Assembly: GCF_014651595.1 (NCBI RefSeq)
Contig: NZ_BMXE01000001.1
Location: 806,001-870,000, forward strand
Direction: 5' to 3'
DNA length: 64,000 bases
From: Pseudovibrio japonicus
GTDB taxonomy: Bacteria > Pseudomonadota > Alphaproteobacteria > Rhizobiales > Stappiaceae
Shown: positions 1 to 64,000 of the stretch, in pieces
Layout of the letters: the number at the start of each line of letters is the position of its first letter
Position numbering within the stretch: position 1 is the first letter of the stretch
Notes under the pieces: generated by a model
Database searches by the model: none
Seen by the model: only the letters and a program-made list of their open reading frames with translations
Told to the model about the DNA's origin: nothing
Translations under genes and position numbers: made by a program

Positions 1-570
1 GTTTCCGACAAGATCCCTGAGACCTCGCTGGAATCCGGTCTGATTGACGATTTGCTTGCGTTCTTTGCAGACCGCATGAAGGTGGTTCTGAAAGACAAGG
101 GCGTGCGTCATGACCTGATTGACGCCGTGCTGGCTCGTGGTGGTCAGGACGATATCCTCCTGATCGTGAAGCAGGCAGAAGCTCTTGCTGCGCTGTTGGG
201 CACCGAAGACGGTATCAACCTGCTGGCTGGCTATAAGCGTGCTGCAAACATTTTGCGTGCGGAAGAGAAGAAAGAGGGCAAAGCTTTTGCAGGCAAGCCT
301 GATGCTGCTCTGCTGGAAGAACAGGCAGAAAAGGACCTTGCGTCTACTTTGGATAGCGTTCTGATTGAGATCCGACCGCTGCTTGATGCTGCAGACTTTT
401 CCGGCGCAATGGCTGCTCTTGCCAAATTGCGCGGTCCGGTTGATGGCTTCTTCGACAACATCCACGTGAATGCTGAAGACGCTGCAGTGCGTGAGAACCG
501 CCTGAAAATCCTCGCTGGCATTCGTGCTGCTGTTCATGAAGTTGCAGATTTTTCAAAGATCGCTGGCTAA
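1..570 (+). CDS. glyS: Glycyl-tRNA synthetase beta subunit, 3' part
   Basis: The frame is open from base 1, so the 5' end lies outside the window; 189 C-terminal residues are present. The beta subunit works with GlyQ in the alpha2-beta2 bacterial glycyl-tRNA synthetase that charges tRNA-Gly in the cytoplasm. The visible part is the helical C-terminal anticodon-binding region, with the family ending around FFDNIHVNAEDAAVRENRL followed by a short helical tail. A strong intrinsic terminator follows 24 bp after the stop. Recognition rests on this conserved tail; the catalytic context cannot be seen. Confidence 0.93.
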   Translation, partial: VSDKIPETSLESGLIDDLLAFFADRMKVVLKDKGVRHDLIDAVLARGGQDDILLIVKQAEALAALLGTEDGINLLAGYKRAANILRAEEKKEGKAFAGKPDAALLEEQAEKDLASTLDSVLIEIRPLLDAADFSGAMAALAKLRGPVDGFFDNIHVNAEDAAVRENRLKILAGIRAAVHEVADFSKIAG

Positions 571-594
571 GCTGGTCTTATAAGACATTTGAAA

Positions 595-626
595 GCCCTG
601 CCCTCCCTTGAAGGCAGGGCTTTTTT
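595..626 (+). terminator. Intrinsic terminator after glyS
   Basis: Perfect 8-bp stem GCCCTGCC (595-602) with GGCAGGGC (613-620) and a 10-nt loop, directly followed by six T residues. It ends glyS transcription just before the convergent LysR gene. Confidence 0.9.
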
Positions 627-630
627 CTGC

Positions 631-1542
631 CTAGGCCTTGACGGCTTTCTCGTATTCCACTGCTGTCTGGGCGATCTCTTCTTTCAGCCAGTCCCGCAGT
701 TTGCGAACGCTCGGGCTTCGCAACGCGCCTTCGCGGCAGATGAACCAGTAGGACCGGCCTGTCGAGCATCGGTGCTCAAACGGGATCTTCAGCTGACCTT
801 GTTTGATGGCGTTGGCCACGAGCGTGTCCCAGCCCAAAAAGACGCCGTGTCCTGCGATTGCTGCATCCATGCATAAAGACGCGTTGGAAAAGCCATGGCC
901 TTTGGGAAGATGGCTTTCCTTCATGCCGAAGGCTGAGAGCCAATCACTCCAGCGGTAATAGGAATTGTAGTCACGGATAATCACCTCATTGAGCAGGTCC
1001 TGCGGCTCCTTGAGCCGTTCTGCGACCTCAGGAGAGCATACCGGGTAGATGAAGTGTTCGCACAGGCGTTCCGAGTAAACGTCATCCGGTGCGCGTTTGT
1101 GGACGCGGACGCAGGCATCAACATCGGAGTGGTTGAGGTTCACTACTTGATCATTCGCATCCAGCCGGAGGTTGATATCCGGGTTTGCGCTCATGAAGCT
1201 GCTTAAACGCCAGACCAGCCACTTTTCAGCCAGCAGAGGAGCAACGGACAGGAAGAGGCTCTCCTCCCTGTCACGGTCTGCCAGCGCCACTGCCTCGGAG
1301 ATCTGTTTAAGACCCGATGTGAGTTCGCGGCAGATTTCGGCGCCGAGCCTTGTCAGCTTTAGTCCGCTCGGTTCACGGGAGAAGAGCGGGCGCCCCAGCT
1401 GGTGCTCGGTTTTGTGCAGTTGCTGGCTGACAGCACCGGAGGTGATCCCCAGTTCTTCAGCTGCATTTTTTAAAGATCCCAAGCGCCCTACGGCTTCAAC
1501 AACACGAAGACCGGCTAGGCTGACTTGATTGAGGTTTTTCAT
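631..1542 (-). CDS. LysR-family transcriptional regulator (GcvA-like)
   Basis: A 303-residue protein of normal LysR length. The N-terminal winged helix-turn-helix spans about residues 8-66 (GSLKNAAEELGITSGAVSQQ, then LGRPLFSREPSGLKLTRLG). A periplasmic-binding-like effector domain follows from about residue 90, with the GcvA-type pattern of a VCSPE segment near the middle. LysR proteins bind DNA as tetramers and usually control a divergent gene. Here the divergent neighbour is the small DUF1127-like ORF starting at 1651, and a perfect palindrome lies between them. The effector cannot be deduced from sequence. Confidence 0.9.
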   Translation of the reverse strand: MKNLNQVSLAGLRVVEAVGRLGSLKNAAEELGITSGAVSQQLHKTEHQLGRPLFSREPSGLKLTRLGAEICRELTSGLKQISEAVALADRDREESLFLSVAPLLAEKWLVWRLSSFMSANPDINLRLDANDQVVNLNHSDVDACVRVHKRAPDDVYSERLCEHFIYPVCSPEVAERLKEPQDLLNEVIIRDYNSYYRWSDWLSAFGMKESHLPKGHGFSNASLCMDAAIAGHGVFLGWDTLVANAIKQGQLKIPFEHRCSTGRSYWFICREGALRSPSVRKLRDWLKEEIAQTAVEYEKAVKA

Positions 1543-1566
1543 CGAGAATAGTTCCGAGCAGTAAAT

Positions 1567-1582
1567 CTAAACCGGGGTTTAG
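1567..1582. promoter_or_regulatory. Palindromic candidate operator between LysR gene and small ORF
   Basis: CTAAACC, a GG spacer, then GGTTTAG form a perfect 7-2-7 inverted repeat inside the 108-bp divergent intergenic region. It sits 25 bp from the LysR start and about 70 bp from the small ORF. Position and dyad symmetry fit a LysR-type or other dimer binding site. That it binds this regulator is inference. Confidence 0.5.
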
Positions 1583-1650
1583 TTATTCCAGATAGCGCTT
1601 GCAACACAATGGGCGCATTGTCGCTTCATCAAGTCACAAAGGAAATGACA

Positions 1651-1821
1651 ATGCGAAATCTTTTTAAAGATCTGTTGCGCGGAAAATCCCAGCGTAAATC
1701 TAAAGCACCAGCAGGCTCCAAGCCTTATTGTGCTGATCCGCTTGCGCACCCTGCCCTTCAGCGCATGGATACTCGCGAAATTGGTGATGTTTACATCAAC
1801 CCAGAAAAAACGCTGCCTTAA
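1651..1821 (+). CDS. Small DUF1127-like protein
   Basis: A 56-residue protein. The ATG at 1651 was chosen because AAAGGA (1637-1642) lies 8 bp upstream; a longer in-frame start at 1609 lacks such a site. The N-terminus is basic (residues 1-20), and the C-terminus HPALQRMDTREIGDV resembles the L-x-x-M-x-x-R-E-L-x-D-[IV] core of DUF1127 (YjiS-like) proteins. In alphaproteobacteria such small proteins are often stress- or phosphate-linked RNA-interacting regulators; that is known for a few members only. It is divergent from the LysR gene. Its stop codon lies in the loop of its own terminator. Confidence 0.6.
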   Translation: MRNLFKDLLRGKSQRKSKAPAGSKPYCADPLAHPALQRMDTREIGDVYINPEKTLP

Positions 1822-1836
1822 CAGCAGCGTTTTTTA
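1804..1836 (+). terminator. Terminator overlapping the stop codon of the small ORF
   Basis: The stem CGCTGC (1811-1816) / GCAGCG (1824-1829), extended by A-T pairs, has a T-rich tail. The TAA stop (1819-1821) lies in the loop, so the 3' UTR is almost absent. Confidence 0.8.
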
Positions 1837-1859
1837 TTCTTTCCATCAGATTTCGTCCC

Positions 1860-2354
1860 TCAATACGGGATGCCTACCTTTTTATAGATGAAGTGCAAGA
1901 TCCAGGCAGGCCCAACAAGTAAGAACTGCAGGTCCTTGAAGAACGAGGGTTTTTTCCCCTCAATATAATGGCCGATAAACTGGCCAACCCAAGCGATTAC
2001 AAACACCGCCAGAGCCGTCTGCCAGAGCGGAATGCCAAGCCCGAACTGCTCGTAGGTCATATTGATCCAAACCAGCAGCGCTGAAGCAACGGCCATGCCA
2101 ATTGCCAGCGTAAAGGACAGTGACAGATAGTAAAGAACCGCTAACCCAAGCCCGATTGTGCACCAGTTCAGCAATGGTGAGATACTCGAGAAAACAATGG
2201 GTGTTGGGATAGACCACAGCAGTGCGGTTACCGTCCAGGAAATGACGGGTACACAGATCCAGTGAATTGCTTTGTTTTTATGATCCTGATGGCTTTCGCC
2301 ATACTCGCCAAGCAGGCGGTCGATGCGACGCCCGGTCGCTTCAGATAGGCTCAT
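1860..2354 (-). CDS. Mpo1-like (DUF962) membrane protein
   Basis: A 164-residue membrane protein with about four hydrophobic segments. Family signatures are HQDHKNKAIHWICVP near residues 22-36 and WVGQFIGHYIEGKKPSFFKD near 122-141, with conserved His residues in both. Yeast Mpo1, the founding member, is an Fe(II)-dependent dioxygenase in alpha-oxidation of 2-hydroxy fatty acids; the bacterial role is uncharacterised. The start is supported by GGGGAGGG just upstream on the minus strand. A hydroxy-lipid role would be inference. Confidence 0.8.
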   Translation of the reverse strand: MSLSEATGRRIDRLLGEYGESHQDHKNKAIHWICVPVISWTVTALLWSIPTPIVFSSISPLLNWCTIGLGLAVLYYLSLSFTLAIGMAVASALLVWINMTYEQFGLGIPLWQTALAVFVIAWVGQFIGHYIEGKKPSFFKDLQFLLVGPAWILHFIYKKVGIPY

Positions 2355-2428
2355 ATTACCCTCCCCGTAATAACAAGCTGCACGAATGCGACTAGCATGC
2401 CGTAAAGGGAAGTTATTTTCAAGCTGAC

Positions 2429-2466
2429 AAAACTTCGGCGGGCATAATACCCCATGCCCGCCGAAG
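2429..2466 (-). terminator. Intrinsic terminator after malic enzyme gene
   Basis: A perfect 13-bp stem, CTTCGGCGGGCAT (2433-2445) with ATGCCCGCCGAAG (2454-2466), and an 8-nt loop. Read on the minus strand it is followed by TTTTG. It lies 23 bp past the maeB stop. Confidence 0.85.
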
Positions 2467-2488
2467 GCGTTGTTTTACCTAGCAGGTG

Positions 2489-4813
2489 CTACGCAATGCC
2501 TGCTGTTATGCTTGCAGCATTGCGCTTTCTGCATTGTGCATCAACAGCGGACAGAGCTGTCATGTTAACGATGCCGCGTGATGTCACAGATGGCGTGATA
2601 ATATGCGCGGGTTTCTTTGCACCCAGCAAGATTGGGCCAACATGGAGTGCGTCTGTCATTGCCTTAATGAGGTTCATGGCAATGTTGGCGGCATCCAATG
2701 TTGGGAACACGAGCAGATTTGCAGGGCCAGAGATATGTGCATCCGGCATGTAGCGCTCCAGGATATCCGGCTTCAGGGCTGCATCACCATGCATTTCGCC
2801 TTCAGCCTCCAGATCAGGCATCTGCTTCCAGACCATCTGCAGGGCTTCACGCATCTTGTTGGAGGTTACGGATGGGCGGGAGCCGAAGTTGGAGTGCGAC
2901 AATAGGGCAACGCGTGGGGTGATCCCGAAGCGTTTGATCTGTTCGGATGCCAGATGAGTGATCTCGGCGATTTCCTCAGCGGATGGGCACTCGGTCACAT
3001 AAGTGTCTGCCAGGAAGTAGGCGCCGCTTGAGTTGATCAGCAGCGACAGGGTTGAGAAGTCAGTGACTTCGTCGGAACATCCAATGATATTGGAGATATC
3101 GCGCAGGTGCTTATCGAAGCGGCCCTCAAGGCCAGTGATAAGCGCATCAGCTTCGCCTCTATGCAACGCCAGTGCACCAATAACGGTTGTGTTGGTACGG
3201 ACGACAGTTCTAGCCGCTTCCGGTGTTACGCCTTTGCGGCCAACAAGTTGGACCAGTGTGTCCACGTAGGAGCGGTAACGTGGATCGTCTTCCGGGTTTA
3301 CAAATTCGAAGTCTGTGCCCGGACGGATGCGCAGGCCGAAGCGCTCACAGCGGTTTTCCAGAACCTGTGGACGGCCAATCAGGATCGGTGTTGCAAGACC
3401 TTCTTCAATCACCACCTGTGCGGCGCGCAGTACGCGTTCGTCTTCACCATCTGCGTAGATGACGCGTTGCTTGTCTTCTTTTGCCTGCGCGATGATCGGC
3501 TTCATCACCATACCGGAGCGGAACACGAACCGGTTCAGCTTGTCCATGTAGGCGTCGAAGTCTTCAATTGGGCGCGTTGCGACGCCCGTTTCCATGGCCG
3601 CTTTTGCAACAGCTGGTGCAATGCGCAGGATCAGACGGTTATCGAATGGGGACGGGATGAGATAGTTTGGGCCGAATGTATGAATGACGCCGCCATAGGC
3701 TTTGGCGACCACGTCGGTCGGTTCTTCCCGTGCCAGAGCTGCGATTGCTTCAACAGCTGCCAGTTTCATTTCCTCGTTGATGGCCGTTGCACCAACGTCC
3801 AGCGCACCGCGGAAGATGTACGGGAAGCAGAGAACGTTATTCACTTGGTTCGGGAAGTCCGAACGACCGGTACACATGACAACATCATCACGTACAGCAA
3901 GCGCGTCTTCCGGCATGATTTCCGGGTTCGGGTTGGCAAGGGCCATCACAAGTGGACGCTTGGCCATCTTGGCGACCATTTCCGGTTTCAGAACGCCAGC
4001 TGCGGACAGGCCGATAAAGACGTCCGCGCCTTCGATGATATCATCAAGCGTGCGCTTGTCGGTCTTTTGGGCAAAAACGGATTTCCATTCATCCATAAGG
4101 GCTTCGCGGCCTTCATAGACAACGCCTTCAATGTCGGAAACCCAGATGTTTTCGCGTTTTACGCCAGAGGCAACGAGCAGGTTGAGACAGGCAAGCGCCG
4201 CAGCACCCGCACCGGATGCAACAACCTTGATGTCCTCCAGCTTTTTGCCGGAGAGTTCCATACCGTTATGGACAGCGGCGGCTACGATGATTGCGGTTCC
4301 GTGCTGGTCATCATGGAAAACCGGGATATTCATCTTTTCGCGCAGGCGGTCTTCAATCTGGAAACACTCAGGCGCTTTGATATCTTCCAGGTTGATGCCG
4401 CCGAAGGTTGGCTCAAGAACGGAGACTGCATCTACAAACTTATCAACCTTGGTTTCGTCAACCTCGATGTCGAATACGTCGATGCCTGCAAACTTTTTGA
4501 AGAGAACTGCCTTCCCTTCCATGACCGGCTTGGAGGCGAGAGGACCGATGGCACCAAGTCCCAGTACGGCGGTTCCGTTGGAGATTACGGCGACCAGGTT
4601 CTGGCGAGCAGTGTAATCGGCAGCTTTTGACGGCTCCTTATGGATTTCCAAACATGGCGCAGCAACACCCGGCGAGTAGGCGAGTGCTAAATCTCGCTGG
4701 TTTCCCAAAAGTTTAGTTGCCTGAATTTCCAATTTACCAGGGCGTGGATACTCGTGGTAAAAGAGGGCTTGTTGATCGAGTTCGCCGGAGGTAGGGCGCT
4801 TTTTGTCCGTCAT
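2489..4813 (-). CDS. maeB: NADP-dependent malic enzyme with C-terminal phosphotransacetylase-like domain
   Basis: 774 residues, the usual size of the fused MaeB type. Residues about 1-430 form the malic enzyme part: LGLGAIGPLASKPVMEGK marks the substrate/NADP region, HDDQHGTA the metal site region, and VASGAGAAALACLNLL the dinucleotide fold. Residues about 440-765 resemble phosphate acetyltransferase (GLEGRFDKHLRD, HSNFGSRP), a domain that in characterised MaeB acts in acetyl-CoA regulation rather than catalysis. It oxidatively decarboxylates malate to pyruvate and yields NADPH. It is monocistronic, with a strong terminator downstream. Confidence 0.95.
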   Translation of the reverse strand: MTDKKRPTSGELDQQALFYHEYPRPGKLEIQATKLLGNQRDLALAYSPGVAAPCLEIHKEPSKAADYTARQNLVAVISNGTAVLGLGAIGPLASKPVMEGKAVLFKKFAGIDVFDIEVDETKVDKFVDAVSVLEPTFGGINLEDIKAPECFQIEDRLREKMNIPVFHDDQHGTAIIVAAAVHNGMELSGKKLEDIKVVASGAGAAALACLNLLVASGVKRENIWVSDIEGVVYEGREALMDEWKSVFAQKTDKRTLDDIIEGADVFIGLSAAGVLKPEMVAKMAKRPLVMALANPNPEIMPEDALAVRDDVVMCTGRSDFPNQVNNVLCFPYIFRGALDVGATAINEEMKLAAVEAIAALAREEPTDVVAKAYGGVIHTFGPNYLIPSPFDNRLILRIAPAVAKAAMETGVATRPIEDFDAYMDKLNRFVFRSGMVMKPIIAQAKEDKQRVIYADGEDERVLRAAQVVIEEGLATPILIGRPQVLENRCERFGLRIRPGTDFEFVNPEDDPRYRSYVDTLVQLVGRKGVTPEAARTVVRTNTTVIGALALHRGEADALITGLEGRFDKHLRDISNIIGCSDEVTDFSTLSLLINSSGAYFLADTYVTECPSAEEIAEITHLASEQIKRFGITPRVALLSHSNFGSRPSVTSNKMREALQMVWKQMPDLEAEGEMHGDAALKPDILERYMPDAHISGPANLLVFPTLDAANIAMNLIKAMTDALHVGPILLGAKKPAHIITPSVTSRGIVNMTALSAVDAQCRKRNAASITAGIA

Positions 4814-4905
4814 TGTATGTTCTTGCCTGACCTTGTGAATGAGCAGCTCGCCACCGGGAATCAGTGTGACTTCCGGATCAGATATGGCAAAACCTAGACC
4901 ATCGC

Positions 4906-5604
4906 CTAGGATTCTGCACTGTCTTTATACGTCTTAAAGCGTATAAATGCGCGGATTAGAATAAGCAAAAGCGCTGCATTTAAAATATGCCACAAGTAAT
5001 GTGTGCCTGTTGGTAATATTGGACAAAGCGGCTGATCGAGCATTCTGAAAATCATCGATACTGCGAATACGAGACCTCCCAGGAACAAAGCATTGGAGGT
5101 TGGCTTATGTTTCCAGCGGGTAAGTGCTGCGAACAGGAGTATCGCGAGCAGTGCCGGGAAGTAGCCTGCGGTAGAGCCCATCAGACCCTGAAACAGTGGC
5201 GGAAGATACTCCAAGGCCGCATAAAAGATCACCGTCACAATAAGTGATATCAGTATGTTAGCGCCGAGGTAGCGCCGTGTTGCCAGATAGAAGTAGGCCA
5301 GCATAAAGGCCGCGATCGGGATGGAATCTGCCAGCAAAGCCCAGTAGGTCGCGAAGGTGTGAAACAGGAAAGAGCCTATCCCGATAATGACGACCAAAAG
5401 GATGAGCAGGAGTGCTGCGTTATCTTGTGAGATGGTTTGCGTTGAATCGGTATTTTTTGCGTTGCTACGTGCGTTTTTCCAGATTTGAAGGGCTATCAGC
5501 GCGGCGATGATGAAGGCGATGTTACTCACCGCATTGAGAGGCTCGGACCAGAATGCGGCGGAGGTTCTTTCACAGTATTGGTTCAGTTGTTGATTCCAGT
5601 CCAT
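4906..5604 (-). CDS. Ceramidase-like CREST-superfamily membrane hydrolase
   Basis: A 232-residue polytopic membrane protein. The ATG at 5604 is preferred over longer starts because GGGAGG lies 7 bp upstream. All CREST/alkaline ceramidase signature positions are visible: E21-N24-S27-N28, S78-H82 (GSFLFH), D93 (ADSIP) and the H202-x3-H206 pair (HYLWH), predicted to bind zinc and attack an amide bond. Alkaline ceramidases cleave ceramide into sphingoid base and fatty acid; bacterial substrates are mostly unknown. It lies 23 bp downstream of a family 2 glycosyltransferase, an arrangement that implies one operon and perhaps work on the same lipid. Confidence 0.75.
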   Translation of the reverse strand: MDWNQQLNQYCERTSAAFWSEPLNAVSNIAFIIAALIALQIWKNARSNAKNTDSTQTISQDNAALLLILLVVIIGIGSFLFHTFATYWALLADSIPIAAFMLAYFYLATRRYLGANILISLIVTVIFYAALEYLPPLFQGLMGSTAGYFPALLAILLFAALTRWKHKPTSNALFLGGLVFAVSMIFRMLDQPLCPILPTGTHYLWHILNAALLLILIRAFIRFKTYKDSAES

Positions 5605-5627
5605 GAGACCTCCCGGTTGGTCCCGTG

Positions 5628-6221
5628 TCACCTCATCGGGTTTTGAAAGACCACGGTACCGTTCAACCAATGAATACGGCTTGCGCTCAATACTTTCTTG
5701 AGTTGTTGCCGCCTGTTTGCATTTGGTGCACTCAGCAGTGCTTGCTGCAGATGCTGTTTTTGCATCAGCAGGGGAAGTTGATAGCAGGAGGACTTCAACA
5801 AACGGTTCTTTGCATTGGCGAGTCTTTCCTTAATCTGCGCGGATGGGCCGAATTCTTCAGTTCGGCTTCTATAAACGCCAATGAGATTGCTTGCGGAGTT
5901 GGTCCGTTCCGCGCGTTCTATGAAAGCGGCAGCTTCTGCTTGCCAACCAACTTGCAAGATGGCGCCGGGCTGGATGAGCAGGATCCAGTTGGCGCGGGTG
6001 CATTGTTGGGCGCCCTCGGTCAGAACTGAGCCGGAGTTGGCTGCGTTGGTCACAAAGTGGGCACCGCAGGCGTCTGCGACGACGCTGGTGCCATCCGTTG
6101 AGCCTTCATCGGCAATGATGACTTCTTTCAAGATGCCTTCTGCAGAGGCAGGGACAAGGGCGGACAAGGTGAGAACCAGCAGCTGCTCGCTGTTGTGGGC
6201 GGGAATAAGTGCGCTAATCAT
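5628..6221 (-). CDS. Family 2 glycosyltransferase
   Basis: A 197-residue single-domain GT-A protein without membrane segments. The N-terminus has the GT2 pattern ISALIPAHN (residues 2-10) and ADEGSTDGT (37-45), equivalent to the nucleotide-binding DDGS block. The expected DxD metal site is not seen; the corresponding region reads LLIQPGAIL. It is the first gene of a two-gene operon with the ceramidase-like gene and is divergent from the radical SAM gene. Donor and acceptor are unknown. A nonclassical sugar-nucleotide transferase is also possible. Confidence 0.75.
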   Translation of the reverse strand: MISALIPAHNSEQLLVLTLSALVPASAEGILKEVIIADEGSTDGTSVVADACGAHFVTNAANSGSVLTEGAQQCTRANWILLIQPGAILQVGWQAEAAAFIERAERTNSASNLIGVYRSRTEEFGPSAQIKERLANAKNRLLKSSCYQLPLLMQKQHLQQALLSAPNANRRQQLKKVLSASRIHWLNGTVVFQNPMR

Positions 6222-6333
6222 TCCGGCAGTTTACAGTGATTTGCCTAATATTCGGAAAGTAAAGGCTTGCAAATCCCAATAATCTGAGCAATGTTCTCTC
6301 TATGTTCTTACGGAAGACGGAAGTGCACGCCCC

Positions 6334-7461
6334 ATGCCAACTGCACAAAATCAAAAGACTGATGCGGAGGCTCCTGATCCCTCAGGGTCTGCCCTTCCGG
6401 TTAACATGACAGGCCGCGGACGGGCTGCGCATTCCAACAAGGCAGGACGGTTTGAGTCGGAAAGCCGGGAACTGGTGGATGACGGCTGGGGAACAATTGA
6501 TGAACTTCCACCCGTCAAGACCGAAGTACAGACAGAAGTTGCGCGGCATGTGATAACCAAGAACTCTTCGCCTGACCTGCCTTTTGATCGCTCTATCAAT
6601 CCGTATCGAGGATGTGAGCACGGCTGCATTTACTGTTTTGCGCGGCCAACCCATGCCTATATGGGGCTTTCGCCGGGACTGGATTTTGAAAGCCGGTTGT
6701 TTGCCAAGCCCAATGCGGCGCAGGTTTTGGAGCGGGAGCTGGGTGCGCCTTCCTATCAAGCCAAACCGATTGCGATTGGAACCAATACCGATCCGTACCA
6801 GCCCATTGAACGCACGCAGAAAATCATGCGCGGTATTCTGGAGGTGCTGAACAAGACAGGGCATCCGGTGACAATTGTTACCAAGTCTGCGCTGGTCATG
6901 CGAGACATCGACATTCTGTCTGAGATGGCCGAGCGCAATCTGGCTAAGGTGGCAATCTCTGTGACAACGCTGGACCGGAAGATTGCACGCAGTCTTGAAC
7001 CGCGCGCCTCTACGCCAACGCGGCGGCTGCAGGCGATCAAGGCTCTGTCTGATGCGGGTATTCCAACGGCGGTTTTAGCGGCGCCTATCATTCCCGGCCT
7101 GACGGATCATGAGCTTGAGGGTATTTTGGAGGTCTGCAAGGAGCATGGGGCGAGCGAGGCCAACTATATTCTCCTGCGCTTGCCGCGTGAGGTTTCGGAG
7201 CTGTTCAAGGAATGGCTTTTGCGGGAGGCTCCGGGCAGTTATCGGCGCGTCCTTAGTCTTCTTCGATCCATGCGTGACGGGAAAGACTACGATGCTCAAT
7301 GGACACAGCGTTTCAAAGGCAAAGGGCCTTATGCAGATCAACTGGCGAAGCGTTTTCAGCTGGCCTGCAAGAGCAAGGGCCTTTCCCCGCGCTCTCTAAA
7401 ACTGTCCTGTGACCATTTCATCAAGCCAACCTGCGGTGGCGTACAGCTTTCATTGTTGTAG
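6334..7461 (+). CDS. PA0069-family radical SAM protein (SplB-like)
   Basis: 375 residues. The 4Fe-4S/SAM motif is C94-x3-C98-x2-C101 within NPYRGCEHGCIYCFARPTH, typical of the PA0069/Rv2578c group related to spore photoproduct lyase. Further family blocks are GTNTDPYQPIE and SVTTLDRKIARSLEPRA. The reaction of the family is not established; a DNA or nucleic-acid repair role is often suggested from SplB similarity. In relatives it commonly lies close to rnhB and ccrM. Here 2.4 kb carrying two other genes separates it from rnhB. Confidence 0.88.
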   Translation: MPTAQNQKTDAEAPDPSGSALPVNMTGRGRAAHSNKAGRFESESRELVDDGWGTIDELPPVKTEVQTEVARHVITKNSSPDLPFDRSINPYRGCEHGCIYCFARPTHAYMGLSPGLDFESRLFAKPNAAQVLERELGAPSYQAKPIAIGTNTDPYQPIERTQKIMRGILEVLNKTGHPVTIVTKSALVMRDIDILSEMAERNLAKVAISVTTLDRKIARSLEPRASTPTRRLQAIKALSDAGIPTAVLAAPIIPGLTDHELEGILEVCKEHGASEANYILLRLPREVSELFKEWLLREAPGSYRRVLSLLRSMRDGKDYDAQWTQRFKGKGPYADQLAKRFQLACKSKGLSPRSLKLSCDHFIKPTCGGVQLSLL

Positions 7462-7477
7462 ACGTGCGGCAGGAAGG

Positions 7478-8830
7478 TCACTCTTGACCGTGGTTAAGAT
7501 AAGTTATGACAGCATCAAAGGCATTGATATTGTATTCGTCGTAGAAGTTATCCGAGGATACCGGCTGCGATGACTGCTTGATAATCGCAATGTTTCGTGT
7601 TGGATCAATGTAAATCCATTGCCCGTTGACCCCGATGGCCATGAAAGCCTCATGTCCTGGAGTATGGCGTACCCACCACTGCGCCCGGTAACTCCAGTCT
7701 TTATTACCCATCACCCCCTTGGATTCAGTACCGTTCGAGAAGGCCTCAATACTGCCTCCCTCTGCAAGCTCTCTCACCACAGCAGCAGGAACCACTTGTT
7801 GCCCATTAAATTCCCCTTGATTGAGCATCATTATTGCAAACCTTGCCAAGTCCTTTGGCGTTGCGTTTAACCCACCGCCAGCAAATAGGGTGCCGCTTTT
7901 ATCTAACAGAACATATGTACTCCCGTCGGTTCCTAGCTTGGACCATAACTTGTCATAGAGGTCTTGCTGAAAGGAGCGCCCAGTCGCTCGGTTTGTTACC
8001 CAATTGACCACATCTGTCTTGGGTGTTTGATAGTGAAAAATATCGCCATGCTCATGGTCGAAATCTTTGGGAAGAGACGCCAGGTAGTCATAGATATTAT
8101 CAGCGAGGCTCTCGTCGTCCGTCGCTTCAATGAATCCCAGAACTTTTGCGTATTGGACGATACCTGAAGTGGGGTCGGCGTAGTCTTCGGAAAAATCCAG
8201 AGAATTGGTCATATCTAAAACCTGACCAACAGTCGCGTTTGCGAAAGCACCCGATTGTTCCAGTTCCGGCACATACTTTACTACCAGATCATCTTCGTTG
8301 AGTTTGCCTTCTGCTGCAGCCATTAGGCCAAACAGACCGGCAAACGACTTTGTGACCGACATCATCTGGTGTTCCTGATCAGCGGTCATGCCATTTAAGA
8401 ACTCCTCAAAGACAATTGTGTCTCCTTTGATAACAACAAAAGCATCCGTGTAGGTTTCCTTAAAGTAGATCTCCATGTCCACTGGCTTACCGGTATCCGG
8501 ATTGATGACTTTGAGGTGTTCAATGCCTGCATCGATTTCCGTTTTCACGGGTACGGCTACCTCAGCATTCCTAATCCCAGCGGTTGGGTAAATGCTACGC
8601 ATGTTTTGGTAGGACCAGCGATTATAGGGAGATGTAAACAGAGCATTTGAACGATCGACGCGCTTATCTACCGGAGGAGGAAAACCTTGCATCAGTTCCA
8701 GTTCTTCGGCTGTCGCATATTCGTCTGCAATTACCGGCTTCATTGACTGCATTGATCCCAAGGTCAGAATAGAGAGCGTGAGACTAAACCAGAACCCATG
8801 CTTAGACTTTCTAAGATAAGCAATGAACAT
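7478..8830 (-). CDS. Exported beta-lactamase-fold serine hydrolase (NylB-like)
   Basis: 450 residues from the ATG at 8830, chosen because AGAGGG lies 5 bp upstream; the 461-residue alternative lacks an equivalent site. Residues about 1-36 form a signal peptide ending near VIADEY. The nucleophile motif S158-V-T-K161 (SVTKS) and a downstream YQTPKTDVVNW block, equivalent to the Y-x-N region, mark a class C beta-lactamase-type hydrolase. GVNGQWIYIDP near the C-terminus is typical of 6-aminohexanoate-oligomer hydrolase relatives. Likely periplasmic; the substrate is unknown. It converges on the radical SAM gene with a 16-bp gap. Confidence 0.85.
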   Translation of the reverse strand: MFIAYLRKSKHGFWFSLTLSILTLGSMQSMKPVIADEYATAEELELMQGFPPPVDKRVDRSNALFTSPYNRWSYQNMRSIYPTAGIRNAEVAVPVKTEIDAGIEHLKVINPDTGKPVDMEIYFKETYTDAFVVIKGDTIVFEEFLNGMTADQEHQMMSVTKSFAGLFGLMAAAEGKLNEDDLVVKYVPELEQSGAFANATVGQVLDMTNSLDFSEDYADPTSGIVQYAKVLGFIEATDDESLADNIYDYLASLPKDFDHEHGDIFHYQTPKTDVVNWVTNRATGRSFQQDLYDKLWSKLGTDGSTYVLLDKSGTLFAGGGLNATPKDLARFAIMMLNQGEFNGQQVVPAAVVRELAEGGSIEAFSNGTESKGVMGNKDWSYRAQWWVRHTPGHEAFMAIGVNGQWIYIDPTRNIAIIKQSSQPVSSDNFYDEYNINAFDAVITYLNHGQE

Positions 8831-9359
8831 TGTGCCCTCTATTCTCGTTATAGCATGCGGCATTATTCATCTCAGCTCTCAAGTGTATGTAAATATACTT
8901 TGTACAATACACTCAAACCGCTTTAGCTTTCTGAAGATTGCTTCGAGGACCTCCAAGTTCTTTTGAATGGGATGCGAGATGGCGTTCAACTCTATGTGGT
9001 CCACACCAAATCACTATCAGCGGGAAATTTAGGAGCCAGGTCTTCGACTTAATCTAACAAGTTCGGCGCGTTCTTTGGATCGCAACACTGCCTTCCATCA
9101 GCACAGAGCTCAGAATTTCACCGCCTCGGAAGTCTAAACCGAGGAGGATTGTCTTTAATTGACATGAACAAAAGAACTGCCTGTTAAGGTGACAGAGCCA
9201 TATAGATGCTCGCGGCATGTTTCTAAAGTAATGCTGAGCAAATGACCTTCATTGGGTCTGTTCTGATGGGAATAAGACCCCTCTTAGTCATCGAAATTGG
9301 TTCATTTCCAAGTAATTTCCCGCGAAGTTAGGCCTTCGAGAAAAGAGGAGCAAGCATCA
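8831..9359. other. Long intergenic region without a recognisable gene
   Basis: About 530 bp separate the divergent serine hydrolase and lipoprotein genes. I see no coding signature, tRNA or clear terminator. It probably holds both promoters, but no confident -35/-10 pair stands out. Its length, unusual for this compact region, fits an inserted accessory block. Confidence 0.5.
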
Positions 9360-9713
9360 GTGCTTAAATACGTCCTATCAAAAGGAATAATGTTTTCTTC
9401 TCTAGTCCTATTATCTGGGTGTGTCGCTGGAGCCGTTGCCCCCGCGTATGTGATTGCAAAGAACGGAGGCTATGCGAATTATCAGCAGGTATCTGCTGAG
9501 AACAGACACAAATACAGAGATGATGATAGCGATACGGGAGTGAATGACGAACCAACTGGCGCCATATCCGTAATTAACTCCGCAGGATCGGCTTGTCTTG
9601 CCAGCGGCGGTTTTATTAATTGTGCGGACGGTACTTCAGGAAGCTATATTGCAGGGGGTGGTTCTATTCTGGGCACCTTATCAAATGGGGACTCAATAAC
9701 AGCCCCCTATTAG
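9360..9713 (+). CDS. Small predicted lipoprotein of unknown function
   Basis: A 117-residue protein from a GTG at 9360, with GAGGAG (9345-9350) 9 bp upstream. That start gives a 20-residue lipoprotein signal ending at the lipobox LLSGC (C21); the next ATG at 9390 would leave too short a signal. The mature part is low in complexity and rich in Gly and Ser (SYIAGGGSILGTL, with a Cys pair near residues 83 and 91). I do not recognise a family. A terminator-like hairpin follows at 9777. Confidence 0.6.
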   Translation: MLKYVLSKGIMFSSLVLLSGCVAGAVAPAYVIAKNGGYANYQQVSAENRHKYRDDDSDTGVNDEPTGAISVINSAGSACLASGGFINCADGTSGSYIAGGGSILGTLSNGDSITAPY

Positions 9714-9776
9714 CAGCCACTTGTAACAAGGAGCGCAGCTAACATCTTCCCTCCCTACAGCGCAAAGAAAAGCAGC

Positions 9777-9821
9777 AGCCCGGAAGAACGACGGCATGCC
9801 CAAATCGTCGGGCTTTAATTT
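9777..9821 (+). terminator. Probable terminator after small lipoprotein gene
   Basis: AGCCCG (9777-9782) pairs with CGGGCT (9809-9814), and ACGA/TCGT pairs continue inside after a bulge; TTTAATTTT follows. The bulge makes it weaker than others in the window. Confidence 0.55.
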
Positions 9822-9896
9822 TCATGCGTTTTCCTCGCTGTAGACGGACCTCGTTGTTATGGTTGAAAGCTCATGGACGGCGTGGCAAAGAGGGGC

Positions 9897-10550
9897 ATGT
9901 CGTATTTTGCAAATTCCCTCTTTGATATCGCCTTTCCTGATGCTCCTAACCTGCGCTTTGAGCGCTCTGTAGAGCAAGATCTGCAAGGGCGTTTTGCTGG
10001 TATAGATGAAGCAGGACGTGGACCATGGGCCGGTCCCGTTGTTATAGCTGCCGCCAGTCTTGATTACGACAATCTGCCAGAGGGGCTGAACGATTCCAAG
10101 AAGCTGACAGAGGCCAAACGCGAGGAGCTTTTTGAGCAGATCCTTGAGATGGCTGATGTGAGTGTTTGCGTGCAAAGTGCGCGGACCATTGACCGGATCA
10201 ACATCCGCGAGGCAACGCTGCAAGGCATGCGCACCTGCGCCCGCTCGCTCACTGTTCCGGTAAAACGGTTCTTCATCGATGGCAAAGACGTGCCACACCA
10301 TCTGCCGCAGGAAGGGCAAGCCATGATCAAGGGTGATGGCCGCTGCCTTGCTATTTCCGCTGCTTCCATCGTCGCCAAGGTGACACGTGACCGACTGATG
10401 GTGAAAATGGACAAGTATTATCCGGCATACGGTTTTGCCAAGCACAAGGGCTACGGCACCAAGCAGCATCAGGAAGCACTGGCAGCCCACGGCGTCACCC
10501 CCCTCCACCGCTGCTCCTTCCGGCCTATTCGGGAGATGATTGAGGGTTGA
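9897..10550 (+). CDS. rnhB: Ribonuclease HII
   Basis: 217 residues from the ATG at 9897, favoured by GAGGGG directly upstream; a start at 9873 is also possible. RNase HII cuts the RNA strand of RNA-DNA hybrids and initiates removal of single ribonucleotides from DNA. Active-site motifs are GIDEAGRGPWAGPV (first Asp-Glu), NDSKKL, KGDGRCLAISAASIVAKVTRD (third Asp region) and HKGYGTKQH. Length and motif order match the family. It lies in the ccrM neighbourhood, as in many alphaproteobacteria, although here other genes intervene. Confidence 0.95.
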   Translation: MSYFANSLFDIAFPDAPNLRFERSVEQDLQGRFAGIDEAGRGPWAGPVVIAAASLDYDNLPEGLNDSKKLTEAKREELFEQILEMADVSVCVQSARTIDRINIREATLQGMRTCARSLTVPVKRFFIDGKDVPHHLPQEGQAMIKGDGRCLAISAASIVAKVTRDRLMVKMDKYYPAYGFAKHKGYGTKQHQEALAAHGVTPLHRCSFRPIREMIEG

Positions 10551-10799
10551 GGCGATTTGCGGGTCCTTGCGCGAACGCTCTCCCCAGACGCTGATCGAAG
10601 TTCCAAGAGTTCCTGCTGGTTTGAGCAGCGGGACTTCGTTCTTGCATTGTACCCTTCGGGTTCCTACAGCAAGCATCATTCCACGACCACAGCACATCCC
10701 CTTTTATAGTTCCGAGCCTCTTTCACCTTCATATGTCCCTTATTATCGCCAAGTATTGGGCTGACTACGAGGGAGCTGATGCAAGAGTTGGAGTAGGCC

Positions 10800-11477
10800 A
10801 TGAAACGCGCGATTGTTACTGGTGGGGCTGGTTTGATTGGGACGGGTATCTGTCAGGCCCTTCTTGCAGAGGGCTGGGAGGTTGCCAGTTTTGATCTTAA
10901 GGTTGGCCAGACCAATGCCGTGGGTGTCCTCTGTGACATCAGCGATGAGCGGGCGGTTGATGAAGCGTTTGCCTACCTTGGGTGGCCGCAGGTGGACTTG
11001 CTGGTCAACAATGGCGGACAGGCGACCAGTCTGCAGTTGGAGCTGCAAGAAGCGACCATGGATGACTGGCGCAAGACGCTGGACAGCTATCTGACAGCTA
11101 CATTTCTCATGAGCCGGCGTGCCTTGCCGTTGATGCCGGAGGGTTCCTGCATTGTGAACATGGCCTCCACGCGTGCCTTCATGTCCGAACCGGGAGACTT
11201 CATTTATGCGGCTGCCAAGGGCGGTATCATTTCGCTCACGCAAGCGCTGGCAATTTCTCTTGGGCCCAAGGTGCGAGTGAATGCGATTGCTCCGGGGTGG
11301 ATCTCAGATGGAGCTGACTTGAGCGAAGGCGACCATGCGCAACATCCGGTCGGGCGCGTCGGTCGGCCCGAGGACATTGCCGAGGCGGTGCTTTATCTGA
11401 GTGGGGCCGGGTTCATGACAGGCCAGACACTGACGATTGACGGCGGCATGACGCGCAAGATGATCTATGAGGAGTGA
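10800..11477 (+). CDS. Short-chain dehydrogenase/reductase
   Basis: 225 residues, a short classical SDR. The NAD(P) glycine motif TGGAGLIG sits at residues 7-14, NNGG near residue 70 is the NNAG equivalent, the catalytic Ser lies in NMASTRAF, and the Tyr-x3-Lys pair in YAAAK. The C-terminal TGQTLTIDGGMTRKM is typical of the family. The 249 bp before it hold no recognisable gene. The substrate cannot be told from sequence. A bidirectional terminator separates it from the convergent F0 operon. Confidence 0.85.
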   Translation: MKRAIVTGGAGLIGTGICQALLAEGWEVASFDLKVGQTNAVGVLCDISDERAVDEAFAYLGWPQVDLLVNNGGQATSLQLELQEATMDDWRKTLDSYLTATFLMSRRALPLMPEGSCIVNMASTRAFMSEPGDFIYAAAKGGIISLTQALAISLGPKVRVNAIAPGWISDGADLSEGDHAQHPVGRVGRPEDIAEAVLYLSGAGFMTGQTLTIDGGMTRKMIYEE

Positions 11478-11530
11478 GCACTGCTGAAGATTGATCTGTG
11501 CTTGCGGCCAGACCGCTCATATACCCAAAC

Positions 11531-11562
11531 AAAAAAGGCTCCCGAAGTTCGGAAGCCTTTTT
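11531..11562. terminator. Bidirectional terminator between SDR gene and atpF
   Basis: AAAAAGGCT with an inner CCGAA/TTCGG stem and AAGCCTTTTT forms a hairpin with an A tract on one side and a T tract on the other. It serves the convergent SDR gene and the F0 operon. Confidence 0.8.
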
Positions 11563-11588
11563 GATGTTCTTTTCAGAAATTCTGAGGA

Positions 11589-12074
11589 TCAATTCAGGTT
11601 GTCAGAAACCTGTTTGATGCTCTCTGTGAGCACCTTGTCCTGAACTTCCGCTTTGGCAACGCTGGAAGCGACGATGGTTTCAGCTGCCTGTGCTGCAACA
11701 TCTGCAGCGCGGGAGCGAACTTCTGCAATCGCATTTGTTTCAGCCTGAGCGATTTTCGCTTCAGCTGCTTTGGTGCGACGTGCAATCATCTCTTCGAGAG
11801 CTACCTTGGCTTCTTCAGCCAGACGATCCGCTTCAACTTTTGCGTCAGCAACGATCTGTTCTGCTTCGGCTTCAGCCTCTTTACGCTTGCGCTGGTACTC
11901 GGCCATCAGAGCCTGAGCTTCTTCACGCAGCTTACGGGCGCCTTCAAGCTCTTGCTTGATGTTGTCCGCTTGCTGGTCAAGCATTGCACCTACTTTGCCC
12001 GGAACTTTGAGGTACCAAAGCAAAACAAAGAAGAGGATGAGACCAACGAGTGCCCAAAGGCTTGCATCGAACAT
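11589..12074 (-). CDS. atpF: ATP synthase F0 subunit b
   Basis: 161 residues: one N-terminal transmembrane segment (about residues 5-23, LWALVGLILFFVLLWYL), then a long Ala/Glu/Lys-rich coiled coil reaching the C-terminus. This is the peripheral-stalk architecture that links membrane subunit a to F1. As last gene of the operon it is the b subunit, while the preceding paralogue is b'. An 11-bp gap separates the two. F1 genes are not in the window, the normal split arrangement of alphaproteobacteria. Confidence 0.93.
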   Translation of the reverse strand: MFDASLWALVGLILFFVLLWYLKVPGKVGAMLDQQADNIKQELEGARKLREEAQALMAEYQRKRKEAEAEAEQIVADAKVEADRLAEEAKVALEEMIARRTKAAEAKIAQAETNAIAEVRSRAADVAAQAAETIVASSVAKAEVQDKVLTESIKQVSDNLN

Positions 12075-12085
12075 TCTGTCACCCC

Positions 12086-12640
12086 TTACTTAAGTGCAGC
12101 ATCAACGGCTTTGGTGACTTCAGCTTTTGCTGGAGCACGACCGCCGATAAGTGCCTTCACAAGCTCGCCTGTTGTCTCGGAGGCGATTTCGCCAACGTGA
12201 GTCAGGCTTTCAGCTGTGATCCTGGAGATGCTCTGTTCAGATTCGGAAAGCTTAGCTGCCAACTGCTCTTCAGCCGCTGCGCGGGCGCTTTCTGTCTCTG
12301 CTTTTACCTTTGAGCGTGCCTCATGAGCCAGGTTAGTGGCCTTGGTGCGCGCGTCGGCAAGAGCACTTTCGTAGGATGCGATGGCTTCATCTGTCTCTTG
12401 TTTGAGACGGGATGCTTCTGCCATGTCACCTGCGATGCGATCGCGACGATCTTCAAGAATACCGCCGATGCGTGGCAGAACCACTTTCGACATTACCCAG
12501 TAGAAAACGCCGAAGGAAAGAACCAACCACAACAGCTGAGACGGGTAAGTCGAGCTGTCGAATGGAGGAAAGCTACCGCTGTCCTCTACAATGCCGACTT
12601 CGGCAGTTGTATTCAGGTTTCCTTGAGTATTCGACATCAA
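12086..12640 (-). CDS. atpG: ATP synthase F0 subunit b'
   Basis: 184 residues. A hydrophilic N-terminal extension (about 30 residues) precedes one membrane segment (LLWLVLSFGVFYWVM), followed by an Ala-rich coiled coil. The longer N-terminus and position between atpE and atpF identify b' (AtpG/AtpX), found in alphaproteobacteria and phototrophs, where b and b' form a heterodimeric stalk. A 98-bp spacer with a stable hairpin separates it from atpE. Confidence 0.93.
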   Translation of the reverse strand: MMSNTQGNLNTTAEVGIVEDSGSFPPFDSSTYPSQLLWLVLSFGVFYWVMSKVVLPRIGGILEDRRDRIAGDMAEASRLKQETDEAIASYESALADARTKATNLAHEARSKVKAETESARAAAEEQLAAKLSESEQSISRITAESLTHVGEIASETTGELVKALIGGRAPAKAEVTKAVDAALK

Positions 12641-12680
12641 CTTCTCCGTGAACGCTCTTCGTAACGCTTTATGATTTGGA

Positions 12681-12707
12681 GACGGCCCTTAACGAGTAAG
12701 GACCGTC
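12681..12707 (-). other. Intercistronic hairpin between atpE and atpG
   Basis: GACGG-C-CCTTA (12681-12691) and TAAGG-A-CCGTC (12697-12707) form a 10-bp stem with one mismatch and a 5-nt loop. No T tract follows, so it is not a simple terminator. It could protect the 3' end of atpE mRNA, whose product is needed in high copy. Confidence 0.6.
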
Positions 12708-12738
12708 ACGCATAAAACGCTCTAATCGTTTTCGTCGA

Positions 12739-12966
12739 TTATACTGCGAACAGCAGCAGAAGTGCGACGAGAAGGGAGAAGATGCCGAGAGCTTCGGTCA
12801 CAGCAAAGCCGAGGATGAGGCGGCCGAACTGTCCATCTGCAGCAGATGGGTTGCGCAGTGCGCCGGCAAGGAAGTTGCCGAAGATGTTACCGAGACCGAG
12901 AGCTGCACCACCCATACCAAGGCAGGCGATACCGGCACCAATGTATTTTGCTGCTTCTGCGTCCAT
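12739..12966 (-). CDS. atpE: ATP synthase F0 subunit c
   Basis: A 75-residue hairpin of two membrane helices joined by the polar loop RNPSAADGQ (about residues 38-46). The proton-binding carboxylate is E58 in [10 protein letters not shown]. It forms the rotating c-ring of the F0 motor. The start has AGGAGC 7 bp upstream. Gene order and length match the alphaproteobacterial family. Confidence 0.97.
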
Positions 12967-13039
12967 GACAAGTGCTCCTAATTAGCAAATTTCGTCTATG
13001 ACTTAGTTTTGGGCTTAATACCCGGATTCTACACGTTAC

Positions 13040-13807
13040 TTAGTGGCTCGGATGGAGCGCATCTGCAAGATACATGCACGTAAGAACGGTAAAGACGTAG
13101 GCCTGAAGGAAGGAGACCAGGAACTCAAGAGCCGTAATGGCAATCGTGAGTAACAGCGGCAAGACCGCAGCTGCGACACCTGCTGCACCGAGACCGGTGA
13201 GCATTACGACGAAGCCTGCGAAAACCTTCAGGGTGATGTGACCAGCAAGCATGTTTGCGAACAGACGTACGGACAAGCTAACTGGACGGGAAAGGAAAGA
13301 GATAACTTCAATCACGGAAACGAGAGGAACAACCCCTGCCGGAACGCCACTTGGGACGAACAGCTTAAGGAAGCCTGCGCCGTGCTTGTAGAAACCGTAG
13401 ATCGTTACGGTGCCAATCACGAGCATTGCGAGCGCAAAGGTCACGATGATCTGGCTTGTAACGGTGAAGAAGTATGGGAACATCCCGAGCATGTTTGCCA
13501 TGAAAACGAACATGAACAGGGAAAAGACGAGCGGGAAGAACCGCATGCCGTCATTGCCTGCTGAGCCTCGCAAGGTGGCAGCAACAAACTCGTAGGACAT
13601 TTCCGCCATGAGCTGAGCACGGCTGGGGACCAGGCCACGTCTGTTGGTAGACAGAACGAGGAACAAGGTCGCTACAGCGACGGTCAGAACCATGAACAAG
13701 GAAGCGTTGGTGAAGGAGAAATCAACACCGCCAATCTCCATAGATACAATCTTGGAGATATGAAACTGGTGGATCGGATCGATCGCGTTGCCTGAATTTC
13801 CAGCCAC
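13040..13807 (-). CDS. atpB: ATP synthase F0 subunit a
   Basis: 255 residues from a GTG at 13807 (AGGGGT about 7 bp upstream), chosen because [12 protein letters not shown] near the N-terminus is conserved in alphaproteobacterial AtpB and precedes the first ATG option. Five to six membrane helices are visible. The essential Arg lies in [14 protein letters not shown]. Subunit a provides the proton half-channels next to the c-ring. It lies between atpI and atpE. Confidence 0.96.
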
Positions 13808-13859
13808 AGGTAGTACCCCTGAAGTGCCAATTTACGAGCGCAAGAGCGCGATGAATTAG

Positions 13860-14240
13860 TTAGTCCTGCTTCTTGCCGGAGTTCATCCGTCTCTCAGGAC
13901 CGGCGACTTTACCCGCCTCCCGAAGTACGTTTAATACTCCCGCTGCAAAGCCAAGCATAAGGAGAATTATCATTCCCCACGGCTTGGTTCCGAGCCAGCT
14001 ATCTGCCATCCAGCCGAGTGCCCCCCCGACGAAGATCGCAGCGATAAACTCGGAAGACATCTTCCAAGCCTGTGACAAACCTGACATTGCGCTGGTCCTG
14101 TTCGGCTCCTCTTTAACAGAGGTTTCTTCCAGGTGTGTATCCAGCGTTTTGCCGAGCTTTTCTAGCCGCTCAGACAGGTGACGATCAGTTTCTTTCATGC
14201 CTTGTTTTCTCTGCTTGTTCTCTTCGGGAGACATCTTCAT
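13860..14240 (-). CDS. atpI: AtpI-like ATP synthase assembly/auxiliary protein
   Basis: 126 residues with a charged N-terminal half (possible short coiled coil, residues 18-45) and two membrane helices (SEFIAAIFVGGALGWMAD and WGMIILLMLGFAAGVLNVL). This matches the AtpI family heading F0 operons, implicated in c-ring assembly or Mg2+ supply. AGGAAG precedes the 14240 ATG very closely, so the internal ATG at 14234 is equally likely. It is the first gene of the operon. Confidence 0.9.
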   Translation of the reverse strand: MKMSPEENKQRKQGMKETDRHLSERLEKLGKTLDTHLEETSVKEEPNRTSAMSGLSQAWKMSSEFIAAIFVGGALGWMADSWLGTKPWGMIILLMLGFAAGVLNVLREAGKVAGPERRMNSGKKQD

Positions 14241-14431
14241 TCTTCCTAGATAGCTGCAGATAACTCAAAGACCCTGTAGACCCCTGAAAGTCGGGGGCAC
14301 CATAATGCTCGTGATGTGCAGTGTCAAGGCTAGAGCCACTTAAGCTAAATACCTGATATTTAATATGTTTTCGAAGTTTCTAACAGGTAATACGTATAAA
14401 GGATGCATTCAAGGGCGTATTGTACCCTATT

Positions 14432-17400
14432 TTAGGCCGTCTCTGTGAATCGTTCAGCCATCTCAAGATCCACTGAAACCAGCTGAGAGACCCCTCTTTC
14501 TGCCATGGTCACTCCAAACAATCTGGACATGCGCGCCATGGTAATCGGGTTGTGTGTAATGACCGTGAATCGCGTCTCGGTGTTTTGCGTCATATTCTCC
14601 AGCAACGCGCAATAACGTTCTACGTTGGCATCATCCAACGGGGCATCCACTTCGTCCAGAACGCAGATCGGGGCCGGATTTGTAAGGAAAACTGCGAATA
14701 TAAGCGCCATAGCAGTAAGCGCCTGCTCGCCGCCCGAGAGCAATGTCATGGTCTGAGGCTTCTTGCCGGGAGGGCGTGCGAAGATCTCCAAACCCGCATC
14801 AAGGGGGTCTTCTGCATCCACCAGTTTCAGCTCTGCAGTACCTCCGCCGAACAGGTGCGTGAAGAGGCGTCTGAAGTGGTCGTTGACCTGATCGAAGGAG
14901 CTCAGCAGACGTTCCCGTGCTTCCTTGTTCAGATTCATAATTCCTGTGCGCAACTTCCTGATAGCCTCAATCAGGTCGTCTCTTTCGCTTATGAGCGTGT
15001 CGCGCTGCTCGGTTATTTCCTGCATTTCTTCATCAGCACGCAGATTCACCCCGCCCAGACGTTCGCGCTCGGCCTTGAGGCGGTCGAGCTTGCGTTCAGC
15101 TGCTTCGGCATCCGGTAGTGGAGCGTCCTGCGAGAGGCCGGTCATCTCATGGAGGCGGGAGACAGCGACTTCCAGTGTCTCATCCACCCGGCGCTCAATT
15201 TCTGCGCGGCGTTCTTTTGCGGCTTCGAGGCGTTCCTCAGCGCGAACCTTCCGTTCGCGTGCTCCGGAGAGGTCTTCCATGGCTTCGCGGGCCTTTTGGT
15301 CGGCGATCAGTTGACGCTTTTCGCCTTCGGCCAGTTTGTCGTCAGCTGCCTTGCGGGCTTCTTCCGCATTTGCGAGGCTGGTGAGCAGATCCTGACGCTT
15401 GAGTTCAATTTCCTCAGGGCTTTCCAGAAGGATCATGCGCTCTTCGGCGGCTTCATCGCGGCGCTGGCGCAAGACTGAGATCTGCCTGTCGGCGTTTTGC
15501 ACGCGCTGCACCCAGTTCTGGCGGTCGCGCTCAATGGTTTCGAGGCGCTTGGCCCGTAGCTCGGCTTCGCGCTTCAAGGCATCCGTGGCGCCTTTTGCTT
15601 CTGCGAGCTTACTGCGACACTGGGAAACTTCCTTGGTCGCGGCTTCCAACTCGGCTGAGACACCTTCAATGTCCTGCAATTCTTCGAGGGCAGCTTCTGC
15701 TTCTTCCAGTGAGGCGGCTGTTTCCTCAAAATCCTCATTGGCGCGGCGGAGCTGCTCTTCGAGTGTTGTCTTGCGCACGGAGAGTTCCGTTAAGGCGCGC
15801 TCCGCTGCGGCGAGCTCTTCACGCAATGCAATGATGCGAGATTGTTCTAGGCGGAGCTTCTGGCGCATGTCCTGCTCAGCCGTTTCCGCCTGCCGCCTGT
15901 GTTCTGCTGCGGTTTCGAGGGCTTGTTTTTTCTCGCTGACCAGCTCTCTTGTCTGATCAACGAGTTCTTCAAGCTCGGCAAGGCGATTTCGTTGAGCGAG
16001 GCGCTGTGCTGCTGGTGTTGGCGCGTCGGCTGCAATGACCAAACCATCCCAGCGCCAGAGATCACCCTGCTTGCTGACCAGTCGCTGACCAACCTTCAGC
16101 TCTTTCCGCAAGGTTAAACCCTGCTCAGCATCAACAAGACCAACCTGAGCCAGACGGCGGGCCAGTTCACTGGGCGCCTTTACATAGTCAGACAGAGGCG
16201 TTGCACCGGCTGGTAGATCAGGGTCAGCCCCCTGCCCTGCGCTCAGGCTCCAGTGCACAGGAGCTTCCGGTTCCATTGCTGCATCAAGGTCTTCGCCCAA
16301 AGCCGCACCGAGGGCGGTTTCCAGACCCGGACTGACACTCATCTTGTCTACGGCGGGCGTCCAGTCGCCGGTTTGGCCTGCGGACAGAACGGCCTGCAAG
16401 GTTTTGGCTTCCGTCTCATATCTGGAGAGAGCTGAATCCGCTTCATTTAATGGGGCGCGACAGTTGCTCTCTGCCTCACGAGCCGCAGCCAGTGCTTCTT
16501 CAGCCTGAACTGCGGTTTCTTCCGCCTCTGCCAATTCTTCCAGAGCCATCTCCAGCTCTTCGCGCTTATCACCCGGTCCACTGGCGGCTTTGATATCACC
16601 CTCAACAGCTTGCAGCTGTGCTTTAAAGCGATCTGCTTCTTCCTTGAAGCGGGCGCTCTTTTGGCGGATGCCGGAGATCTGACCTTCCAACTGATTGTGG
16701 GTTGCGAGGAGGCTGGCGTGATCCTGCGTGATGCGTGAGTGCTTCATCTCACTGGCATCGAGATTGTCTTCGGCAATCAACACCAGTTCTTCAGCATGTT
16801 CCGCACGCTCGTCCAAGGTTTCGGCTGCTTCGAGGAGTTCCTGTTTTTCCTCCTCCAGCTCTTCCAGATGACTGGTGTTTTCGCTGGCAAGGCGGGCCTC
16901 GCGCTCGATATCCTGCTCCATCTGGGCAAGGCGGGCTTGGAGGTCTGTCAGCTTTTCCTTGATGCGGCGGTCTTCAGAGTCCAGATCGTTCTTTGCGATG
17001 ATCAGGTGCTGGAGCGCGGCGGCGGCACCGCCTGCTGCTTCTCGGAGCTTTGGAATCTCATGGGCTGCAAGTGCCTGCTCTTTGGCTGTGGAGGCTTGCA
17101 ATCCTGCAATATCGCGCATGCCGATCTCGGCTTCGGCGTATTGTTTACGGGCTGCTTCCAGCGCGGCGGAGGCCTCCTGCCAGCGCAGGTACAGGATCGT
17201 TGCTTCGGCCTTGCGAATTTCGGAGGAGAGATTGCGGTAGCGGGTGGCCTGACGGGCCTGCCGTTTCAGGCCGTCGAGCTGTCCCTCAATCTGCAGGACC
17301 ACATCTTCCAGACGTTCCAGATTGGTTTCAGCAGCGCGCAGGCGGATCTCTGCTTCTTTGCGACGGCTATGCAGGCCGGAGATGCCTGCTGCTTCCTCCA

Positions 17401-17890
17401 GAATTTTCCGGCGTGAGGTTGGCTTGGCGGAGATCAGCTCGCCGATCTGTCCCTGACGCACCATGGCTGGTGAGCGCGCACCGGTGGAGGCGTCAGCAAA
17501 CAGGAGCTGCACATCTCTTGCACGAGCGTCCTTGCCGTTGATCTTGTAGACCGAGCCGGCCTCGCGCTCGATGCGGCGCGTGACTTCCAGCATGTCGCTG
17601 TCATTATAGCCTGAGGGAGCGGTGCGGTCTGAGTTGTCCAGGAACAGGGTGACTTCTGCGGTATTTCTGGCAGGCCGGTTGAGGCTGCCGGAAAAGATTA
17701 CGTCATCCATGCCGGAAGCGCGCATGTTCTTATAGGAGTTCTCTCCCATTACCCAGCGCAGAGCTTCTACCAGATTGGATTTACCGCAGCCATTGGGCCC
17801 GACAATACCGGTCAGGCCGTCTTCAATGACAAACTCCATGGGCTCAACAAAGGATTTGAACCCGAGGATACGGAGGCGCTGAAACTTCAT
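14432..17890 (-). CDS. smc: Chromosome segregation ATPase SMC
   Basis: 1152 residues, the usual SMC size. The Walker A GPNGCGKSN lies at residues 30-38, and long coiled coils flank a central hinge of about residues 500-640. The C-terminal head has the ABC signature LLSGGEQALTA and Walker B ICVLDEVDAPLDDANVERY. SMC dimers with ScpAB organise and segregate the chromosome. It starts 93 bp downstream of the DsbA-like gene on the same strand, with no terminator between, so cotranscription is likely. Confidence 0.97.
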   Translation of the reverse strand: MKFQRLRILGFKSFVEPMEFVIEDGLTGIVGPNGCGKSNLVEALRWVMGENSYKNMRASGMDDVIFSGSLNRPARNTAEVTLFLDNSDRTAPSGYNDSDMLEVTRRIEREAGSVYKINGKDARARDVQLLFADASTGARSPAMVRQGQIGELISAKPTSRRKILEEAAGISGLHSRRKEAEIRLRAAETNLERLEDVVLQIEGQLDGLKRQARQATRYRNLSSEIRKAEATILYLRWQEASAALEAARKQYAEAEIGMRDIAGLQASTAKEQALAAHEIPKLREAAGGAAAALQHLIIAKNDLDSEDRRIKEKLTDLQARLAQMEQDIEREARLASENTSHLEELEEEKQELLEAAETLDERAEHAEELVLIAEDNLDASEMKHSRITQDHASLLATHNQLEGQISGIRQKSARFKEEADRFKAQLQAVEGDIKAASGPGDKREELEMALEELAEAEETAVQAEEALAAAREAESNCRAPLNEADSALSRYETEAKTLQAVLSAGQTGDWTPAVDKMSVSPGLETALGAALGEDLDAAMEPEAPVHWSLSAGQGADPDLPAGATPLSDYVKAPSELARRLAQVGLVDAEQGLTLRKELKVGQRLVSKQGDLWRWDGLVIAADAPTPAAQRLAQRNRLAELEELVDQTRELVSEKKQALETAAEHRRQAETAEQDMRQKLRLEQSRIIALREELAAAERALTELSVRKTTLEEQLRRANEDFEETAASLEEAEAALEELQDIEGVSAELEAATKEVSQCRSKLAEAKGATDALKREAELRAKRLETIERDRQNWVQRVQNADRQISVLRQRRDEAAEERMILLESPEEIELKRQDLLTSLANAEEARKAADDKLAEGEKRQLIADQKAREAMEDLSGARERKVRAEERLEAAKERRAEIERRVDETLEVAVSRLHEMTGLSQDAPLPDAEAAERKLDRLKAERERLGGVNLRADEEMQEITEQRDTLISERDDLIEAIRKLRTGIMNLNKEARERLLSSFDQVNDHFRRLFTHLFGGGTAELKLVDAEDPLDAGLEIFARPPGKKPQTMTLLSGGEQALTAMALIFAVFLTNPAPICVLDEVDAPLDDANVERYCALLENMTQNTETRFTVITHNPITMARMSRLFGVTMAERGVSQLVSVDLEMAERFTETA

Positions 17891-17983
17891 TGAGCGCCCC
17901 CTACTCTTACAACAGGGTGCAAGCGTTCATACGCGCATGGATCTGCGAGCAGGTTCGTCAGCCCAAGGGGCTGCCCGCTGCTT

Positions 17984-18625
17984 TTACAGATTCTTGTCCA
18001 CGTACGTTTTGAACTCGTCAAACGAGAGTGCCCCGCTTACCTTTTCACCGTTGATAAAGAAGGTCGGTGTCGAATCTACGCCCAGAGTGTTGGAGCCATA
18101 GTCACGAACTTCCGTTACTCCGTCTAGTATTTCCTGATTCGTCAAGCAAGCCTTCACGCTATCTTCTGTGAAACCAAGCTGCTTACCCATGCTCAACAGG
18201 GCGTTGTACGGGTCATTGGTGAAGGCCCAGTTACGCTGCTCTTCAAACATCAGGTCTACAATGTCGAAGTATTTGTCTTCTGGTGCACAGCGCGCAAGCA
18301 TAAAGCCAGCTGCGGCGACTGTATCCAGTGGGAATTCACGGAAGATGAAACGCACTTTGCCAGTGTCGATGTATTCTCTCTTCAGCTCTTTATAGGTGGT
18401 GTTGTGGAAGTTCGCACAGTGACCACACGTCAAAGACGCATATTCGATGACTGTTACCGGTGCGTCCGGAGAGCCAATCGCCTGTTCAGGCAATGGACCG
18501 ACCTTGTCCAGCTGTGCTTCAGAATAGGTCTGAGCAGAGGCAACGGTCGGCATGGCAGCGAATGCAAGAGAAGCAGCAGTGAGAGCACTGGTGCGCTCAA
18601 GAAACTTACGGCGAGAGAGTGTCAC
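17984..18625 (-). CDS. DsbA-family periplasmic thiol:disulfide oxidoreductase
   Basis: 213 residues from a GTG at 18625. The N-terminus SRRKFLERTSAL is a Tat-like signal followed by a hydrophobic stretch ending near ASAQ. The thioredoxin-fold active site is C67-G-H-C70 (LTCGHCANFH), and the cis-Pro loop is DSTPTFF near residues 188-194. It probably oxidises or handles disulfides in exported proteins. A DsbA-like gene directly upstream of smc is a recurrent alphaproteobacterial arrangement. Confidence 0.9.
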   Translation of the reverse strand: MTLSRRKFLERTSALTAASLAFAAMPTVASAQTYSEAQLDKVGPLPEQAIGSPDAPVTVIEYASLTCGHCANFHNTTYKELKREYIDTGKVRFIFREFPLDTVAAAGFMLARCAPEDKYFDIVDLMFEEQRNWAFTNDPYNALLSMGKQLGFTEDSVKACLTNQEILDGVTEVRDYGSNTLGVDSTPTFFINGEKVSGALSFDEFKTYVDKNL

Positions 18626-19145
18626 GTTTTTCTATCCCAGTTTAAATCGATGTTGCCCTGTCTGCTGACCCAGCACGGTTATCCACGAGTGGCAGCCAGA
18701 GATTGGCTGCGAGTATAACCCTTTTGAGTCAGGAACCTCTGATCACAAGCTGGTGAACAATCATGCAAACCATTACCTGCCCACAGCTCGATTTCCAGCA
18801 ACACTTGGTATTCAGGAAACTATGGCAAATAGTTGTTGGAAGCTACAGAATATAGTGCGTACTTATACAAAATTTTGTTAAGTCGCCGTTCTGACAGGCT
18901 CGCGGTGGGGGATTTAGGCTAACCGAAAAATACGAGGTGGCCCTGCGCTCTTTGGTTCCTTGTAGTGGACTCTCCTACGCGATCAGACCTGACATTTAAG
19001 CCTAGTCTAAATCATTGGGCTCATTACATACCCACAAGAATTATGCATGGAAAACATCAATTATTTTATTAGTTGTTTTGTTTTTGCCTCATTATTGAGT
19101 TATTAAAGATTTATAGAAATCAGAAACAAGATATACGGACATACC
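18626..19145. other. Intergenic region of 520 bp without a recognised gene
   Basis: It lies between the divergent dsbA-like and AprI/Inh-like genes. The last 130 bases are A+T rich and probably hold the lipoprotein promoter. I find no coding pattern, tRNA or repeat. Confidence 0.45.
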
Positions 19146-19631
19146 ATGAAGCGCTTGACTGCACTAATGCTTCTCAGCACTCCACTGATAGCCTGCCAAG
19201 CCTCTGTATCTGAAGATTTCGTCGAAGCTATACCTAGTACTACTCAGGAATCGACAGCGGATGTAGCCGCTATACCTGCGACGCACATTGGAATCTATAC
19301 TGGCACAGCCGACCTCAGTGCACTGACCTCCACACGATGGGTGGTGAGCGAAGGCAGCGGTGGCAGCTCTGCGTCGTGTCGCGTTCAATTCAGCAAAACA
19401 GCATCAGCGGCTTCCACCGCAGCGGCAGCACGTGGCCTTCCTAACGGAATGGCTGCAACAAGTGGCTGCATGAATGAAGAATTGAGCAGTGTGACGGCGT
19501 GGGCTGTGAATGGGGACACCATTGAGCTGCGCGATGCACAGGAAACAACTACTGCCTACCTTTTGATGGAACGCCCTGACTTGCTGCTGGGCTATACTGC
19601 AAAGGGCCACGATCTGGTGGTCAGCCAGTAA
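19146..19631 (+). CDS. Lipoprotein with AprI/Inh-type metalloprotease-inhibitor domain
   Basis: 161 residues. The lipoprotein signal peptide ends at C17 (STPLIAC). From about residue 55 the pattern fits the Inh/AprI eight-stranded barrel: STRWVV, a CRV-to-GC Cys pair, AWAVNGDTIELRDAQ, then LLGYTAKGHDLVVS. Such domains inhibit secreted serralysin-type proteases; in Brucella the outer-membrane lipoprotein Omp19 carries one. It is monocistronic. The assignment rests on motif spacing, not alignment. Confidence 0.65.
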   Translation: MKRLTALMLLSTPLIACQASVSEDFVEAIPSTTQESTADVAAIPATHIGIYTGTADLSALTSTRWVVSEGSGGSSASCRVQFSKTASAASTAAAARGLPNGMAATSGCMNEELSSVTAWAVNGDTIELRDAQETTTAYLLMERPDLLLGYTAKGHDLVVSQ

Positions 19632-19667
19632 GCTTTTCTCAGGGCTTTTTCGAAGATTATGGGAAGA

Positions 19668-20207
19668 TCAGGTGTTGCCTGCCGGAGAGCGGGCAACAAT
19701 GCACTTACCCAGCTTTTCCAGCGCACTCTTCAACCGCTCATCAGAAACATCTGCAACCTTTTGCTCGATGCGTCGGTTTTCGATCTCGGAAAGCTCGCGA
19801 AGTGGCTTGGGGGTAGTCTTTTTTGAACGGAGGACGGGACGCTGTACGACCTTGATACGACCTACTGCATTCCAGCCGAGAAAGGCGTTGATACGGTCTC
19901 GTAGCTGAGGAGCTTCGTGGGTGAAGAATAAAGCAGTGGCGCCATCGGTATGGACAAGAAGAGTTGCCGGTTCGGCTACAGGCTCACCATCGGTGCTTTT
20001 GGTTCTTGGCCAGATAAGTCTACCGGGCTGTACCTTTCCGTGATACTGCTTGCCGACAAGTTCAGGCCAAGCAGCGAGAAGATCAGCACTGGCAAATCCA
20101 CGCTTACGCGCAACAGGGTGCATAGTCTTACCGATCAGCTCGCTTAGCTGATGGTTTGATCTTCTGGGAGCCCGATTTTGCGCAGTTGCTTTCATCGTCT
20201 TCATCAC
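19668..20207 (-). CDS. DciA-like (DUF721) helicase-loader protein
   Basis: 179 residues. The DUF721 core spans about residues 18-110: LSELIGKTMHPVARKRGFASADLLAAWPELVGKQ with a downstream HEAPQLRDRINAFLG. DciA is the ancestral bacterial partner that helps load replicative helicase DnaB at the origin. The N-terminal start among several close Met codons is uncertain. It is divergent from mutY, a common neighbour in Rhizobiales. Confidence 0.82.
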   Translation of the reverse strand: MMKTMKATAQNRAPRRSNHQLSELIGKTMHPVARKRGFASADLLAAWPELVGKQYHGKVQPGRLIWPRTKSTDGEPVAEPATLLVHTDGATALFFTHEAPQLRDRINAFLGWNAVGRIKVVQRPVLRSKKTTPKPLRELSEIENRRIEQKVADVSDERLKSALEKLGKCIVARSPAGNT

Positions 20208-20297
20208 GCCATGAGATTAAGGCACATATATGACCGTTGCTTTATAGTAGTTTTAAATTAGTCCCGTTTTTCGCGGTACCATGAATTACCAAGGGAA

Positions 20298-20313
20298 CCC
20301 CAATTACTTGGGG
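20298..20313. promoter_or_regulatory. Palindrome upstream of mutY
   Basis: CCCCAA-TTAC-TTGGGG is a perfect 6-bp inverted repeat with a 4-nt spacer, 28 bp before the mutY ATG, in the DciA/mutY divergent region. It may be an operator or a leader hairpin; no T tract follows. Confidence 0.35.
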
Positions 20314-20341
20314 AGCAAAACCAAGGTTAACCCACAAGACC

Positions 20342-21397
20342 ATGCAAGATACTCTAGCTCTTCTTTACTGGTATGACAGAAATTCTCGCCAACTACCATG
20401 GCGAACCGCCCCTTCTGATATACTTTCCGGTGTAAAACCAGACCCTTACTATGTCTGGCTATCCGAAATCATGTTGCAGCAGACTACTGTGGCAGCGGTA
20501 AAAGGTTACTTTGAACTCTTCATAAAGACATGGCCGACACTTGCTGACATGGCCAATGCAGAGGAAGAAGACATCCTGAAAGCGTGGGCGGGGCTGGGTT
20601 ATTATTCCCGTGCACGAAATCTGTATAAGTGTGCACAATTTGTCCAATTGCATCATAATGGACGTTTTCCCGAGGAAGAAGAGCGGCTTTTGAAGCTCCC
20701 CGGCATCGGTCCTTACACCGCTGCGGCGATCTCCACCATTGCCTTTGGACGGCATGCTGCGGTGGTGGATGGCAATGTGGAACGGGTGTTATCCCGTCGC
20801 TACGGGCTACTCACGACGCTCCCTGCCCTCAAGGCGGAGGTAAAGCCGTTAATGGGGGAGATGACGCCACATGATCGCCCCGGAGACTTTGCGCAGGCCA
20901 TGATGGATCTTGGCGCGACGGTTTGCACGCCCAAGTCTCCAGCTTGCGGGATCTGTCCGTGGTTGGAGGTTTGTGAGGGCCGCAAGCAAGGCATTGCCGA
21001 CACGCTGCCGCGCAAGGCTCCTAAGAAGATGAAGCCGACACGTCGGGGTATGGCGTTCCTGCTCAGTGATGAGAGTGGCCGCATTCTTTTGCGCAAGCGC
21101 GCGGATAAAGGCCTGCTTGCGGGTATGAGCGAGCCCATCACCACGCACTGGGCAGACGATGCGGCGCTGGAAGACCTGACCGCTGCACCAATTCAGGCGG
21201 ACTGGGTGCGGACGGAGAAGGATGTGAAGCACACCTTCACGCACTTCCATCTGGAAATGAGCGTCTGGCAAGCACAGGCTCCTGCCACCTACGAAGAACC
21301 CGAGGGCTATTGGTGGTCAGAGCAGCATGAGCTTGAAGGCGAGGCTCTGCCCACGGTAATGAAAAAGGCGCTTAAGGTGGGTGGGTTGATTTCGTGA
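20342..21397 (+). CDS. mutY: A/G-specific adenine glycosylase
   Basis: 351 residues. The helix-hairpin-helix is LPGIGPYTAAAI (119-130), the catalytic acid pair is E42 (SEIMLQQT) and D143 (VVDGNVERV), and the 4Fe-4S ligands are C195-x6-C202-x2-C205-x5-C211. The C-terminal NUDIX-like domain from about residue 230 recognises 8-oxoguanine. MutY removes adenine mispaired with 8-oxoG. The ribosome site is weak, and the ATG fits the conserved N-terminus LLYWYDRNSRQLPWR. Confidence 0.96.
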   Translation: MQDTLALLYWYDRNSRQLPWRTAPSDILSGVKPDPYYVWLSEIMLQQTTVAAVKGYFELFIKTWPTLADMANAEEEDILKAWAGLGYYSRARNLYKCAQFVQLHHNGRFPEEEERLLKLPGIGPYTAAAISTIAFGRHAAVVDGNVERVLSRRYGLLTTLPALKAEVKPLMGEMTPHDRPGDFAQAMMDLGATVCTPKSPACGICPWLEVCEGRKQGIADTLPRKAPKKMKPTRRGMAFLLSDESGRILLRKRADKGLLAGMSEPITTHWADDAALEDLTAAPIQADWVRTEKDVKHTFTHFHLEMSVWQAQAPATYEEPEGYWWSEQHELEGEALPTVMKKALKVGGLIS

Positions 21398-21409
21398 TTG
21401 GCCGCGGGG

Positions 21410-22342
21410 TCAGGTTGTCCTTGCCTTTGATTGGCGAAGCGACAAGCCCCCTGCCCCGACGATCAGCAGCATGCCGAAGATAGACAGGACGTCGGGCATT
21501 TCAGCGAAGAAGATCACTCCCCAGAGGAGTGCGAAGCCAACATACGCGAAGTCAAAGGTTCCTATGACCGAAGACGGGCCAGCTTGGTAGGCTATTGCAG
21601 CTCCGACGCTTCCCACCAGAATTGCAATCGCCATCAACGAAATAGACAGCCATTCAGAACTCGCCATTTGCGTCCAAGGAGCCAGCAAGAATCCTTCACG
21701 AGGCTCGGGCATGAAGATTACGATTGTGATGGCTGCCAGCGCCCCGACGACAATGAAACAACAATTGAGCATGACAGAGAGCATCACCGGGTTCACTGCT
21801 CGGCACTTTGTGCGTGTCAAGATCATAGCTAAGGCGTAGAGCACAGCGGAGACAAGTGGTAGTAACGCATGCAGATTGAAGTTCTCTGCTTTTGGTCTGA
21901 GTATGAGGAGCACTCCAACAAACCCCAGAATAACTGCAAGCCAGCCCAGAATGCTTATCTTGTCGCCAACCAGAATAGCGGAGAAGAGCACTATGAAGAT
22001 CGGCAGGGTGTAGTAGGCAGCAGCAGCAATAGAAAGATCTAAATTCGGCAGAGCAACATAGTAGGCAACCCACATGCCCACAAGCAGCAAGCTGCGCAAA
22101 ACCGCCCAACCCAACGCAGGCGGGATCGTGAGGATCTCAGGACTGCGCAGACGCATGTAAACAAGAAGCACAGGCAAGACCAGCAGCGAGCGCAAAACAA
22201 AGATCTGCCAGATCACAAAATTCCGGCTGGAAAACTTGATTAAAGCGTCCCCCAAAGACAGCACCAACACGGTGAAGATAATCGTTGCAACTGCAAGCGG
22301 GATGTTATCGTTCCGCTCAGTTGCTATTGCCACGCGCTGCAT
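21410..22342 (-). CDS. DMT-superfamily (EamA) transporter
   Basis: 310 residues with about ten membrane helices in two EamA repeats, the usual drug/metabolite exporter size. The start at 22342 (MQRVA) is chosen over 22396 because GGGGGA lies 7 bp upstream. It converges on mutY with 12 bp between. The substrate cannot be inferred; close families export amino acids, nucleosides or toxic metabolites. Confidence 0.85.
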   Translation of the reverse strand: MQRVAIATERNDNIPLAVATIIFTVLVLSLGDALIKFSSRNFVIWQIFVLRSLLVLPVLLVYMRLRSPEILTIPPALGWAVLRSLLLVGMWVAYYVALPNLDLSIAAAAYYTLPIFIVLFSAILVGDKISILGWLAVILGFVGVLLILRPKAENFNLHALLPLVSAVLYALAMILTRTKCRAVNPVMLSVMLNCCFIVVGALAAITIVIFMPEPREGFLLAPWTQMASSEWLSISLMAIAILVGSVGAAIAYQAGPSSVIGTFDFAYVGFALLWGVIFFAEMPDVLSIFGMLLIVGAGGLSLRQSKARTT

Positions 22343-22411
22343 ATTGTTTCCCCCAAATTGCATGCCAGCATCGAAGAGCGCGGGTCTATTTGTCAACCTT
22401 GAGTAGGCCTC

Positions 22412-22441
22412 AAAAAAGCCGGGCTAAAACCCGGCTTTTTT
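22412..22441 (-). terminator. Terminator after the tautomerase gene
   Basis: AAAAAAGCCGGG / CCCGGCTTTTTT around a 6-nt loop, a 12-bp stem with T tracts in either direction. It ends the minus-strand tautomerase transcript and is nearly identical to the hairpin at 23110. Confidence 0.85.
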
Positions 22442-22513
22442 ATTCTTCCAGTTGCCAACCAGCTCTTATTGGTTAGCGGAGTTGAAGTCGTTTTCTCTTA
22501 CCGGAGTTACGCC

Positions 22514-22903
22514 TTAAAGGCCTAAGACAGATTTAACAGAGCCTGCTTCGCTGAATGACCAGTCAACAGCGTTATTCTCGATAAGAAACATAATAGAATT
22601 GTTCGGATCAAAGCCAATCCCTCCGAGACGTTTACGCATATCTTTATAAAGCGCCTCTTTTTGCTGTTCTGAACGGCCTCCCAACAATGCAATCTCAATA
22701 ACAATGGTTGCTGCAGGGTCTCTTTCACCAAGAAAGGTTGGATGAAACATCATGTCTTCTGGCTCATAACGAGAAACCAAACAAAAATCATCACTGGGAT
22801 TTACACCGCATGTCGTGACTAAGCTTTGATGTAATTGGTCGTTTATTGCACGGCACATTGCACTCGGAAGTGCTTTTGGAACATGAATCTTGTTAAATGG
22901 CAT
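22514..22903 (-). CDS. Tautomerase-family protein
   Basis: 129 residues when started at the ATG at 22903, so that Pro2 can become the catalytic N-terminal proline of the tautomerase fold (MPFNKIHVP). Longer upstream in-frame starts would bury it. AGGAAA lies about 11 bp upstream. The C-terminal half, with RKRLGGIGFDPNNSIMFLIENNAVDWSFS, fits the longer Tautomerase_2 type. Substrate unknown. It is flanked on both sides by almost identical terminators. Confidence 0.8.
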   Translation of the reverse strand: MPFNKIHVPKALPSAMCRAINDQLHQSLVTTCGVNPSDDFCLVSRYEPEDMMFHPTFLGERDPAATIVIEIALLGGRSEQQKEALYKDMRKRLGGIGFDPNNSIMFLIENNAVDWSFSEAGSVKSVLGL

Positions 22904-23109
22904 GCGGATAATTTTCCTAGTATCTTGGCAGAATGAGTTTGATGCAGAACAGCAGCGAGACCACTTGATTGCAAGCACGCGAACGCCAGATCTACTACTC
23001 ACAAGGAAGAGATTATAACGATTAGATTTTTGGAGTTAGATGCTTATTCTGAATTAGCATTAGGTAATTTTGTCAGCATGCTTCTTCTAAGTCAACAACA
23101 CCCTCAATC

Positions 23110-23140
23110 AAAAAAGCCGGGCTTAAACCCGGCTTTTCTT
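23110..23140 (-). terminator. Terminator after AMP nucleosidase gene
   Basis: AAAAAGCCGGG / CCCGGCTTTT with a 6-nt loop, 25 bp past the amn stop on the minus strand. It shares almost the whole sequence with the hairpin at 22412. Confidence 0.85.
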
Positions 23141-23164
23141 GTTCTTATAAGTCACAGCAGACGT

Positions 23165-24673
23165 TTACTGGAAAGCGGTTTCCATGAAGCTGCGGAGTTT
23201 TCGAGAGTGGAGGCGATCCAGTGGCATCTCTCTCAGAATTTCCATGGTCTTCACGCCGATTTCCAAGTGCTGATCTACCTGTTTTCGGTAGAAATCCGTT
23301 GCCATGCCCGGTAGTTTCAGCTCACCGTGTAATGGCTTGTCTGAAACACAAAGCAAGGTTCCATAAGGAACGCGGAAGCGGAAGCCGTTGGCGGCGATGG
23401 TTGCGGATTCCATGTCCAGTGCAATGGCACGGGACTGGGAGAAACGCTGCACCGGCTCGCGGTGGTCGCGCAGTTCCCAGTTGCGGTTGTCGATGGAAGC
23501 CACGGTGCCTGTGCGCATGACGCGCTTTAGGTCATAACCTGTGTAGCCGGTGGTTTTCTCAACGGCTTCTTCCAGCGCAACTTGCACTTCCGCCAGTGGC
23601 GGGATTGGGACCCATGTTGGCAGATCCGCATCAAGCACCTTGTCCTCGCGCACATAACCATGGGCCAGCACGTAGTCACCAAGCTGCTGACTGCTTCGCA
23701 AGCCAGCACAGTGACCAAGCATCAGCCAGGCATGAGGGCGAAGCACGGCGATGTGGTCCGTAATGGTTTTAGCATTGGACGGGCCAACGCCGATATTCAC
23801 CATGGTGATACCGGAGCCATCTTCACGCAGCAGGTGATAAGCGGGCATTTGCGGCAGACGTGGAGGCGCTACACCTTCGCGGGGCTCTCTATCACCTGCA
23901 TAGGTAATGAGGTTGCCCGGCTCCACAAACGCGGTGTAACCGCTGCTCGGGTCATTGATCAGTTGCTTCGCCATTTGCGCGAAACCATCAATGTAGAACT
24001 GATAGTTTGTGAAGAGTACGAAGTTCTGGAAGTAACGCGGTTCGGTTGCCGTGTAGTGCTGTAAGCGATGCAGCGAATAGTCAACGCGCGGCGCGGTAAA
24101 CGGTGCCAGTGGCTCAAAGCCATCTTTTGCGCGGTAGGTGCCATTGGAAATGGCATCGTCCATTACAGCAAGATCAGGGACATCAAACACATCGCGCAGT
24201 GGACGCTCTTCGTGAGACGGGATCGCGTCTTCCACATTCGCACCGTTATAGAACGCAAAGTGCAGCGGGATTGGCTGATCGCTCTCAGCAATCACAACTT
24301 CCAGATCATGATTTTTGATCAGCAGGTCAATCTGGTGTTCCAGATAGTGCCGGAAGAGTTTAGGCCGTGTGATTGTTGTCTTATATTTGCCAGGTCTGGC
24401 TACGAAGCCATAGGACAGACGTGTATCCACTCGAGAGTGGCTGGAAACATTAAACCTCAGTTCTGGATAAAATGCTCTGACACGATTTTCCGGCATGCGT
24501 TCACGGGCAGCGGATTTAAAATTATCGCGCAGAAAACTAGTCGCCCGATCAAACAGATAGATCAGGTGGTTGACAGCTTCTGTGGCGTCTTTAAAGGACT
24601 TTGGGGCAATTGCTTCAGGCGTACGGATGGAACGGCTTTCCACCCCAACGTCGCTATCGGATATAGTCGACAC
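23165..24673 (-). CDS. amn: AMP nucleosidase
   Basis: 502 residues from a GTG at 24673 with AAAGGAG about 9 bp upstream. AMP nucleosidase hydrolyses AMP to adenine and ribose 5-phosphate and so controls adenylate pools. The N-terminal regulatory domain covers about residues 25-190. The nucleoside-phosphorylase-like catalytic domain starts near residue 270 (GITMVNIGVGPSNAKTITDHIAVLRPHAWLMLGHCAGLR) and includes ALDMESATIAANGFRFRVPYGTLLCVSD. Full length and highly conserved. Confidence 0.95.
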   Translation of the reverse strand: MSTISDSDVGVESRSIRTPEAIAPKSFKDATEAVNHLIYLFDRATSFLRDNFKSAARERMPENRVRAFYPELRFNVSSHSRVDTRLSYGFVARPGKYKTTITRPKLFRHYLEHQIDLLIKNHDLEVVIAESDQPIPLHFAFYNGANVEDAIPSHEERPLRDVFDVPDLAVMDDAISNGTYRAKDGFEPLAPFTAPRVDYSLHRLQHYTATEPRYFQNFVLFTNYQFYIDGFAQMAKQLINDPSSGYTAFVEPGNLITYAGDREPREGVAPPRLPQMPAYHLLREDGSGITMVNIGVGPSNAKTITDHIAVLRPHAWLMLGHCAGLRSSQQLGDYVLAHGYVREDKVLDADLPTWVPIPPLAEVQVALEEAVEKTTGYTGYDLKRVMRTGTVASIDNRNWELRDHREPVQRFSQSRAIALDMESATIAANGFRFRVPYGTLLCVSDKPLHGELKLPGMATDFYRKQVDQHLEIGVKTMEILREMPLDRLHSRKLRSFMETAFQ

Positions 24674-24912
24674 GTTCGGTTTCTCCTTTTTCGTGTCACT
24701 ACATATTTGAGGAATGTTTACGACATGGTCAAGACAAACAAGATATAAATTCGAGTATTTTTTTAGCGACTGATGATATTTTCATCTTATATCAACCCTA
24801 ACTCAGCGCAGAGAGTTGCAATTCCTAACGGGGTAAAGTCACTTGGAACCTTCCGCTTGCTCTGCAAAATCGTCGTGCAGAAGCATTCAGCGATCTGGAG
24901 GGCTTTTTTCTC

Positions 24913-26136
24913 ATGCACTTTCTTCGTCCTGCCGCGCTTGGCTTTGTCGCCAGTGCGTGTCTTAGTGTTGGTGCAAATGCTGCAGCCGAACTGGGACCAC
25001 GCCCCGCTTTCCTTGTGGAGCAGATGAACGACAGTCCGCTGAAAGCGCAGCTGCGTGCCTGTATCAATGAGCCCGCCAGACCCTCCAGCCTTTCCATCGG
25101 GCACCGGGGGGCTCCCCTCCAGTTTCCTGAGCATACGGTTGAATCCTTTAGTGCTGCCGTTTTGATGGGTGCGGGTAAGCTGGAGTGCGATGTCACCTTC
25201 ACCAAGGACAAGGAGCTGGTTTGTCGTCATGCGCAAAATGATCTGGCGACAACGACCAATATCATCACAACTGCGCTTGCTGGTACCTGCGTGACGCCGT
25301 TTGCGCCTGCGACCGACGGCGAGAACGCGACCGCCGAGTGCCGAACCTCCGAGATCACGCTTGACGATTTTAAAAGCTTGCATGGCAAGATGGGTGCTCA
25401 TAACCCGCGGGCAACAACCCCTGAGGCCTTCCTGAAAGGCACAGCTGACTGGCGCACAGACCTTTATGCTGGCGCAGGTGCTGGCGGCACTGTGATGACA
25501 CATGCTGAGGTGATTGAGCGATTCAAGGGGGAAGGTGTCAAGTTTACGCCAGAGCTGAAAGATCCAGTCGTTGAGATGCCGTTTGATGGTTTCTCGCGGG
25601 AGGACTTTGCCCAAAAACTGATTGATGAATACAAAGCAGCTGGTGTTCCACCTTCTGACGTCTTCCCGCAATCCTTCGGGCTGGATGACGTGCTTTACTG
25701 GATTGAGAATGAGCCTGAGTTTGGTGCGCAAGCAGTGTTTCTTGATGGCCGGTACACTCAGGCGGGGTTCGACACCTCTAACCCGGCAACCTTTGAGCCC
25801 TCCATGACCGAGTTGAAAGAGCTGGGCGTAAACTATATCGGCCCTCCCCTTTGGAAGCTCGTCACACTGGAAGACGGGCATATCGTGCCCTCTGCTTATG
25901 CAGAAGCAGCTAATGAGGCGGGTCTGAAGATCTTTACCTGGACTATGGAGCGCTCTGGCCTGCTTTCACATGACGGAGGCGGTTGGTACTACAGCAGCAT
26001 CAATGAGGCGATCACCAACGAAGGCAGTGTTTACGAGTTGCTGGACGTGCTTGTAAAAGATGTGAAGGTGAGCGGTGTATTCTCTGACTGGCCAGCCACG
26101 GTGACCTTTTACGCCAACTGCATGGGCATTGAGTGA
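24913..26136 (+). CDS. Exported glycerophosphodiester phosphodiesterase
   Basis: 407 residues with a signal peptide of about 24 residues (ending near ANAAAE). The GDPD catalytic pattern is [19 protein letters not shown] (His and Arg), [18 protein letters not shown] (Glu-Asp metal ligands and second His), and KFTPELKDP later. The protein has a longer insertion before the KFTPELK strand than the minimal fold. It probably hydrolyses glycerophosphodiesters in the periplasm for phosphate or glycerol salvage. GGAGGG about 10 bp upstream supports the start. Confidence 0.85.
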
Positions 26137-26188
26137 TCTCGCAACATTCACAGGCACCAGGAGGGTGCTCCTATGAGCGCCTTTCGTT

Positions 26189-26797
26189 TCATATCAGGCC
26201 ATGAGCTTGCGCAAACGGGTCATTGTGCGGGTCATCCGACCAGACATACTCAGCAAACAGCGCTGCTTTTTCTGCTGTTTGCCTGCCATAAAGCCGCACA
26301 ATCACCGCAAGACTCATATCTATACCTGCGGACACGCCTGATGAGGTGAAGAACTTTCCATCTTCAACCCAGCGCGCTTTGCGTTGCCAGCGCACATTGT
26401 CTGACTGCGATATAGCCCAGCTCCAAGCGTATTTGTTTGTTGTAGCCGTGTGTCCATCAAGCAGGCCAGCCTTGGCCAGAAGTGCAGCGCCTGTACAAAC
26501 GCTGAGCACCAGCTCTGCCCTGCCCGCTGCCTTTTGGATCAACTCAAGAAATGAGGTATCTGACACCAGCGCCCGCGTTCCCGGTCCTCCTGGCACCAAT
26601 AAGATGTCGTAGGCACTCTGGTTAGTCAGCATTGCATCTGGCAGAGCCGTTGGTCCCTGAGCGCTTTTTACCGTGCCTTCCTCGTGGCTGAGGAGCTGGA
26701 TCTGGAGGTCTTTGCCGGCCAGAGCGAACATCTCCAGCGGACCATAAAGGTCGAGGAGCTCAAAGCCCTCAAAGATCACTGCCCCAATCGTCTTCAT
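26189..26797 (-). CDS. DJ-1/PfpI family protein
   Basis: 202 residues from the ATG at 26797, preceded by AGGAGGGG; the longer start is not needed. GATase1-like fold: the nucleophile-elbow Cys lies in VLSVCTGAALLAKAG, with a preceding PGGPGT. Members include isonitrile hydratases and AraC-associated amidotransferase-like proteins, and the motif GFELLDLYGPLEMF is typical of the isonitrile hydratase branch. Its true substrate is unknown. It is divergent from ccrM with 325 bp between. Confidence 0.82.
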   Translation of the reverse strand: MKTIGAVIFEGFELLDLYGPLEMFALAGKDLQIQLLSHEEGTVKSAQGPTALPDAMLTNQSAYDILLVPGGPGTRALVSDTSFLELIQKAAGRAELVLSVCTGAALLAKAGLLDGHTATTNKYAWSWAISQSDNVRWQRKARWVEDGKFFTSSGVSAGIDMSLAVIVRLYGRQTAEKAALFAEYVWSDDPHNDPFAQAHGLI

Positions 26798-26890
26798 GTT
26801 GCCCCTCCTGACCTGCCACAATGATTAACCGATTTACCCGCTGTCCCCGCATTGAATTTACCTAGGGTCTTTTGACTAGCGAAAAAGCTT

Positions 26891-27071
26891 GACTCTCAGA
26901 AAAATATTTTGCCCCGCTAATTTCGCCATTTTAACTCCTCATAAACCACTGACCCAAGGGAATCCTCGGGTAAATGTTAATGGGAGTTAACTTCGGGGCG
27001 AATATGCGAATCTGTAAATAAAGCGTTGATTCTTAAAGAATAAAACATATCCACTATTAACCTCTGGTTTA
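26891..27071 (+). promoter_or_regulatory. ccrM promoter region with GANTC cluster and CtrA-like site
   Basis: Four GANTC sites (26891 GACTC, 26960 GAATC, 27008 GAATC, 27028 GATTC) fall within 142 bp, against about 0.6 expected by chance. TTAACCTCTGGTTTACC starting at 27057 fits TTAA-N7-TTAA with one mismatch, a CtrA box, and TTAA-N6-TTAA lies at 26977-26990. In Caulobacter, CtrA and GANTC methylation control ccrM. The same logic is inferred here. Confidence 0.6.
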
Positions 27072-27113
27072 CCATAGTGAGTAACCATAGCACTCATGAA
27101 TTGCGTGAGGTGA

Positions 27114-28253
<1,140 letters not shown>

Positions 28254-28335
28254 CGTTCACAACAGTTCCTGCGGCGACCTTGCCTCGCGGCTCACAGGGT
28301 TTGTCACAGATCCTGCTTCTTATCCATATGAACTT

Positions 28336-28366
28336 AGCCCCTGCCCTCACCGGCGGGGGCTTTTTT
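28336..28366 (+). terminator. Terminator after ccrM
   Basis: AGCCCC-T-GCC pairs with GGC-G-GGGGCT around a 6-nt loop, followed by TTTTTTA. It lies 83 bp after the ccrM stop. Confidence 0.85.
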
Positions 28367-28464
28367 ATGGTTTGGTTAAGGATGATGCCGATCTGAAGGC
28401 CCTCCCCGATCACAGATGGAAATCCCATCCGTCCCTTTGAGCGAGAACGTTCGAAGGAGACATC

Positions 28465-29241
28465 ATGACTCTCAATAGCTTACTCCTGATGCACATGATC
28501 AAGCAACGGCGACGGGCGTTCTCCAAACAAGAACAAAGAAACGGAGAACAAGACGTGCCACATGAACTTAACATGCCGCATCACGACATGCCTCGCGCAG
28601 TTATTTCTGAAGAGAACATCATCTTCGGAACAGCGGCTCTTGATGTAAACTTAGATCTCATTCCTGGACAGCTGCCGAGCCTCTATTTTATGGACGGAAA
28701 CGGCATATTCGTACGCCTTAGGGTCCTTCATCCAAGTGGTTTCGCTGTCTTCGAAGCAGATCATGCGAGTGTCTTCGCTCGAGTTCCCGGTCAATTTGAG
28801 CAAAATCTCGGAAACACCGGCGATGCAGTAAGACACAGCCTTATGCTCTTAGCAGACGGTAACGCTCCGGTCGGCATTGTTGACAAGAAAAACAATGGAG
28901 TATTTGTCTGGTATGCAAATGAAGCCGCGATGTCGAATCCGCGCAACGGCCAACCTCTTGACGAACGAGATGAACAAGGTCCGCCAAACGGGTATCACCA
29001 CAACGGTCATTCCATTGTGCACCGTAATGGGATCATCAATTACTACGATGAACACTATCCCGGCTTCTTGGATAAACTGATGCTTCTTGGGCAGCATGCA
29101 CAATCATATAATGTTCAGGTCGGCGATCTCATTCAAAACATCCCGATCCGCACTAACGTTGAATATTTCCAACGCAATGAGTTTGCAACCGGAGCGGATC
29201 AGCGACAAGCAATCGTTGCACTCGTAAACAGTTTCGTTTGA
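28465..29241 (+). CDS. Unrecognised 258-residue protein
   Basis: The start is well supported by GAAGGAG 6-7 bp before the ATG. No family is recognised. There is no signal peptide or clear membrane segment. Residues about 14-27 are basic/polar, and from residue 45 a mostly beta-rich pattern follows (IIFGTAALDVNLDLIPG, LYFMDGNGIFVRLRVLHP, VGIVDKKNNGVFVWYAN). A His/Asn/Tyr-rich stretch HHNGHSIVHRNGIINYYDEHY sits near residues 179-199. It lies alone between ccrM and tyrS, with its own terminator-like hairpin. Could be an accessory or lineage-specific gene. Confidence 0.75.
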   Translation: MTLNSLLLMHMIKQRRRAFSKQEQRNGEQDVPHELNMPHHDMPRAVISEENIIFGTAALDVNLDLIPGQLPSLYFMDGNGIFVRLRVLHPSGFAVFEADHASVFARVPGQFEQNLGNTGDAVRHSLMLLADGNAPVGIVDKKNNGVFVWYANEAAMSNPRNGQPLDERDEQGPPNGYHHNGHSIVHRNGIINYYDEHYPGFLDKLMLLGQHAQSYNVQVGDLIQNIPIRTNVEYFQRNEFATGADQRQAIVALVNSFV

Positions 29242-29263
29242 TCAATTACTCACACCATAGTTT

Positions 29264-29292
29264 GGGGCGGTCTACTAACCAGTGACTGCCCC
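29264..29292 (+). terminator. Possible weak terminator after the 258-residue gene
   Basis: GGGGCGGTC with GACTGCCCC (one mismatch) around an 11-nt loop. The following ATCTTCATTT is a poor T tract, so termination is uncertain. Confidence 0.4.
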
Positions 29293-29305
29293 ATCTTCAT
29301 TTCGA

Positions 29306-30577
29306 TTACACAAACTCCACCAAGGCCTTACGGCGCTTTCCAGCAGCGATGGTCAGGCGTTCGCCGGGTTTTAGGTCGCCTTCAGAGATCATCCGGGTTT
29401 CTTCCAAAACGATGGATGAGTTCAGGCGGATGCCGCCGCCACGGATGAGGCGGCGGGCTTCGCCGTTGGTTTCGGCAAAACCGATCTTCACCAGCAAATC
29501 CAACAGGCCAAGTGGCTTTGCCAGGAGTGCCAATGGGAGCTCATGGGTTGGCTGGGTAAGCTCCTGCTGACCGCCGAACAAAGCTTCACCCTGCTGGAGA
29601 GCAGCTTCGGCTGCGGCCAGACCGTGGACGATGCCGGTGACCTGCGTTGCCAGTATCTTCTTGGCCTCGTTGAGTTCCTGCCCCTTCAGGGAGGACAGGC
29701 GGTCAATTTCACCCAGTGGCAGGTCCGTGAACAACTTGAGGAAGCGGGAAACGTCCGCATCATCCACATTGCGCCAGAACTGCCAGAAGCCGAAGCTGGA
29801 GAGGCGGGACGGGTTGAGCCACACCGCGCCTTCTGCGGTTTTTCCCATCTTGCTGCCGGATGCCGTTGTCAGCAGCGGCTGGGTGAAGCCGAAGAGATGC
29901 TTTCCGGACCTGCGACCTAAGTCAACGCCATTGACAATGTTGCCCCATTGATCGGAACCGCCAAGCTGTAATGTACAGCCGAAGCGTTGGTTAAGCTCAA
30001 CAAAGTCAACGGCTTGCAGCATCATGTAGCAGAACTCAAGCACGGAAAGTGGCTGCTGTTCTTCAAGGCGGGAGCGGACACTGTCGAAGGTCATCATGCG
30101 ATTGACGGTGAAGTGGGTACCGAAGTCCCGGAGGAACTCAAGGAAGCGAAACTCGTCCAACCACTCAGCATTGTTGACGACTTTGCCCTGCCCATCGGAA
30201 AGATCAAAGAGACGCTCTACAGTTGCGCGGATGCCCGCAAGGTTATGGGAAATCTGCTCATCATCCAACAGTGGGCGGCTTTCAGTGCGGAAGCTTGGAT
30301 CACCCACGCGCGTCGTGCCACCGCCAATCAGAACGATTGGTCTGTGACCGTTTTTTTGGAGCCAGCGCATGGCCATGAGCGGCACCAAATGACCAGCATG
30401 CAAACTGTCACCTGTTGCATCGAACCCAGCGTATGCGGTGATGGGACCTGCTTGCAGTTTTTCGTCCAGCGCTTCCAGATCGGTGCATTGATGCAGGAAG
30501 CCGCGATCAATCAGCAGCTGAAGGGCTTCGGATTTAGGACGAAAACAACGGGTGGTATCAACGACTGTGTGTTTCAT
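29306..30577 (-). CDS. tyrS: Tyrosyl-tRNA synthetase
   Basis: 423 residues, normal length. The class I signature HAGH is at residues 60-63 (DSLHAGHLVP), the KMSKS equivalent is GSKMGKT, and an S4-type RNA-binding domain covers about residues 355-420 (GFAETNGEARRLIRGGGIRLNS). It charges tRNA-Tyr. The leader is unusual: a 24-codon upstream ORF with three Tyr codons, mutually exclusive hairpins, and a perfect hairpin containing its Shine-Dalgarno sequence. This suggests control of tyrS by charged tRNA-Tyr supply. Confidence 0.97.
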   Translation of the reverse strand: MKHTVVDTTRCFRPKSEALQLLIDRGFLHQCTDLEALDEKLQAGPITAYAGFDATGDSLHAGHLVPLMAMRWLQKNGHRPIVLIGGGTTRVGDPSFRTESRPLLDDEQISHNLAGIRATVERLFDLSDGQGKVVNNAEWLDEFRFLEFLRDFGTHFTVNRMMTFDSVRSRLEEQQPLSVLEFCYMMLQAVDFVELNQRFGCTLQLGGSDQWGNIVNGVDLGRRSGKHLFGFTQPLLTTASGSKMGKTAEGAVWLNPSRLSSFGFWQFWRNVDDADVSRFLKLFTDLPLGEIDRLSSLKGQELNEAKKILATQVTGIVHGLAAAEAALQQGEALFGGQQELTQPTHELPLALLAKPLGLLDLLVKIGFAETNGEARRLIRGGGIRLNSSIVLEETRMISEGDLKPGERLTIAAGKRRKALVEFV

Positions 30578-30581
30578 AATT

Positions 30582-30604
30582 CTCTCCTGCGCCGCGCAGG
30601 AGAG
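30582..30604 (-). promoter_or_regulatory. Hairpin sequestering the tyrS Shine-Dalgarno sequence
   Basis: On the minus strand CTCTCCTGCG, loop CGG, and CGCAGGAGAG form a perfect 10-bp hairpin. The 3' arm contains the only good ribosome site, AGGAGAG, which ends 4 nt before the tyrS ATG. Folded, it should block initiation; how it opens is unknown. Confidence 0.7.
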
Positions 30605-30614
30605 CTAAAACACG

Positions 30615-30637
30615 AAAGCCGCCTACGCGGCGGCTTT
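30615..30637 (-). terminator. Candidate attenuator hairpin (3:4) in the tyrS leader
   Basis: On the minus strand AAAGCCGCC (30637-30629), loop GCGTA and GGCGGCTTT (30623-30615) form a perfect 9-bp stem, followed by CGTGTTTTA. The T tract is interrupted, so it may terminate inefficiently. Its 5' arm can instead pair with 30684-30678 (CGGCGGC), giving the antiterminator. Confidence 0.6.
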
Positions 30638-30664
30638 TGGTTCTGACCTCAATTTTACATGAGT

Positions 30665-30739
30665 TTATAGGAACGCGGCCGCCGATATGTCGGTCGCATA
30701 ATAATAAACTGCAGAAATGATGGTCAGGTTCTTGCTCAT
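30665..30739 (-). CDS. Putative tyrosine leader peptide of tyrS
   Basis: A 24-codon ORF that begins with MSKNLTIISAV, continues YYY (TAT TAT TAT, 30706-30698), then ATDISAAAFL and TAA. It lies wholly between the predicted promoter and tyrS, 87 bp before the tyrS start. No separate Shine-Dalgarno is seen, but the ATG lies about where the promoter places +1, so translation may be leaderless, as for trpL in Sinorhizobium. A ribosome stalled on the Tyr codons would cover segment 1 (GCGACCGACATA) and free segment 2 (30684-30678) to pair with segment 3 (30634-30628), preventing the 3:4 hairpin. The arrangement is seen directly; the mechanism is inferred. Confidence 0.7.
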   Translation of the reverse strand: MSKNLTIISAVYYYATDISAAAFL

Positions 30740-30746
30740 GCCCAAG

Positions 30747-30776
30747 TGTATGACTGCAACTGACTGTCTGTGTCAA
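30747..30776 (-). promoter_or_regulatory. Predicted tyrS promoter
   Basis: A perfect -35 TTGACA (30776-30771) and, after 17-18 bp, a weak -10 (CATACA) on the minus strand. It would start transcription at about 30740, at or next to the leader-peptide ATG. The poor -10 keeps confidence moderate. Confidence 0.5.
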
Positions 30777-30810
30777 GAAAATTTTAGCAGATTGTGCTCA
30801 TTACCCGATT

Positions 30811-31509
30811 TCAGGCAGGGGTATTAAGCAGATTCAGCTGCTTCAGGAGGCGCACTAACTCTTTCATATCATTGAAGATTGCCAGAGGCTCTTGTTGTTC
30901 CAGCCGGTTGTGCAAATTCTGGTCGGCATGGGTGGCGCCAGTGAAGCCCAGAGCGTCCATTCCAGCGGCGCGAGCGGCCTGAAGGCCGAGGTGGCTGTCT
31001 TCGATGACGATACATTTTTCCGGAGCGACGCCCATCTCGCTTGCTGCTTTGAGGAAGACATCCGGCGCAGGTTTGCCCTTCTCCACCAGATCTGCCGAGA
31101 AGTACTTGTTCTCGAAGCGATCATGCAGGTTGGTCAGCTTGAGCGTGTATTCCAAACGTTCCATGGAACTGCCGGACCCAATGCACATTTGCAGGTTTGG
31201 GAATGATGTGTCCAACTCATGCAATGTGTCGTAGATGCCAGCGATTGGCAGCAAGTCTTTCTCGAAGGCAGCTTTGAGTGCCTCATCCTGATTTAAAAGA
31301 GCGTCATGATGGCGAATATCGCGGCCAGTCTCTGCTTTCACCTGTCCGAAGACCTCAGCGGCGGACACTCCGCAGAAGCGTGCAATCATATCTTCGGTCG
31401 AGATCGGGTAGCCCGCCTTCGTGAAGCTTTCGGCCTCCACCTTGCAGCCAATCCACTCGCTGTCGATCAGGCAGCCATCACAATCCCAAATAAGCAATTC
31501 GTAGTTCAT
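30811..31509 (-). CDS. HAD-superfamily hydrolase (GPH/beta-PGM type)
   Basis: 232 residues. Motif I WDCDGCLIDSE (about residues 8-18) has the DxD nucleophile; the second Asp sits in DCDG as in phosphoglycolate phosphatase and beta-phosphoglucomutase relatives. A helical cap follows (about 20-90). Motif II is IGSGSS, motif III KGKPAPD, and motif IV VIEDSHLGLQAARAAGM. It probably dephosphorylates a sugar phosphate or similar small substrate in the cytoplasm. Divergent from the fucosyltransferase-like gene. Confidence 0.85.
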   Translation of the reverse strand: MNYELLIWDCDGCLIDSEWIGCKVEAESFTKAGYPISTEDMIARFCGVSAAEVFGQVKAETGRDIRHHDALLNQDEALKAAFEKDLLPIAGIYDTLHELDTSFPNLQMCIGSGSSMERLEYTLKLTNLHDRFENKYFSADLVEKGKPAPDVFLKAASEMGVAPEKCIVIEDSHLGLQAARAAGMDALGFTGATHADQNLHNRLEQQEPLAIFNDMKELVRLLKQLNLLNTPA

Positions 31510-31721
31510 GAATAAATCCAGTTGGTTAGGTCGGTCACAGAGTTTCCGACAAGCATGGCATTTTCATGATAATTTCGACTTGCGCCACAACTTATTCTTG
31601 TAAACTCGAGGTAATCTCGCAGCTCTCTCTAAGATTTACTCCCAAAAACCTAGTAGTGAGCCTTTGCCAAAGCTCCGTTAGGCTGAGGGGTAAATGAGCT
31701 GATTTGTGTAGCGGGGGACGT

Positions 31722-32654
31722 ATGTCAGTTGATTCTCAGGTACGAAGGTCTGGAGCTGCGGGGCGACGCAAGCTCAAACCCACTTTGATTGTCCGCATCC
31801 GCGGCGGCATTGGCAATCAGCTCTTTCAATATGCGCTGGGGCGAAAGATCGCTCTTGAAACCGGGATGAAACTCCGATTTGACCACAGTGAGTATGATCG
31901 CTACTTCAATCGCTCCTATTGCCTTAACCAGTTAAAAATACAGGGTTTGTCTGCCACAGAATCCGAGAAGTCCGCAGTACTTTGGCCTGCACACGCCTTT
32001 GGGCGAACGGTCAAACTGTGCCGTAAGTTCTACCCGTTTTATCAACGGCGATACATTCGCGAGGATGAGCTTCTTCGCGATGGCGAGGCTCCTGTGTTGA
32101 CGCAGAGTAGTGCCTATCTGGATGGGTATTGGCAGAAATGGAAAATCCCGTTTTCGATACTAGAACCGCTGCGTGACGAGATCACATTAAAGCAGCCAAT
32201 GGTGCTGGAGCGATTGAAACTACAGCAGCGGATTAACGCCGGCCCGTCTGCTGCGCTGCATGTGCGGTACGGCGACTATAGTCAGGCTCATAATTTGCGC
32301 AACTTTGGATTGTGCTCTGCTGGTTATTACAAAGGCGCGATGGATTTCCTTTGCGAACGTATTCCCGGGCTAACCTTCTATGTATTCTCCGACAGTCCGG
32401 AGCGAGCGCGGGAGGTGGTTCCACAGCAGGACAATGTGGTTTTTGTTGACCCGATGCAGGATGGAAAAGATCACGAAGACCTGCTGGTTATGTCCTCCTG
32501 CGATCATATTGTTACAGCGAACAGCACCTTTAGCTGGTGGGCGGCTTTCCTCAATGGAAACGAAGATAAGCATGTGATTGCACCGCTCAAATGGTTCAAG
32601 AACCCCAATCTGGACGACAGCCTGATTGTTCCACCCAGCTGGCAGCGGTTATGA
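31722..32654 (+). CDS. GT11 alpha-1,2-fucosyltransferase-like protein
   Basis: 310 residues from the ATG at 31722 with GGGGGA close upstream; the 31704 TTG is less likely. RIRGGIGNQLFQYALGRKIA near the N-terminus and LHVRYGDY correspond to GT11 motifs; the usual HxRRGDY has Tyr in place of the second Arg. The later block ANSTFSWWAAFL is also family-specific. It would transfer fucose, or a related 6-deoxy sugar, from a GDP donor to a surface polysaccharide. It converges with a GT61-type gene and suggests a small envelope-glycan locus. Confidence 0.85.
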   Translation: MSVDSQVRRSGAAGRRKLKPTLIVRIRGGIGNQLFQYALGRKIALETGMKLRFDHSEYDRYFNRSYCLNQLKIQGLSATESEKSAVLWPAHAFGRTVKLCRKFYPFYQRRYIREDELLRDGEAPVLTQSSAYLDGYWQKWKIPFSILEPLRDEITLKQPMVLERLKLQQRINAGPSAALHVRYGDYSQAHNLRNFGLCSAGYYKGAMDFLCERIPGLTFYVFSDSPERAREVVPQQDNVVFVDPMQDGKDHEDLLVMSSCDHIVTANSTFSWWAAFLNGNEDKHVIAPLKWFKNPNLDDSLIVPPSWQRL

Positions 32655-32676
32655 CGTCTCCTTTCCGTAGATGGGA

Positions 32677-33861
32677 CTAGACCGACCCGTGGGCGTCTAT
32701 TTCGTCCAGAATCTGCCCGATTGCCTTTTGAGACAAAGAGAAATGCTGGTGTGCGCCGCTCTCCTCGCCAATCACGGGGGCGTAACTTAATCCGCGCAGA
32801 TGCGCGATCCATGCATAAGCGCTTTGGATGTAGTCCGCCGGGAAGATCTCGATCACCTTACCGCCCGCTTGGGAAAACAGCAGATTTGTCAGGCCGGCAC
32901 CGTGGGTTCCCACAATGATCTTGGCCTCATTGAACAGCTGTACCTGATCTTCGTGGCCCAGAGTTCCGGGTATTATGGAATGGAAGCCGCGCGCCTCAAG
33001 CTGGTCTTTGAGGAATTTCTCGTTCAGGATTTTGCGCGTTTTTGCGTCATCGCGGGCGATGTACAGCTTCAGGGTGGGCTCGCTTACCGCTTGTAAATTA
33101 TAGGCCGACAGATAATGAGCGGCGATCATGGAGGCCGCCTGCTCACTTGGTGGAACACGGAATTCGGAGTTCATCTGCGCTAAGCAGTGGTACAGTGTCT
33201 GGCAATGGATGCGCTCATTTGCTTTGCACTCTTCCAGTTGGAGCAGGGGTGTCTTTTTTAGCAGGTGCCTGTAGAACGCTCTTTGAAACTCGGGCAGGTT
33301 TTCGCGCACCAGAAGTGTGAGCGGGAAAGTGCGTGGTTCCAGATGCTCCAGCAGGAACATAAGCGGATAGGCCGCGTCAGCCAGAAAGTGGTAGTAGTGG
33401 CGATGGCCAACTGCCATACCAAGCATGTTGATGGCTGCCGTTTCAATTGTACGGTCCGTTAGCTGGGCAAAGCGCATGTTGTTCGGCGCAGCGGCTTCCA
33501 CCTGACGGTTCTGGGCCTTTATGACTGTTGAGCCCGTACTGCCAAGAACCATGGTATCAACGAGCTTGTGAAGCAAGAGCCGCGTGAGGCCTGCTGGTGG
33601 GAGTGGACCAGCAGATCGTTTCTGTTCGAGCGCGCCATGTTCTTTGAAGAACGTTAGGATGTCTTTTGGCAGGTCGTGCTTGCTGCGTTCGTCTGCGGTT
33701 AGCAGAAGCTCATTTGGGGGCTGATCGAGGATCGCCTTATCCGGGAAATAATTGTACTTGTAACCAATGGCCGGAAAGTTCTTGGCAATGGCTGCTTGCA
33801 TTGAGAACCGAAGCTGCCGGCTCGTTGGCAACCAGCTACGCCATCGCGGTGCTTTGCGCAT
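32677..33861 (-). CDS. Family 61 glycosyltransferase (DUF563)
   Basis: 394 residues. The diagnostic C-terminal block is IIVGTHGAGLTNLLFSQAGGKVIEIFP, and earlier HRHYYHFLADAAYPLMFLLEH carries the His-rich block typical of GT61 proteins. No signal peptide is obvious. GT61 enzymes transfer xylose, GlcNAc or other sugars in eukaryotes; bacterial members act in surface polysaccharide synthesis. GAGGTAAGG precedes the start. It is convergent with the GT11-like gene with a 22-bp gap. Acceptor unknown. Confidence 0.8.
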   Translation of the reverse strand: MRKAPRWRSWLPTSRQLRFSMQAAIAKNFPAIGYKYNYFPDKAILDQPPNELLLTADERSKHDLPKDILTFFKEHGALEQKRSAGPLPPAGLTRLLLHKLVDTMVLGSTGSTVIKAQNRQVEAAAPNNMRFAQLTDRTIETAAINMLGMAVGHRHYYHFLADAAYPLMFLLEHLEPRTFPLTLLVRENLPEFQRAFYRHLLKKTPLLQLEECKANERIHCQTLYHCLAQMNSEFRVPPSEQAASMIAAHYLSAYNLQAVSEPTLKLYIARDDAKTRKILNEKFLKDQLEARGFHSIIPGTLGHEDQVQLFNEAKIIVGTHGAGLTNLLFSQAGGKVIEIFPADYIQSAYAWIAHLRGLSYAPVIGEESGAHQHFSLSQKAIGQILDEIDAHGSV

Positions 33862-34073
33862 CCTTACCTCACCCGTTCATCTCTAGGCTGCTACGTTCAT
33901 CAGCACTTCCGCAGAAAGTTCTATCGCTTCTTCACGTATAATCTTCTCCGAAAACTGGAGGTATTTTCGGAAATACGCACCAAACGCACAAATGAACGTA
34001 TACCCCGAGGGACCCTGCCAATATCCTCGTATTCTGGTAGATCAATTTCTGTAGAGAGTGATCTCGGGGGTTC

Positions 34074-34111
34074 AAAGAGAAAGCCCGGCTGCTTTTGCAA
34101 GAGCCGGGCTT
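34074..34111 (-). terminator. Terminator after the glycine cleavage operon
   Basis: AAGCCCGGC (34081-34089) and GCCGGGCTT (34103-34111) make a 9-bp stem with a 13-nt loop; TCTCTTT follows on the minus strand. It sits 24 bp past the gcvPB stop. Confidence 0.7.
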
Positions 34112-34135
34112 AAAGGTTTTGCGAAACCGGCGCTA

Positions 34136-35725
34136 TCAGGCCAGTTCTGGTGCCACTTTGGTTGGTTCCGGAGCGACCCATTTCAGCACTGGTTTACGCG
34201 CTGCGGCCGTTTCATCAAGGCGGCGACGCGGAGCCAGGAAGGGAGCTCCCTCAAAGCGCTCTTTTTTGCCAGCTTTTGCACTCATGACCAGATCGCGCAT
34301 GGTTGCAACGAACAGGTCCAGAGAGGCGCGGCTTTCGCTTTCGGTTGGCTCGATCAGCATTGCACCACTTACGACCAGCGGGAAGTACATGGTCATTGGG
34401 TGATAGCCTTCGTCGATCATGGCTTTTGCGAAGTCCAGCGTGGAGACGCCAGTATCCTTCAGGAAGCTGTCGTCGAACAGGACTTCGTGCATGCATGGGT
34501 TTTCGCCAAATGGCAGCGTCATGAGATCCTGCAGGCCAACGCGCACGTAGTTTGCGTTCAGAACGGCATCCTCAGATGCCTGTTTCAGACCGTCGGAGCC
34601 GTGGGAGAGCATGTAGGACAGGGCGCGCACATACATGCCCATCTGACCGAAGAATGCGGTCATACGGCCAAATGGTTGCTCACCGCCCTTGAGCTGGTCT
34701 GTAGTCTCAACTACTTCCAGCTCTTCTCCGTTTTTACGGATGAATGGAAGCGGAGCGTAAGGTGCCAGACGATCTGAGAGCACAACCGGACCAGAACCTG
34801 GCCCACCACCGCCATGCGGTGTGGAGAAGGTTTTGTGCAGGTTGATGTGCATGGCATCGATGCCCAGATCACCCGGTTTTGCCTTGCCCACAATGGCGTT
34901 GAAGTTTGCGCCATCACAGTAGAAGTAACCGCCAGCATCATGGATTGCTTTTGCAATCTCGATCACTTCCGGCTCAAACAGGCCACAGGTATTCGGGTTG
35001 GTGAGCATCAAAGCAGCCACCTGACCTTCGTGGGCTTCGATCTTTTCGATCACTGCATCCACGCTGACGGTGCCGTCTTCACGCGCCGGGATTGAGACAA
35101 CCTTGTAACCGACCAGAGCTGCGGTTGCAGGGTTGGTGCCGTGGGCACTTTCAGGAACCAGAACGATGGAGCGTTCTTCACCTTTGGCTGCGATGGCATG
35201 CTTGATCGCCATCATACCGCACTGTTCACCGTGGGCGCCTGCTTTCGGGCTCATGGCCACAGCGTTCGTGCCGGTGAGTTCCATCAGCCAGTCGGCCAGC
35301 TCGGAGATCAACTCGAACGCACCAGGAACGGTGGAGATTGGCTGGAGCGGGTGAATGTCGGCGAAGCCCGGCAGACGCGCCATCTTTTCGTTGAGGCGCG
35401 GGTTGTGCTTCATGGTGCAGGAGCCCAGCGGGTACAGACCTGCATCAATGGCGTAGTTGTTGCGGGACAGGCGCACGTAGTGGCGCATGGTTTCCGGCTC
35501 GGAGAGAGCTGGAAGGTCCACCACTTCGCTGCGCATATGGTTGCCAAGGCGCGGGGTGAAGTTTTCCGGCTCGTCCAGATCCACACCACAGTTATCCATG
35601 TGGCCGATCTCAAAGATGAGCGGCTCTTCCATATCCAGTGCGCGGTTGCCGGTAAAGGTCTGATGCGGCATTGGCTCGCTTGCTTCGCCAGAGCGTGTCG
35701 GACGTCCCTGAGTGTTCATAGTCAT
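34136..35725 (-). CDS. gcvPB: Glycine dehydrogenase (decarboxylating) subunit 2
   Basis: 529 residues, the C-terminal half of the P protein. The PLP lysine is in [20 protein letters not shown] (about residue 298), with [15 protein letters not shown] near the C-terminus. With GcvPA it decarboxylates glycine and passes the aminomethyl group to lipoyl-GcvH. It overlaps gcvPA by 4 bp (ATGA), and AAGGAGG precedes the start, so translation is coupled to give a 1:1 complex. Confidence 0.96.
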
Positions 35726-37071
35726 GCCAATACCTCCTTGAGAGCTTGTGCATAGGCTGCACGGTCCTCATCGGTGTTCACTTCGGTGCTCGCTACAACG
35801 ATCAGGTTGTCCAGATCTCCGCCGGATTTATCCAGACGGCAGACAGGAACACCGCCCAGAACACCTTTTTCTGCAAGTGCTTCGATCACGTCGTGTGCGT
35901 TCTTTGGCGTACGGATGGTGAATTCGTTGAAGAATGCGGAATTCAGAACTTCAACGCCATCAATCGCCGCAAGGGCATCTGCCAGAGCAACTGCATTCAT
36001 GTGGTTGACGCGGGCGAGGCGCGCGAGGCCGTTGCCGCCAAGCATGGTCATGTGGATGGTGAATGCCAGAGAACACAGACCAGAGTTGGTGCAGATGTTG
36101 GAAGTCGCTTTGTCGCGGCGAATGTGCTGCTCGCGGGTGGACAGCGTGAGCACGAAACCGCGCTTGCCTTCTGCATCCACTGTTTCCCCGCAAAGACGGC
36201 CCGGCATGTTGCGGATGTACTTCTGACGGGTTGCAAACAGGCCGACGTATGGACCACCGAAGGTGAGCGGATTACCGATGGACTGGCCTTCGCCAACCAC
36301 GATGTCCGCACCCTGAGCACCTGGGCTTTCCAGAAGACCAAGGGAGACAACTTCGGTGAACACAGCAATCAGCAGCGCTTTGTGGGCGTGAGCTTTTTCT
36401 GCGATCGGCTTCAGATCAATCAGTTGGCCGTAGAAGGATGGAGACTGGACCACCACACAGGAGGTTTCGTCATCAATCTGCGCCAGAATGTCTTCTGTAC
36501 CCGTTGGATCAGCAGGGAGCGCCACAACAGAAGCACCCGGAAGTTTGGCGGAAACGCCTTCAACCACTTCACGGTACTGAGGATGCAGACCGCCGGAGAG
36601 CACCGCTTTTTTCTTGCGGGTCACACGGTGCGCCATCAGCACGGCTTCGGCAGTGCCGGTGGATCCATCGTACATTGAGGCGTTGGCAACTTCCATTCCG
36701 GTCAGGTTTGCCACCTGCGTCTGGAACTCGAAGAGTGCCTGAAGCGTACCTTGTGTAATTTCTGGCTGATACGGCGTATAGCTGGTTAGAAATTCGGAAC
36801 GCTGGATCAGATGATCAACAGTCGCTGGGACATGGTGTTTGTAGGCCCCTGCCCCGACGAAGAACGGGAGTGATCCGGCACTGACATTTTTGTTAGCCAT
36901 TGCACCGAGCTGACGCTCGACCTGCAATTCAGTCTTGCGACGGGGCAAGGTTGTCAGTTCTTCAAGGCGAACGGCCTCTGGAATATCGGCAAATAGCTCG
37001 TCAATTGACTCTACGCCGATACGCGCCAGCATGTCGGCGCGGTCGTTGTCTGAAAGCGGAAGATACCGCAT
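35722..37071 (-). CDS. gcvPA: Glycine dehydrogenase (decarboxylating) subunit 1
   Basis: 449 residues, the N-terminal half of P protein in species where it is split. Recognised from [20 protein letters not shown] and the conserved [20 protein letters not shown] block. It has the fold of an aminotransferase but lacks the PLP lysine, which is in GcvPB. It forms the alpha2-beta2 enzyme with GcvPB. A 126-bp spacer without a gene separates it from gcvH upstream. Confidence 0.96.
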
Positions 37072-37197
37072 GTTCCCTCTCCATCAGATTGTCTGATGCA
37101 CGTTGAGGCAAAAGCAATCAGAGCTTCTGCCATTTCCTGCCACGCGGCTTTCGGCGTGACAGGTGACGAACGGCGTTTGGTTGCTTGCGTGTTTGCC

Positions 37198-37569
37198 TTA
37201 AAGCGTTTCTACAAATGCCTTGTAGTCAGCTTCGCTCATCAGCCCTTCAAGCTGAGATGCATTGCCAAGCTTGATTTTGAAGAACCAAGCAGCACCTTCA
37301 GCCTCTTCATTCACTTTTGCAGGCTCATCCACGAGAAGTTCATTGCCTTCAACGATTTCGCCATCTACTGGTGCGTAGACTTCAGAGGCAGCCTTCACAG
37401 ATTCCACAACTGCAACTTCATCGTCCTGAGAAACGCTTTTGCCGTTCTCCGGAAGTTCGACATACACAACATCACCCAGCTGGTTCTGCGCGAAGTCAGT
37501 GATACCAACTGTGGCCACGTCTCCCTCAACCTTCAGCCACTCGTGGTCTTTTGTGAAATATGTGCTCAT
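37198..37569 (-). CDS. gcvH: Glycine cleavage system H protein
   Basis: 123 residues. The lipoyl-lysine is K59 in [14 protein letters not shown], within the lipoyl-type barrel. GcvH shuttles the methylamine group between P, T and L proteins. Second gene of the operon, 70 bp downstream of gcvT. AGGGAAC precedes the start. Length and motif are typical. Confidence 0.97.
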
Positions 37570-37639
37570 TTAAGTGTTCCCTACACTGTCGTTTGTCGAT
37601 TGAACTTTGAATGGGGCGGGCTTGGTGCCCGCGCCGGAC

Positions 37640-38782
37640 TTATTTCGGTTTGCGGTAGTAGCGCTGCGCTACAAACGGCATCTCGGCAACCTTGGCTTTG
37701 AGCGCGCGGCCACGAACCAGAATCTCCAGCTCGGTGCCAATTGCTGCCAATCTGGACGGGACGTAGCCCATGGCGAGCGGTGCACCCAGGGTTGGGCCAA
37801 AGCCACCAGAAGTGACGCGGCCAACGATTTCTTCTGTACCTGGCACGCGGATTTCCGCACCTTCGCGCGCCGGAGCGCGGCCATCCAAAAGCAGACCTAC
37901 GCGAAGATTTTCGGTTCCTTCTGCGAGCTGCTTGAGCACGCGGTCCCCACCGGGAAAGTCTCCGGCTTCTTTGCGACGCTTTTGCATGCAGAAGGTAATG
38001 TTGCCTTCAACAGGTGTGGTGTTCTCGTCAATGTCGTGACCGTAAAGGCAAAGACCAGCCTCAAGGCGCAGGCTGTCGCGGGCGCCAAGGCCGATTGGTT
38101 TGACACGCTCATCTGCGAGCAGTGCTTTTGCCACGGCTTCGGCAGCACCTGCAGGGACGGAGATCTCGTAGCCGTCTTCTCCGGTGTAGCCGGAGCGGGA
38201 GGCGATAACGGAGATACCGTCAAACTCGAGCGGTCGGGCTTCCATGAAACCCATCTGCGCAGCTTCGGGCGCGTGCAGCGCCATCACTTCCGCGGCTTTT
38301 GGGCCCTGAAGAGCGATCAATGCGCGGTCTTCTACGATCTCAAGCTTTACGTTTTCAGGAAGAGCTGCTGCGATGACTTTGTAGTCGTTGTCTTTACAAG
38401 CAGCGTTGACGACGATCATGAGGCGTCCGTCATCTTCTGCCGCCAGAGGGCGGGAGACCATAAGGTCGTCGATGATACCACCGTTGTCGTTGAGCAGAAC
38501 CGTGTAGCGCTGCTTACCCGGCTTCAGTTCCTTCATATTGGAAGGAACGAGTGCTTCCAGTGCAGCTGCGGTGGTTGCGTGGTCCGGACCGACAAGCCAG
38601 GCCTGCCCCATGTGGGAAACATCAAAGAGGCCTGCGCTTTCACGGGTGAAGAGGTGTTCTTTCAAAACGCCGAGCGGATATTGTACAGGCATCTCATAGC
38701 CCGCGAATGGTACCAGTTTGGCGCCAAGCTCGGTGTGAAGATCAAAAAGCGGTGTTCTTAGCAGGTCTGCAGTATCAGCCAT
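37640..38782 (-). CDS. gcvT: Aminomethyltransferase (glycine cleavage T protein)
   Basis: 380 residues. GcvT transfers the methylene unit from aminomethyl-GcvH to tetrahydrofolate and releases ammonia. Typical blocks are LRTPLFDLHTELGAKLVPFAGYEMPVQY-type N-terminus, GLFDVSHMGQ, YTVLLNDNGGIIDDLMV and the C-terminal GRVTSGGFGPTLGAPLAMGYV. It is the first gene of the operon and follows the glycine riboswitch; GAGGGG is the ribosome site. Confidence 0.96.
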   Translation of the reverse strand: MADTADLLRTPLFDLHTELGAKLVPFAGYEMPVQYPLGVLKEHLFTRESAGLFDVSHMGQAWLVGPDHATTAAALEALVPSNMKELKPGKQRYTVLLNDNGGIIDDLMVSRPLAAEDDGRLMIVVNAACKDNDYKVIAAALPENVKLEIVEDRALIALQGPKAAEVMALHAPEAAQMGFMEARPLEFDGISVIASRSGYTGEDGYEISVPAGAAEAVAKALLADERVKPIGLGARDSLRLEAGLCLYGHDIDENTTPVEGNITFCMQKRRKEAGDFPGGDRVLKQLAEGTENLRVGLLLDGRAPAREGAEIRVPGTEEIVGRVTSGGFGPTLGAPLAMGYVPSRLAAIGTELEILVRGRALKAKVAEMPFVAQRYYRKPK

Positions 38783-38800
38783 TAGGTCCCCTCAGACAGT

Positions 38801-39069
38801 GGCGTACACGTCAAAGACCATCCCTGTTCACGGAATGATCGCGTACGCCCCCTCTGTCTCGAGAACCTGAGAGATTTCCCCCACTGGCCGTCACAGGCCA
38901 ATGAGATTACTCCTTCGGTGAGTAACGTAACGCGCGATCCTTTAAGACTGCGGCGCTGCGCACTGCTTTCCAGAGTGTTGCTTACTGTGCGGTCCTTTTG
39001 CCTGAGAGTTTCCGGGGCGGTTGCTCCTTCGGCGATAAATCCAGTTTGGGCTTATTCTCTCCCGCACAG
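38801..39069 (-). promoter_or_regulatory. Tandem glycine riboswitch controlling the gcv operon
   Basis: Two glycine aptamers are visible on the minus strand. Aptamer 1 spans 39069-38986, closed by CTGTGCGG/CCGCACAG, with CGAAGGAGCAA and GGAAACTCTCAGGCAAAAGGAC. Aptamer 2 spans about 38939-38837, closed by GATCGCG/CGCGATC, with CCGAAGGAGTAA and GAAATCTCTCAGG. About 46 nt link them. GTACGCC (38843-38849, plus strand) next to aptamer 2 can pair with GGCGTAC (38801-38807) just before the gcvT ribosome site, a likely expression platform. Glycine binding normally switches gcv on. Confidence 0.93.
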
Positions 39070-39195
39070 CCCTGTCATTCGCCAGCCCTCCTCAGACCCG
39101 GCGAATGTATTCTTTCTCGCTGGCTGCAACGTGACAGCGAGAAAGGCTGGCGCGACACTGTGACGCCAAGCTGTAAAGTCTTACTACCCTACTTT

Positions 39196-39783
39196 TTATT
39201 TTTCGTCGAATCCAAAGACGACATTTTGTCCCGGTTCATTCGGAAGAATAATATCTTCTTCCACAAATGCCCATGTGGCTGACGGTGAACCGGCGCCTAG
39301 GGTGACAGGTACGCTAAAGAGTTTGGAGTAGATCGTCTTGTCTTCGCCATCCACATCGTGTGTGACGGCCACACGGATCGGCAGCAGAACTTCGCCACCT
39401 TGCCAGGTTGGACCTGGTGTGATGCTACCTGCAATGCCCAGCTTCATTGCTGAGTTTTCGCCGGACTTGTTACAGGTGCGCGCCGAATCCGTGATGATTG
39501 CCTGATAGCTTAAGTTCTCCGGTGCTCTTTCCTGTCCGCGTGGATATACGGCCAGAATGGTTGTTCCGGAAAGTTCCTGCAAGGAGGGGCAGATGGCAGG
39601 CGCCTGAAGCACTGACAAGTCAAAAGTATTCTCAGTAGCAGGCGGATTTGCTGACGAGGCCTCCAGATCAGCATCTGATGAACCAAAGCTTCCACAACCC
39701 GCCAGAGTTGCGCCTATTCCTGTCAGAAGTATTAGTCGTCCTGTGTTTTTGAGCAGCGTCTTAGCCAATAAATTGCCCACCAT
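39196..39783 (-). CDS. Predicted lipoprotein of unknown function
   Basis: 195 residues from the ATG at 39783. A longer in-frame ORF would run into the divergent ispH promoter and gene, so its first 121 codons are discounted. The signal ends at lipobox LAGC (C30). The mature part has one Cys pair and about six strand-like segments, with FSVPVTLGAGSPSATW near the C-terminus. I recognise only a conserved alphaproteobacterial hypothetical type. The ribosome site is weak. Confidence 0.7.
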   Translation of the reverse strand: MVGNLLAKTLLKNTGRLILLTGIGATLAGCGSFGSSDADLEASSANPPATENTFDLSVLQAPAICPSLQELSGTTILAVYPRGQERAPENLSYQAIITDSARTCNKSGENSAMKLGIAGSITPGPTWQGGEVLLPIRVAVTHDVDGEDKTIYSKLFSVPVTLGAGSPSATWAFVEEDIILPNEPGQNVVFGFDEK

Positions 39784-39993
39784 ACGAATCCCAAATGTAA
39801 CTGCAGTTTTTGTTTCTATAACAGCCGAAAACGCAAATGGCGAGATGCATCCGTCCCCGGAAACACGGTAGGGGAAGCTGATGGGCTGAATCTTGGAGAA
39901 AATCGGCTCATGGTGCACGATTAAAAACTCTTTTTCTTGACAGCAGCAGTCAACATCCTTCAATTGCTCAAAGTCAAAACTCAGGAATACGCT

Positions 39994-40989
39994 ATGCAGG
40001 TTACGCCGGCCCCCAAGGCACCGATCAAAATTCTTCTTTGCGCTCCACGCGGCTTTTGCGCCGGTGTTGATCGCGCGATCCAGATCGTCGACCTCGCCCT
40101 GGAGAAATACGGCGCCCCTGTTTATGTGCGTCACGAGATCGTTCACAACAAGTTTGTGGTGGAGTCATTGCGCAACAAAGGCGCTGTTTTTGTTGAGGAA
40201 TTGGACGAAATTCCCGTGGATGACCGCCCGGTTATTTTCTCAGCTCACGGTGTACCGAAGTCTGTTCCAGAAGCTGCGCGGCTGCGTAATCTGTTCTTCC
40301 TTGATGCGACCTGCCCTCTGGTTTCCAAGGTACACAAAGAAGCAATTTTGCACGACCGGCGCGAGCGGGAAATTCTGCTAATCGGCCATAAAGGCCATCC
40401 GGAAGTTGTCGGCACCATGGGCCAGCTGCCTGCCGGACGTGTATCACTGATTGAGACCGCTGAAGATGCTCGTCAGTTTGAACCGAAAACAAACAGACAA
40501 TTGGCGTGGATATCACAAACGACGCTTTCTGTTGATGATACCGAGGAAATCGTCGAGATCCTTGAGGAGCGTTTCCCAACAATTGCGAAGCCGCACAAGG
40601 ATGACATCTGCTATGCCACCACAAACCGCCAGCATGCGGTGAAGCAAATCGCGCCGCAGTGTGAGGCAATGATTGTGGTTGGGGCGCCAAATTCCTCCAA
40701 CTCCAAACGTCTGCGCGAAGTTGGAGAGAGAGCGGGCTGCAACAAGGCTGTCCTTATCCAAAGAGCCGCAGAGATCTCCTGGGATGATTTTAAGGGTGTG
40801 CGCTCGCTTGGCATTACCGCTGGTGCCTCTGCTCCGGAAGTCCTTGTTGAAGAAATTGTTGACGCTTTCCGTGAGCATTTTGATGTGACGCTGGAAACCG
40901 TTACAACCGCTGAAGAGAACATTTCATTTAATCTACCGAAAGAGTTACGGACCAATCCCGCACCTAGCGGAGCGAGTTCGGCGCAATAG
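39994..40989 (+). CDS. ispH: 4-hydroxy-3-methylbut-2-enyl diphosphate reductase
   Basis: 331 residues from the ATG at 39994 (AGGAATACGCT upstream). The three cluster Cys are in [28 protein letters not shown] and [11 protein letters not shown]; a conserved [11 protein letters not shown] and Glu in TAGASAPEV complete the family. IspH makes IPP and DMAPP in the last step of the MEP isoprenoid pathway. It heads a tight run ispH-thrB-rnhA-lipid kinase. Confidence 0.96.
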
Positions 40990-40991
40990 TC

Positions 40992-41957
40992 ATGGCTGTA
41001 TACACCGATGTTTCCGATGAAGAGCTGGGCGCCTTCATCGACCGTTTCGACATTGGCAACCTGCTCTCTTATAAGGGCATTGCTGAGGGCGTTGAGAACT
41101 CCAACTATCTGGTTCATACGGAGACGGGTCATTACATCCTGACGCTCTACGAAAAACGGGTTAATCCGGATGATCTGCCGTTTTTCCTTGGGCTGATGCA
41201 GCATCTTGCCGCCAAGGGCTTCAACTGCCCTACCCCGCTTATCGACCGCGACGGACAGATGCTTGGCGAGCTTGCTGGACGTCCTGCTGCGATGGTCACC
41301 TTTCTTGAGGGCATGTGGGTACGCAAGCCGCAGCTCGCGCATTGCGCTGAACTGGGCAAAGGCATGGCGCAAATGCATTTGGCTGGCGCTGACTTTGAGA
41401 TTAAGCGGCCAAACTCCCTCAGTGTTGATGGCTGGGCACCTTTGCTGGAGGCAAGCCGTGATCGTGCGTACGAGGTGAAGCCGGGTCTTGCTGAAGAGCT
41501 GACAGAAGAGTTGGCCGAGCTACAAGCGCTGTGGCCAAAAGAGCTACCAAGCGGTGTGATCCATGCGGACCTTTTCCCCGATAACGTGTTTTATCTGGGC
41601 AAGGAGCTCTCCGGTCTGATCGATTTCTACTTTGCCTGTAATGATGCGTTTGCCTATGACGTTGCGATCTGCATCAATGCCTGGTGCTTTGAGCCGGATG
41701 GCATGTTCAACGTGACTAAGGCACGGGCACTACTGGAAGGCTACCGTAGTGTGCGTCCTTTCAGTGAACTGGAATTCGACAATCTACCTTTGCTGTGCCG
41801 TGGTGCTGCGCTGCGCTTCCTGCTGACCCGTCTTTACGATTGGCTGTCTGTGCCGGAAGGTGCGCTGGTCGTCCCTAAAGACCCACTTGAATACCTGCGC
41901 AAACTCAGGTTCCATCGTGGGGTATCCAATGCAACCGCATACGGGCTGGATAAATGA
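40992..41957 (+). CDS. thrB: Homoserine kinase (ThrB, aminoglycoside-phosphotransferase fold)
   Basis: 321 residues. It phosphorylates homoserine for threonine synthesis, upstream of ThrC, whose gene lies 8-9 kb away. It is the APH-fold type rather than the GHMP type: ENSNYLV near residue 35, the catalytic loop H191-A-D193-x4-N198 (IHADLFPDN), and [10 protein letters not shown] as the second metal site. Only 2 bp separate it from ispH, and it overlaps rnhA by 4 bp. Confidence 0.94.
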
Positions 41958-42406
41958 GTGATATCAAACGAGTAGAGACCTGGACGGACGGAGCCTGTTC
42001 CGGCAACCCCGGTCCCGGTGGCTGGGGCGTGCTGCTGCGCTTTGGCGAGCATGAGAAAGAACTGTGTGGGGGCGAGTCTGACACAACCAATAACCGCATG
42101 GAGTTGATGGCAGCGATTCAGGCGCTCGATTCCCTGAAGCGCTCCTGCGCCGTCGATCTTTATACGGACAGCTCTTATGTGAAAAACGGCATCACGCAGT
42201 GGATGCACAACTGGAAACGCAAAGGCTGGCGGACGGCCTCTAACTCTCCGGTCAAAAACGCCGATCTTTGGCAACAGTTAGATGAGGCTGCCAAACGTCA
42301 TGATGTTTCCTGGCACTGGGTTAAAGGCCATGCCGGGCACGATGAAAACGAACGTGCGGATGAACTTGCACGTAAGGGTATGCAGCCCTTCAAAAAGTCC
42401 ATTTAA
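41954..42406 (+). CDS. rnhA: Ribonuclease HI
   Basis: 150 residues. The four acidic metal-binding residues are in [39 protein letters not shown] and [12 protein letters not shown]. It degrades RNA in RNA-DNA hybrids, complementing RnhB encoded earlier in the window. The ATG overlaps the thrB stop (ATGA), which suggests translational coupling. Confidence 0.97.
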
Positions 42407-42429
42407 GCCAGGAAGGTCAGAACAGGTTT

Positions 42430-43356
42430 ATGGACAAACCGCTTTCCCCTTCCCCACTGGATGAGGCCAGAACGAAGCCACGCAAGGCCAAGCGTGTGCT
42501 TATTCTTGCCAATCCCACCGCCACATCATTCCGTATGCAGAACATCACAGAGATTGTGACGTGTCTGGAGGCGGCGGGGATGAAGGTGGAGCTGAAACTG
42601 ACGGAACGGGCAAGTGAAATTGCCGAGACCTGCGCCGATCCTGATCTTAACAGTGACATTCTTGCGGTTGCAGGCGGGGATGCCTCCGTCAGTGATGCCG
42701 CTTCCACCCTGCTGGCCCGGGGTATGAAGCCGCATCTGGCGATTATTCCGTCCGGGACTGCCAATATACTTGCGCATGAATTGAATGTACCACGGACACC
42801 CCAAGAGATTGCCAAGACCATCATTGCAGGAAAGACACAAAAACTGCACAACGGCTACGCCAATGGGCGGCCGTTCTTCCTGTCTACCTCAACGGGGTTC
42901 GATGCAGAAATGGTGCATGTGGTCCCGTTGCGCCTGAAGCGCCGCTATGGGCGGCTTGCCTATCTCTTCATTGCAGCACAGCTTGCCTTTTCCCGGCGTA
43001 AAGGGAACTTCAAGGTGCAAGCGGATGGTGAAGAGCTGAACTGTGCCATGGCTCTGATCACCAATAGTCAATACTATGCCGGGACCCATCGCGTGGTGCC
43101 CCATGCCTCCATCCTGGAAAAGCAGCTACATCTGCTCACCTTTAAAGATGACAGTGCCTGGGCACTCTTTAAATACGCCTGCCGGTTGCTTACGGGCACT
43201 GTATCTAAATCGCCGAATGTTGAGTGCCGAAACATCAAGACTGCCCGCATTGAGGCGTACCGGGCAGCAGCGGTTCAGATTGATGGAGAACCGTTTGGCG
43301 GCACACCGCTGGAAGTGTCTGTCGGTGATTGCGAGCTGACTGTCATCTCCGGCTGA
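42430..43356 (+). CDS. Diacylglycerol kinase family lipid kinase
   Basis: 308 residues, the full length of the DAGK/LCB5/YegS family. It has the N-terminal nucleotide-binding region, PSGTANILAHEL (residues 107-118, canonical PxGTxNxxA), and a beta-rich C-terminal domain ending ESVGDCELTVIS-like. The usual GGDGT loop reads GGDAS (82-86). It probably phosphorylates a lipid. It follows rnhA by 23 bp in the same transcript. Confidence 0.83.
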   Translation: MDKPLSPSPLDEARTKPRKAKRVLILANPTATSFRMQNITEIVTCLEAAGMKVELKLTERASEIAETCADPDLNSDILAVAGGDASVSDAASTLLARGMKPHLAIIPSGTANILAHELNVPRTPQEIAKTIIAGKTQKLHNGYANGRPFFLSTSTGFDAEMVHVVPLRLKRRYGRLAYLFIAAQLAFSRRKGNFKVQADGEELNCAMALITNSQYYAGTHRVVPHASILEKQLHLLTFKDDSAWALFKYACRLLTGTVSKSPNVECRNIKTARIEAYRAAAVQIDGEPFGGTPLEVSVGDCELTVISG

Positions 43357-43540
43357 GCAGACAGCCGGATTACTCCTTTCGCACCTATTTAATCATTAGC
43401 GTTGATATGTGAAGCGCTTAGCCTAGGCATTTGCGTGCCTGATTGTACACATCTGCGCATAATTCAATTGACAATACAGTCAGCTATTTCCAAACTATCG
43501 GTTCTAGTAATCACACGTCCACGTAAATGCCGATGGTCTT

Positions 43541-43825
43541 ATGATACCTCGACCGAAATTGTTAGAGATAGAAAACAGAGACCACAAGCGGCATGGCTGT
43601 CGGTGGCCTGCTGTTCTGTTTGCGGAGAACTTCAGCCGATCCTGTGTGATTGAAGACATCAGCAATAGTGGTTGCCGGTTGCATATCAATACGGGCAAGC
43701 TCACTGCCAATGATATTGTGAAAATTCAGGTGCCGCCCCGCCAGCTGTCCTTCGTCGGCAAGGTGGTCTGGCTTCGCTGTGATGAAGCAGGCATCAAGTT
43801 CACCTCGAAGCCTGCAAAACTCTGA
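43541..43825 (+). CDS. PilZ-domain protein
   Basis: A 94-residue single-domain protein. The c-di-GMP-binding signature is R-x3-R (RDHKR, about residues 13-17) and D-x-S-x2-G in DISNSGCRL (39-47). The remainder is the PilZ barrel ending VVWLRCDEAGIKF. It probably acts as a c-di-GMP receptor, and an EAL phosphodiesterase lies 1.3 kb away. The N-terminal dozen residues are uncertain, as the ribosome site is weak. Confidence 0.8.
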   Translation: MIPRPKLLEIENRDHKRHGCRWPAVLFAENFSRSCVIEDISNSGCRLHINTGKLTANDIVKIQVPPRQLSFVGKVVWLRCDEAGIKFTSKPAKL

Positions 43826-43915
43826 GTGGGCCTTACTGCTCAGACAGGCCTGTCGCTTGCTCCGACATGAGCCTCCGGCAAACTCTCAATCAATGACTGG
43901 GTGTTTTGGACGGTA

Positions 43916-44974
43916 TTATTCCGGCTTGGCGCGTGGTAGCGGTGCCTGGAAACCGAAAGAAGCTTGCCAAGTGCGGATGCTGTGCCTTTGGGGTTCCAGC
44001 GATGCCGTCAGATAACTCTTGTTTCTTCCTATTCCCATTGGATAGCGCTTGTTTTGCTCTGCTTCATAGGCAGCACTTTGGTTACTGCACACGCGCATGC
44101 GCATATCTTCGGGCTGCTTCTGCAGGTCATTGACCATGTCTTGAAGGTTGCTGCCATTCGGGCTTAGATCGCCATTCATTGCTTCGGTTAAGAGCTTGGC
44201 TGCCCGCTCACTGCGCTCCCGCCCGGTTGTTGCACCAAGGACAACGGCCATCAAACGCTGCCCATCTCTATCGGTCAGCGCGACGATATTGCGGCCAGAG
44301 GGACATACAAATCCGGTCTTCATGCCGACAGTGCCGGGGAGACGGGTGAGCAAGTCATTGTTGGAGGTGAGGTCTTCCCTATCAATGAAGACTTCTGACG
44401 TGGCGAACACCTCATGGTACTGCGGGAAACGCAGGTAGACTTCACGCGCCAGAATGGCGAGGTCGCGGGCTGAAGTTTGCTGAGCGGGATCGAACAAGCC
44501 ATTGGCGTTGACGAAGTGGCTTGCAGTCATTCCGAGGCGCTGTGCCTGCGCATTCATGCGCATCACAAAAGCCTCTTCAGTACTCGCAACCCTTTCAGCA
44601 AGCGCCACTGCAACATCATTGGCTGAACCGACGAGCATGGCGTAGAGCGCATCCTGAAGGGTCATGGTGCTTCCAACCTTCAGGCCGGATTTCAAAGACT
44701 GTTGACTCATCGCTCTTGGTGACATCACCACTGGCGATTTGAGAGTAACTTCTTCGTTCGCAAGAGCTTCAAAGGTGACGAGAGCGGTCATCAACTTGGT
44801 CACCGAGGCCGGGTACCATGGGTGGCCAGCATCTTCAGCATAAAGGACTTGCTGGGTGTCCAGATTCACCACCAGTGATGGCGTAGCCGCAGCTGGCACT
44901 GCATATGCAGAAGTAATAAGGGTCAGACCAAGCGCGGCCGGGAATTTTCGAAGGGCATTACGAAAGCAAAACAT
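43916..44974 (-). CDS. D-alanyl-D-alanine carboxypeptidase (low-molecular-mass PBP)
   Basis: 352 residues. Signal peptide of about 30 residues ends at PAAATPS. Penicillin-binding motifs are S57-V-T-K60, S117-A-N119 and K219-T-G221. Typical of the DacA/DacF family, which trims terminal D-Ala from peptidoglycan pentapeptides in the periplasm. A C-terminal extension of about 90 residues after the transpeptidase domain lacks a clear membrane anchor. It is transcribed alone, away from the PilZ gene. Confidence 0.93.
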   Translation of the reverse strand: MFCFRNALRKFPAALGLTLITSAYAVPAAATPSLVVNLDTQQVLYAEDAGHPWYPASVTKLMTALVTFEALANEEVTLKSPVVMSPRAMSQQSLKSGLKVGSTMTLQDALYAMLVGSANDVAVALAERVASTEEAFVMRMNAQAQRLGMTASHFVNANGLFDPAQQTSARDLAILAREVYLRFPQYHEVFATSEVFIDREDLTSNNDLLTRLPGTVGMKTGFVCPSGRNIVALTDRDGQRLMAVVLGATTGRERSERAAKLLTEAMNGDLSPNGSNLQDMVNDLQKQPEDMRMRVCSNQSAAYEAEQNKRYPMGIGRNKSYLTASLEPQRHSIRTWQASFGFQAPLPRAKPE

Positions 44975-45102
44975 ACGGATATGGGTCTCAGACTGGCAAA
45001 GGAAAGTCTGCGCAGATACCCTCAGAAAAATGCCGCGAATATGTCACCGGATGAATTAAACAGTGGAATACGAAACTGATTGATCAGAGCGTGCACCGAG
45101 GC

Positions 45103-45133
45103 AGAAAAACGGGGATCTTTTGTGAAGATCCCC
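45103..45133 (-). terminator. Terminator after the EAL gene
   Basis: GGGGATCTT (45111-45119) and AAGATCCCC (45125-45133) form a perfect 9-bp stem; on the minus strand GTTTTTCTG follows. It lies 28 bp past the stop. Confidence 0.85.
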
Positions 45134-45161
45134 AGTCTCTAATCTCAATTCATTTTTTCTA

Positions 45162-48086
45162 TCAGCTCTGAGTGCTGCGGTCCTGTTGGGCGAACTGTTC
45201 TTTGAGCATGCGGCCTGCCTCAGCGGCGCGCATTGGCTGGCCGAAGTGGAAGCCCTGAACGTATTCGCATCCAAGCTGGAAGAGCTCCAGTGCATCAGAT
45301 TCAGTCTCAGCGCCTTCTGCAACCACTTCCATACCAAGATCATGACCAAGGGCCACGATGGTACGCAGAATGACCGGGCGAGCGCTCTGCCCGCTTGGGC
45401 GGACGAAAGACTGGTCGATCTTGATGGTGTCGAACTGGAAACGCTGAAGGTAACTGAGGGACGAGTATCCTGTACCGAAGTCATCCAGTGAAAGACCTGC
45501 CCCGAGGCCTTTCAAGCGCTCAAGAACCTGAACAGAGAATTCCGGGTTCTGCATAACCAACGATTCAGTCAGCTCCAGCTTCAATGAACCCGGCGTCAGC
45601 GCAGTACGAGCTAGAACGGCTTTAACGTCGTTGATAAGATCCGGTTTCAGGAGCTGGCGGGACGAGATGTTGACCGACACAAACAGCGGCATCGCATGTT
45701 TGAACTCGCGCTGCCATTGCGCCAGCTGGCGAGCACCCTTTTCCATCACACGCAGGCCAAGTTCATTGATCAGGCCGCTTTGTTCAGCGACTGGAATGAA
45801 TTCGGATGGTGGGATCAGGCCACGGGTCGGGTGCTCCCAGCGTGCAAGTGCTTCAAAGCCAGCCGTGGTTTTATCCGAGAGACGTACGATGGGCTGGAAG
45901 AAGACCTTGATCTCGTCTTTTTCAAGCGCAGAGCGCAGGTCATTGTCGAGCGCAAGGGTGTTACTGGCCACAGGCTTGAGCGTTGGGCGGAAGATCTCAA
46001 TGCGATCACCACCAAGGCGCTTGGCGTGGTTGAGGGCAATCTCGGCGTCGCGCATCAGGTCCGTCGCCTTTTCCAGACCACCGTCGTATATGGAGGCACC
46101 GATCGAGGCGGTCAGGAATACGTCCTGATCGCCGAAGGTCACAGGTGTGCGCAGTGACTTGCGCAGTTCATCGGCAAAGGCTGCAATGCGGGTTGCATCC
46201 TGCTCCGAGATCATCAGAACTGCAAAGGTATCTGCGGTGATGCGCGATAGGGAGTCTTGCGGCTTGATCAGACGGGACAGACGGCGCGCTGCGGTAAGCA
46301 GCATGGAGTCGCCAGCGGTCTGGCCGATGCTGTCGTTGACCTGCTTGAAGCGGTCCAGATCGATCAGGATGACGGTTGGGTTCCCGTTGCCTTCTGCTCT
46401 TGAACGTGCCAGCGCGGCCACGAGGCGGTCCATGAACAGTTCGCGGTTTGGCAGGCCGGTCAGGTTATCGTGCACCGCGTCGTGCATCAAACGCTCTTCG
46501 GCGGTTTTCTGAGAGGTAATGTCCAGCAGTGTACCAACGCAGCGGACCACTTCGCCATCAGAGCCGAGCACCGGACGAGCGCGCATCTTGAACCAGCGGT
46601 AATGACCATCTTCACCACGTAGACGGAATGCCTGATTGACCCGGCCACGGCGATGATCAATCACCGCATCCAATGTGCCACGAAACAGGTCGCGGTCTTG
46701 CGGGTGGAGAATTTCCAGCCACAGGCGAGCAGGACCATCAAGCAGGCCGGGTTTGATGCCCAAAGCTTCTTCAAGACCGCCACTGGTGTGGATCTTGTCA
46801 CGGTCTACATCCCAATCCCAGATGATATCGCCAGAGCCGGTGAGCGCGAGCGCACGGCGCTCAACGTCACCCACGATGCTGTGTGACAGGCCTGAGCCAG
46901 CAAAGGCGTGCTGCATGACGGTGAAGCCGAGCAGCAACACGAACAGGACAAGACCACCTGCGAGAGCGGGCTGCACCAGATCGCTTTGCAAAATGCCGGA
47001 GGTTGCCATCCAGGCTGCGAACAGCCACGCAAGGAATAAGAACCATGTTGGCAGCAGCATAATCGCCCGCTCGAACCTGCGGATGGTAAGCATCACGATT
47101 ATCCCGAAACCGGAGAGCGCCACACCAGCCATCAGAACACGTGAGATGCCTGCTGCGATGGTTGGGTCCCAGAGTGCCAAACCAAACAGACTAAGGACGA
47201 CGACAAACAGGCCGATGGCGAGATGGGTGTAATGAATGTGCCATCGGTTGAGACCGAGATAGGCGTAAAGGAAGACGACAAGCGCGGCCGTGAGACTTAT
47301 CTCCGCCATGGCTCGATAGAGCTGGTCATCTCCAAGCGTTCGCCCGAAGACCAAATTCCAGAAACCAAAATCGATACACAAGTAGACCAGAACCGCCCAT
47401 GCCAGCGCTGCTGTTGCAGGGAAAAGAACCGTGCCCTTCACCACAAACAGGATGGTGAGGAACAGCGCCAGTAGACCTGCAATGCCGAGTACGATGCCAC
47501 GGTAGAGCGTGTAGGCGTTGATGTTGTCTTTGTAAGCTTCCGGCTTCCAGAGACGGATTTCCGGCAGGCTTGGTGACTTCAGTTCCGCGATGAAGGTTAC
47601 GTTTGCACCCGGATCCAGCGTAATGCGGTAGATATCGGCTTCTGTGCTGCGCTCGCGAATTGGTGGGATGCCCTGACTTGGTGTCAGGGACACAATGCGG
47701 CGCTGGCCCAGATCTGGAGCCAGAACGCCGCCACCGGTCATTTTGTAGTAAGGAGCCACAAGCAGACGGTCGATCTGCTCCTCTCCCGGATTGGAGAGTG
47801 CGAAGACTGCCCAAGAACTGGCGGTGTCATCAATGGAACGCACTTCAATGCGGCGTACGATGCCGTCAGAGTCGGGTGCGGTGGAGACCTGAATGCTTGT
47901 GCTGGTGTTGGGATAGATGTCGACGGAGCTGGTCAGATCGAGTGCATCAATATTTTCTGGAACGACAATTGCGTCCAAAGCCAAGGCTTGCGATGCAGCC
48001 ACAATAAGCAGGAGAGCGCTTAACAGAACAGCCTGAATAACGTTCTGCACGCGCTGACAACAAGTCCCTTGCACCGGCATCTCCAC
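45162..48086 (-). CDS. Membrane c-di-GMP phosphodiesterase: 7TMR-DISM, PAS, degenerate GGDEF, EAL
   Basis: 974 residues. A signal peptide and periplasmic domain (about 37-190) precede seven membrane helices (195-400), a PAS domain (about 415-545), GGDEF (545-705) and EAL (715-965). The GGDEF signature is RITADTF instead of RLGGDEF, so cyclase activity is unlikely. The EAL domain is intact: [46 protein letters not shown] and QGFHFGQ. It should hydrolyse c-di-GMP in response to a periplasmic or membrane signal. The start is GTG 48086 or ATG 48080. Confidence 0.92.
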
Positions 48087-48152
48087 GATAGCACAAAATT
48101 AACTGAATTCCTAAGCAAGATCCTTACATCGTCAAGGCGTCAGTTTCATGGT

Positions 48153-48800
48153 TCAAGCATGTGTTAGAGGCATTTTATCCCCATCTGCCTCTGATTGTGG
48201 CGAGACTTGGGCAGGCGCAGGGGTGAAATCCCGAATTTTGCCAAACAAAATATGGTCTTGCCACATTCCATTAATGTAAAGATACGAGGGCGCGTAGCCC
48301 AACTCGGAGAATCCAACCTTTGTCAGCAAAGCTCTGGAGGCTGCATTGGTTGGCAAGCAGGCGGCTTCGATCCGGTGTAGGTGCAAGTCGTTGAAGCTGA
48401 AGCAACAGATGCGCTCAACAGCCTCTTTCATAAATCCGTTTCCCGCAAAAGATTCCCCCATCCAATAGCCCAGAGAGGTCGCCTGCGCGACGCCGCGGCG
48501 CACGTTGGACAGATTCAGGCCGCCCATCAGCTCGTCTGTATCTCGATTAAATAGAAAGAACGGATAATGGGAGCCTTCGCGGATATTCTGGTTATAGCGC
48601 CTCATGCGCTTGCGGAAGGAGGTTTTGGTGAGATCATCTGCGGGCCACGTGGGTTCCCATGGCTGTAGGAAATCGCGACTGCGAGCCCGCAGATCGGCCC
48701 ACTGCGCGAAGTCTGCCATGTTTGGCGCGCGCAGATAGAGGCGGCGGGTGGTCAATGTGGCAAGGGATTGGGGAGATGTGCTTGCTCTAAAAAATGACAC
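48153..48800 (-). CDS. GNAT-family N-acetyltransferase (RimJ/RimL type)
   Basis: 215 residues from a GTG at 48800, supported by GGGGAGAG 5 bp upstream. The protein has the RimJ pattern LTTRRLYLRAPNMADF at the N-terminus and the acetyl-CoA block SLGYWMGESFAGNGFMKEAVERI with ASRALLTKVGF. It probably acetylates a protein N-terminus or small molecule. A 30-residue C-terminal tail is not part of the fold. It follows the M16 gene on the same strand. Confidence 0.88.
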   Translation of the reverse strand: MSFFRASTSPQSLATLTTRRLYLRAPNMADFAQWADLRARSRDFLQPWEPTWPADDLTKTSFRKRMRRYNQNIREGSHYPFFLFNRDTDELMGGLNLSNVRRGVAQATSLGYWMGESFAGNGFMKEAVERICCFSFNDLHLHRIEAACLPTNAASRALLTKVGFSELGYAPSYLYINGMWQDHILFGKIRDFTPAPAQVSPQSEADGDKMPLTHA

Positions 48801-48864
48801 AGCTTCTCTCCCCTTTCTGTTTCAGCGCTATTATGGCGAAAGCATCGCCGAAATTGCAACAGGC

Positions 48865-50136
48865 TTATGCGTCGATACCTGCCAGACGCTCTTTGAGCTC
48901 AGTATAATTCAGCATAGGAGCCTCAGGTCCAACCTTAACAAGTGTAGGATTATCCGAGGAAAATAGCCTTTTTGCGAGCACCTTCAAACGATCTGCAGTT
49001 ACTGCGTTCAGGCGGCGCTCCAGTTCTGCCAATTCAACCGGATGACCGTAGATCATAACCTGACGCGCCAGCTGTCCTGCACGAGCTGCCGGGCTCTCCA
49101 GTGCCATCATCAACCCGGCACGCAGCTGAGCCTTCGCGCGGGAGACTTCCTTTTCGCTCACGCCCTTGATGATTTCCTTAAGCTGCTCCACCAGAACTTC
49201 AGTCAGTTCAGCTGCATCTTCAGGACCGGTGGCTGCATGCACACCAAACAAGCCGGTATCAGCGAAAGCCCAATGGAAGGCGTAGACGGAATAACAAAGG
49301 CCGCGCTTTTCACGCACTTCCTGGAAGAGGCGGGATGACATACCGCCGCCCAAGATGGAGGCCAGCACCTGAACGGCGTAATAGTCCTCGTGCTCGTAAG
49401 GCAGGCCCTCGAAGCCAAGAATGACCTGCAATTCCTGCAGGTCGCGCGCGATAGCCCCCTCACCGCCGACATATTGGGCAGTGTAATCGTTGTCGGGTGC
49501 GGCATTGGACAGTTTGGAGAAGTTGGCTTTTGCCAGATCTACAAGTGCCTCATGGTCCACAGCACCTGCAGCGGCGAGTACCATGTCAGAAGCGGTGTAT
49601 TTGCGGGCGACATACTGCCGGATCGCATCTACGGAGAAGCTGGTGACTGTTTCCGGTGTTCCCAGAATGGGCCGACCCAGAGGCTGATTTGGCCATGCGG
49701 TTTCGAGCAGAATGTCGAACACCTGGTCATCAGGGGCATCTTTCGCAGCACCAATCTCCTGAAGAATAACGTGTTTTTCGCGAACGAGCTCGTCTGCATC
49801 AATGATGGAATCCTGCAGGATGTCGGAGAGGATATCCAGACCCAAAGGGGTATCATCGGCCAGCGTACGCACGTAGTAATTTGTATGCTCAACACTTGTG
49901 GAAGCGTTCATCTCGCCACCAACGGCTTCGATTTCCTCGGCGATTTCGCGCGCGTTACGTCTGGTGGTGCCTTTGAACGCCATGTGTTCCAACAGATGGG
50001 TAATCCCGTTTTCCTTTTCGCCTTCGGAGCGGGACCCAGCTTTAACCCATACCCCAAGAGCTGTTGTCTTGAGGTATTCCATTTGATCAGTAACTACAGT
50101 CAGGCCATTTTCTAATTTTGTTAGTTTGACCGCCAT
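48865..50136 (-). CDS. M16-family zinc metallopeptidase
   Basis: 423 residues. The inverted zinc motif H-x-x-E-H is in ITHLLEHMAFKGT (about residue 47), with the downstream Glu in the conserved ARE-AEEIEAVGGEMNA region. The size matches mitochondrial-processing-peptidase-like bacterial M16 proteins. The ATG overlaps the thrC stop by one base (TAATG), indicating coupled translation. Substrate unknown; rickettsial and rhizobial relatives process peptides in the cytoplasm or periplasm. Confidence 0.93.
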   Translation of the reverse strand: MAVKLTKLENGLTVVTDQMEYLKTTALGVWVKAGSRSEGEKENGITHLLEHMAFKGTTRRNAREIAEEIEAVGGEMNASTSVEHTNYYVRTLADDTPLGLDILSDILQDSIIDADELVREKHVILQEIGAAKDAPDDQVFDILLETAWPNQPLGRPILGTPETVTSFSVDAIRQYVARKYTASDMVLAAAGAVDHEALVDLAKANFSKLSNAAPDNDYTAQYVGGEGAIARDLQELQVILGFEGLPYEHEDYYAVQVLASILGGGMSSRLFQEVREKRGLCYSVYAFHWAFADTGLFGVHAATGPEDAAELTEVLVEQLKEIIKGVSEKEVSRAKAQLRAGLMMALESPAARAGQLARQVMIYGHPVELAELERRLNAVTADRLKVLAKRLFSSDNPTLVKVGPEAPMLNYTELKERLAGIDA

Positions 50137-51542
50137 TAAACGCCTGCTTTCACGGCACGTGCATTGCCTTCAACAAATTTCGCAATTTCCTGCGCATCTG
50201 CTGGCAGAACGGAGAATTTCTCTTCGCGTTCCATCAAATCAGCAAGATGAGCTGGCAGCTCAGGGTGAATACCTGATGCACTTTCTACTGCCGCCGGGAA
50301 TTTAGCCGGATGTGCTGTGGACAGCACGATCATCGGGGTAACACCATCATTGTGCTGCTTGGAAACGTGGAGTGCGACCGCTGTGTGAGGGTCGCATAGG
50401 TAACCACTTTCTTTGAGCGTGTCAGTGATGGTCTGAGCTGTTTCGTCTTCGCTTGCGCGCCCTGCAGAGAACTTCTCTTTGATAAAGCCGAGCGCTTTTT
50501 CCGAGAGAGTGAAGCCACCGGACTGCTTGAGGCTGTCCATCTGTCCCTTCACTGCGGCGCTGTCCTTGTCGTTCGCTGCAAACAGCAGGCGCTCGAAGTT
50601 GGAGGAGACCTGAATGTCCATAGACGGGGCCGTGGTGGCGACAACGCCGCGTGTTTCATAGCGGCCTGTTTCCAGGGTACGTGCCAGAATATCGTTGGTG
50701 TTGGTTGCAATTACGAGTTTCTCAATGGGCAGGCCCATCTGAGAGGCCACGTAGCCTGCAAACACATCGCCAAAGTTTCCGGTTGGAACGGTGAATGAAA
50801 CTTTACGGTGGGGTGCACCCAGAGAGACGGCAGAGGTGAAATAGTAGACCACCTGCGCAACGATGCGAGCCCAGTTGATGGAGTTTACACCGGACAGGCC
50901 AACACGCTCGCGGAACGAGAAGTCATTGAACAGGTCTTTCAAAATGCCCTGACAGTCATCAAAGTTACCTTTGATCGCGAGCGCATGGATGTTTGCTTCC
51001 GTTGACGTGGTCATCTGACGTTGCTGAACAGGAGAGACACGTCCTTCAGGGAACAGGATAAAGACGTCAGTGCGCTCGCGGCCACGGAATGCCTCGATGG
51101 CAGCGCCGCCAGTGTCGCCAGATGTGGCGCCAACGATGGTGGCGCGGGCGCCCTTCTTGGCCAGAACATAATCCATCAAGCGGCCCAGAAGCTGCATGGC
51201 AACGTCTTTAAAGGCCAGTGTTGGGCCGTGGAAGAGTTCCAGCACATATGTGTTTGGAGCGGTTTGAACAAGCGGTGTGACGGCCTTATGCGCAAAGCTG
51301 GCATAGGCTTCGTCGATCATCTGTTTCAGGTCGTCTTGCGGAATAGAGTCGCCGACAAAAGGTGCAATAACCTTGAGCGCCACTTCGCTGTAAGGCTTCC
51401 CTGCAAATCCTGAAATTTCCTCAGTAGATAATTGTGGGAACTCTTTTGGTAGATACAAACCGCCGTCGCGTGCCAATCCCGTGAGCAGCACTTCAGAAAA
51501 ATCGAGTTCTGGTGCATTGCCGCGCGTACTTACATATCTCAC
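50136..51542 (-). CDS. thrC: Threonine synthase
   Basis: 468 residues from a GTG at 51542. The PLP lysine sits in HGPTLAFKDVAMQLLG (about K114). It is the longer ThrC type with the N-terminal MRYVSTRGNAPELDFSEVLLTGLARDGGLYLP. It converts O-phosphohomoserine to threonine, the step after ThrB. AAGGGA precedes the start. Three GANTC sites lie in the 100 bp upstream, but no Thr-rich leader peptide is seen. Confidence 0.96.
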   Translation of the reverse strand: MRYVSTRGNAPELDFSEVLLTGLARDGGLYLPKEFPQLSTEEISGFAGKPYSEVALKVIAPFVGDSIPQDDLKQMIDEAYASFAHKAVTPLVQTAPNTYVLELFHGPTLAFKDVAMQLLGRLMDYVLAKKGARATIVGATSGDTGGAAIEAFRGRERTDVFILFPEGRVSPVQQRQMTTSTEANIHALAIKGNFDDCQGILKDLFNDFSFRERVGLSGVNSINWARIVAQVVYYFTSAVSLGAPHRKVSFTVPTGNFGDVFAGYVASQMGLPIEKLVIATNTNDILARTLETGRYETRGVVATTAPSMDIQVSSNFERLLFAANDKDSAAVKGQMDSLKQSGGFTLSEKALGFIKEKFSAGRASEDETAQTITDTLKESGYLCDPHTAVALHVSKQHNDGVTPMIVLSTAHPAKFPAAVESASGIHPELPAHLADLMEREEKFSVLPADAQEIAKFVEGNARAVKAGV

Positions 51543-51733
51543 CGTTACATCCCTTCTCGCTCAACCTGAATCAGGGTATTTTTGTGCTATAGCCCTTTGG
51601 TATTACTCAGGTTTTTTAGCTGGAATCCGAAAGCAGATTCCCAAAACTGTCGCATTTGCATTTCAAGTGCGCACAGGGAAATAGCAGAATTTGTAGGAAG
51701 TTGCACGGCGAAATGTCGTTTAGGCACGTAAGA

Positions 51734-52327
51734 TCATGCGTGACCGATATCGCTGGAGAGCATTCCCGGATCGATGCCAAGAATATCAAGCGCATTATGC
51801 CACTTCTGATCGCCCTCGCCTTCAAAGATCAGGGAGGGATCTGTCTGACAGGTGAGCCAACCGTTTGCCTGCAGTTCCGCCTCCAGCTGCCCCGGAGCCC
51901 AGCCGGCATAGCCGAGGGCCAAAAGAGCCTTTTTGGGGCCTTTGCCTGCAGCGATGGCACGCAAGACTTCCACGGTGGCGGTCAGGACAACGCCATCCTC
52001 AATCTTGAGGCTGGTTTCCTCCAGAAAATAATCATCGGAATGCAGAACAAAGCCCCGCCCAGCATCAACCGGACCACCGCGATAGACCTTTCGGTCAGCG
52101 ATATCGATTGACACCTGGTCGTCGTTCTCATCATCGATGATATTCAATTGGCCCAGAAGTTGCCCAAATGTGATGTTAGGCGCCGGCTGGTTGAGTACAA
52201 TTCCCATTGCACCCTCTTCCGAGTGAGCGCACACGTAGATTACGGAATGGGCGAACCGACCATCCTCCATTGTGGGCATGGCAATGAGATATTGTCCGTC
52301 AATGTAACCCGGATTTTCACCAGACAT
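51734..52327 (-). CDS. YqgE/AlgH family protein (DUF179)
   Basis: 197 residues. Family blocks are YIDGQYLIAMPTMEDGRFAHSVIYVCAHSEEGAMGIVLNQ-like N-terminus, YRGGPVDAGRGFVLH, and LGYAGWAPGQLEAELQANGWL. The function is not established; AlgH in Pseudomonas affects alginate gene expression. Cytoplasmic, no signal. It is flanked by thrC downstream and the DsbD-alpha-like gene on the other strand. Confidence 0.92.
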   Translation of the reverse strand: MSGENPGYIDGQYLIAMPTMEDGRFAHSVIYVCAHSEEGAMGIVLNQPAPNITFGQLLGQLNIIDDENDDQVSIDIADRKVYRGGPVDAGRGFVLHSDDYFLEETSLKIEDGVVLTATVEVLRAIAAGKGPKKALLALGYAGWAPGQLEAELQANGWLTCQTDPSLIFEGEGDQKWHNALDILGIDPGMLSSDIGHA

Positions 52328-52518
52328 GTTGGGGCGCGCTCCTCATGCTTCAAACGGATTGCCGCCAGTTAGTGTAGGGGCAATTAAATTATAAGTACTC
52401 ACGGATTTTTCCGAGGATCAATGTTCAATGAAAAATACCTGAGATTGTTCACGGAACATTGATAGCCTACGGGACAATCTTAATGGGAATTTGAAAAGGG
52501 ACCGTTTAAATAGACCCT

Positions 52519-53379
52519 ATGATTTCTAGATTCTTCAAAACCACCCTCATCGCTGTTGCGGTGCTGTCAGCCTCCATTTCAAGCGCCTTGTCTTCAAATG
52601 TGTCTGAATGGGTCATTGTTCAAGGTGGCGCTGTCCGCCTTATACGTGCAAGCGAGCCCTCCGCCGATGGTCTCTATCGTGCGGGCGTTGAGTTTCGCCT
52701 TGAAGAAGGCTGGCATACCTACTGGAGATATCCGGGGGAAGCCGGCATCCCAACTGAAGCGAGCTTTACCGATTCAGTCAACGTGGAAAGTGCAGAGCTG
52801 ATCTTCCCAGCGCCAAAGGCTTACTTCGACGGATTTTCCACTTCTGTGATTTACTCGGAGAAGGTGGTCCTGCCGCTGCTGGTCAAGCGCGATAATGACG
52901 GTCGCCCTGCCATCTTGAATGCACATCTGACCTTTGGCATTTGTAAGGACATCTGCATTCCCGGAGAGGCTGAGGTGTCTCTCGTCTTTCCAACCTCCAC
53001 AACACTGGAGGATAAGGTTGCAGACGAACTGATCAACGATGCATTTGCAGCCGTTCCCGTTGCGCAAAGCAATTTGCCGAGCCTATTTCCAGAGATAGAA
53101 ATTGTTGGAGAAGGCAAGGACCGCGAAGTCAATGTCAGCGCAAGTGTCGCTTCCGACGACGGAGCGCCAGAGCTCTTTATTGAGGGCCCGGCCGGTTCCT
53201 ATCACGGCGTACCAAAGCTGACGGGCGTGAAGGATGGTCAGGCTCATTGGACCATGCCTTACAACGGACTACCGGATGATGTGAGCACCCTTGAGCTTCG
53301 CCTGACGCTGGTGACCAAAGATGGTGCTTTTGAGGAAACCCAGAATGTTCCGGTTCCTCCAGCCGATCCTTCACAGTAG
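52519..53379 (+). CDS. Periplasmic DsbD-alpha-like (DsbC/DsbD N-terminal) domain protein
   Basis: 286 residues with a signal peptide of about 24 residues. The body is the immunoglobulin-like domain of DsbD N-terminal segments: GWHTYWRYPGEAGIPT, SVIYSEKVVLPLLV, and the redox Cys pair in FGICKDICIPGEAEVSL (Cys-x3-Cys). It lacks the DsbD membrane and thioredoxin domains, so it must partner with a separate electron donor. Probably provides reductant to periplasmic thiols or cytochrome assembly. It is divergent from yqgE. Confidence 0.82.
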   Translation: MISRFFKTTLIAVAVLSASISSALSSNVSEWVIVQGGAVRLIRASEPSADGLYRAGVEFRLEEGWHTYWRYPGEAGIPTEASFTDSVNVESAELIFPAPKAYFDGFSTSVIYSEKVVLPLLVKRDNDGRPAILNAHLTFGICKDICIPGEAEVSLVFPTSTTLEDKVADELINDAFAAVPVAQSNLPSLFPEIEIVGEGKDREVNVSASVASDDGAPELFIEGPAGSYHGVPKLTGVKDGQAHWTMPYNGLPDDVSTLELRLTLVTKDGAFEETQNVPVPPADPSQ

Positions 53380-53576
53380 GATTAGATTTAAGGGCTCAGG
53401 TTGCTTTGCTAATGCGAGAGCGCTAGCTGCAACCAGAGCCCGTTTCTTGTAAGGTGCTGACGTTAGCCCGTGACTTCTGCTATGCAGTCATCCAGAGTAA
53501 TGCGTGCGTTTCACTTCGAACATCGCTCAGGACCTTCGGAGATACGCAACAGGCAAGAGAATTGGGGAGATTTTCT

Positions 53577-54062
53577 ATGGGAATTCAAGTCGGCGACAAA
53601 CTGCCATCTGCCACATTCAAGTCCCTAAGTATAGACGGACCCGTCAATGTCAGTAGTGACGAACTGTTTGAAGGCAAGACCGTGGTACTGTTTGCTGTTC
53701 CAGGAGCTTTTACGCCAACCTGTCACCTGAACCACCTGCCGGGCTTCATCGACAATGCGGAGGCTATCAAGGCGAAGGGCGTTGATACGATTGCCGTTGT
53801 TTCTGTAAATGATGCATTCGTGATGGGAGCCTGGGCGCGGGACTCACGTGCGGATGATAAGATTCAGTTCCTTGCGGACGGCAGCGCTGAATTTACGAAG
53901 GCCATCGGCCTAGAGCTTGATGCGAGCGCCTTTGGAATGGGCATCCGCTCCAAGCGCTACTCCATGATCGTCAAGGACGGCGTGTTAACTTCGCTGAACA
54001 TTGAAGAGTCCCCAGGAGAAGCAACAATCTCCTCAGCAGAGAATATCCTTTCTCAGCTTTAA
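53577..54062 (+). CDS. Peroxiredoxin, Prx5 type
   Basis: 161 residues from the ATG at 53577 with GGGGAGA just upstream; a longer frame from 53454 has no such support. The peroxidatic Cys is C49 in PGAFTPTCHLNHLPGF. Length and the GLELDASAFGMGIRSKRYSMIV region are typical of the atypical Prx5/AhpC-TSA group. It reduces hydrogen peroxide and organic hydroperoxides in the cytoplasm. A strong terminator follows. Confidence 0.94.
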   Translation: MGIQVGDKLPSATFKSLSIDGPVNVSSDELFEGKTVVLFAVPGAFTPTCHLNHLPGFIDNAEAIKAKGVDTIAVVSVNDAFVMGAWARDSRADDKIQFLADGSAEFTKAIGLELDASAFGMGIRSKRYSMIVKDGVLTSLNIEESPGEATISSAENILSQL

Positions 54063-54085
54063 GACGGTCTTTCCAAAGACATTTG

Positions 54086-54110
54086 AGGGGAGCCATGCTC
54101 CCCTTTTTTA
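54086..54110 (+). terminator. Terminator after peroxiredoxin gene
   Basis: AGGGGAGC (54086-54093) and GCTCCCCT (54097-54104) form a perfect 8-bp stem with a CAT loop, followed by TTTTTA. Confidence 0.92.
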
Positions 54111-54127
54111 TCGATTACCGATAAGGG

Positions 54128-55195
54128 TTATCGGTGTTTTGAGCGGGCAGCATCGGAGATTCTCTTAAAGCGATCTGCTTTGCGCTTTTCTTCTTCAGCA
54201 TCATAGTCATCGTCATCTTCCTCGTCGCCTTCTATGCCAGAGGTGACTTTGCCCTGATCACGCCATGCCTTGATCAGGAAGGCGAAGTAGACACCGACCA
54301 GCGTGATAGCAAGACCTGCCCATGTGAATGCATACTGCAAATGATTGTTGGAGAATGTCATACGCGTCTCCCCCGCCTGCGGCAGGTTACCGGCAACGCT
54401 CAGTGTTTGCTGAAGATCGATTGTGTAGGGTGCAGCCTGATCTGTCGGTAAGCCCAGAGCATCCGCCATGGCCTTTGGCTCGCGTACGTACCATTCATTG
54501 GTCTCCAGGTTCGCATCTGCAGAGAACACACTTGCCACTTCAGCGCGGCGTGCAAGGCCGGTGATGGTTATGTGTCCGCGTGGCGGGGCTGACCCTAGGC
54601 GCGTACTGAAGTCTTTACGGTCAATTGGAATAAACCCGCGATTGACCAAGACACTCCACCCCTCATCGGTGATGAAAGGTGAGTAGACAAAGTATCCTTG
54701 CCCACCCAGCTGGCCTCTCGGCTGGGTCAGGGTGTCGAAGTAAAACAACTCACCCATAATGAACTGACCAGTGATCTCGACAGGCATGTAGTCGATTTCG
54801 TCACTGGAGAGATCTTCCCATGTAGCTGGCCTAGGAGCGGCAGCAGGCGGCTCATTGGCGCGCACGTCGGCGCGTTCGATCAGCGCCAGCTTCTCGTCCA
54901 GACGACTGAACTGCCACAAGCTCAGATTGACCAAGATAGCCAGACCCACGGCAGCACAGAGGTGCAGAAGCCAAAAGCGCTTGAGGAATGCTATCAGCCC
55001 GGACTTCGCTGCGTTTGCTTCTCCAGCGTCTTCCTGTTCTGTTTGATCATCAGTCACGACATTATCTTTATCTGTTCGAATATTGAGAGGGTTCTCTTCG
55101 GGAGCCGGGTCCGAATCGCTACGCCACTGGACATCATGCTCGTGCACAGGCGTTGTATCAAGTAAAGCCTCAGCAATCTGCCTTTCAGAGATCAT
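54128..55195 (-). CDS. SURF1-family cytochrome oxidase biogenesis protein
   Basis: 355 residues from the ATG at 55195, preceded by AGGAGA; it overlaps the DUF983 gene by 11 bp. SURF1 proteins have two membrane helices, here about residues 78-98 (HLCAAVGLAILVNLSLWQF) and near 305-325, with a periplasmic domain between. This one adds a hydrophilic N-terminal extension of about 75 residues and an acidic Glu/Asp-rich C-terminal tail. It assists heme a insertion or assembly of subunit I of the aa3 oxidase encoded upstream. Confidence 0.9.
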   Translation of the reverse strand: MISERQIAEALLDTTPVHEHDVQWRSDSDPAPEENPLNIRTDKDNVVTDDQTEQEDAGEANAAKSGLIAFLKRFWLLHLCAAVGLAILVNLSLWQFSRLDEKLALIERADVRANEPPAAAPRPATWEDLSSDEIDYMPVEITGQFIMGELFYFDTLTQPRGQLGGQGYFVYSPFITDEGWSVLVNRGFIPIDRKDFSTRLGSAPPRGHITITGLARRAEVASVFSADANLETNEWYVREPKAMADALGLPTDQAAPYTIDLQQTLSVAGNLPQAGETRMTFSNNHLQYAFTWAGLAITLVGVYFAFLIKAWRDQGKVTSGIEGDEEDDDDYDAEEEKRKADRFKRISDAARSKHR

Positions 55196-55580
55196 CAAGT
55201 TCTCCTGGCGCTGCATTGTTCCAGTACTGCAGTGCGATCAAAAGGCCTTTCAGGACACGCAGGAGTGCGACACTGAACACAACGGTAACGGGCACCCAAA
55301 TAACCAAATGCAGCCAGAGTGGCGGTTCATATCTAAACTCAACTAACAGAACACCACCAAGAAGAAGAAACCCCAGAATAAGAGTGCTAAAGACAGCTGG
55401 ACCATCTCCCGAATCTGCAAAGTCATAGGCCAGACCGCAGTTGGAGCATGATTTGCGCAGCTTCAGCAGGCCCTGGAACAAAGGCCCCTTCCCGCACCTG
55501 GGACATTTTCCGCGCAGACCAGCGGAAAATGGATTGGCTGTCAGACCCAGATAGGGCTTTGTCTTTTTCTTCTCACGCAT
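55185..55580 (-). CDS. DUF983 zinc-ribbon membrane protein
   Basis: 131 residues from the ATG at 55580; a longer frame to 55637 has no ribosome site. Two C-x2-C pairs are in GKCPRCGKGPLF and KSCSNCGLAYD, probably a zinc ribbon, followed by two membrane helices. DUF983 genes commonly lie next to ctaE and SURF1 in alphaproteobacterial oxidase operons; the function is not known. It follows ctaE across a terminator-like hairpin. Confidence 0.85.
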   Translation of the reverse strand: MREKKKTKPYLGLTANPFSAGLRGKCPRCGKGPLFQGLLKLRKSCSNCGLAYDFADSGDGPAVFSTLILGFLLLGGVLLVEFRYEPPLWLHLVIWVPVTVVFSVALLRVLKGLLIALQYWNNAAPGELDDL

Positions 55581-55640
55581 GTGGAGCCTCGTATACACAG
55601 GTGTCTTTGAAACACTTACACGGCACCTTGGTCGCACATA

Positions 55641-55666
55641 TAGAAAAGGCGGCTTGCGCCGCCCTT
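55641..55666 (-). terminator. Hairpin between ctaE and DUF983
   Basis: On the minus strand GGCGGC, tetraloop GCAA, GCCGCC, followed by TTTTCTA. It can be a partial terminator that sets lower expression of DUF983 and SURF1 than of the oxidase subunits. Confidence 0.65.
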
Positions 55667-55724
55667 ATCTTTTTCGCTTTTCTGGTCCGGGTTGCAGACC
55701 CGCTTCCGGCGAATGCCAGTGCGC

Positions 55725-56606
55725 TTAGCCGCCCCAGATGTAAACTGCTGCAAACAGGAACAGCCAGACCACATCCACAAAGTGCCAGTACCAAGCAGCA
55801 GCTTCGAAGCCAAAGTGCTTAGTGGTGGAGAAGTGGCCAGCCAGTGCGCGGAACAAACATACAGCCAGGAAGATGGTGCCCACGATCACGTGGAAGCCAT
55901 GGAACCCAGTGGCCATAAAGAAGGTGGCGCCGTAAATGTTGTCAGAGAACCCGAATGCAGCATGGGAATACTCGTAGGCCTGACAAATGGTGAAGATGAC
56001 ACCGAGAACAACGGTTGCAATCAGACCCCACTTGACGCCTTCACGGTCACCGTGAACCATTGCGTGGTGCGCCCAAGTCACCGTGGTGCCGGAGAGCAGC
56101 AGGATCAGCGTGTTCAGCAGTGGCAGGTGCCACGGATCGAAGGTTTCGATGCCTTGCGGAGGCCAGACGCCGCCTGTGTGCTCGACACGGCCAAACTGCG
56201 CGGCTTCGCCAGCGAACAGCGACGCGTCAAAGAAAGCCCAGAACCATGCAACAAAGAACATAACTTCGGACAGGATGAACAGCAGCATGCCGTAGCGCAG
56301 GTGCAAGGACACGACGCGGGTGTGGTGGCCTTCATGAGACTCCTTCACCGTGTCACGCCACCACATGAACATGGTGTACAGCACGATTGCCAGGCCGATG
56401 GCAAACAGCCCCCAACCGGTTAGGTCAATACCATAAACCAGCTGCCCCTCAGAGTTGGTGTATGGCAAGAAGCCAAGCTCTTCGCCATTGCTGGCGCGCA
56501 TAAACGCAATTGTGCCGATTGCCAGAATAAATGCCCCGACTGACCCGATAAATGGCCACGGGCTTGGCTCGATAATGTGATAATCGTGGTTTTTCGAACC
56601 AGCCAT
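55725..56606 (-). CDS. ctaE: Cytochrome c oxidase subunit III
   Basis: 293 residues with seven membrane helices. Family blocks are [16 protein letters not shown] at the N-terminus, [28 protein letters not shown] in the middle, and [24 protein letters not shown] at the C-terminus. Subunit III stabilises the aa3 oxidase core. It lies after ctaG and before DUF983 in the operon. Confidence 0.96.
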
Positions 56607-56662
56607 ATCTTTCTCCCCATTTCAAAAAGGTCGCTTCTGCCGAGGCAGATCCGTCTCGCGAC

Positions 56663-57286
56663 CTAAAGCTTATCAGTGGCCGCGTCGCTTGGAGTAGCCA
56701 CTGCAGCTGTTTCTTCTTCGCCGTCTTTCGGCATCTCAAAGAATGTGTAGGACAAGGTAATTTCCTTGATATTCTTCAGGCTCTCGTCCTTGTCCATTTC
56801 CGGATCGATGAAAAACACGACCGGCATATCGATTGACTCTCCAGACTCCAGCGGTTGCTCGGTAAAGCAGAAGCAGTCAATTTTGTTGAAGTAGCCCCCT
56901 ACTTCGAAGGGCGCTACGTTGAATGTTGAAGTTCCGGTGGAGACCTGTTTGGCAAGGCTCTGGGCCTCGTACATGATCTCGGTCATCTGACCCAGCTTCA
57001 CGCGGACTTTCTTTTGTTTCGGTTTGAAATCCCAATCCAGACCCGGAGCGACGTTGGCATCAAAGCTCACGATGATCTCGCGATCGAGGATTGTGTCGGA
57101 AGCCTCTTCCGCACGCTGTGTTGTGCCGCCATAGCCTGTCACCTGACAGAAAAGCTCGTAGAGCGGGACAGCTGCGAAGGACAATCCGACCATTCCAAAG
57201 AACACGCCGGTACAGATCACAGCAACTGTTGCGTTGCTGCGCTTTGTTCCGCGCTGTTCTGTTGTCTCAGGCTTTTGATCAGTCAT
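56663..57286 (-). CDS. ctaG: Cytochrome c oxidase assembly protein CtaG (Cox11)
   Basis: 207 residues. One N-terminal membrane helix (about residues 20-42) precedes a periplasmic copper domain. Conserved parts are PLYELFCQVTGYGGTTQ and the copper-binding C-F-C in KIDCFCFTEQPL, plus a VFFIDPEMDKD region. It delivers copper to the CuB site of subunit I. CoxF lies 9 bp upstream. Confidence 0.95.
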   Translation of the reverse strand: MTDQKPETTEQRGTKRSNATVAVICTGVFFGMVGLSFAAVPLYELFCQVTGYGGTTQRAEEASDTILDREIIVSFDANVAPGLDWDFKPKQKKVRVKLGQMTEIMYEAQSLAKQVSTGTSTFNVAPFEVGGYFNKIDCFCFTEQPLESGESIDMPVVFFIDPEMDKDESLKNIKEITLSYTFFEMPKDGEEETAAVATPSDAATDKL

Positions 57287-57295
57287 TTGCGTCTC

Positions 57296-57451
57296 TTACA
57301 TTGGACGATCGATGACGCCCGGACCGAGCTTCACGATGGTGATGACGTAAAACATCGCAACCAGAACACCCAGTGTGACTGCGAGAGCCACTGAACGTCC
57401 CCGGCGGGTCTTAGTATGCTCTTCAGAAAGAACTTCGTTGTGTTTGTTCAT
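57296..57451 (-). CDS. CoxF-like small membrane protein
   Basis: A 51-residue ORF on the minus strand beginning MNKHNEVLSEEHTKTRRGR, then a single membrane helix (VALAVTLGVLVAMFYVITIV), and ending KLGPGVIDRPM. Position between ctaB and ctaG, size and KLGP ending match the CoxF proteins of alphaproteobacterial oxidase operons, whose role is not clear. It is 23 bp from ctaB and 9 bp from ctaG. Short but fully supported by context. Confidence 0.82.
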   Translation of the reverse strand: MNKHNEVLSEEHTKTRRGRSVALAVTLGVLVAMFYVITIVKLGPGVIDRPM

Positions 57452-57474
57452 TTTCTACTCTTTCCAGTTTTACG

Positions 57475-58407
57475 TTAGACCAGACCGATCACATTCTCAG
57501 CGAGCAACCCGGCGAAAATCAGCATGAGGTAGAACAGCGAGAACTTGAAGAGAGACATGGCTGCTTTTCTGGCAGCATCGCCTTCGCGAACTTTCCAGAC
57601 ACGGATTGCATAGGCAAGAAACACCAGACCAAGAATGGCAGAGCCGACGCCGTAGAAGGCAGTGGCGAAGCCGAGGAAGTAAGGTGCCATACCGACCGGC
57701 AGTAATAGCAGGGAGTACAGGACAATCTGATGGCGGGTCGCGGTCTCTCCGGCAACAACCGGTAGCATGGGTACGCCCGCATCCTGATAGTCGCCGTTTT
57801 TAACCAGCGCCAGTGCCCAGAAGTGCGGCGGTGTCCAGGTGAAAGTGATCATGAACAGCGCGATGCTGACCAGAGTGACGTCGCCAGTGACAGCTGCCCA
57901 GCCAACCATTGGCGGGAGCGCGCCGGCAGCACCACCAATAACGATGTTCTGCGGTGTGCTGCGCTTGAGCCACATTGTGTAGATGACGACGTAGAAGAAG
58001 ATGGTGAATGCAAGCAGGCCAGCTGCCACCCAGTTCGCGACCAGACCAAGTGTGAGGACGGAACCGAAGGAAAGCACCATACCGAATGCAAAGGCTTCCT
58101 GACGCGTGATTTTGCCTGCCGGGATCGGGCGCTTTTTGGTACGGGACATGACAGCGTCGATGTCAGCATCCCACCACATATTCAGCGCGCCGGATGCACC
58201 ACCGCCAACGGCGATGCAGAGAATAGAAATAAAGCTGAGGAACGGATGCTGGTTGCCCGGCGCCATAACCAGACCGACGGCTGCTGTGAACACAACAAGG
58301 GACATGACGCGCGGCTTGAGCAGCGCGATGTAATCAGAAACGCTTCCCCGACCTCCCAGGTCGGTTGCGTTTTCATGAAGCCCTTGTGTCTGATCCAGCA
58401 TTGTCAT
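57475..58407 (-). CDS. ctaB: Protoheme IX farnesyltransferase (heme O synthase)
   Basis: 310 residues from the ATG at 58407, preceded by AGAGG; upstream codons of the longer frame are not needed. It has nine membrane helices of the UbiA prenyltransferase family. The two Asp-rich motifs are [19 protein letters not shown] and [14 protein letters not shown], and [11 protein letters not shown] is a family block. It converts heme B to heme O for oxidase. Confidence 0.95.
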
Positions 58408-58510
58408 GCCTGTACCTCTATCGCGATATTGAAACCGGTGTCGTTGTATTACGTTTCTTGGTTTCATTCCCGGAACATGGAGCACTTCCGGGTCTTGTGC
58501 TTCGGCTGGA

Positions 58511-58536
58511 ACCGAGGGCGCATTCACGCCCCCGGT
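58511..58536 (-). other. Hairpin in the ctaD-ctaB spacer
   Basis: ACCGAGGGCG and CGCCCCCGGT form a 10-bp stem with one mismatch and a 6-nt loop in the 142-bp spacer after ctaD. No T tract follows, so it is more likely an mRNA processing or stabilising element than a terminator. Confidence 0.45.
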
Positions 58537-58549
58537 CAATCGCATTCAG

Positions 58550-60142
58550 TTACTTGATCTTTGGAAGGATCTCGAACTGGTGGAATGGAGGAGGTGAAGA
58601 CAGTGTCCATTCCAGAGTGGTTGCGCCCTGACCCCATGGGTTATCGCCAGCCACACGCTTCTTTGCGAATGCGTCGATGACACACCACAGGAAGATGAGC
58701 ACAGCAAAACCAGAAAGGTAGGAGCCGTAAGAGGAGACCATGTTCCAGCCTGCATAGGCATCAGGATAGTCAGCGTAACGACGTGGCATACCAGCAAGAC
58801 CAAGGAAGTGCTGCGGGAAGAACACGAGGTTCACGCCGATGAACATGAGCGCAAAGTGCAGGTTACCAAGGAACTCGGAGTACATGTAACCGGAGATCTT
58901 AGGGAACCAGTAGTACCAGGCCGCAAAGATCGCGAACACAGCACCCAGAGACAGAACGTAGTGGAAGTGGGCCACAACGTAGTAGGTGTCATGCAGCGCG
59001 CGGTCGAGGCCTGCGTTTGCCAACTGTACGCCAGTCACACCACCAACGGTGAACAGGAATACGAAGCCAATCGCCCAGATCATCGGTGTACGGAACTCGA
59101 TGGAACCGCCCCACATGGTTGCGATCCATGAGAAGATCTTAATGCCGGTTGGAACCGCAATCACCATGGTCGCGAACAGGAAGTACGCCTGGGTGTCTGC
59201 AGACAGACCAACGGTGAACATGTGGTGCGCCCACACGACGAAGCCAACAACACCAATTGCCACCATTGCGTAGGCCATGCCGATGTAACCGAACACTGGC
59301 TTGTGCGAGAAGGTGGAGATGATGTGGGAGATGATGCCAAATGCCGGCAGGATCAGAATGTACACTTCAGGGTGACCGAAGAACCAGAACAAGTGCTGGA
59401 ACAGGATCGGGTCACCGCCACCGGCAGCTTCAAAGAAAGTGGTGCCGAAGTTACGGTCTGTCAGCAGCATGGTGATCGCGCCAGCCAAAACAGGCAGGGA
59501 GATCAGTAGCAGGAAAACAGTTACCAGCACGGACCAAACGAACAGCGGCATCTTGTGCATGGTCATGCCAGGCGCGCGCATGTTGAAGATGGTGGTGATG
59601 AAGTTGATGGCACCGAGAATGGAAGATGCACCGGCAACGTGCAGCGCCAGAATTGCAAAGTCCATAGCCGGACCGGGCTGACCGGAAGTGGACAGCGGAG
59701 GATAGATGGTCCAGCCGCCGCCGACACCGTTTGCACCTGGAGGACCCGGCACGAACAGTGACAGGATCAACAGAATGAACGCAGGTGGCAGGAGCCAGAA
59801 GGAAATGTTGTTCATGCGTGGGAACGCCATGTCAGGCGCGCCGATCATGATCGGAACGAAATAGTTCGCGAAACCACCGATGAGCGCTGGCATAACCATG
59901 AAGAAGATCATGATCAGCGCATGCGCTGTGGTGAAGACGTTGAACATGTGCGGGTCGGAGAAGTACTGCATTCCCGGCTCTTGCAGTTCCATACGCATTG
60001 CGATGGACAGAAGACCGCCGATGATGCCAGCCATGATCGCGAAGATCAGGTAAAGGATACCGATATCCTTGTGGTTGGTGGAGTAGACCCACCGCACCCA
60101 TCCGGTTGGATGGTCATGTGCATGCGTTTCAGACGCAGCCAT
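58550..60142 (-). CDS. ctaD: Cytochrome c oxidase subunit I
   Basis: 530 residues with twelve membrane helices. The catalytic core blocks are present: [15 protein letters not shown], the [13 protein letters not shown] Tyr-His crosslink region (helix VI), WAHHMFTVG and [15 protein letters not shown] with heme a and a3 ligands. It is an A-type aa3 oxidase. It follows ctaC by 83 bp in the operon. Confidence 0.97.
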
Positions 60143-60225
60143 AGTTGTGCTCCCTCGTATATTTCTTGCTTCATATGCGCAGCAGCCCTTGGCGCGCGCA
60201 TACGCGGCTAAATCAGTGGCCCCGC

Positions 60226-61122
60226 TTAGCGGGATGCAACCTTCTTCTCATCAGCAATCATTTTCGCGAGAAGTGTATTTGCGTCGTCGACGTCAGTCTT
60301 CGCAGCTTCGGCCCAGGCCGCATACTGCTCTTTGGTCACGACCTGCACGGCGATTGGCATGAACGCATGGTCTCTACCGCAAAGCTCAGAACACTGGCCG
60401 TAGAACATGCCGGTGTTATCAGCACGGAACCAGGTTTCGTTGAGGCGGTATGGAACGGCGTCGATCTTGATGCCAAATGCAGGAACGGCAAATGAGTGGA
60501 TCACGTCTGCTGCTGTTACCTGAACACGCACAGTCGTGTCGACTGGAACAACAACATTGTAATCCGTCGCAAGAAGGCGAGGAAGTTCAGCGTCTGTCAG
60601 GCCTTTTTCAGCCATGATTTCCGGACGCTCATCGTTTTGAATCATAAGAGCGTCGAACGCGACATCTTCCATGCCCTCATCCGCATACTCATAACCCCAA
60701 TACCACTGGTAGCCAGTCGCTTTGATGGTCATTTCGTATTCAGGGATATCAAGCTGCTTGAAGAGCAAACGGAAAGATGGAACTGAGATCATTACCAGAA
60801 TGAGGATCGGAACTACTGTCCAGACAACCTCAATTGTGGTGTTGTGCGACGTGCGAGATGGCGTTGGATTTGCCTTCTTGCGGAACCGGAAGATCACGAA
60901 GAGCAGCAATCCTGCCACCAAAATCGTAACTCCGGTCATAATTACCAGGGTAAAATCGTTAAACCAGCGAATATCTTCCATCACTGTCGTCGCCGCAGGC
61001 TGCATGCCCATTTGCCACGGCGTTGGCTGTGCTGCACTGGCTGCACCTGCCATAAAACCTACCAACCCAATTGCCACAATTGCGGCAACGGTCGCCAGGT
61101 GATGCTTCAAGAGCTTCATCAC
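60226..61122 (-). CDS. ctaC: Cytochrome c oxidase subunit II
   Basis: 298 residues. Signal peptide about 30 residues (GAASAAQP) and two membrane helices precede a periplasmic cupredoxin domain. CuA ligands are in [14 protein letters not shown] with an upstream His in [13 protein letters not shown]. It accepts electrons from cytochrome c. It is the first gene of the operon; a 546-bp gene-free region upstream holds an FNR/FixK-like box. Confidence 0.96.
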
Positions 61123-61669
61123 GTCTTGCGCTCCCTGTCCCTCTTAATGCCGCCGAAACGGCAATCCTCTTCTTGTCCACACACGTGGAGTGCCCGCGTT
61201 GGCCCGTCCGACCAATCCTCACACTTGCGTGAAAACCTGCGACATAATAACCCAATACGGGTTTCTACGCGATTCACCTTAGGTTATAGCGACTATAAGT
61301 CGCAGTATCATTTGACTTGAATCAATGTGGTGGACAAAAAACATAAGAAATCCGCATATGCAATTGGATTTTCGACCATTAGGGGTGTTTTCACCTAGTT
61401 ACTTTCCCTTATATCAAAAATCGATTATTTCTATGCTTCGGCCTAAATTCACACATCAAATTGCCGTTTTATGGGCCAAAAACAGCGTTAACTGGTCGTA
61501 AATATAGTGAGTCGAATCCCTCCTTCGTCGTCAGCGACGTGGACAGCGAATAATGCCAGTTTGCGCTTTGACATCAGGAGCGGTATTCCAATAATTAGGG
61601 TAACACCCCACGCTGGCTCCTCGGGATAACAACAGGTCCTGTACAGCTGGTGAACTGGAGGAAGGGTTT
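61123..61669. other. Divergent promoter region between ctaC and ialB
   Basis: The 547 bp hold no gene I can support. The central part is A+T rich and includes the FNR/FixK-like site at 61312. The ctaC leader probably lies in the first 190 bp. Confidence 0.5.
61312..61325. promoter_or_regulatory. FNR/FixK-like binding site upstream of ctaC
   Basis: TTGAC-TTGA-ATCAA differs from the TTGAT-N4-ATCAA consensus at one position. It lies 190 bp before the ctaC start and 345 bp before ialB. FixK/FNR proteins respond to low oxygen; for an aa3 oxidase, repression would be plausible. Confidence 0.5.
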
Positions 61670-62197
61670 TTGAAGCAGTTTTTACGCGCACTGGTTTTAA
61701 CAGTTGCGACGACAGTGGTGGGCACCGCTGGATTTTCCGGAGCAAGCTATGCACAACAGGCACTGGGCGAGCTCACTGGCGAGTATGGTGACTGGCAGCA
61801 GCGTTGCGCCACATCTCCCGGATCGAACGTGGAGCAGTGTGCTCTTATTCAAAGTGTGACAGATTCTGCGCGTGAGACCGTTGGCCTGACAGCAATTATC
61901 CTGAAGACGGCAGACGAACAGGCGACTGTTTTGCGTGTTCTTGCTCCACTTGGCGTTTTGCTGCCGATGCAGCTTGGCCTGAATGTTGATGGCAAGGATG
62001 TGGGCAGAATGCCATTCGTGCGCTGTCTGCCAGCGCCAAGCGGCTGTGTTTCCGAAGCGATCCTGGAAGCAGATCTGATCGAACAGCTGACAAATGGCGA
62101 GACCGCGACCTTCATCATCTTTGAAACCCCGGAGGAAGGGATTGGTATTCCGATTTCTCTGACAGGTTTGAAAGATGCGATGGCGGCTCTTCCATAA
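61670..62197 (+). CDS. Invasion-associated locus B (IalB) family protein
   Basis: 175 residues from a TTG at 61670 with a strong ribosome site GGAGGAAGG 5 bp upstream. Signal peptide of about 29 residues ends GASYAQQ. The IalB pattern is GDWQQRCATS, QCALIQ, and RCLPAPSGCVSEAIL with paired Cys. In Bartonella, IalB aids erythrocyte invasion, but the family is widespread in non-pathogens, where its role is unknown. It is transcribed divergently from ctaC and has its own terminator. Confidence 0.87.
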   Translation: MKQFLRALVLTVATTVVGTAGFSGASYAQQALGELTGEYGDWQQRCATSPGSNVEQCALIQSVTDSARETVGLTAIILKTADEQATVLRVLAPLGVLLPMQLGLNVDGKDVGRMPFVRCLPAPSGCVSEAILEADLIEQLTNGETATFIIFETPEEGIGIPISLTGLKDAMAALP

Positions 62198-62227
62198 GCC
62201 CTTCAGCTTCTCTTAGAGCATGAATTG

Positions 62228-62263
62228 AAAGCCGATGTGATGTGAGTCGCTTCGGCTTTTTTT
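62228..62263 (+). terminator. Terminator after ialB
   Basis: AAAGCCGA (62228-62235) and TCGGCTTT (62252-62259) form an 8-bp stem with a 16-nt loop, followed by further T residues. Confidence 0.8.
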
Positions 62264-62290
62264 GTCTCGGCAGACCGTCACTCTTACTGC

Positions 62291-62869
62291 CTAGCTGTCC
62301 TGCCACTCACGCTGAGGCCAGATGTCGGTCTCTGAAAAGCCCAGAGCCGCAAAATCATCCTTGCGCGCTGCTTGGTCCCTCTCATTTCCCAAATAGAAGT
62401 CATCCAACTGTGGCGGTTTGACAGAGGTTCCACTCAGCATGGCATGCACCTGTCCACGGTGGTGGATTTGATGCTGAAAGAGGTGCATCAGAATTCTATC
62501 AGTTTGCTCTCGCCATGGTTTGTCATCTCGTAGCGTGCGTAAAGTAGACAGGTCTTCTGGTTTCCAACTTTCGACAAGCTTGACCAGCTTAGCGTCACTC
62601 TTTCTTTGAGCGTCAAAGAGAGATGCAAGGTCCTCAAAGGGGTATTCAGGCTCAAACGCATTGATGCCAAGTGGCTTGCCTTCCAAAGCACTAGTGTAGA
62701 ACCAATCCACGGTAATGTTGTGGTTCAGGGTCATCAAGATCGTGGGAAAGAAACTTGTTCGCTCTGCGATCAGTTCTTCCTTTGAGAGACTTTGGCAGCT
62801 GGTTAGAAGCCGGAAATTTGCCCAGGCATTGTTTCTGGCCTGTGCGCTAAAGTATTGAAGTATGGTCAT
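62291..62869 (-). CDS. DinB-family protein
   Basis: 192 residues with the four-helix DinB fold. The metal-binding His triad is seen in TLNHNITVDWFY (about H49), and HLFQHQIHHRGQVHAML near residues 129-145 supplies the other two. Such proteins are putative thiol-S-transferases or metal-dependent hydrolases; few have known substrates. It converges with ialB. No strong ribosome site. Confidence 0.87.
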   Translation of the reverse strand: MTILQYFSAQARNNAWANFRLLTSCQSLSKEELIAERTSFFPTILMTLNHNITVDWFYTSALEGKPLGINAFEPEYPFEDLASLFDAQRKSDAKLVKLVESWKPEDLSTLRTLRDDKPWREQTDRILMHLFQHQIHHRGQVHAMLSGTSVKPPQLDDFYLGNERDQAARKDDFAALGFSETDIWPQREWQDS

Positions 62870-63149
62870 TACATTATCTTATTACTAGAAATTCGATAGA
62901 CTGCGCCAACTGTTCTCTCCCAATGGATTAAAGGGTGGAGACACATCGCGGATTTCATAATCTACATGGGAAGTGGGTATATTGTGAAGGCAGATCCTGC
63001 TTGCAATAGAGCGTAGTTTTCCAACCTAGCTTGTCCCTCAATTTGTTGGGAGCGATGGCCCTTCCCTCCCCTTTATTGAATAGTAAGCCTTGAAACTGCA
63101 CTGATTGTTCGCCACAACAGGGTAAATCCATTATTTCGGAGTTTTACCC

Positions 63150-64000
63150 ATGAGCGACAAACCGATTGATCTTCTCCAGACATCAGGACTGGACGAGGAG
63201 ACAGCGCGCCAGATTACTGCGGCAGCGCTGAAAGGCGCCGATGATGGGGAACTTTATCTGGAATACAGCCAGAACGAAGGATTGGTGTTTGATAATGGAC
63301 GCTTGAAATCCTCCAGTTTCAGCACCGGTCAGGGCTTTGGCCTGCGCGCTGTTGTGGGAGAAGCTTCCGGTTACGCTCATTCAGACGATATCTCCGAGAC
63401 TGCGCTTAAGCGTGCTGCTGACGCTGTGGCCTCCGTGCAGAGTGGGCATTCCGGCACCTATGCAGCGCCGCCAGCGCGCACCAATCAGAAGCTCTATACG
63501 GATGAAAATCCGATTGGAAGCCCGAGCTTTGCGGAGAAAGTACAACTGCTGCAAGAGATTGATGCCTATGCTCGAGCGAAAGATACGCGCGTTCAGCAGG
63601 TGACAGTTTCGCTGGCAGGCAGCTGGAAGACGGTCGATATTCTGCGCGCTGACGGGCACCGCATCCGGGACGTGCGCCCGCTTGTACGCCTTAACGTTTC
63701 CATTGTTGCCGGTGATGGCGACAAGCAGGAAAGCGGCTCGTATGGCTCAGGTGGCCGCGAAGGATTTGGTGAGTTTGTTGCTGAAACCAGCTGGCAGCAT
63801 GCGGTTGATGAAGCGCTGCGTCAGGCTCTGGTCAATCTGGAAGCAATCCCTGCCCCCGCTGGTACATTTGATGTCGTGCTGGGCAATGGCTGGCCGGGTA
63901 TTTTGCTTCATGAGGCTGTGGGTCATGGTCTTGAGGGTGACTTCAACCGCAAGAAAACCTCTGCATTTGCAGGTCTCATGGGCCAGCAAGTTGCGGCTAA
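63150..64000 (+). CDS. tldD: Metalloprotease TldD, 5' part
   Basis: The frame runs from the ATG at 63150 off the window end, 283 codons. GGAG lies 8 bp upstream. The zinc motif H254-E255-x3-H259 in GILLHEAVGHGLEGD, and the N-terminal GQGFGLRAVVGEASGYAHSDD, identify TldD. With TldE (PmbA) it forms a heterodimeric protease that degrades unfolded peptides and matures some RiPP precursors. The last third is outside the window. Confidence 0.95.
   Translation, partial: MSDKPIDLLQTSGLDEETARQITAAALKGADDGELYLEYSQNEGLVFDNGRLKSSSFSTGQGFGLRAVVGEASGYAHSDDISETALKRAADAVASVQSGHSGTYAAPPARTNQKLYTDENPIGSPSFAEKVQLLQEIDAYARAKDTRVQQVTVSLAGSWKTVDILRADGHRIRDVRPLVRLNVSIVAGDGDKQESGSYGSGGREGFGEFVAETSWQHAVDEALRQALVNLEAIPAPAGTFDVVLGNGWPGILLHEAVGHGLEGDFNRKKTSAFAGLMGQQVAA

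Follow-up and report, generated by a model that had tools for sequence, protein, structure and literature searches.

We wanted to know what a row of three tyrosine codons is doing just upstream of a tyrosyl-tRNA synthetase gene in Pseudovibrio japonicus. The window that we analysed is a stretch of 64,000 nucleotides of this genome, and all coordinates refer to it. The gene (29306-30577, minus strand, 423 amino acids) matches TIGR00234 with 369.7 bits as well as PF00579 and S4, and a check of the sequence places its ATG at 30577. The genome contains two tyrS genes, and the other copy, located on another contig, is 50% identical to this one. We refer to the window copy, the one downstream of the leader, as tyrS2. 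The original prediction of a leader in front of a tyrS is thus correct, but it missed that this tyrS is the second of two, an auxiliary gene beside an ordinary one. On the far side, a 258-amino-acid open reading frame (28465-29241, plus strand) adjoins tyrS2 on the opposite strand and has no Pfam match at an E-value of 0.001. Elsewhere in the window there is a glycine riboswitch aptamer (38980-39074, minus strand, 71.3 bits).

The leader reading frame, MSKNLTIISAVYYYATDISAAAFL followed by a stop, is found where it was predicted (30665-30739, minus strand, 24 codons), with the proposed sensor codons TAT TAT TAT at 30698-30706. Such a run is indeed improbable by chance: the window contains 962 reading frames of 10 to 40 codons when all six frames are counted, and no other of them encodes YYY or YFYY. 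For a comparison we used a set of 50 loci, namely the window and 49 tyrS2 loci (L003-L050 and L057) from the best 80 of 97 relatives; L032, L038 and L049 were counted in as members of the same family. L001 was excluded from the counts because it is the window locus in the other orientation, so that the reading frame found there is not a leader. L068 was also excluded, as it has a chance reading frame that is picked up by a loose rule and not flagged by a stricter one; for L067, the upstream sequence comprises only 149 bases. A short reading frame with a tyrosine run, in the form YYY, YFYY, YYF or FYY, precedes tyrS2 in 50 out of 50 loci, with three tyrosine codons in 46 leaders and two in the remaining 4. 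As judged from the sequences, this is the feature by which an attenuator can be recognised, that is, a putative leader with codons for the amino acid of the downstream gene. Ten further regions from the family (L112-L121), of which L112, L113 and L116 are new loci, all have the leader.

The region in front of the leader is equally uniform. As predicted, a perfect -35 element TTGACA is present in the window (30771-30776, minus strand), and the likely -10 element CATACA (30747-30752, minus strand) would set the start of transcription at or next to the leader ATG. In the 50 loci we find TTGACA (30) or TTGACT (20) always 28 to 32 bases upstream of an in-frame ATG. Note that the leader ATG was chosen by this rule, as the in-frame ATG 28-32 bases after the last TTGAC, and that 20 of the 50 leaders have a second in-frame ATG. 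A -10-like CATTTA or CATACA occupies positions -13 to -8 before the ATG, where columns -13, -12, -11 and -8 are C, A, T and A in 39, 38, 32 and 37 loci, respectively; a C directly precedes the ATG in 49 loci, and only one (L046) has a motif that resembles a Shine-Dalgarno sequence. Between the leader ATG and the aligned tyrS start, which is not always the start codon, there are 162 to 215 bases. Taken together, the promoter motifs fit a transcript that begins with the leader ATG or right beside it, and the constant spacing between TTGAC(A/T) and an in-frame ATG makes it likely that the leader is translated leaderless, without a Shine-Dalgarno sequence.

Next, we asked which RNA structures could connect the leader with the gene. 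All of the following segments lie on the minus strand. Segment 1 (ATGCGaCC, 30692-30699) starts inside the last tyrosine codon. Segment 2 (30673-30684) has two predicted partners, as its CGGCGGC can pair with segment 3 and its GGcCGCGT with segment 1. Segment 3 (30629-30637) and segment 4 (30615-30623) are the 5' and 3' arms of the putative terminator, a 9-bp hairpin spanning 30637-30615 with the interrupted T tract TTTCGTGTTTT behind it. Both this hairpin and the perfect 7-bp pairing of CGGCGGC (30684-30678) with GCCGCCG (30634-30628) had been predicted and are found at these coordinates, and hairpin 3:4 is present in all 50 loci. By eye, one can also see a possible extension of the antiterminator, in which GTTC (30671-30674) would pair with GAAC (30643-30640).

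The pairing 1:2 needs a revision. The proposed CCGA/TCGG hairpin does exist in the window (-3.7 kcal/mol), but it is poorly kept in relatives: in an alignment of 30 sequences its two inner pairs are lost in 10 and 13 cases and no two-sided change can be seen, so we rejected it as the conserved form. The conserved 1:2 is longer and consists of ATGCGaCC (30699-30692) and GGcCGCGT (30680-30673). Counted as seven pairs it scores -5.8, and the best fold of the stretch (-9.4) contains those seven pairs and two more. In the 30 sequences, 78.3% of the cells of 1:2 are paired, which is not above column shuffles (78.4%) and exceeds the values for a partner slid by 1-3 columns (17-52%). Two-sided changes occur in 3 of its 8 pairs, a number reached by 11 of 500 shuffles. 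Two of the inner pairs cannot form in 22 and 25 of the 30 sequences, respectively. In the divergent loci L009, L010, L012, L022, L037, L112 and L160 there is a hairpin at the same place with other letters, while L015, of the Roseibium type, folds otherwise there. Pairings 2:3 and 3:4 are formed in 97.1% and 97.4% of the cells; the former has no two-sided change and the latter has one pair with such a change. Since both are hardly variable, they can give little covariation. Of the expected conservation in relatives we find the tyrosine run everywhere and the compensatory changes mainly in 1:2, with a single pair in 3:4 and none in the nearly invariant 2:3. A lack of conservation of run and pairing in close relatives, named in the original prediction as a refutation, was thus checked and the outcome speaks for the attenuator.

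The T tract after the stem GGCGGC has 5 T in 8 bases in the window; counted in the same way, 46 of the 50 loci reach 5-6 T and the other 4 have 3-4. In the loci of the Pannonibacter carbonis type (L022, L027, L113 and L114), the leader and the hairpins are kept with almost no T tract after 3:4, which makes termination doubtful in these loci.

To see whether the position of a ribosome can decide between these pairings, we first folded leader RNAs that end with the terminator to equilibrium, which did not reveal a switch. In the full-length RNA 3:4 wins even with a ribosome at the tyrosine codons; when it is placed at the last one, a single locus of the 50 has a value below 0.5. The same is true for the trpL leader of Escherichia coli, our control, in which 3:4 is also favoured at full-length equilibrium. 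As 3:4 wins at equilibrium, a switch must be kinetic. In place of equilibrium folding we used nascent-RNA folding, in which the RNA is made up to the loop of the terminator and the position of the ribosome is varied. Here, the upstream pairing of segment 3 in the window is 0.15 in the free RNA, 0.99-1.00 with a ribosome at a tyrosine codon and 0.15 with a ribosome at the stop codon. The same procedure applied to E. coli trpL gives 0.05, 0.40-0.73 at the cognate codons, and 0.05. Averaged over 50 loci, the value is 0.63 for the free leader; with a ribosome it is 0.99 at the first tyrosine codon, 0.94 at the penultimate one, 0.87 at the last and 0.26 at the stop. The prediction that stalling at the tyrosine codons frees segment 2 and blocks 3:4 is thus borne out in the nascent folds of most loci, and trpL behaves alike. 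According to these computations, 1:2, 2:3 and 3:4 would be mutually exclusive and set by the position of the ribosome in the window and in most of its relatives.

The switch is not equally clear everywhere. The best stalled state exceeds both other states by more than 0.1 in 26 of the 50 loci; in the remaining 24, the preference for 2:3 is about as strong in the free, untranslated leader as it is under stalling. At the last tyrosine codon there is no gain over the stop state in L019, L021, L024, L046, L047 and L048. The transition takes place two to three codons past the last tyrosine (means of 0.88, 0.63 and 0.18 at +1, +2 and +3). Codons that precede the tyrosine run are permissive for the antiterminator as well, which makes the tyrosine codons the last, and not the sole, place where waiting opens the gene. 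For 12 loci chosen out of the 50 we shuffled the spacer 60 times each, and the mean change dropped to 0.03, compared to 0.63 for the real sequences. In eight of these loci at most one shuffle was as high as the real sequence; the number was two in L010 and L042, five in L009, where the result is weak, and fifty-eight in L046, which fails this test (change of -0.28). Among the loci outside of the set, L112 switches (1.00 at the tyrosine codons, 0.05 at the stop, 1.00 free), and so does L160, for which an ATG nine bases further up was taken (0.93 and 0.85 at the tyrosine codons, 0.20 after them). In L161, for which a longer reading frame was taken, the switch is weak (0.93 and 0.75, then 0.65).

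How widespread is the arrangement? Among 87 genomes of the Stappiaceae, 66 have a relative of tyrS2 with a best E-value of 1.7e-182 or better. The remaining 21 reach 3e-139 at best, as is usual for the ordinary tyrS. A tree of 65 tyrosyl-tRNA synthetases, 15 of them tyrS2, unites these 15 in a fully supported group that does not include the ordinary copy from the window genome. A covariance model built from 25 leaders (R1) matches 67 of the 87 genomes at an E-value of 0.01 or better: the 66 genomes with tyrS2 at 8.8e-9 or better and one further genome, G016, at 1.3e-4. A comparison of coordinates by eye shows that the match lies upstream of tyrS2 and on the same strand in all 66, with a gap of 35 to about 92 bases to the aligned tyrS2 start. 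The 20 genomes without a match belong to genera g2, g3 and g7, and all of them are without tyrS2. Of the 15 stretches with a match away from tyrS2 that we read, one (L149) precedes a tyrS, one is that of G016 and the other 13 resemble ordinary terminators or unrelated sequence.

G016 belongs to the genus of the window. Its stretch (L142, G016:C1:3417000-3420000) has kept the leader and the hairpin in the absence of an intact tyrS2, and this relic precedes decayed pieces of tyrS2 in two frames.

In 397 genomes of the order, strong R1 matches were found exclusively in the Stappiaceae. Weak matches that are real on reading occur in two genomes of family f44 (L160 in G349 and L161 in G402), where a leader MIKNAPIAANYYATLP and its stop are followed by a hairpin with TTTTTC and then by a second tyrS. 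These two are the only ones with a tyrosyl-tRNA synthetase gene among the eight weak loci L157-L164. This reading covered the weak matches of the order other than those in G038:C2, G449, G165, G336:C63 and G116; of three further places left out of L157-L164, G277:C1:833606 was read as L150. In a quick tree, the tyrS2 sequences of the Stappiaceae and of f44 are apart, but a tree that joins them has the higher likelihood (AU test, p = 0.80), and these trees neither establish nor reject a common origin of the two. In G286, from family f18 of the order, there are two tyrS matches at an E-value of 1e-100 or better. We were not able to find any other convincing element in 289 genomes of the class, with ten weak places lying outside of the reading, and none of the five weak class-wide loci that we inspected has a tyrosyl-tRNA synthetase gene. 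A short tyrosine-rich reading frame (YY or Y[FY]Y) within 350 bases upstream was found at none of 77 tyrS loci outside the Stappiaceae (31, 17 and 29 from three sets, the underlying genomes of which may overlap). In the window genome, the ordinary copy of tyrS lacks such a leader too. In five genomes of the family without tyrS2, the ordinary tyrS has no tyrosine-rich reading frame in four cases and one that starts with GTG in the fifth (L125). Neither viral contigs, searched for exact matches to a single 18-base piece from Roseibium, nor plasmids, searched with the leader of the window, gave a match.

Can these observations be explained in another way? One alternative is that the leader does sense tyrosine, and that its output is translational, with 3:4 not mainly a terminator and the access to the tyrS2 start site being switched. 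It gains some weight from a second hairpin that the original prediction had overlooked, CTCTCCTGCG-CGG-CGCAGGAGAG (30582-30604, minus strand), which lies over the Shine-Dalgarno sequence of tyrS2 in a stretch of -23.9 kcal/mol (z = -5.4). In the best fold of the window, the sequence after segment 4 (30613-30606) moreover pairs with TGAAACAC at the tyrS2 start (30569-30576, minus strand). The accessibility of the tyrS2 Shine-Dalgarno sequence, 0.00, is the lowest of the 17 reading frames of at least 200 codons in the window (median 0.40). Across the 50 loci, the sequence that separates the terminator from tyrS2 is more stably folded than shuffled versions of it (z below -1 in 42, median -2.9), and the arms of the hairpin, read by eye, vary between lineages and still pair (GGCT/AGCC, GGCA/TGCC, GGTC/GACC). 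The four loci with only 3-4 T after the stem point the same way. However, the mean access to the Shine-Dalgarno sequence is 0.15 in one state of the leader and 0.13 in the other, and that to the start codon is 0.37 in both; single loci shift in either direction. That the tyrS2 start is hidden in both states is a point which the attenuator does not account for. A control of the start site by the state of the leader is thus unsupported on average, and with 5-6 T after the stem in 46 of 50 loci we consider a translational output unlikely.

It could also be the peptide itself that matters, either by arresting its own ribosome as a nascent chain or by acting in trans, as is reported for the trpL peptide of Sinorhizobium (PMC7298713). 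The end of the peptide past the tyrosine run is very constant in the 28 leaders of 21 codons, in which we measured the variation of the codon positions. In codons 2-8 the three positions vary alike (0.21, 0.27, 0.28). Codons 9-12, mostly V Y F Y, show low variation (0.03, 0.08, 0.10) that is due to TAT/TAC, Tyr/Phe and one shifted run. In codons 13-21, which start with the last tyrosine, the third positions vary least (0.062, 0.036, 0.015), as is expected of RNA pairing and not of a protein. By this pattern the start of the peptide is barely constrained, the tyrosine run is kept and the rest is constrained more as RNA than as protein. Across lineages, the sequence after the run changes (ATDISAAAFL, TAPF, AANI, ATHS, ATLP) whereas two to three tyrosines are kept, and a role of the peptide as such appears very unlikely to us. 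Finally, there might be no regulation at all, only a chance reading frame, a terminator that belongs to the preceding gene, and a start-site hairpin with no relation to them. An HAD-type gene does lie upstream on the strand of the leader and ends at 30811, so a terminator at this place would not be odd in itself. Yet in the nine loci compared, the upstream reading frames vary in length and strand while the leader, the hairpin and the promoter spacing are constant, and the leader and tyrS2 occur together in 66 out of 66 genomes; we give this explanation hardly any credit.

We therefore favour a ribosome-mediated transcription attenuator that reads the charging of tyrosyl-tRNA and controls the auxiliary tyrS2, with a probability of roughly 0.8. 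Its footing is the conservation of the locus together with the two-sided changes that 1:2 shows and the switch seen in computed nascent folds; the value was trimmed because 24 free leaders favour 2:3 and six loci are without a gain. In the course of events that we infer, from the start of transcription through translation and termination to the response to tRNA charging, the RNA would begin with the leader ATG or directly beside it, and the leader would be translated without a Shine-Dalgarno sequence. With ample Tyr-tRNA the ribosome would pass the tyrosine run, and segment 2 would be held by segment 1 or, as in Roseibium, lie under a ribosome that has reached the stop codon close by. With segment 2 occupied, hairpin 3:4 would form and transcription would end before tyrS2. 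When Tyr-tRNA is scarce, the ribosome would wait at the tyrosine codons and cover segment 1, so that segment 2 could pair with segment 3 before segment 4 is made, and the RNA polymerase would continue into tyrS2. A bolder version is possible, albeit tentative: the first tyrosine-specific leader-peptide attenuator, leaderless and in front of a reserve tyrosyl-tRNA synthetase, would be combined with an independent lock, the conserved hairpin over the ribosome-binding site, to be opened for example by the synthetase or by some other signal. In this version, the reserve synthetase may serve when the main one is inhibited or when charged tRNA-Tyr is scarce.

Leader-peptide attenuators have been reported for several amino acids and for few aminoacyl-tRNA synthetases. 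In the open-access literature, with subscription papers mostly outside of its scope, we found no tyrosine leader peptide before a tyrS, nor was one found in the open-access literature on second or Pseudovibrio tyrosyl-tRNA synthetases. If the attenuator is real, tyrosine joins the amino acids with such a system, the marine Stappiaceae gain a ready sensor of Tyr-tRNA charging, and one can put to the test why a second synthetase is kept under such a control in 66 of the 87 Stappiaceae genomes.

Among the known systems, the T-box of tyrS in Firmicutes likewise responds to the charging of tRNA-Tyr. There, the tRNA is bound directly by the RNA and a leader peptide is not required, unlike in the system proposed here; Rfam T-box models have no match at gathering scores in the whole window, nor up to an E-value of 10 in 30400-30900. 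The pheM-pheST system of enterics is a leader-peptide attenuator of an aminoacyl-tRNA synthetase as well, but with phenylalanine codons. The Rfam model for it, Phe_leader (RF01859), scores 18.9 bits on this strand of the window and 23 on the other, below its gathering score of 55. The nearest parallel in design comes from another phylum and concerns another amino acid: in Streptomyces, an auxiliary, antibiotic-resistant tryptophanyl-tRNA synthetase is reportedly under attenuation (Vecchione and Sello, 2010). A comparative paper on attenuation describes attenuators before the synthetase genes trpS and leuS of Streptomyces, again in another phylum and for other amino acids, and for tyrosine it names T-boxes (PMC1262725). 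With E. coli trpL the locus shares the short reading frame with cognate codons, the exclusive pairings 1:2, 2:3 and 3:4 and the behaviour in nascent folding, whereas there it is tryptophan and biosynthesis and here tyrosine and a synthetase gene, with no Shine-Dalgarno-like motif before the leader ATG. In this last respect the trpL leader of Sinorhizobium meliloti seems closer, an alphaproteobacterial leader peptide whose RNA begins with the ATG (PMC7298713); it differs in serving tryptophan and trpE(G), and a start at the ATG, described there, is for tyrS2 what the promoter motifs suggest.
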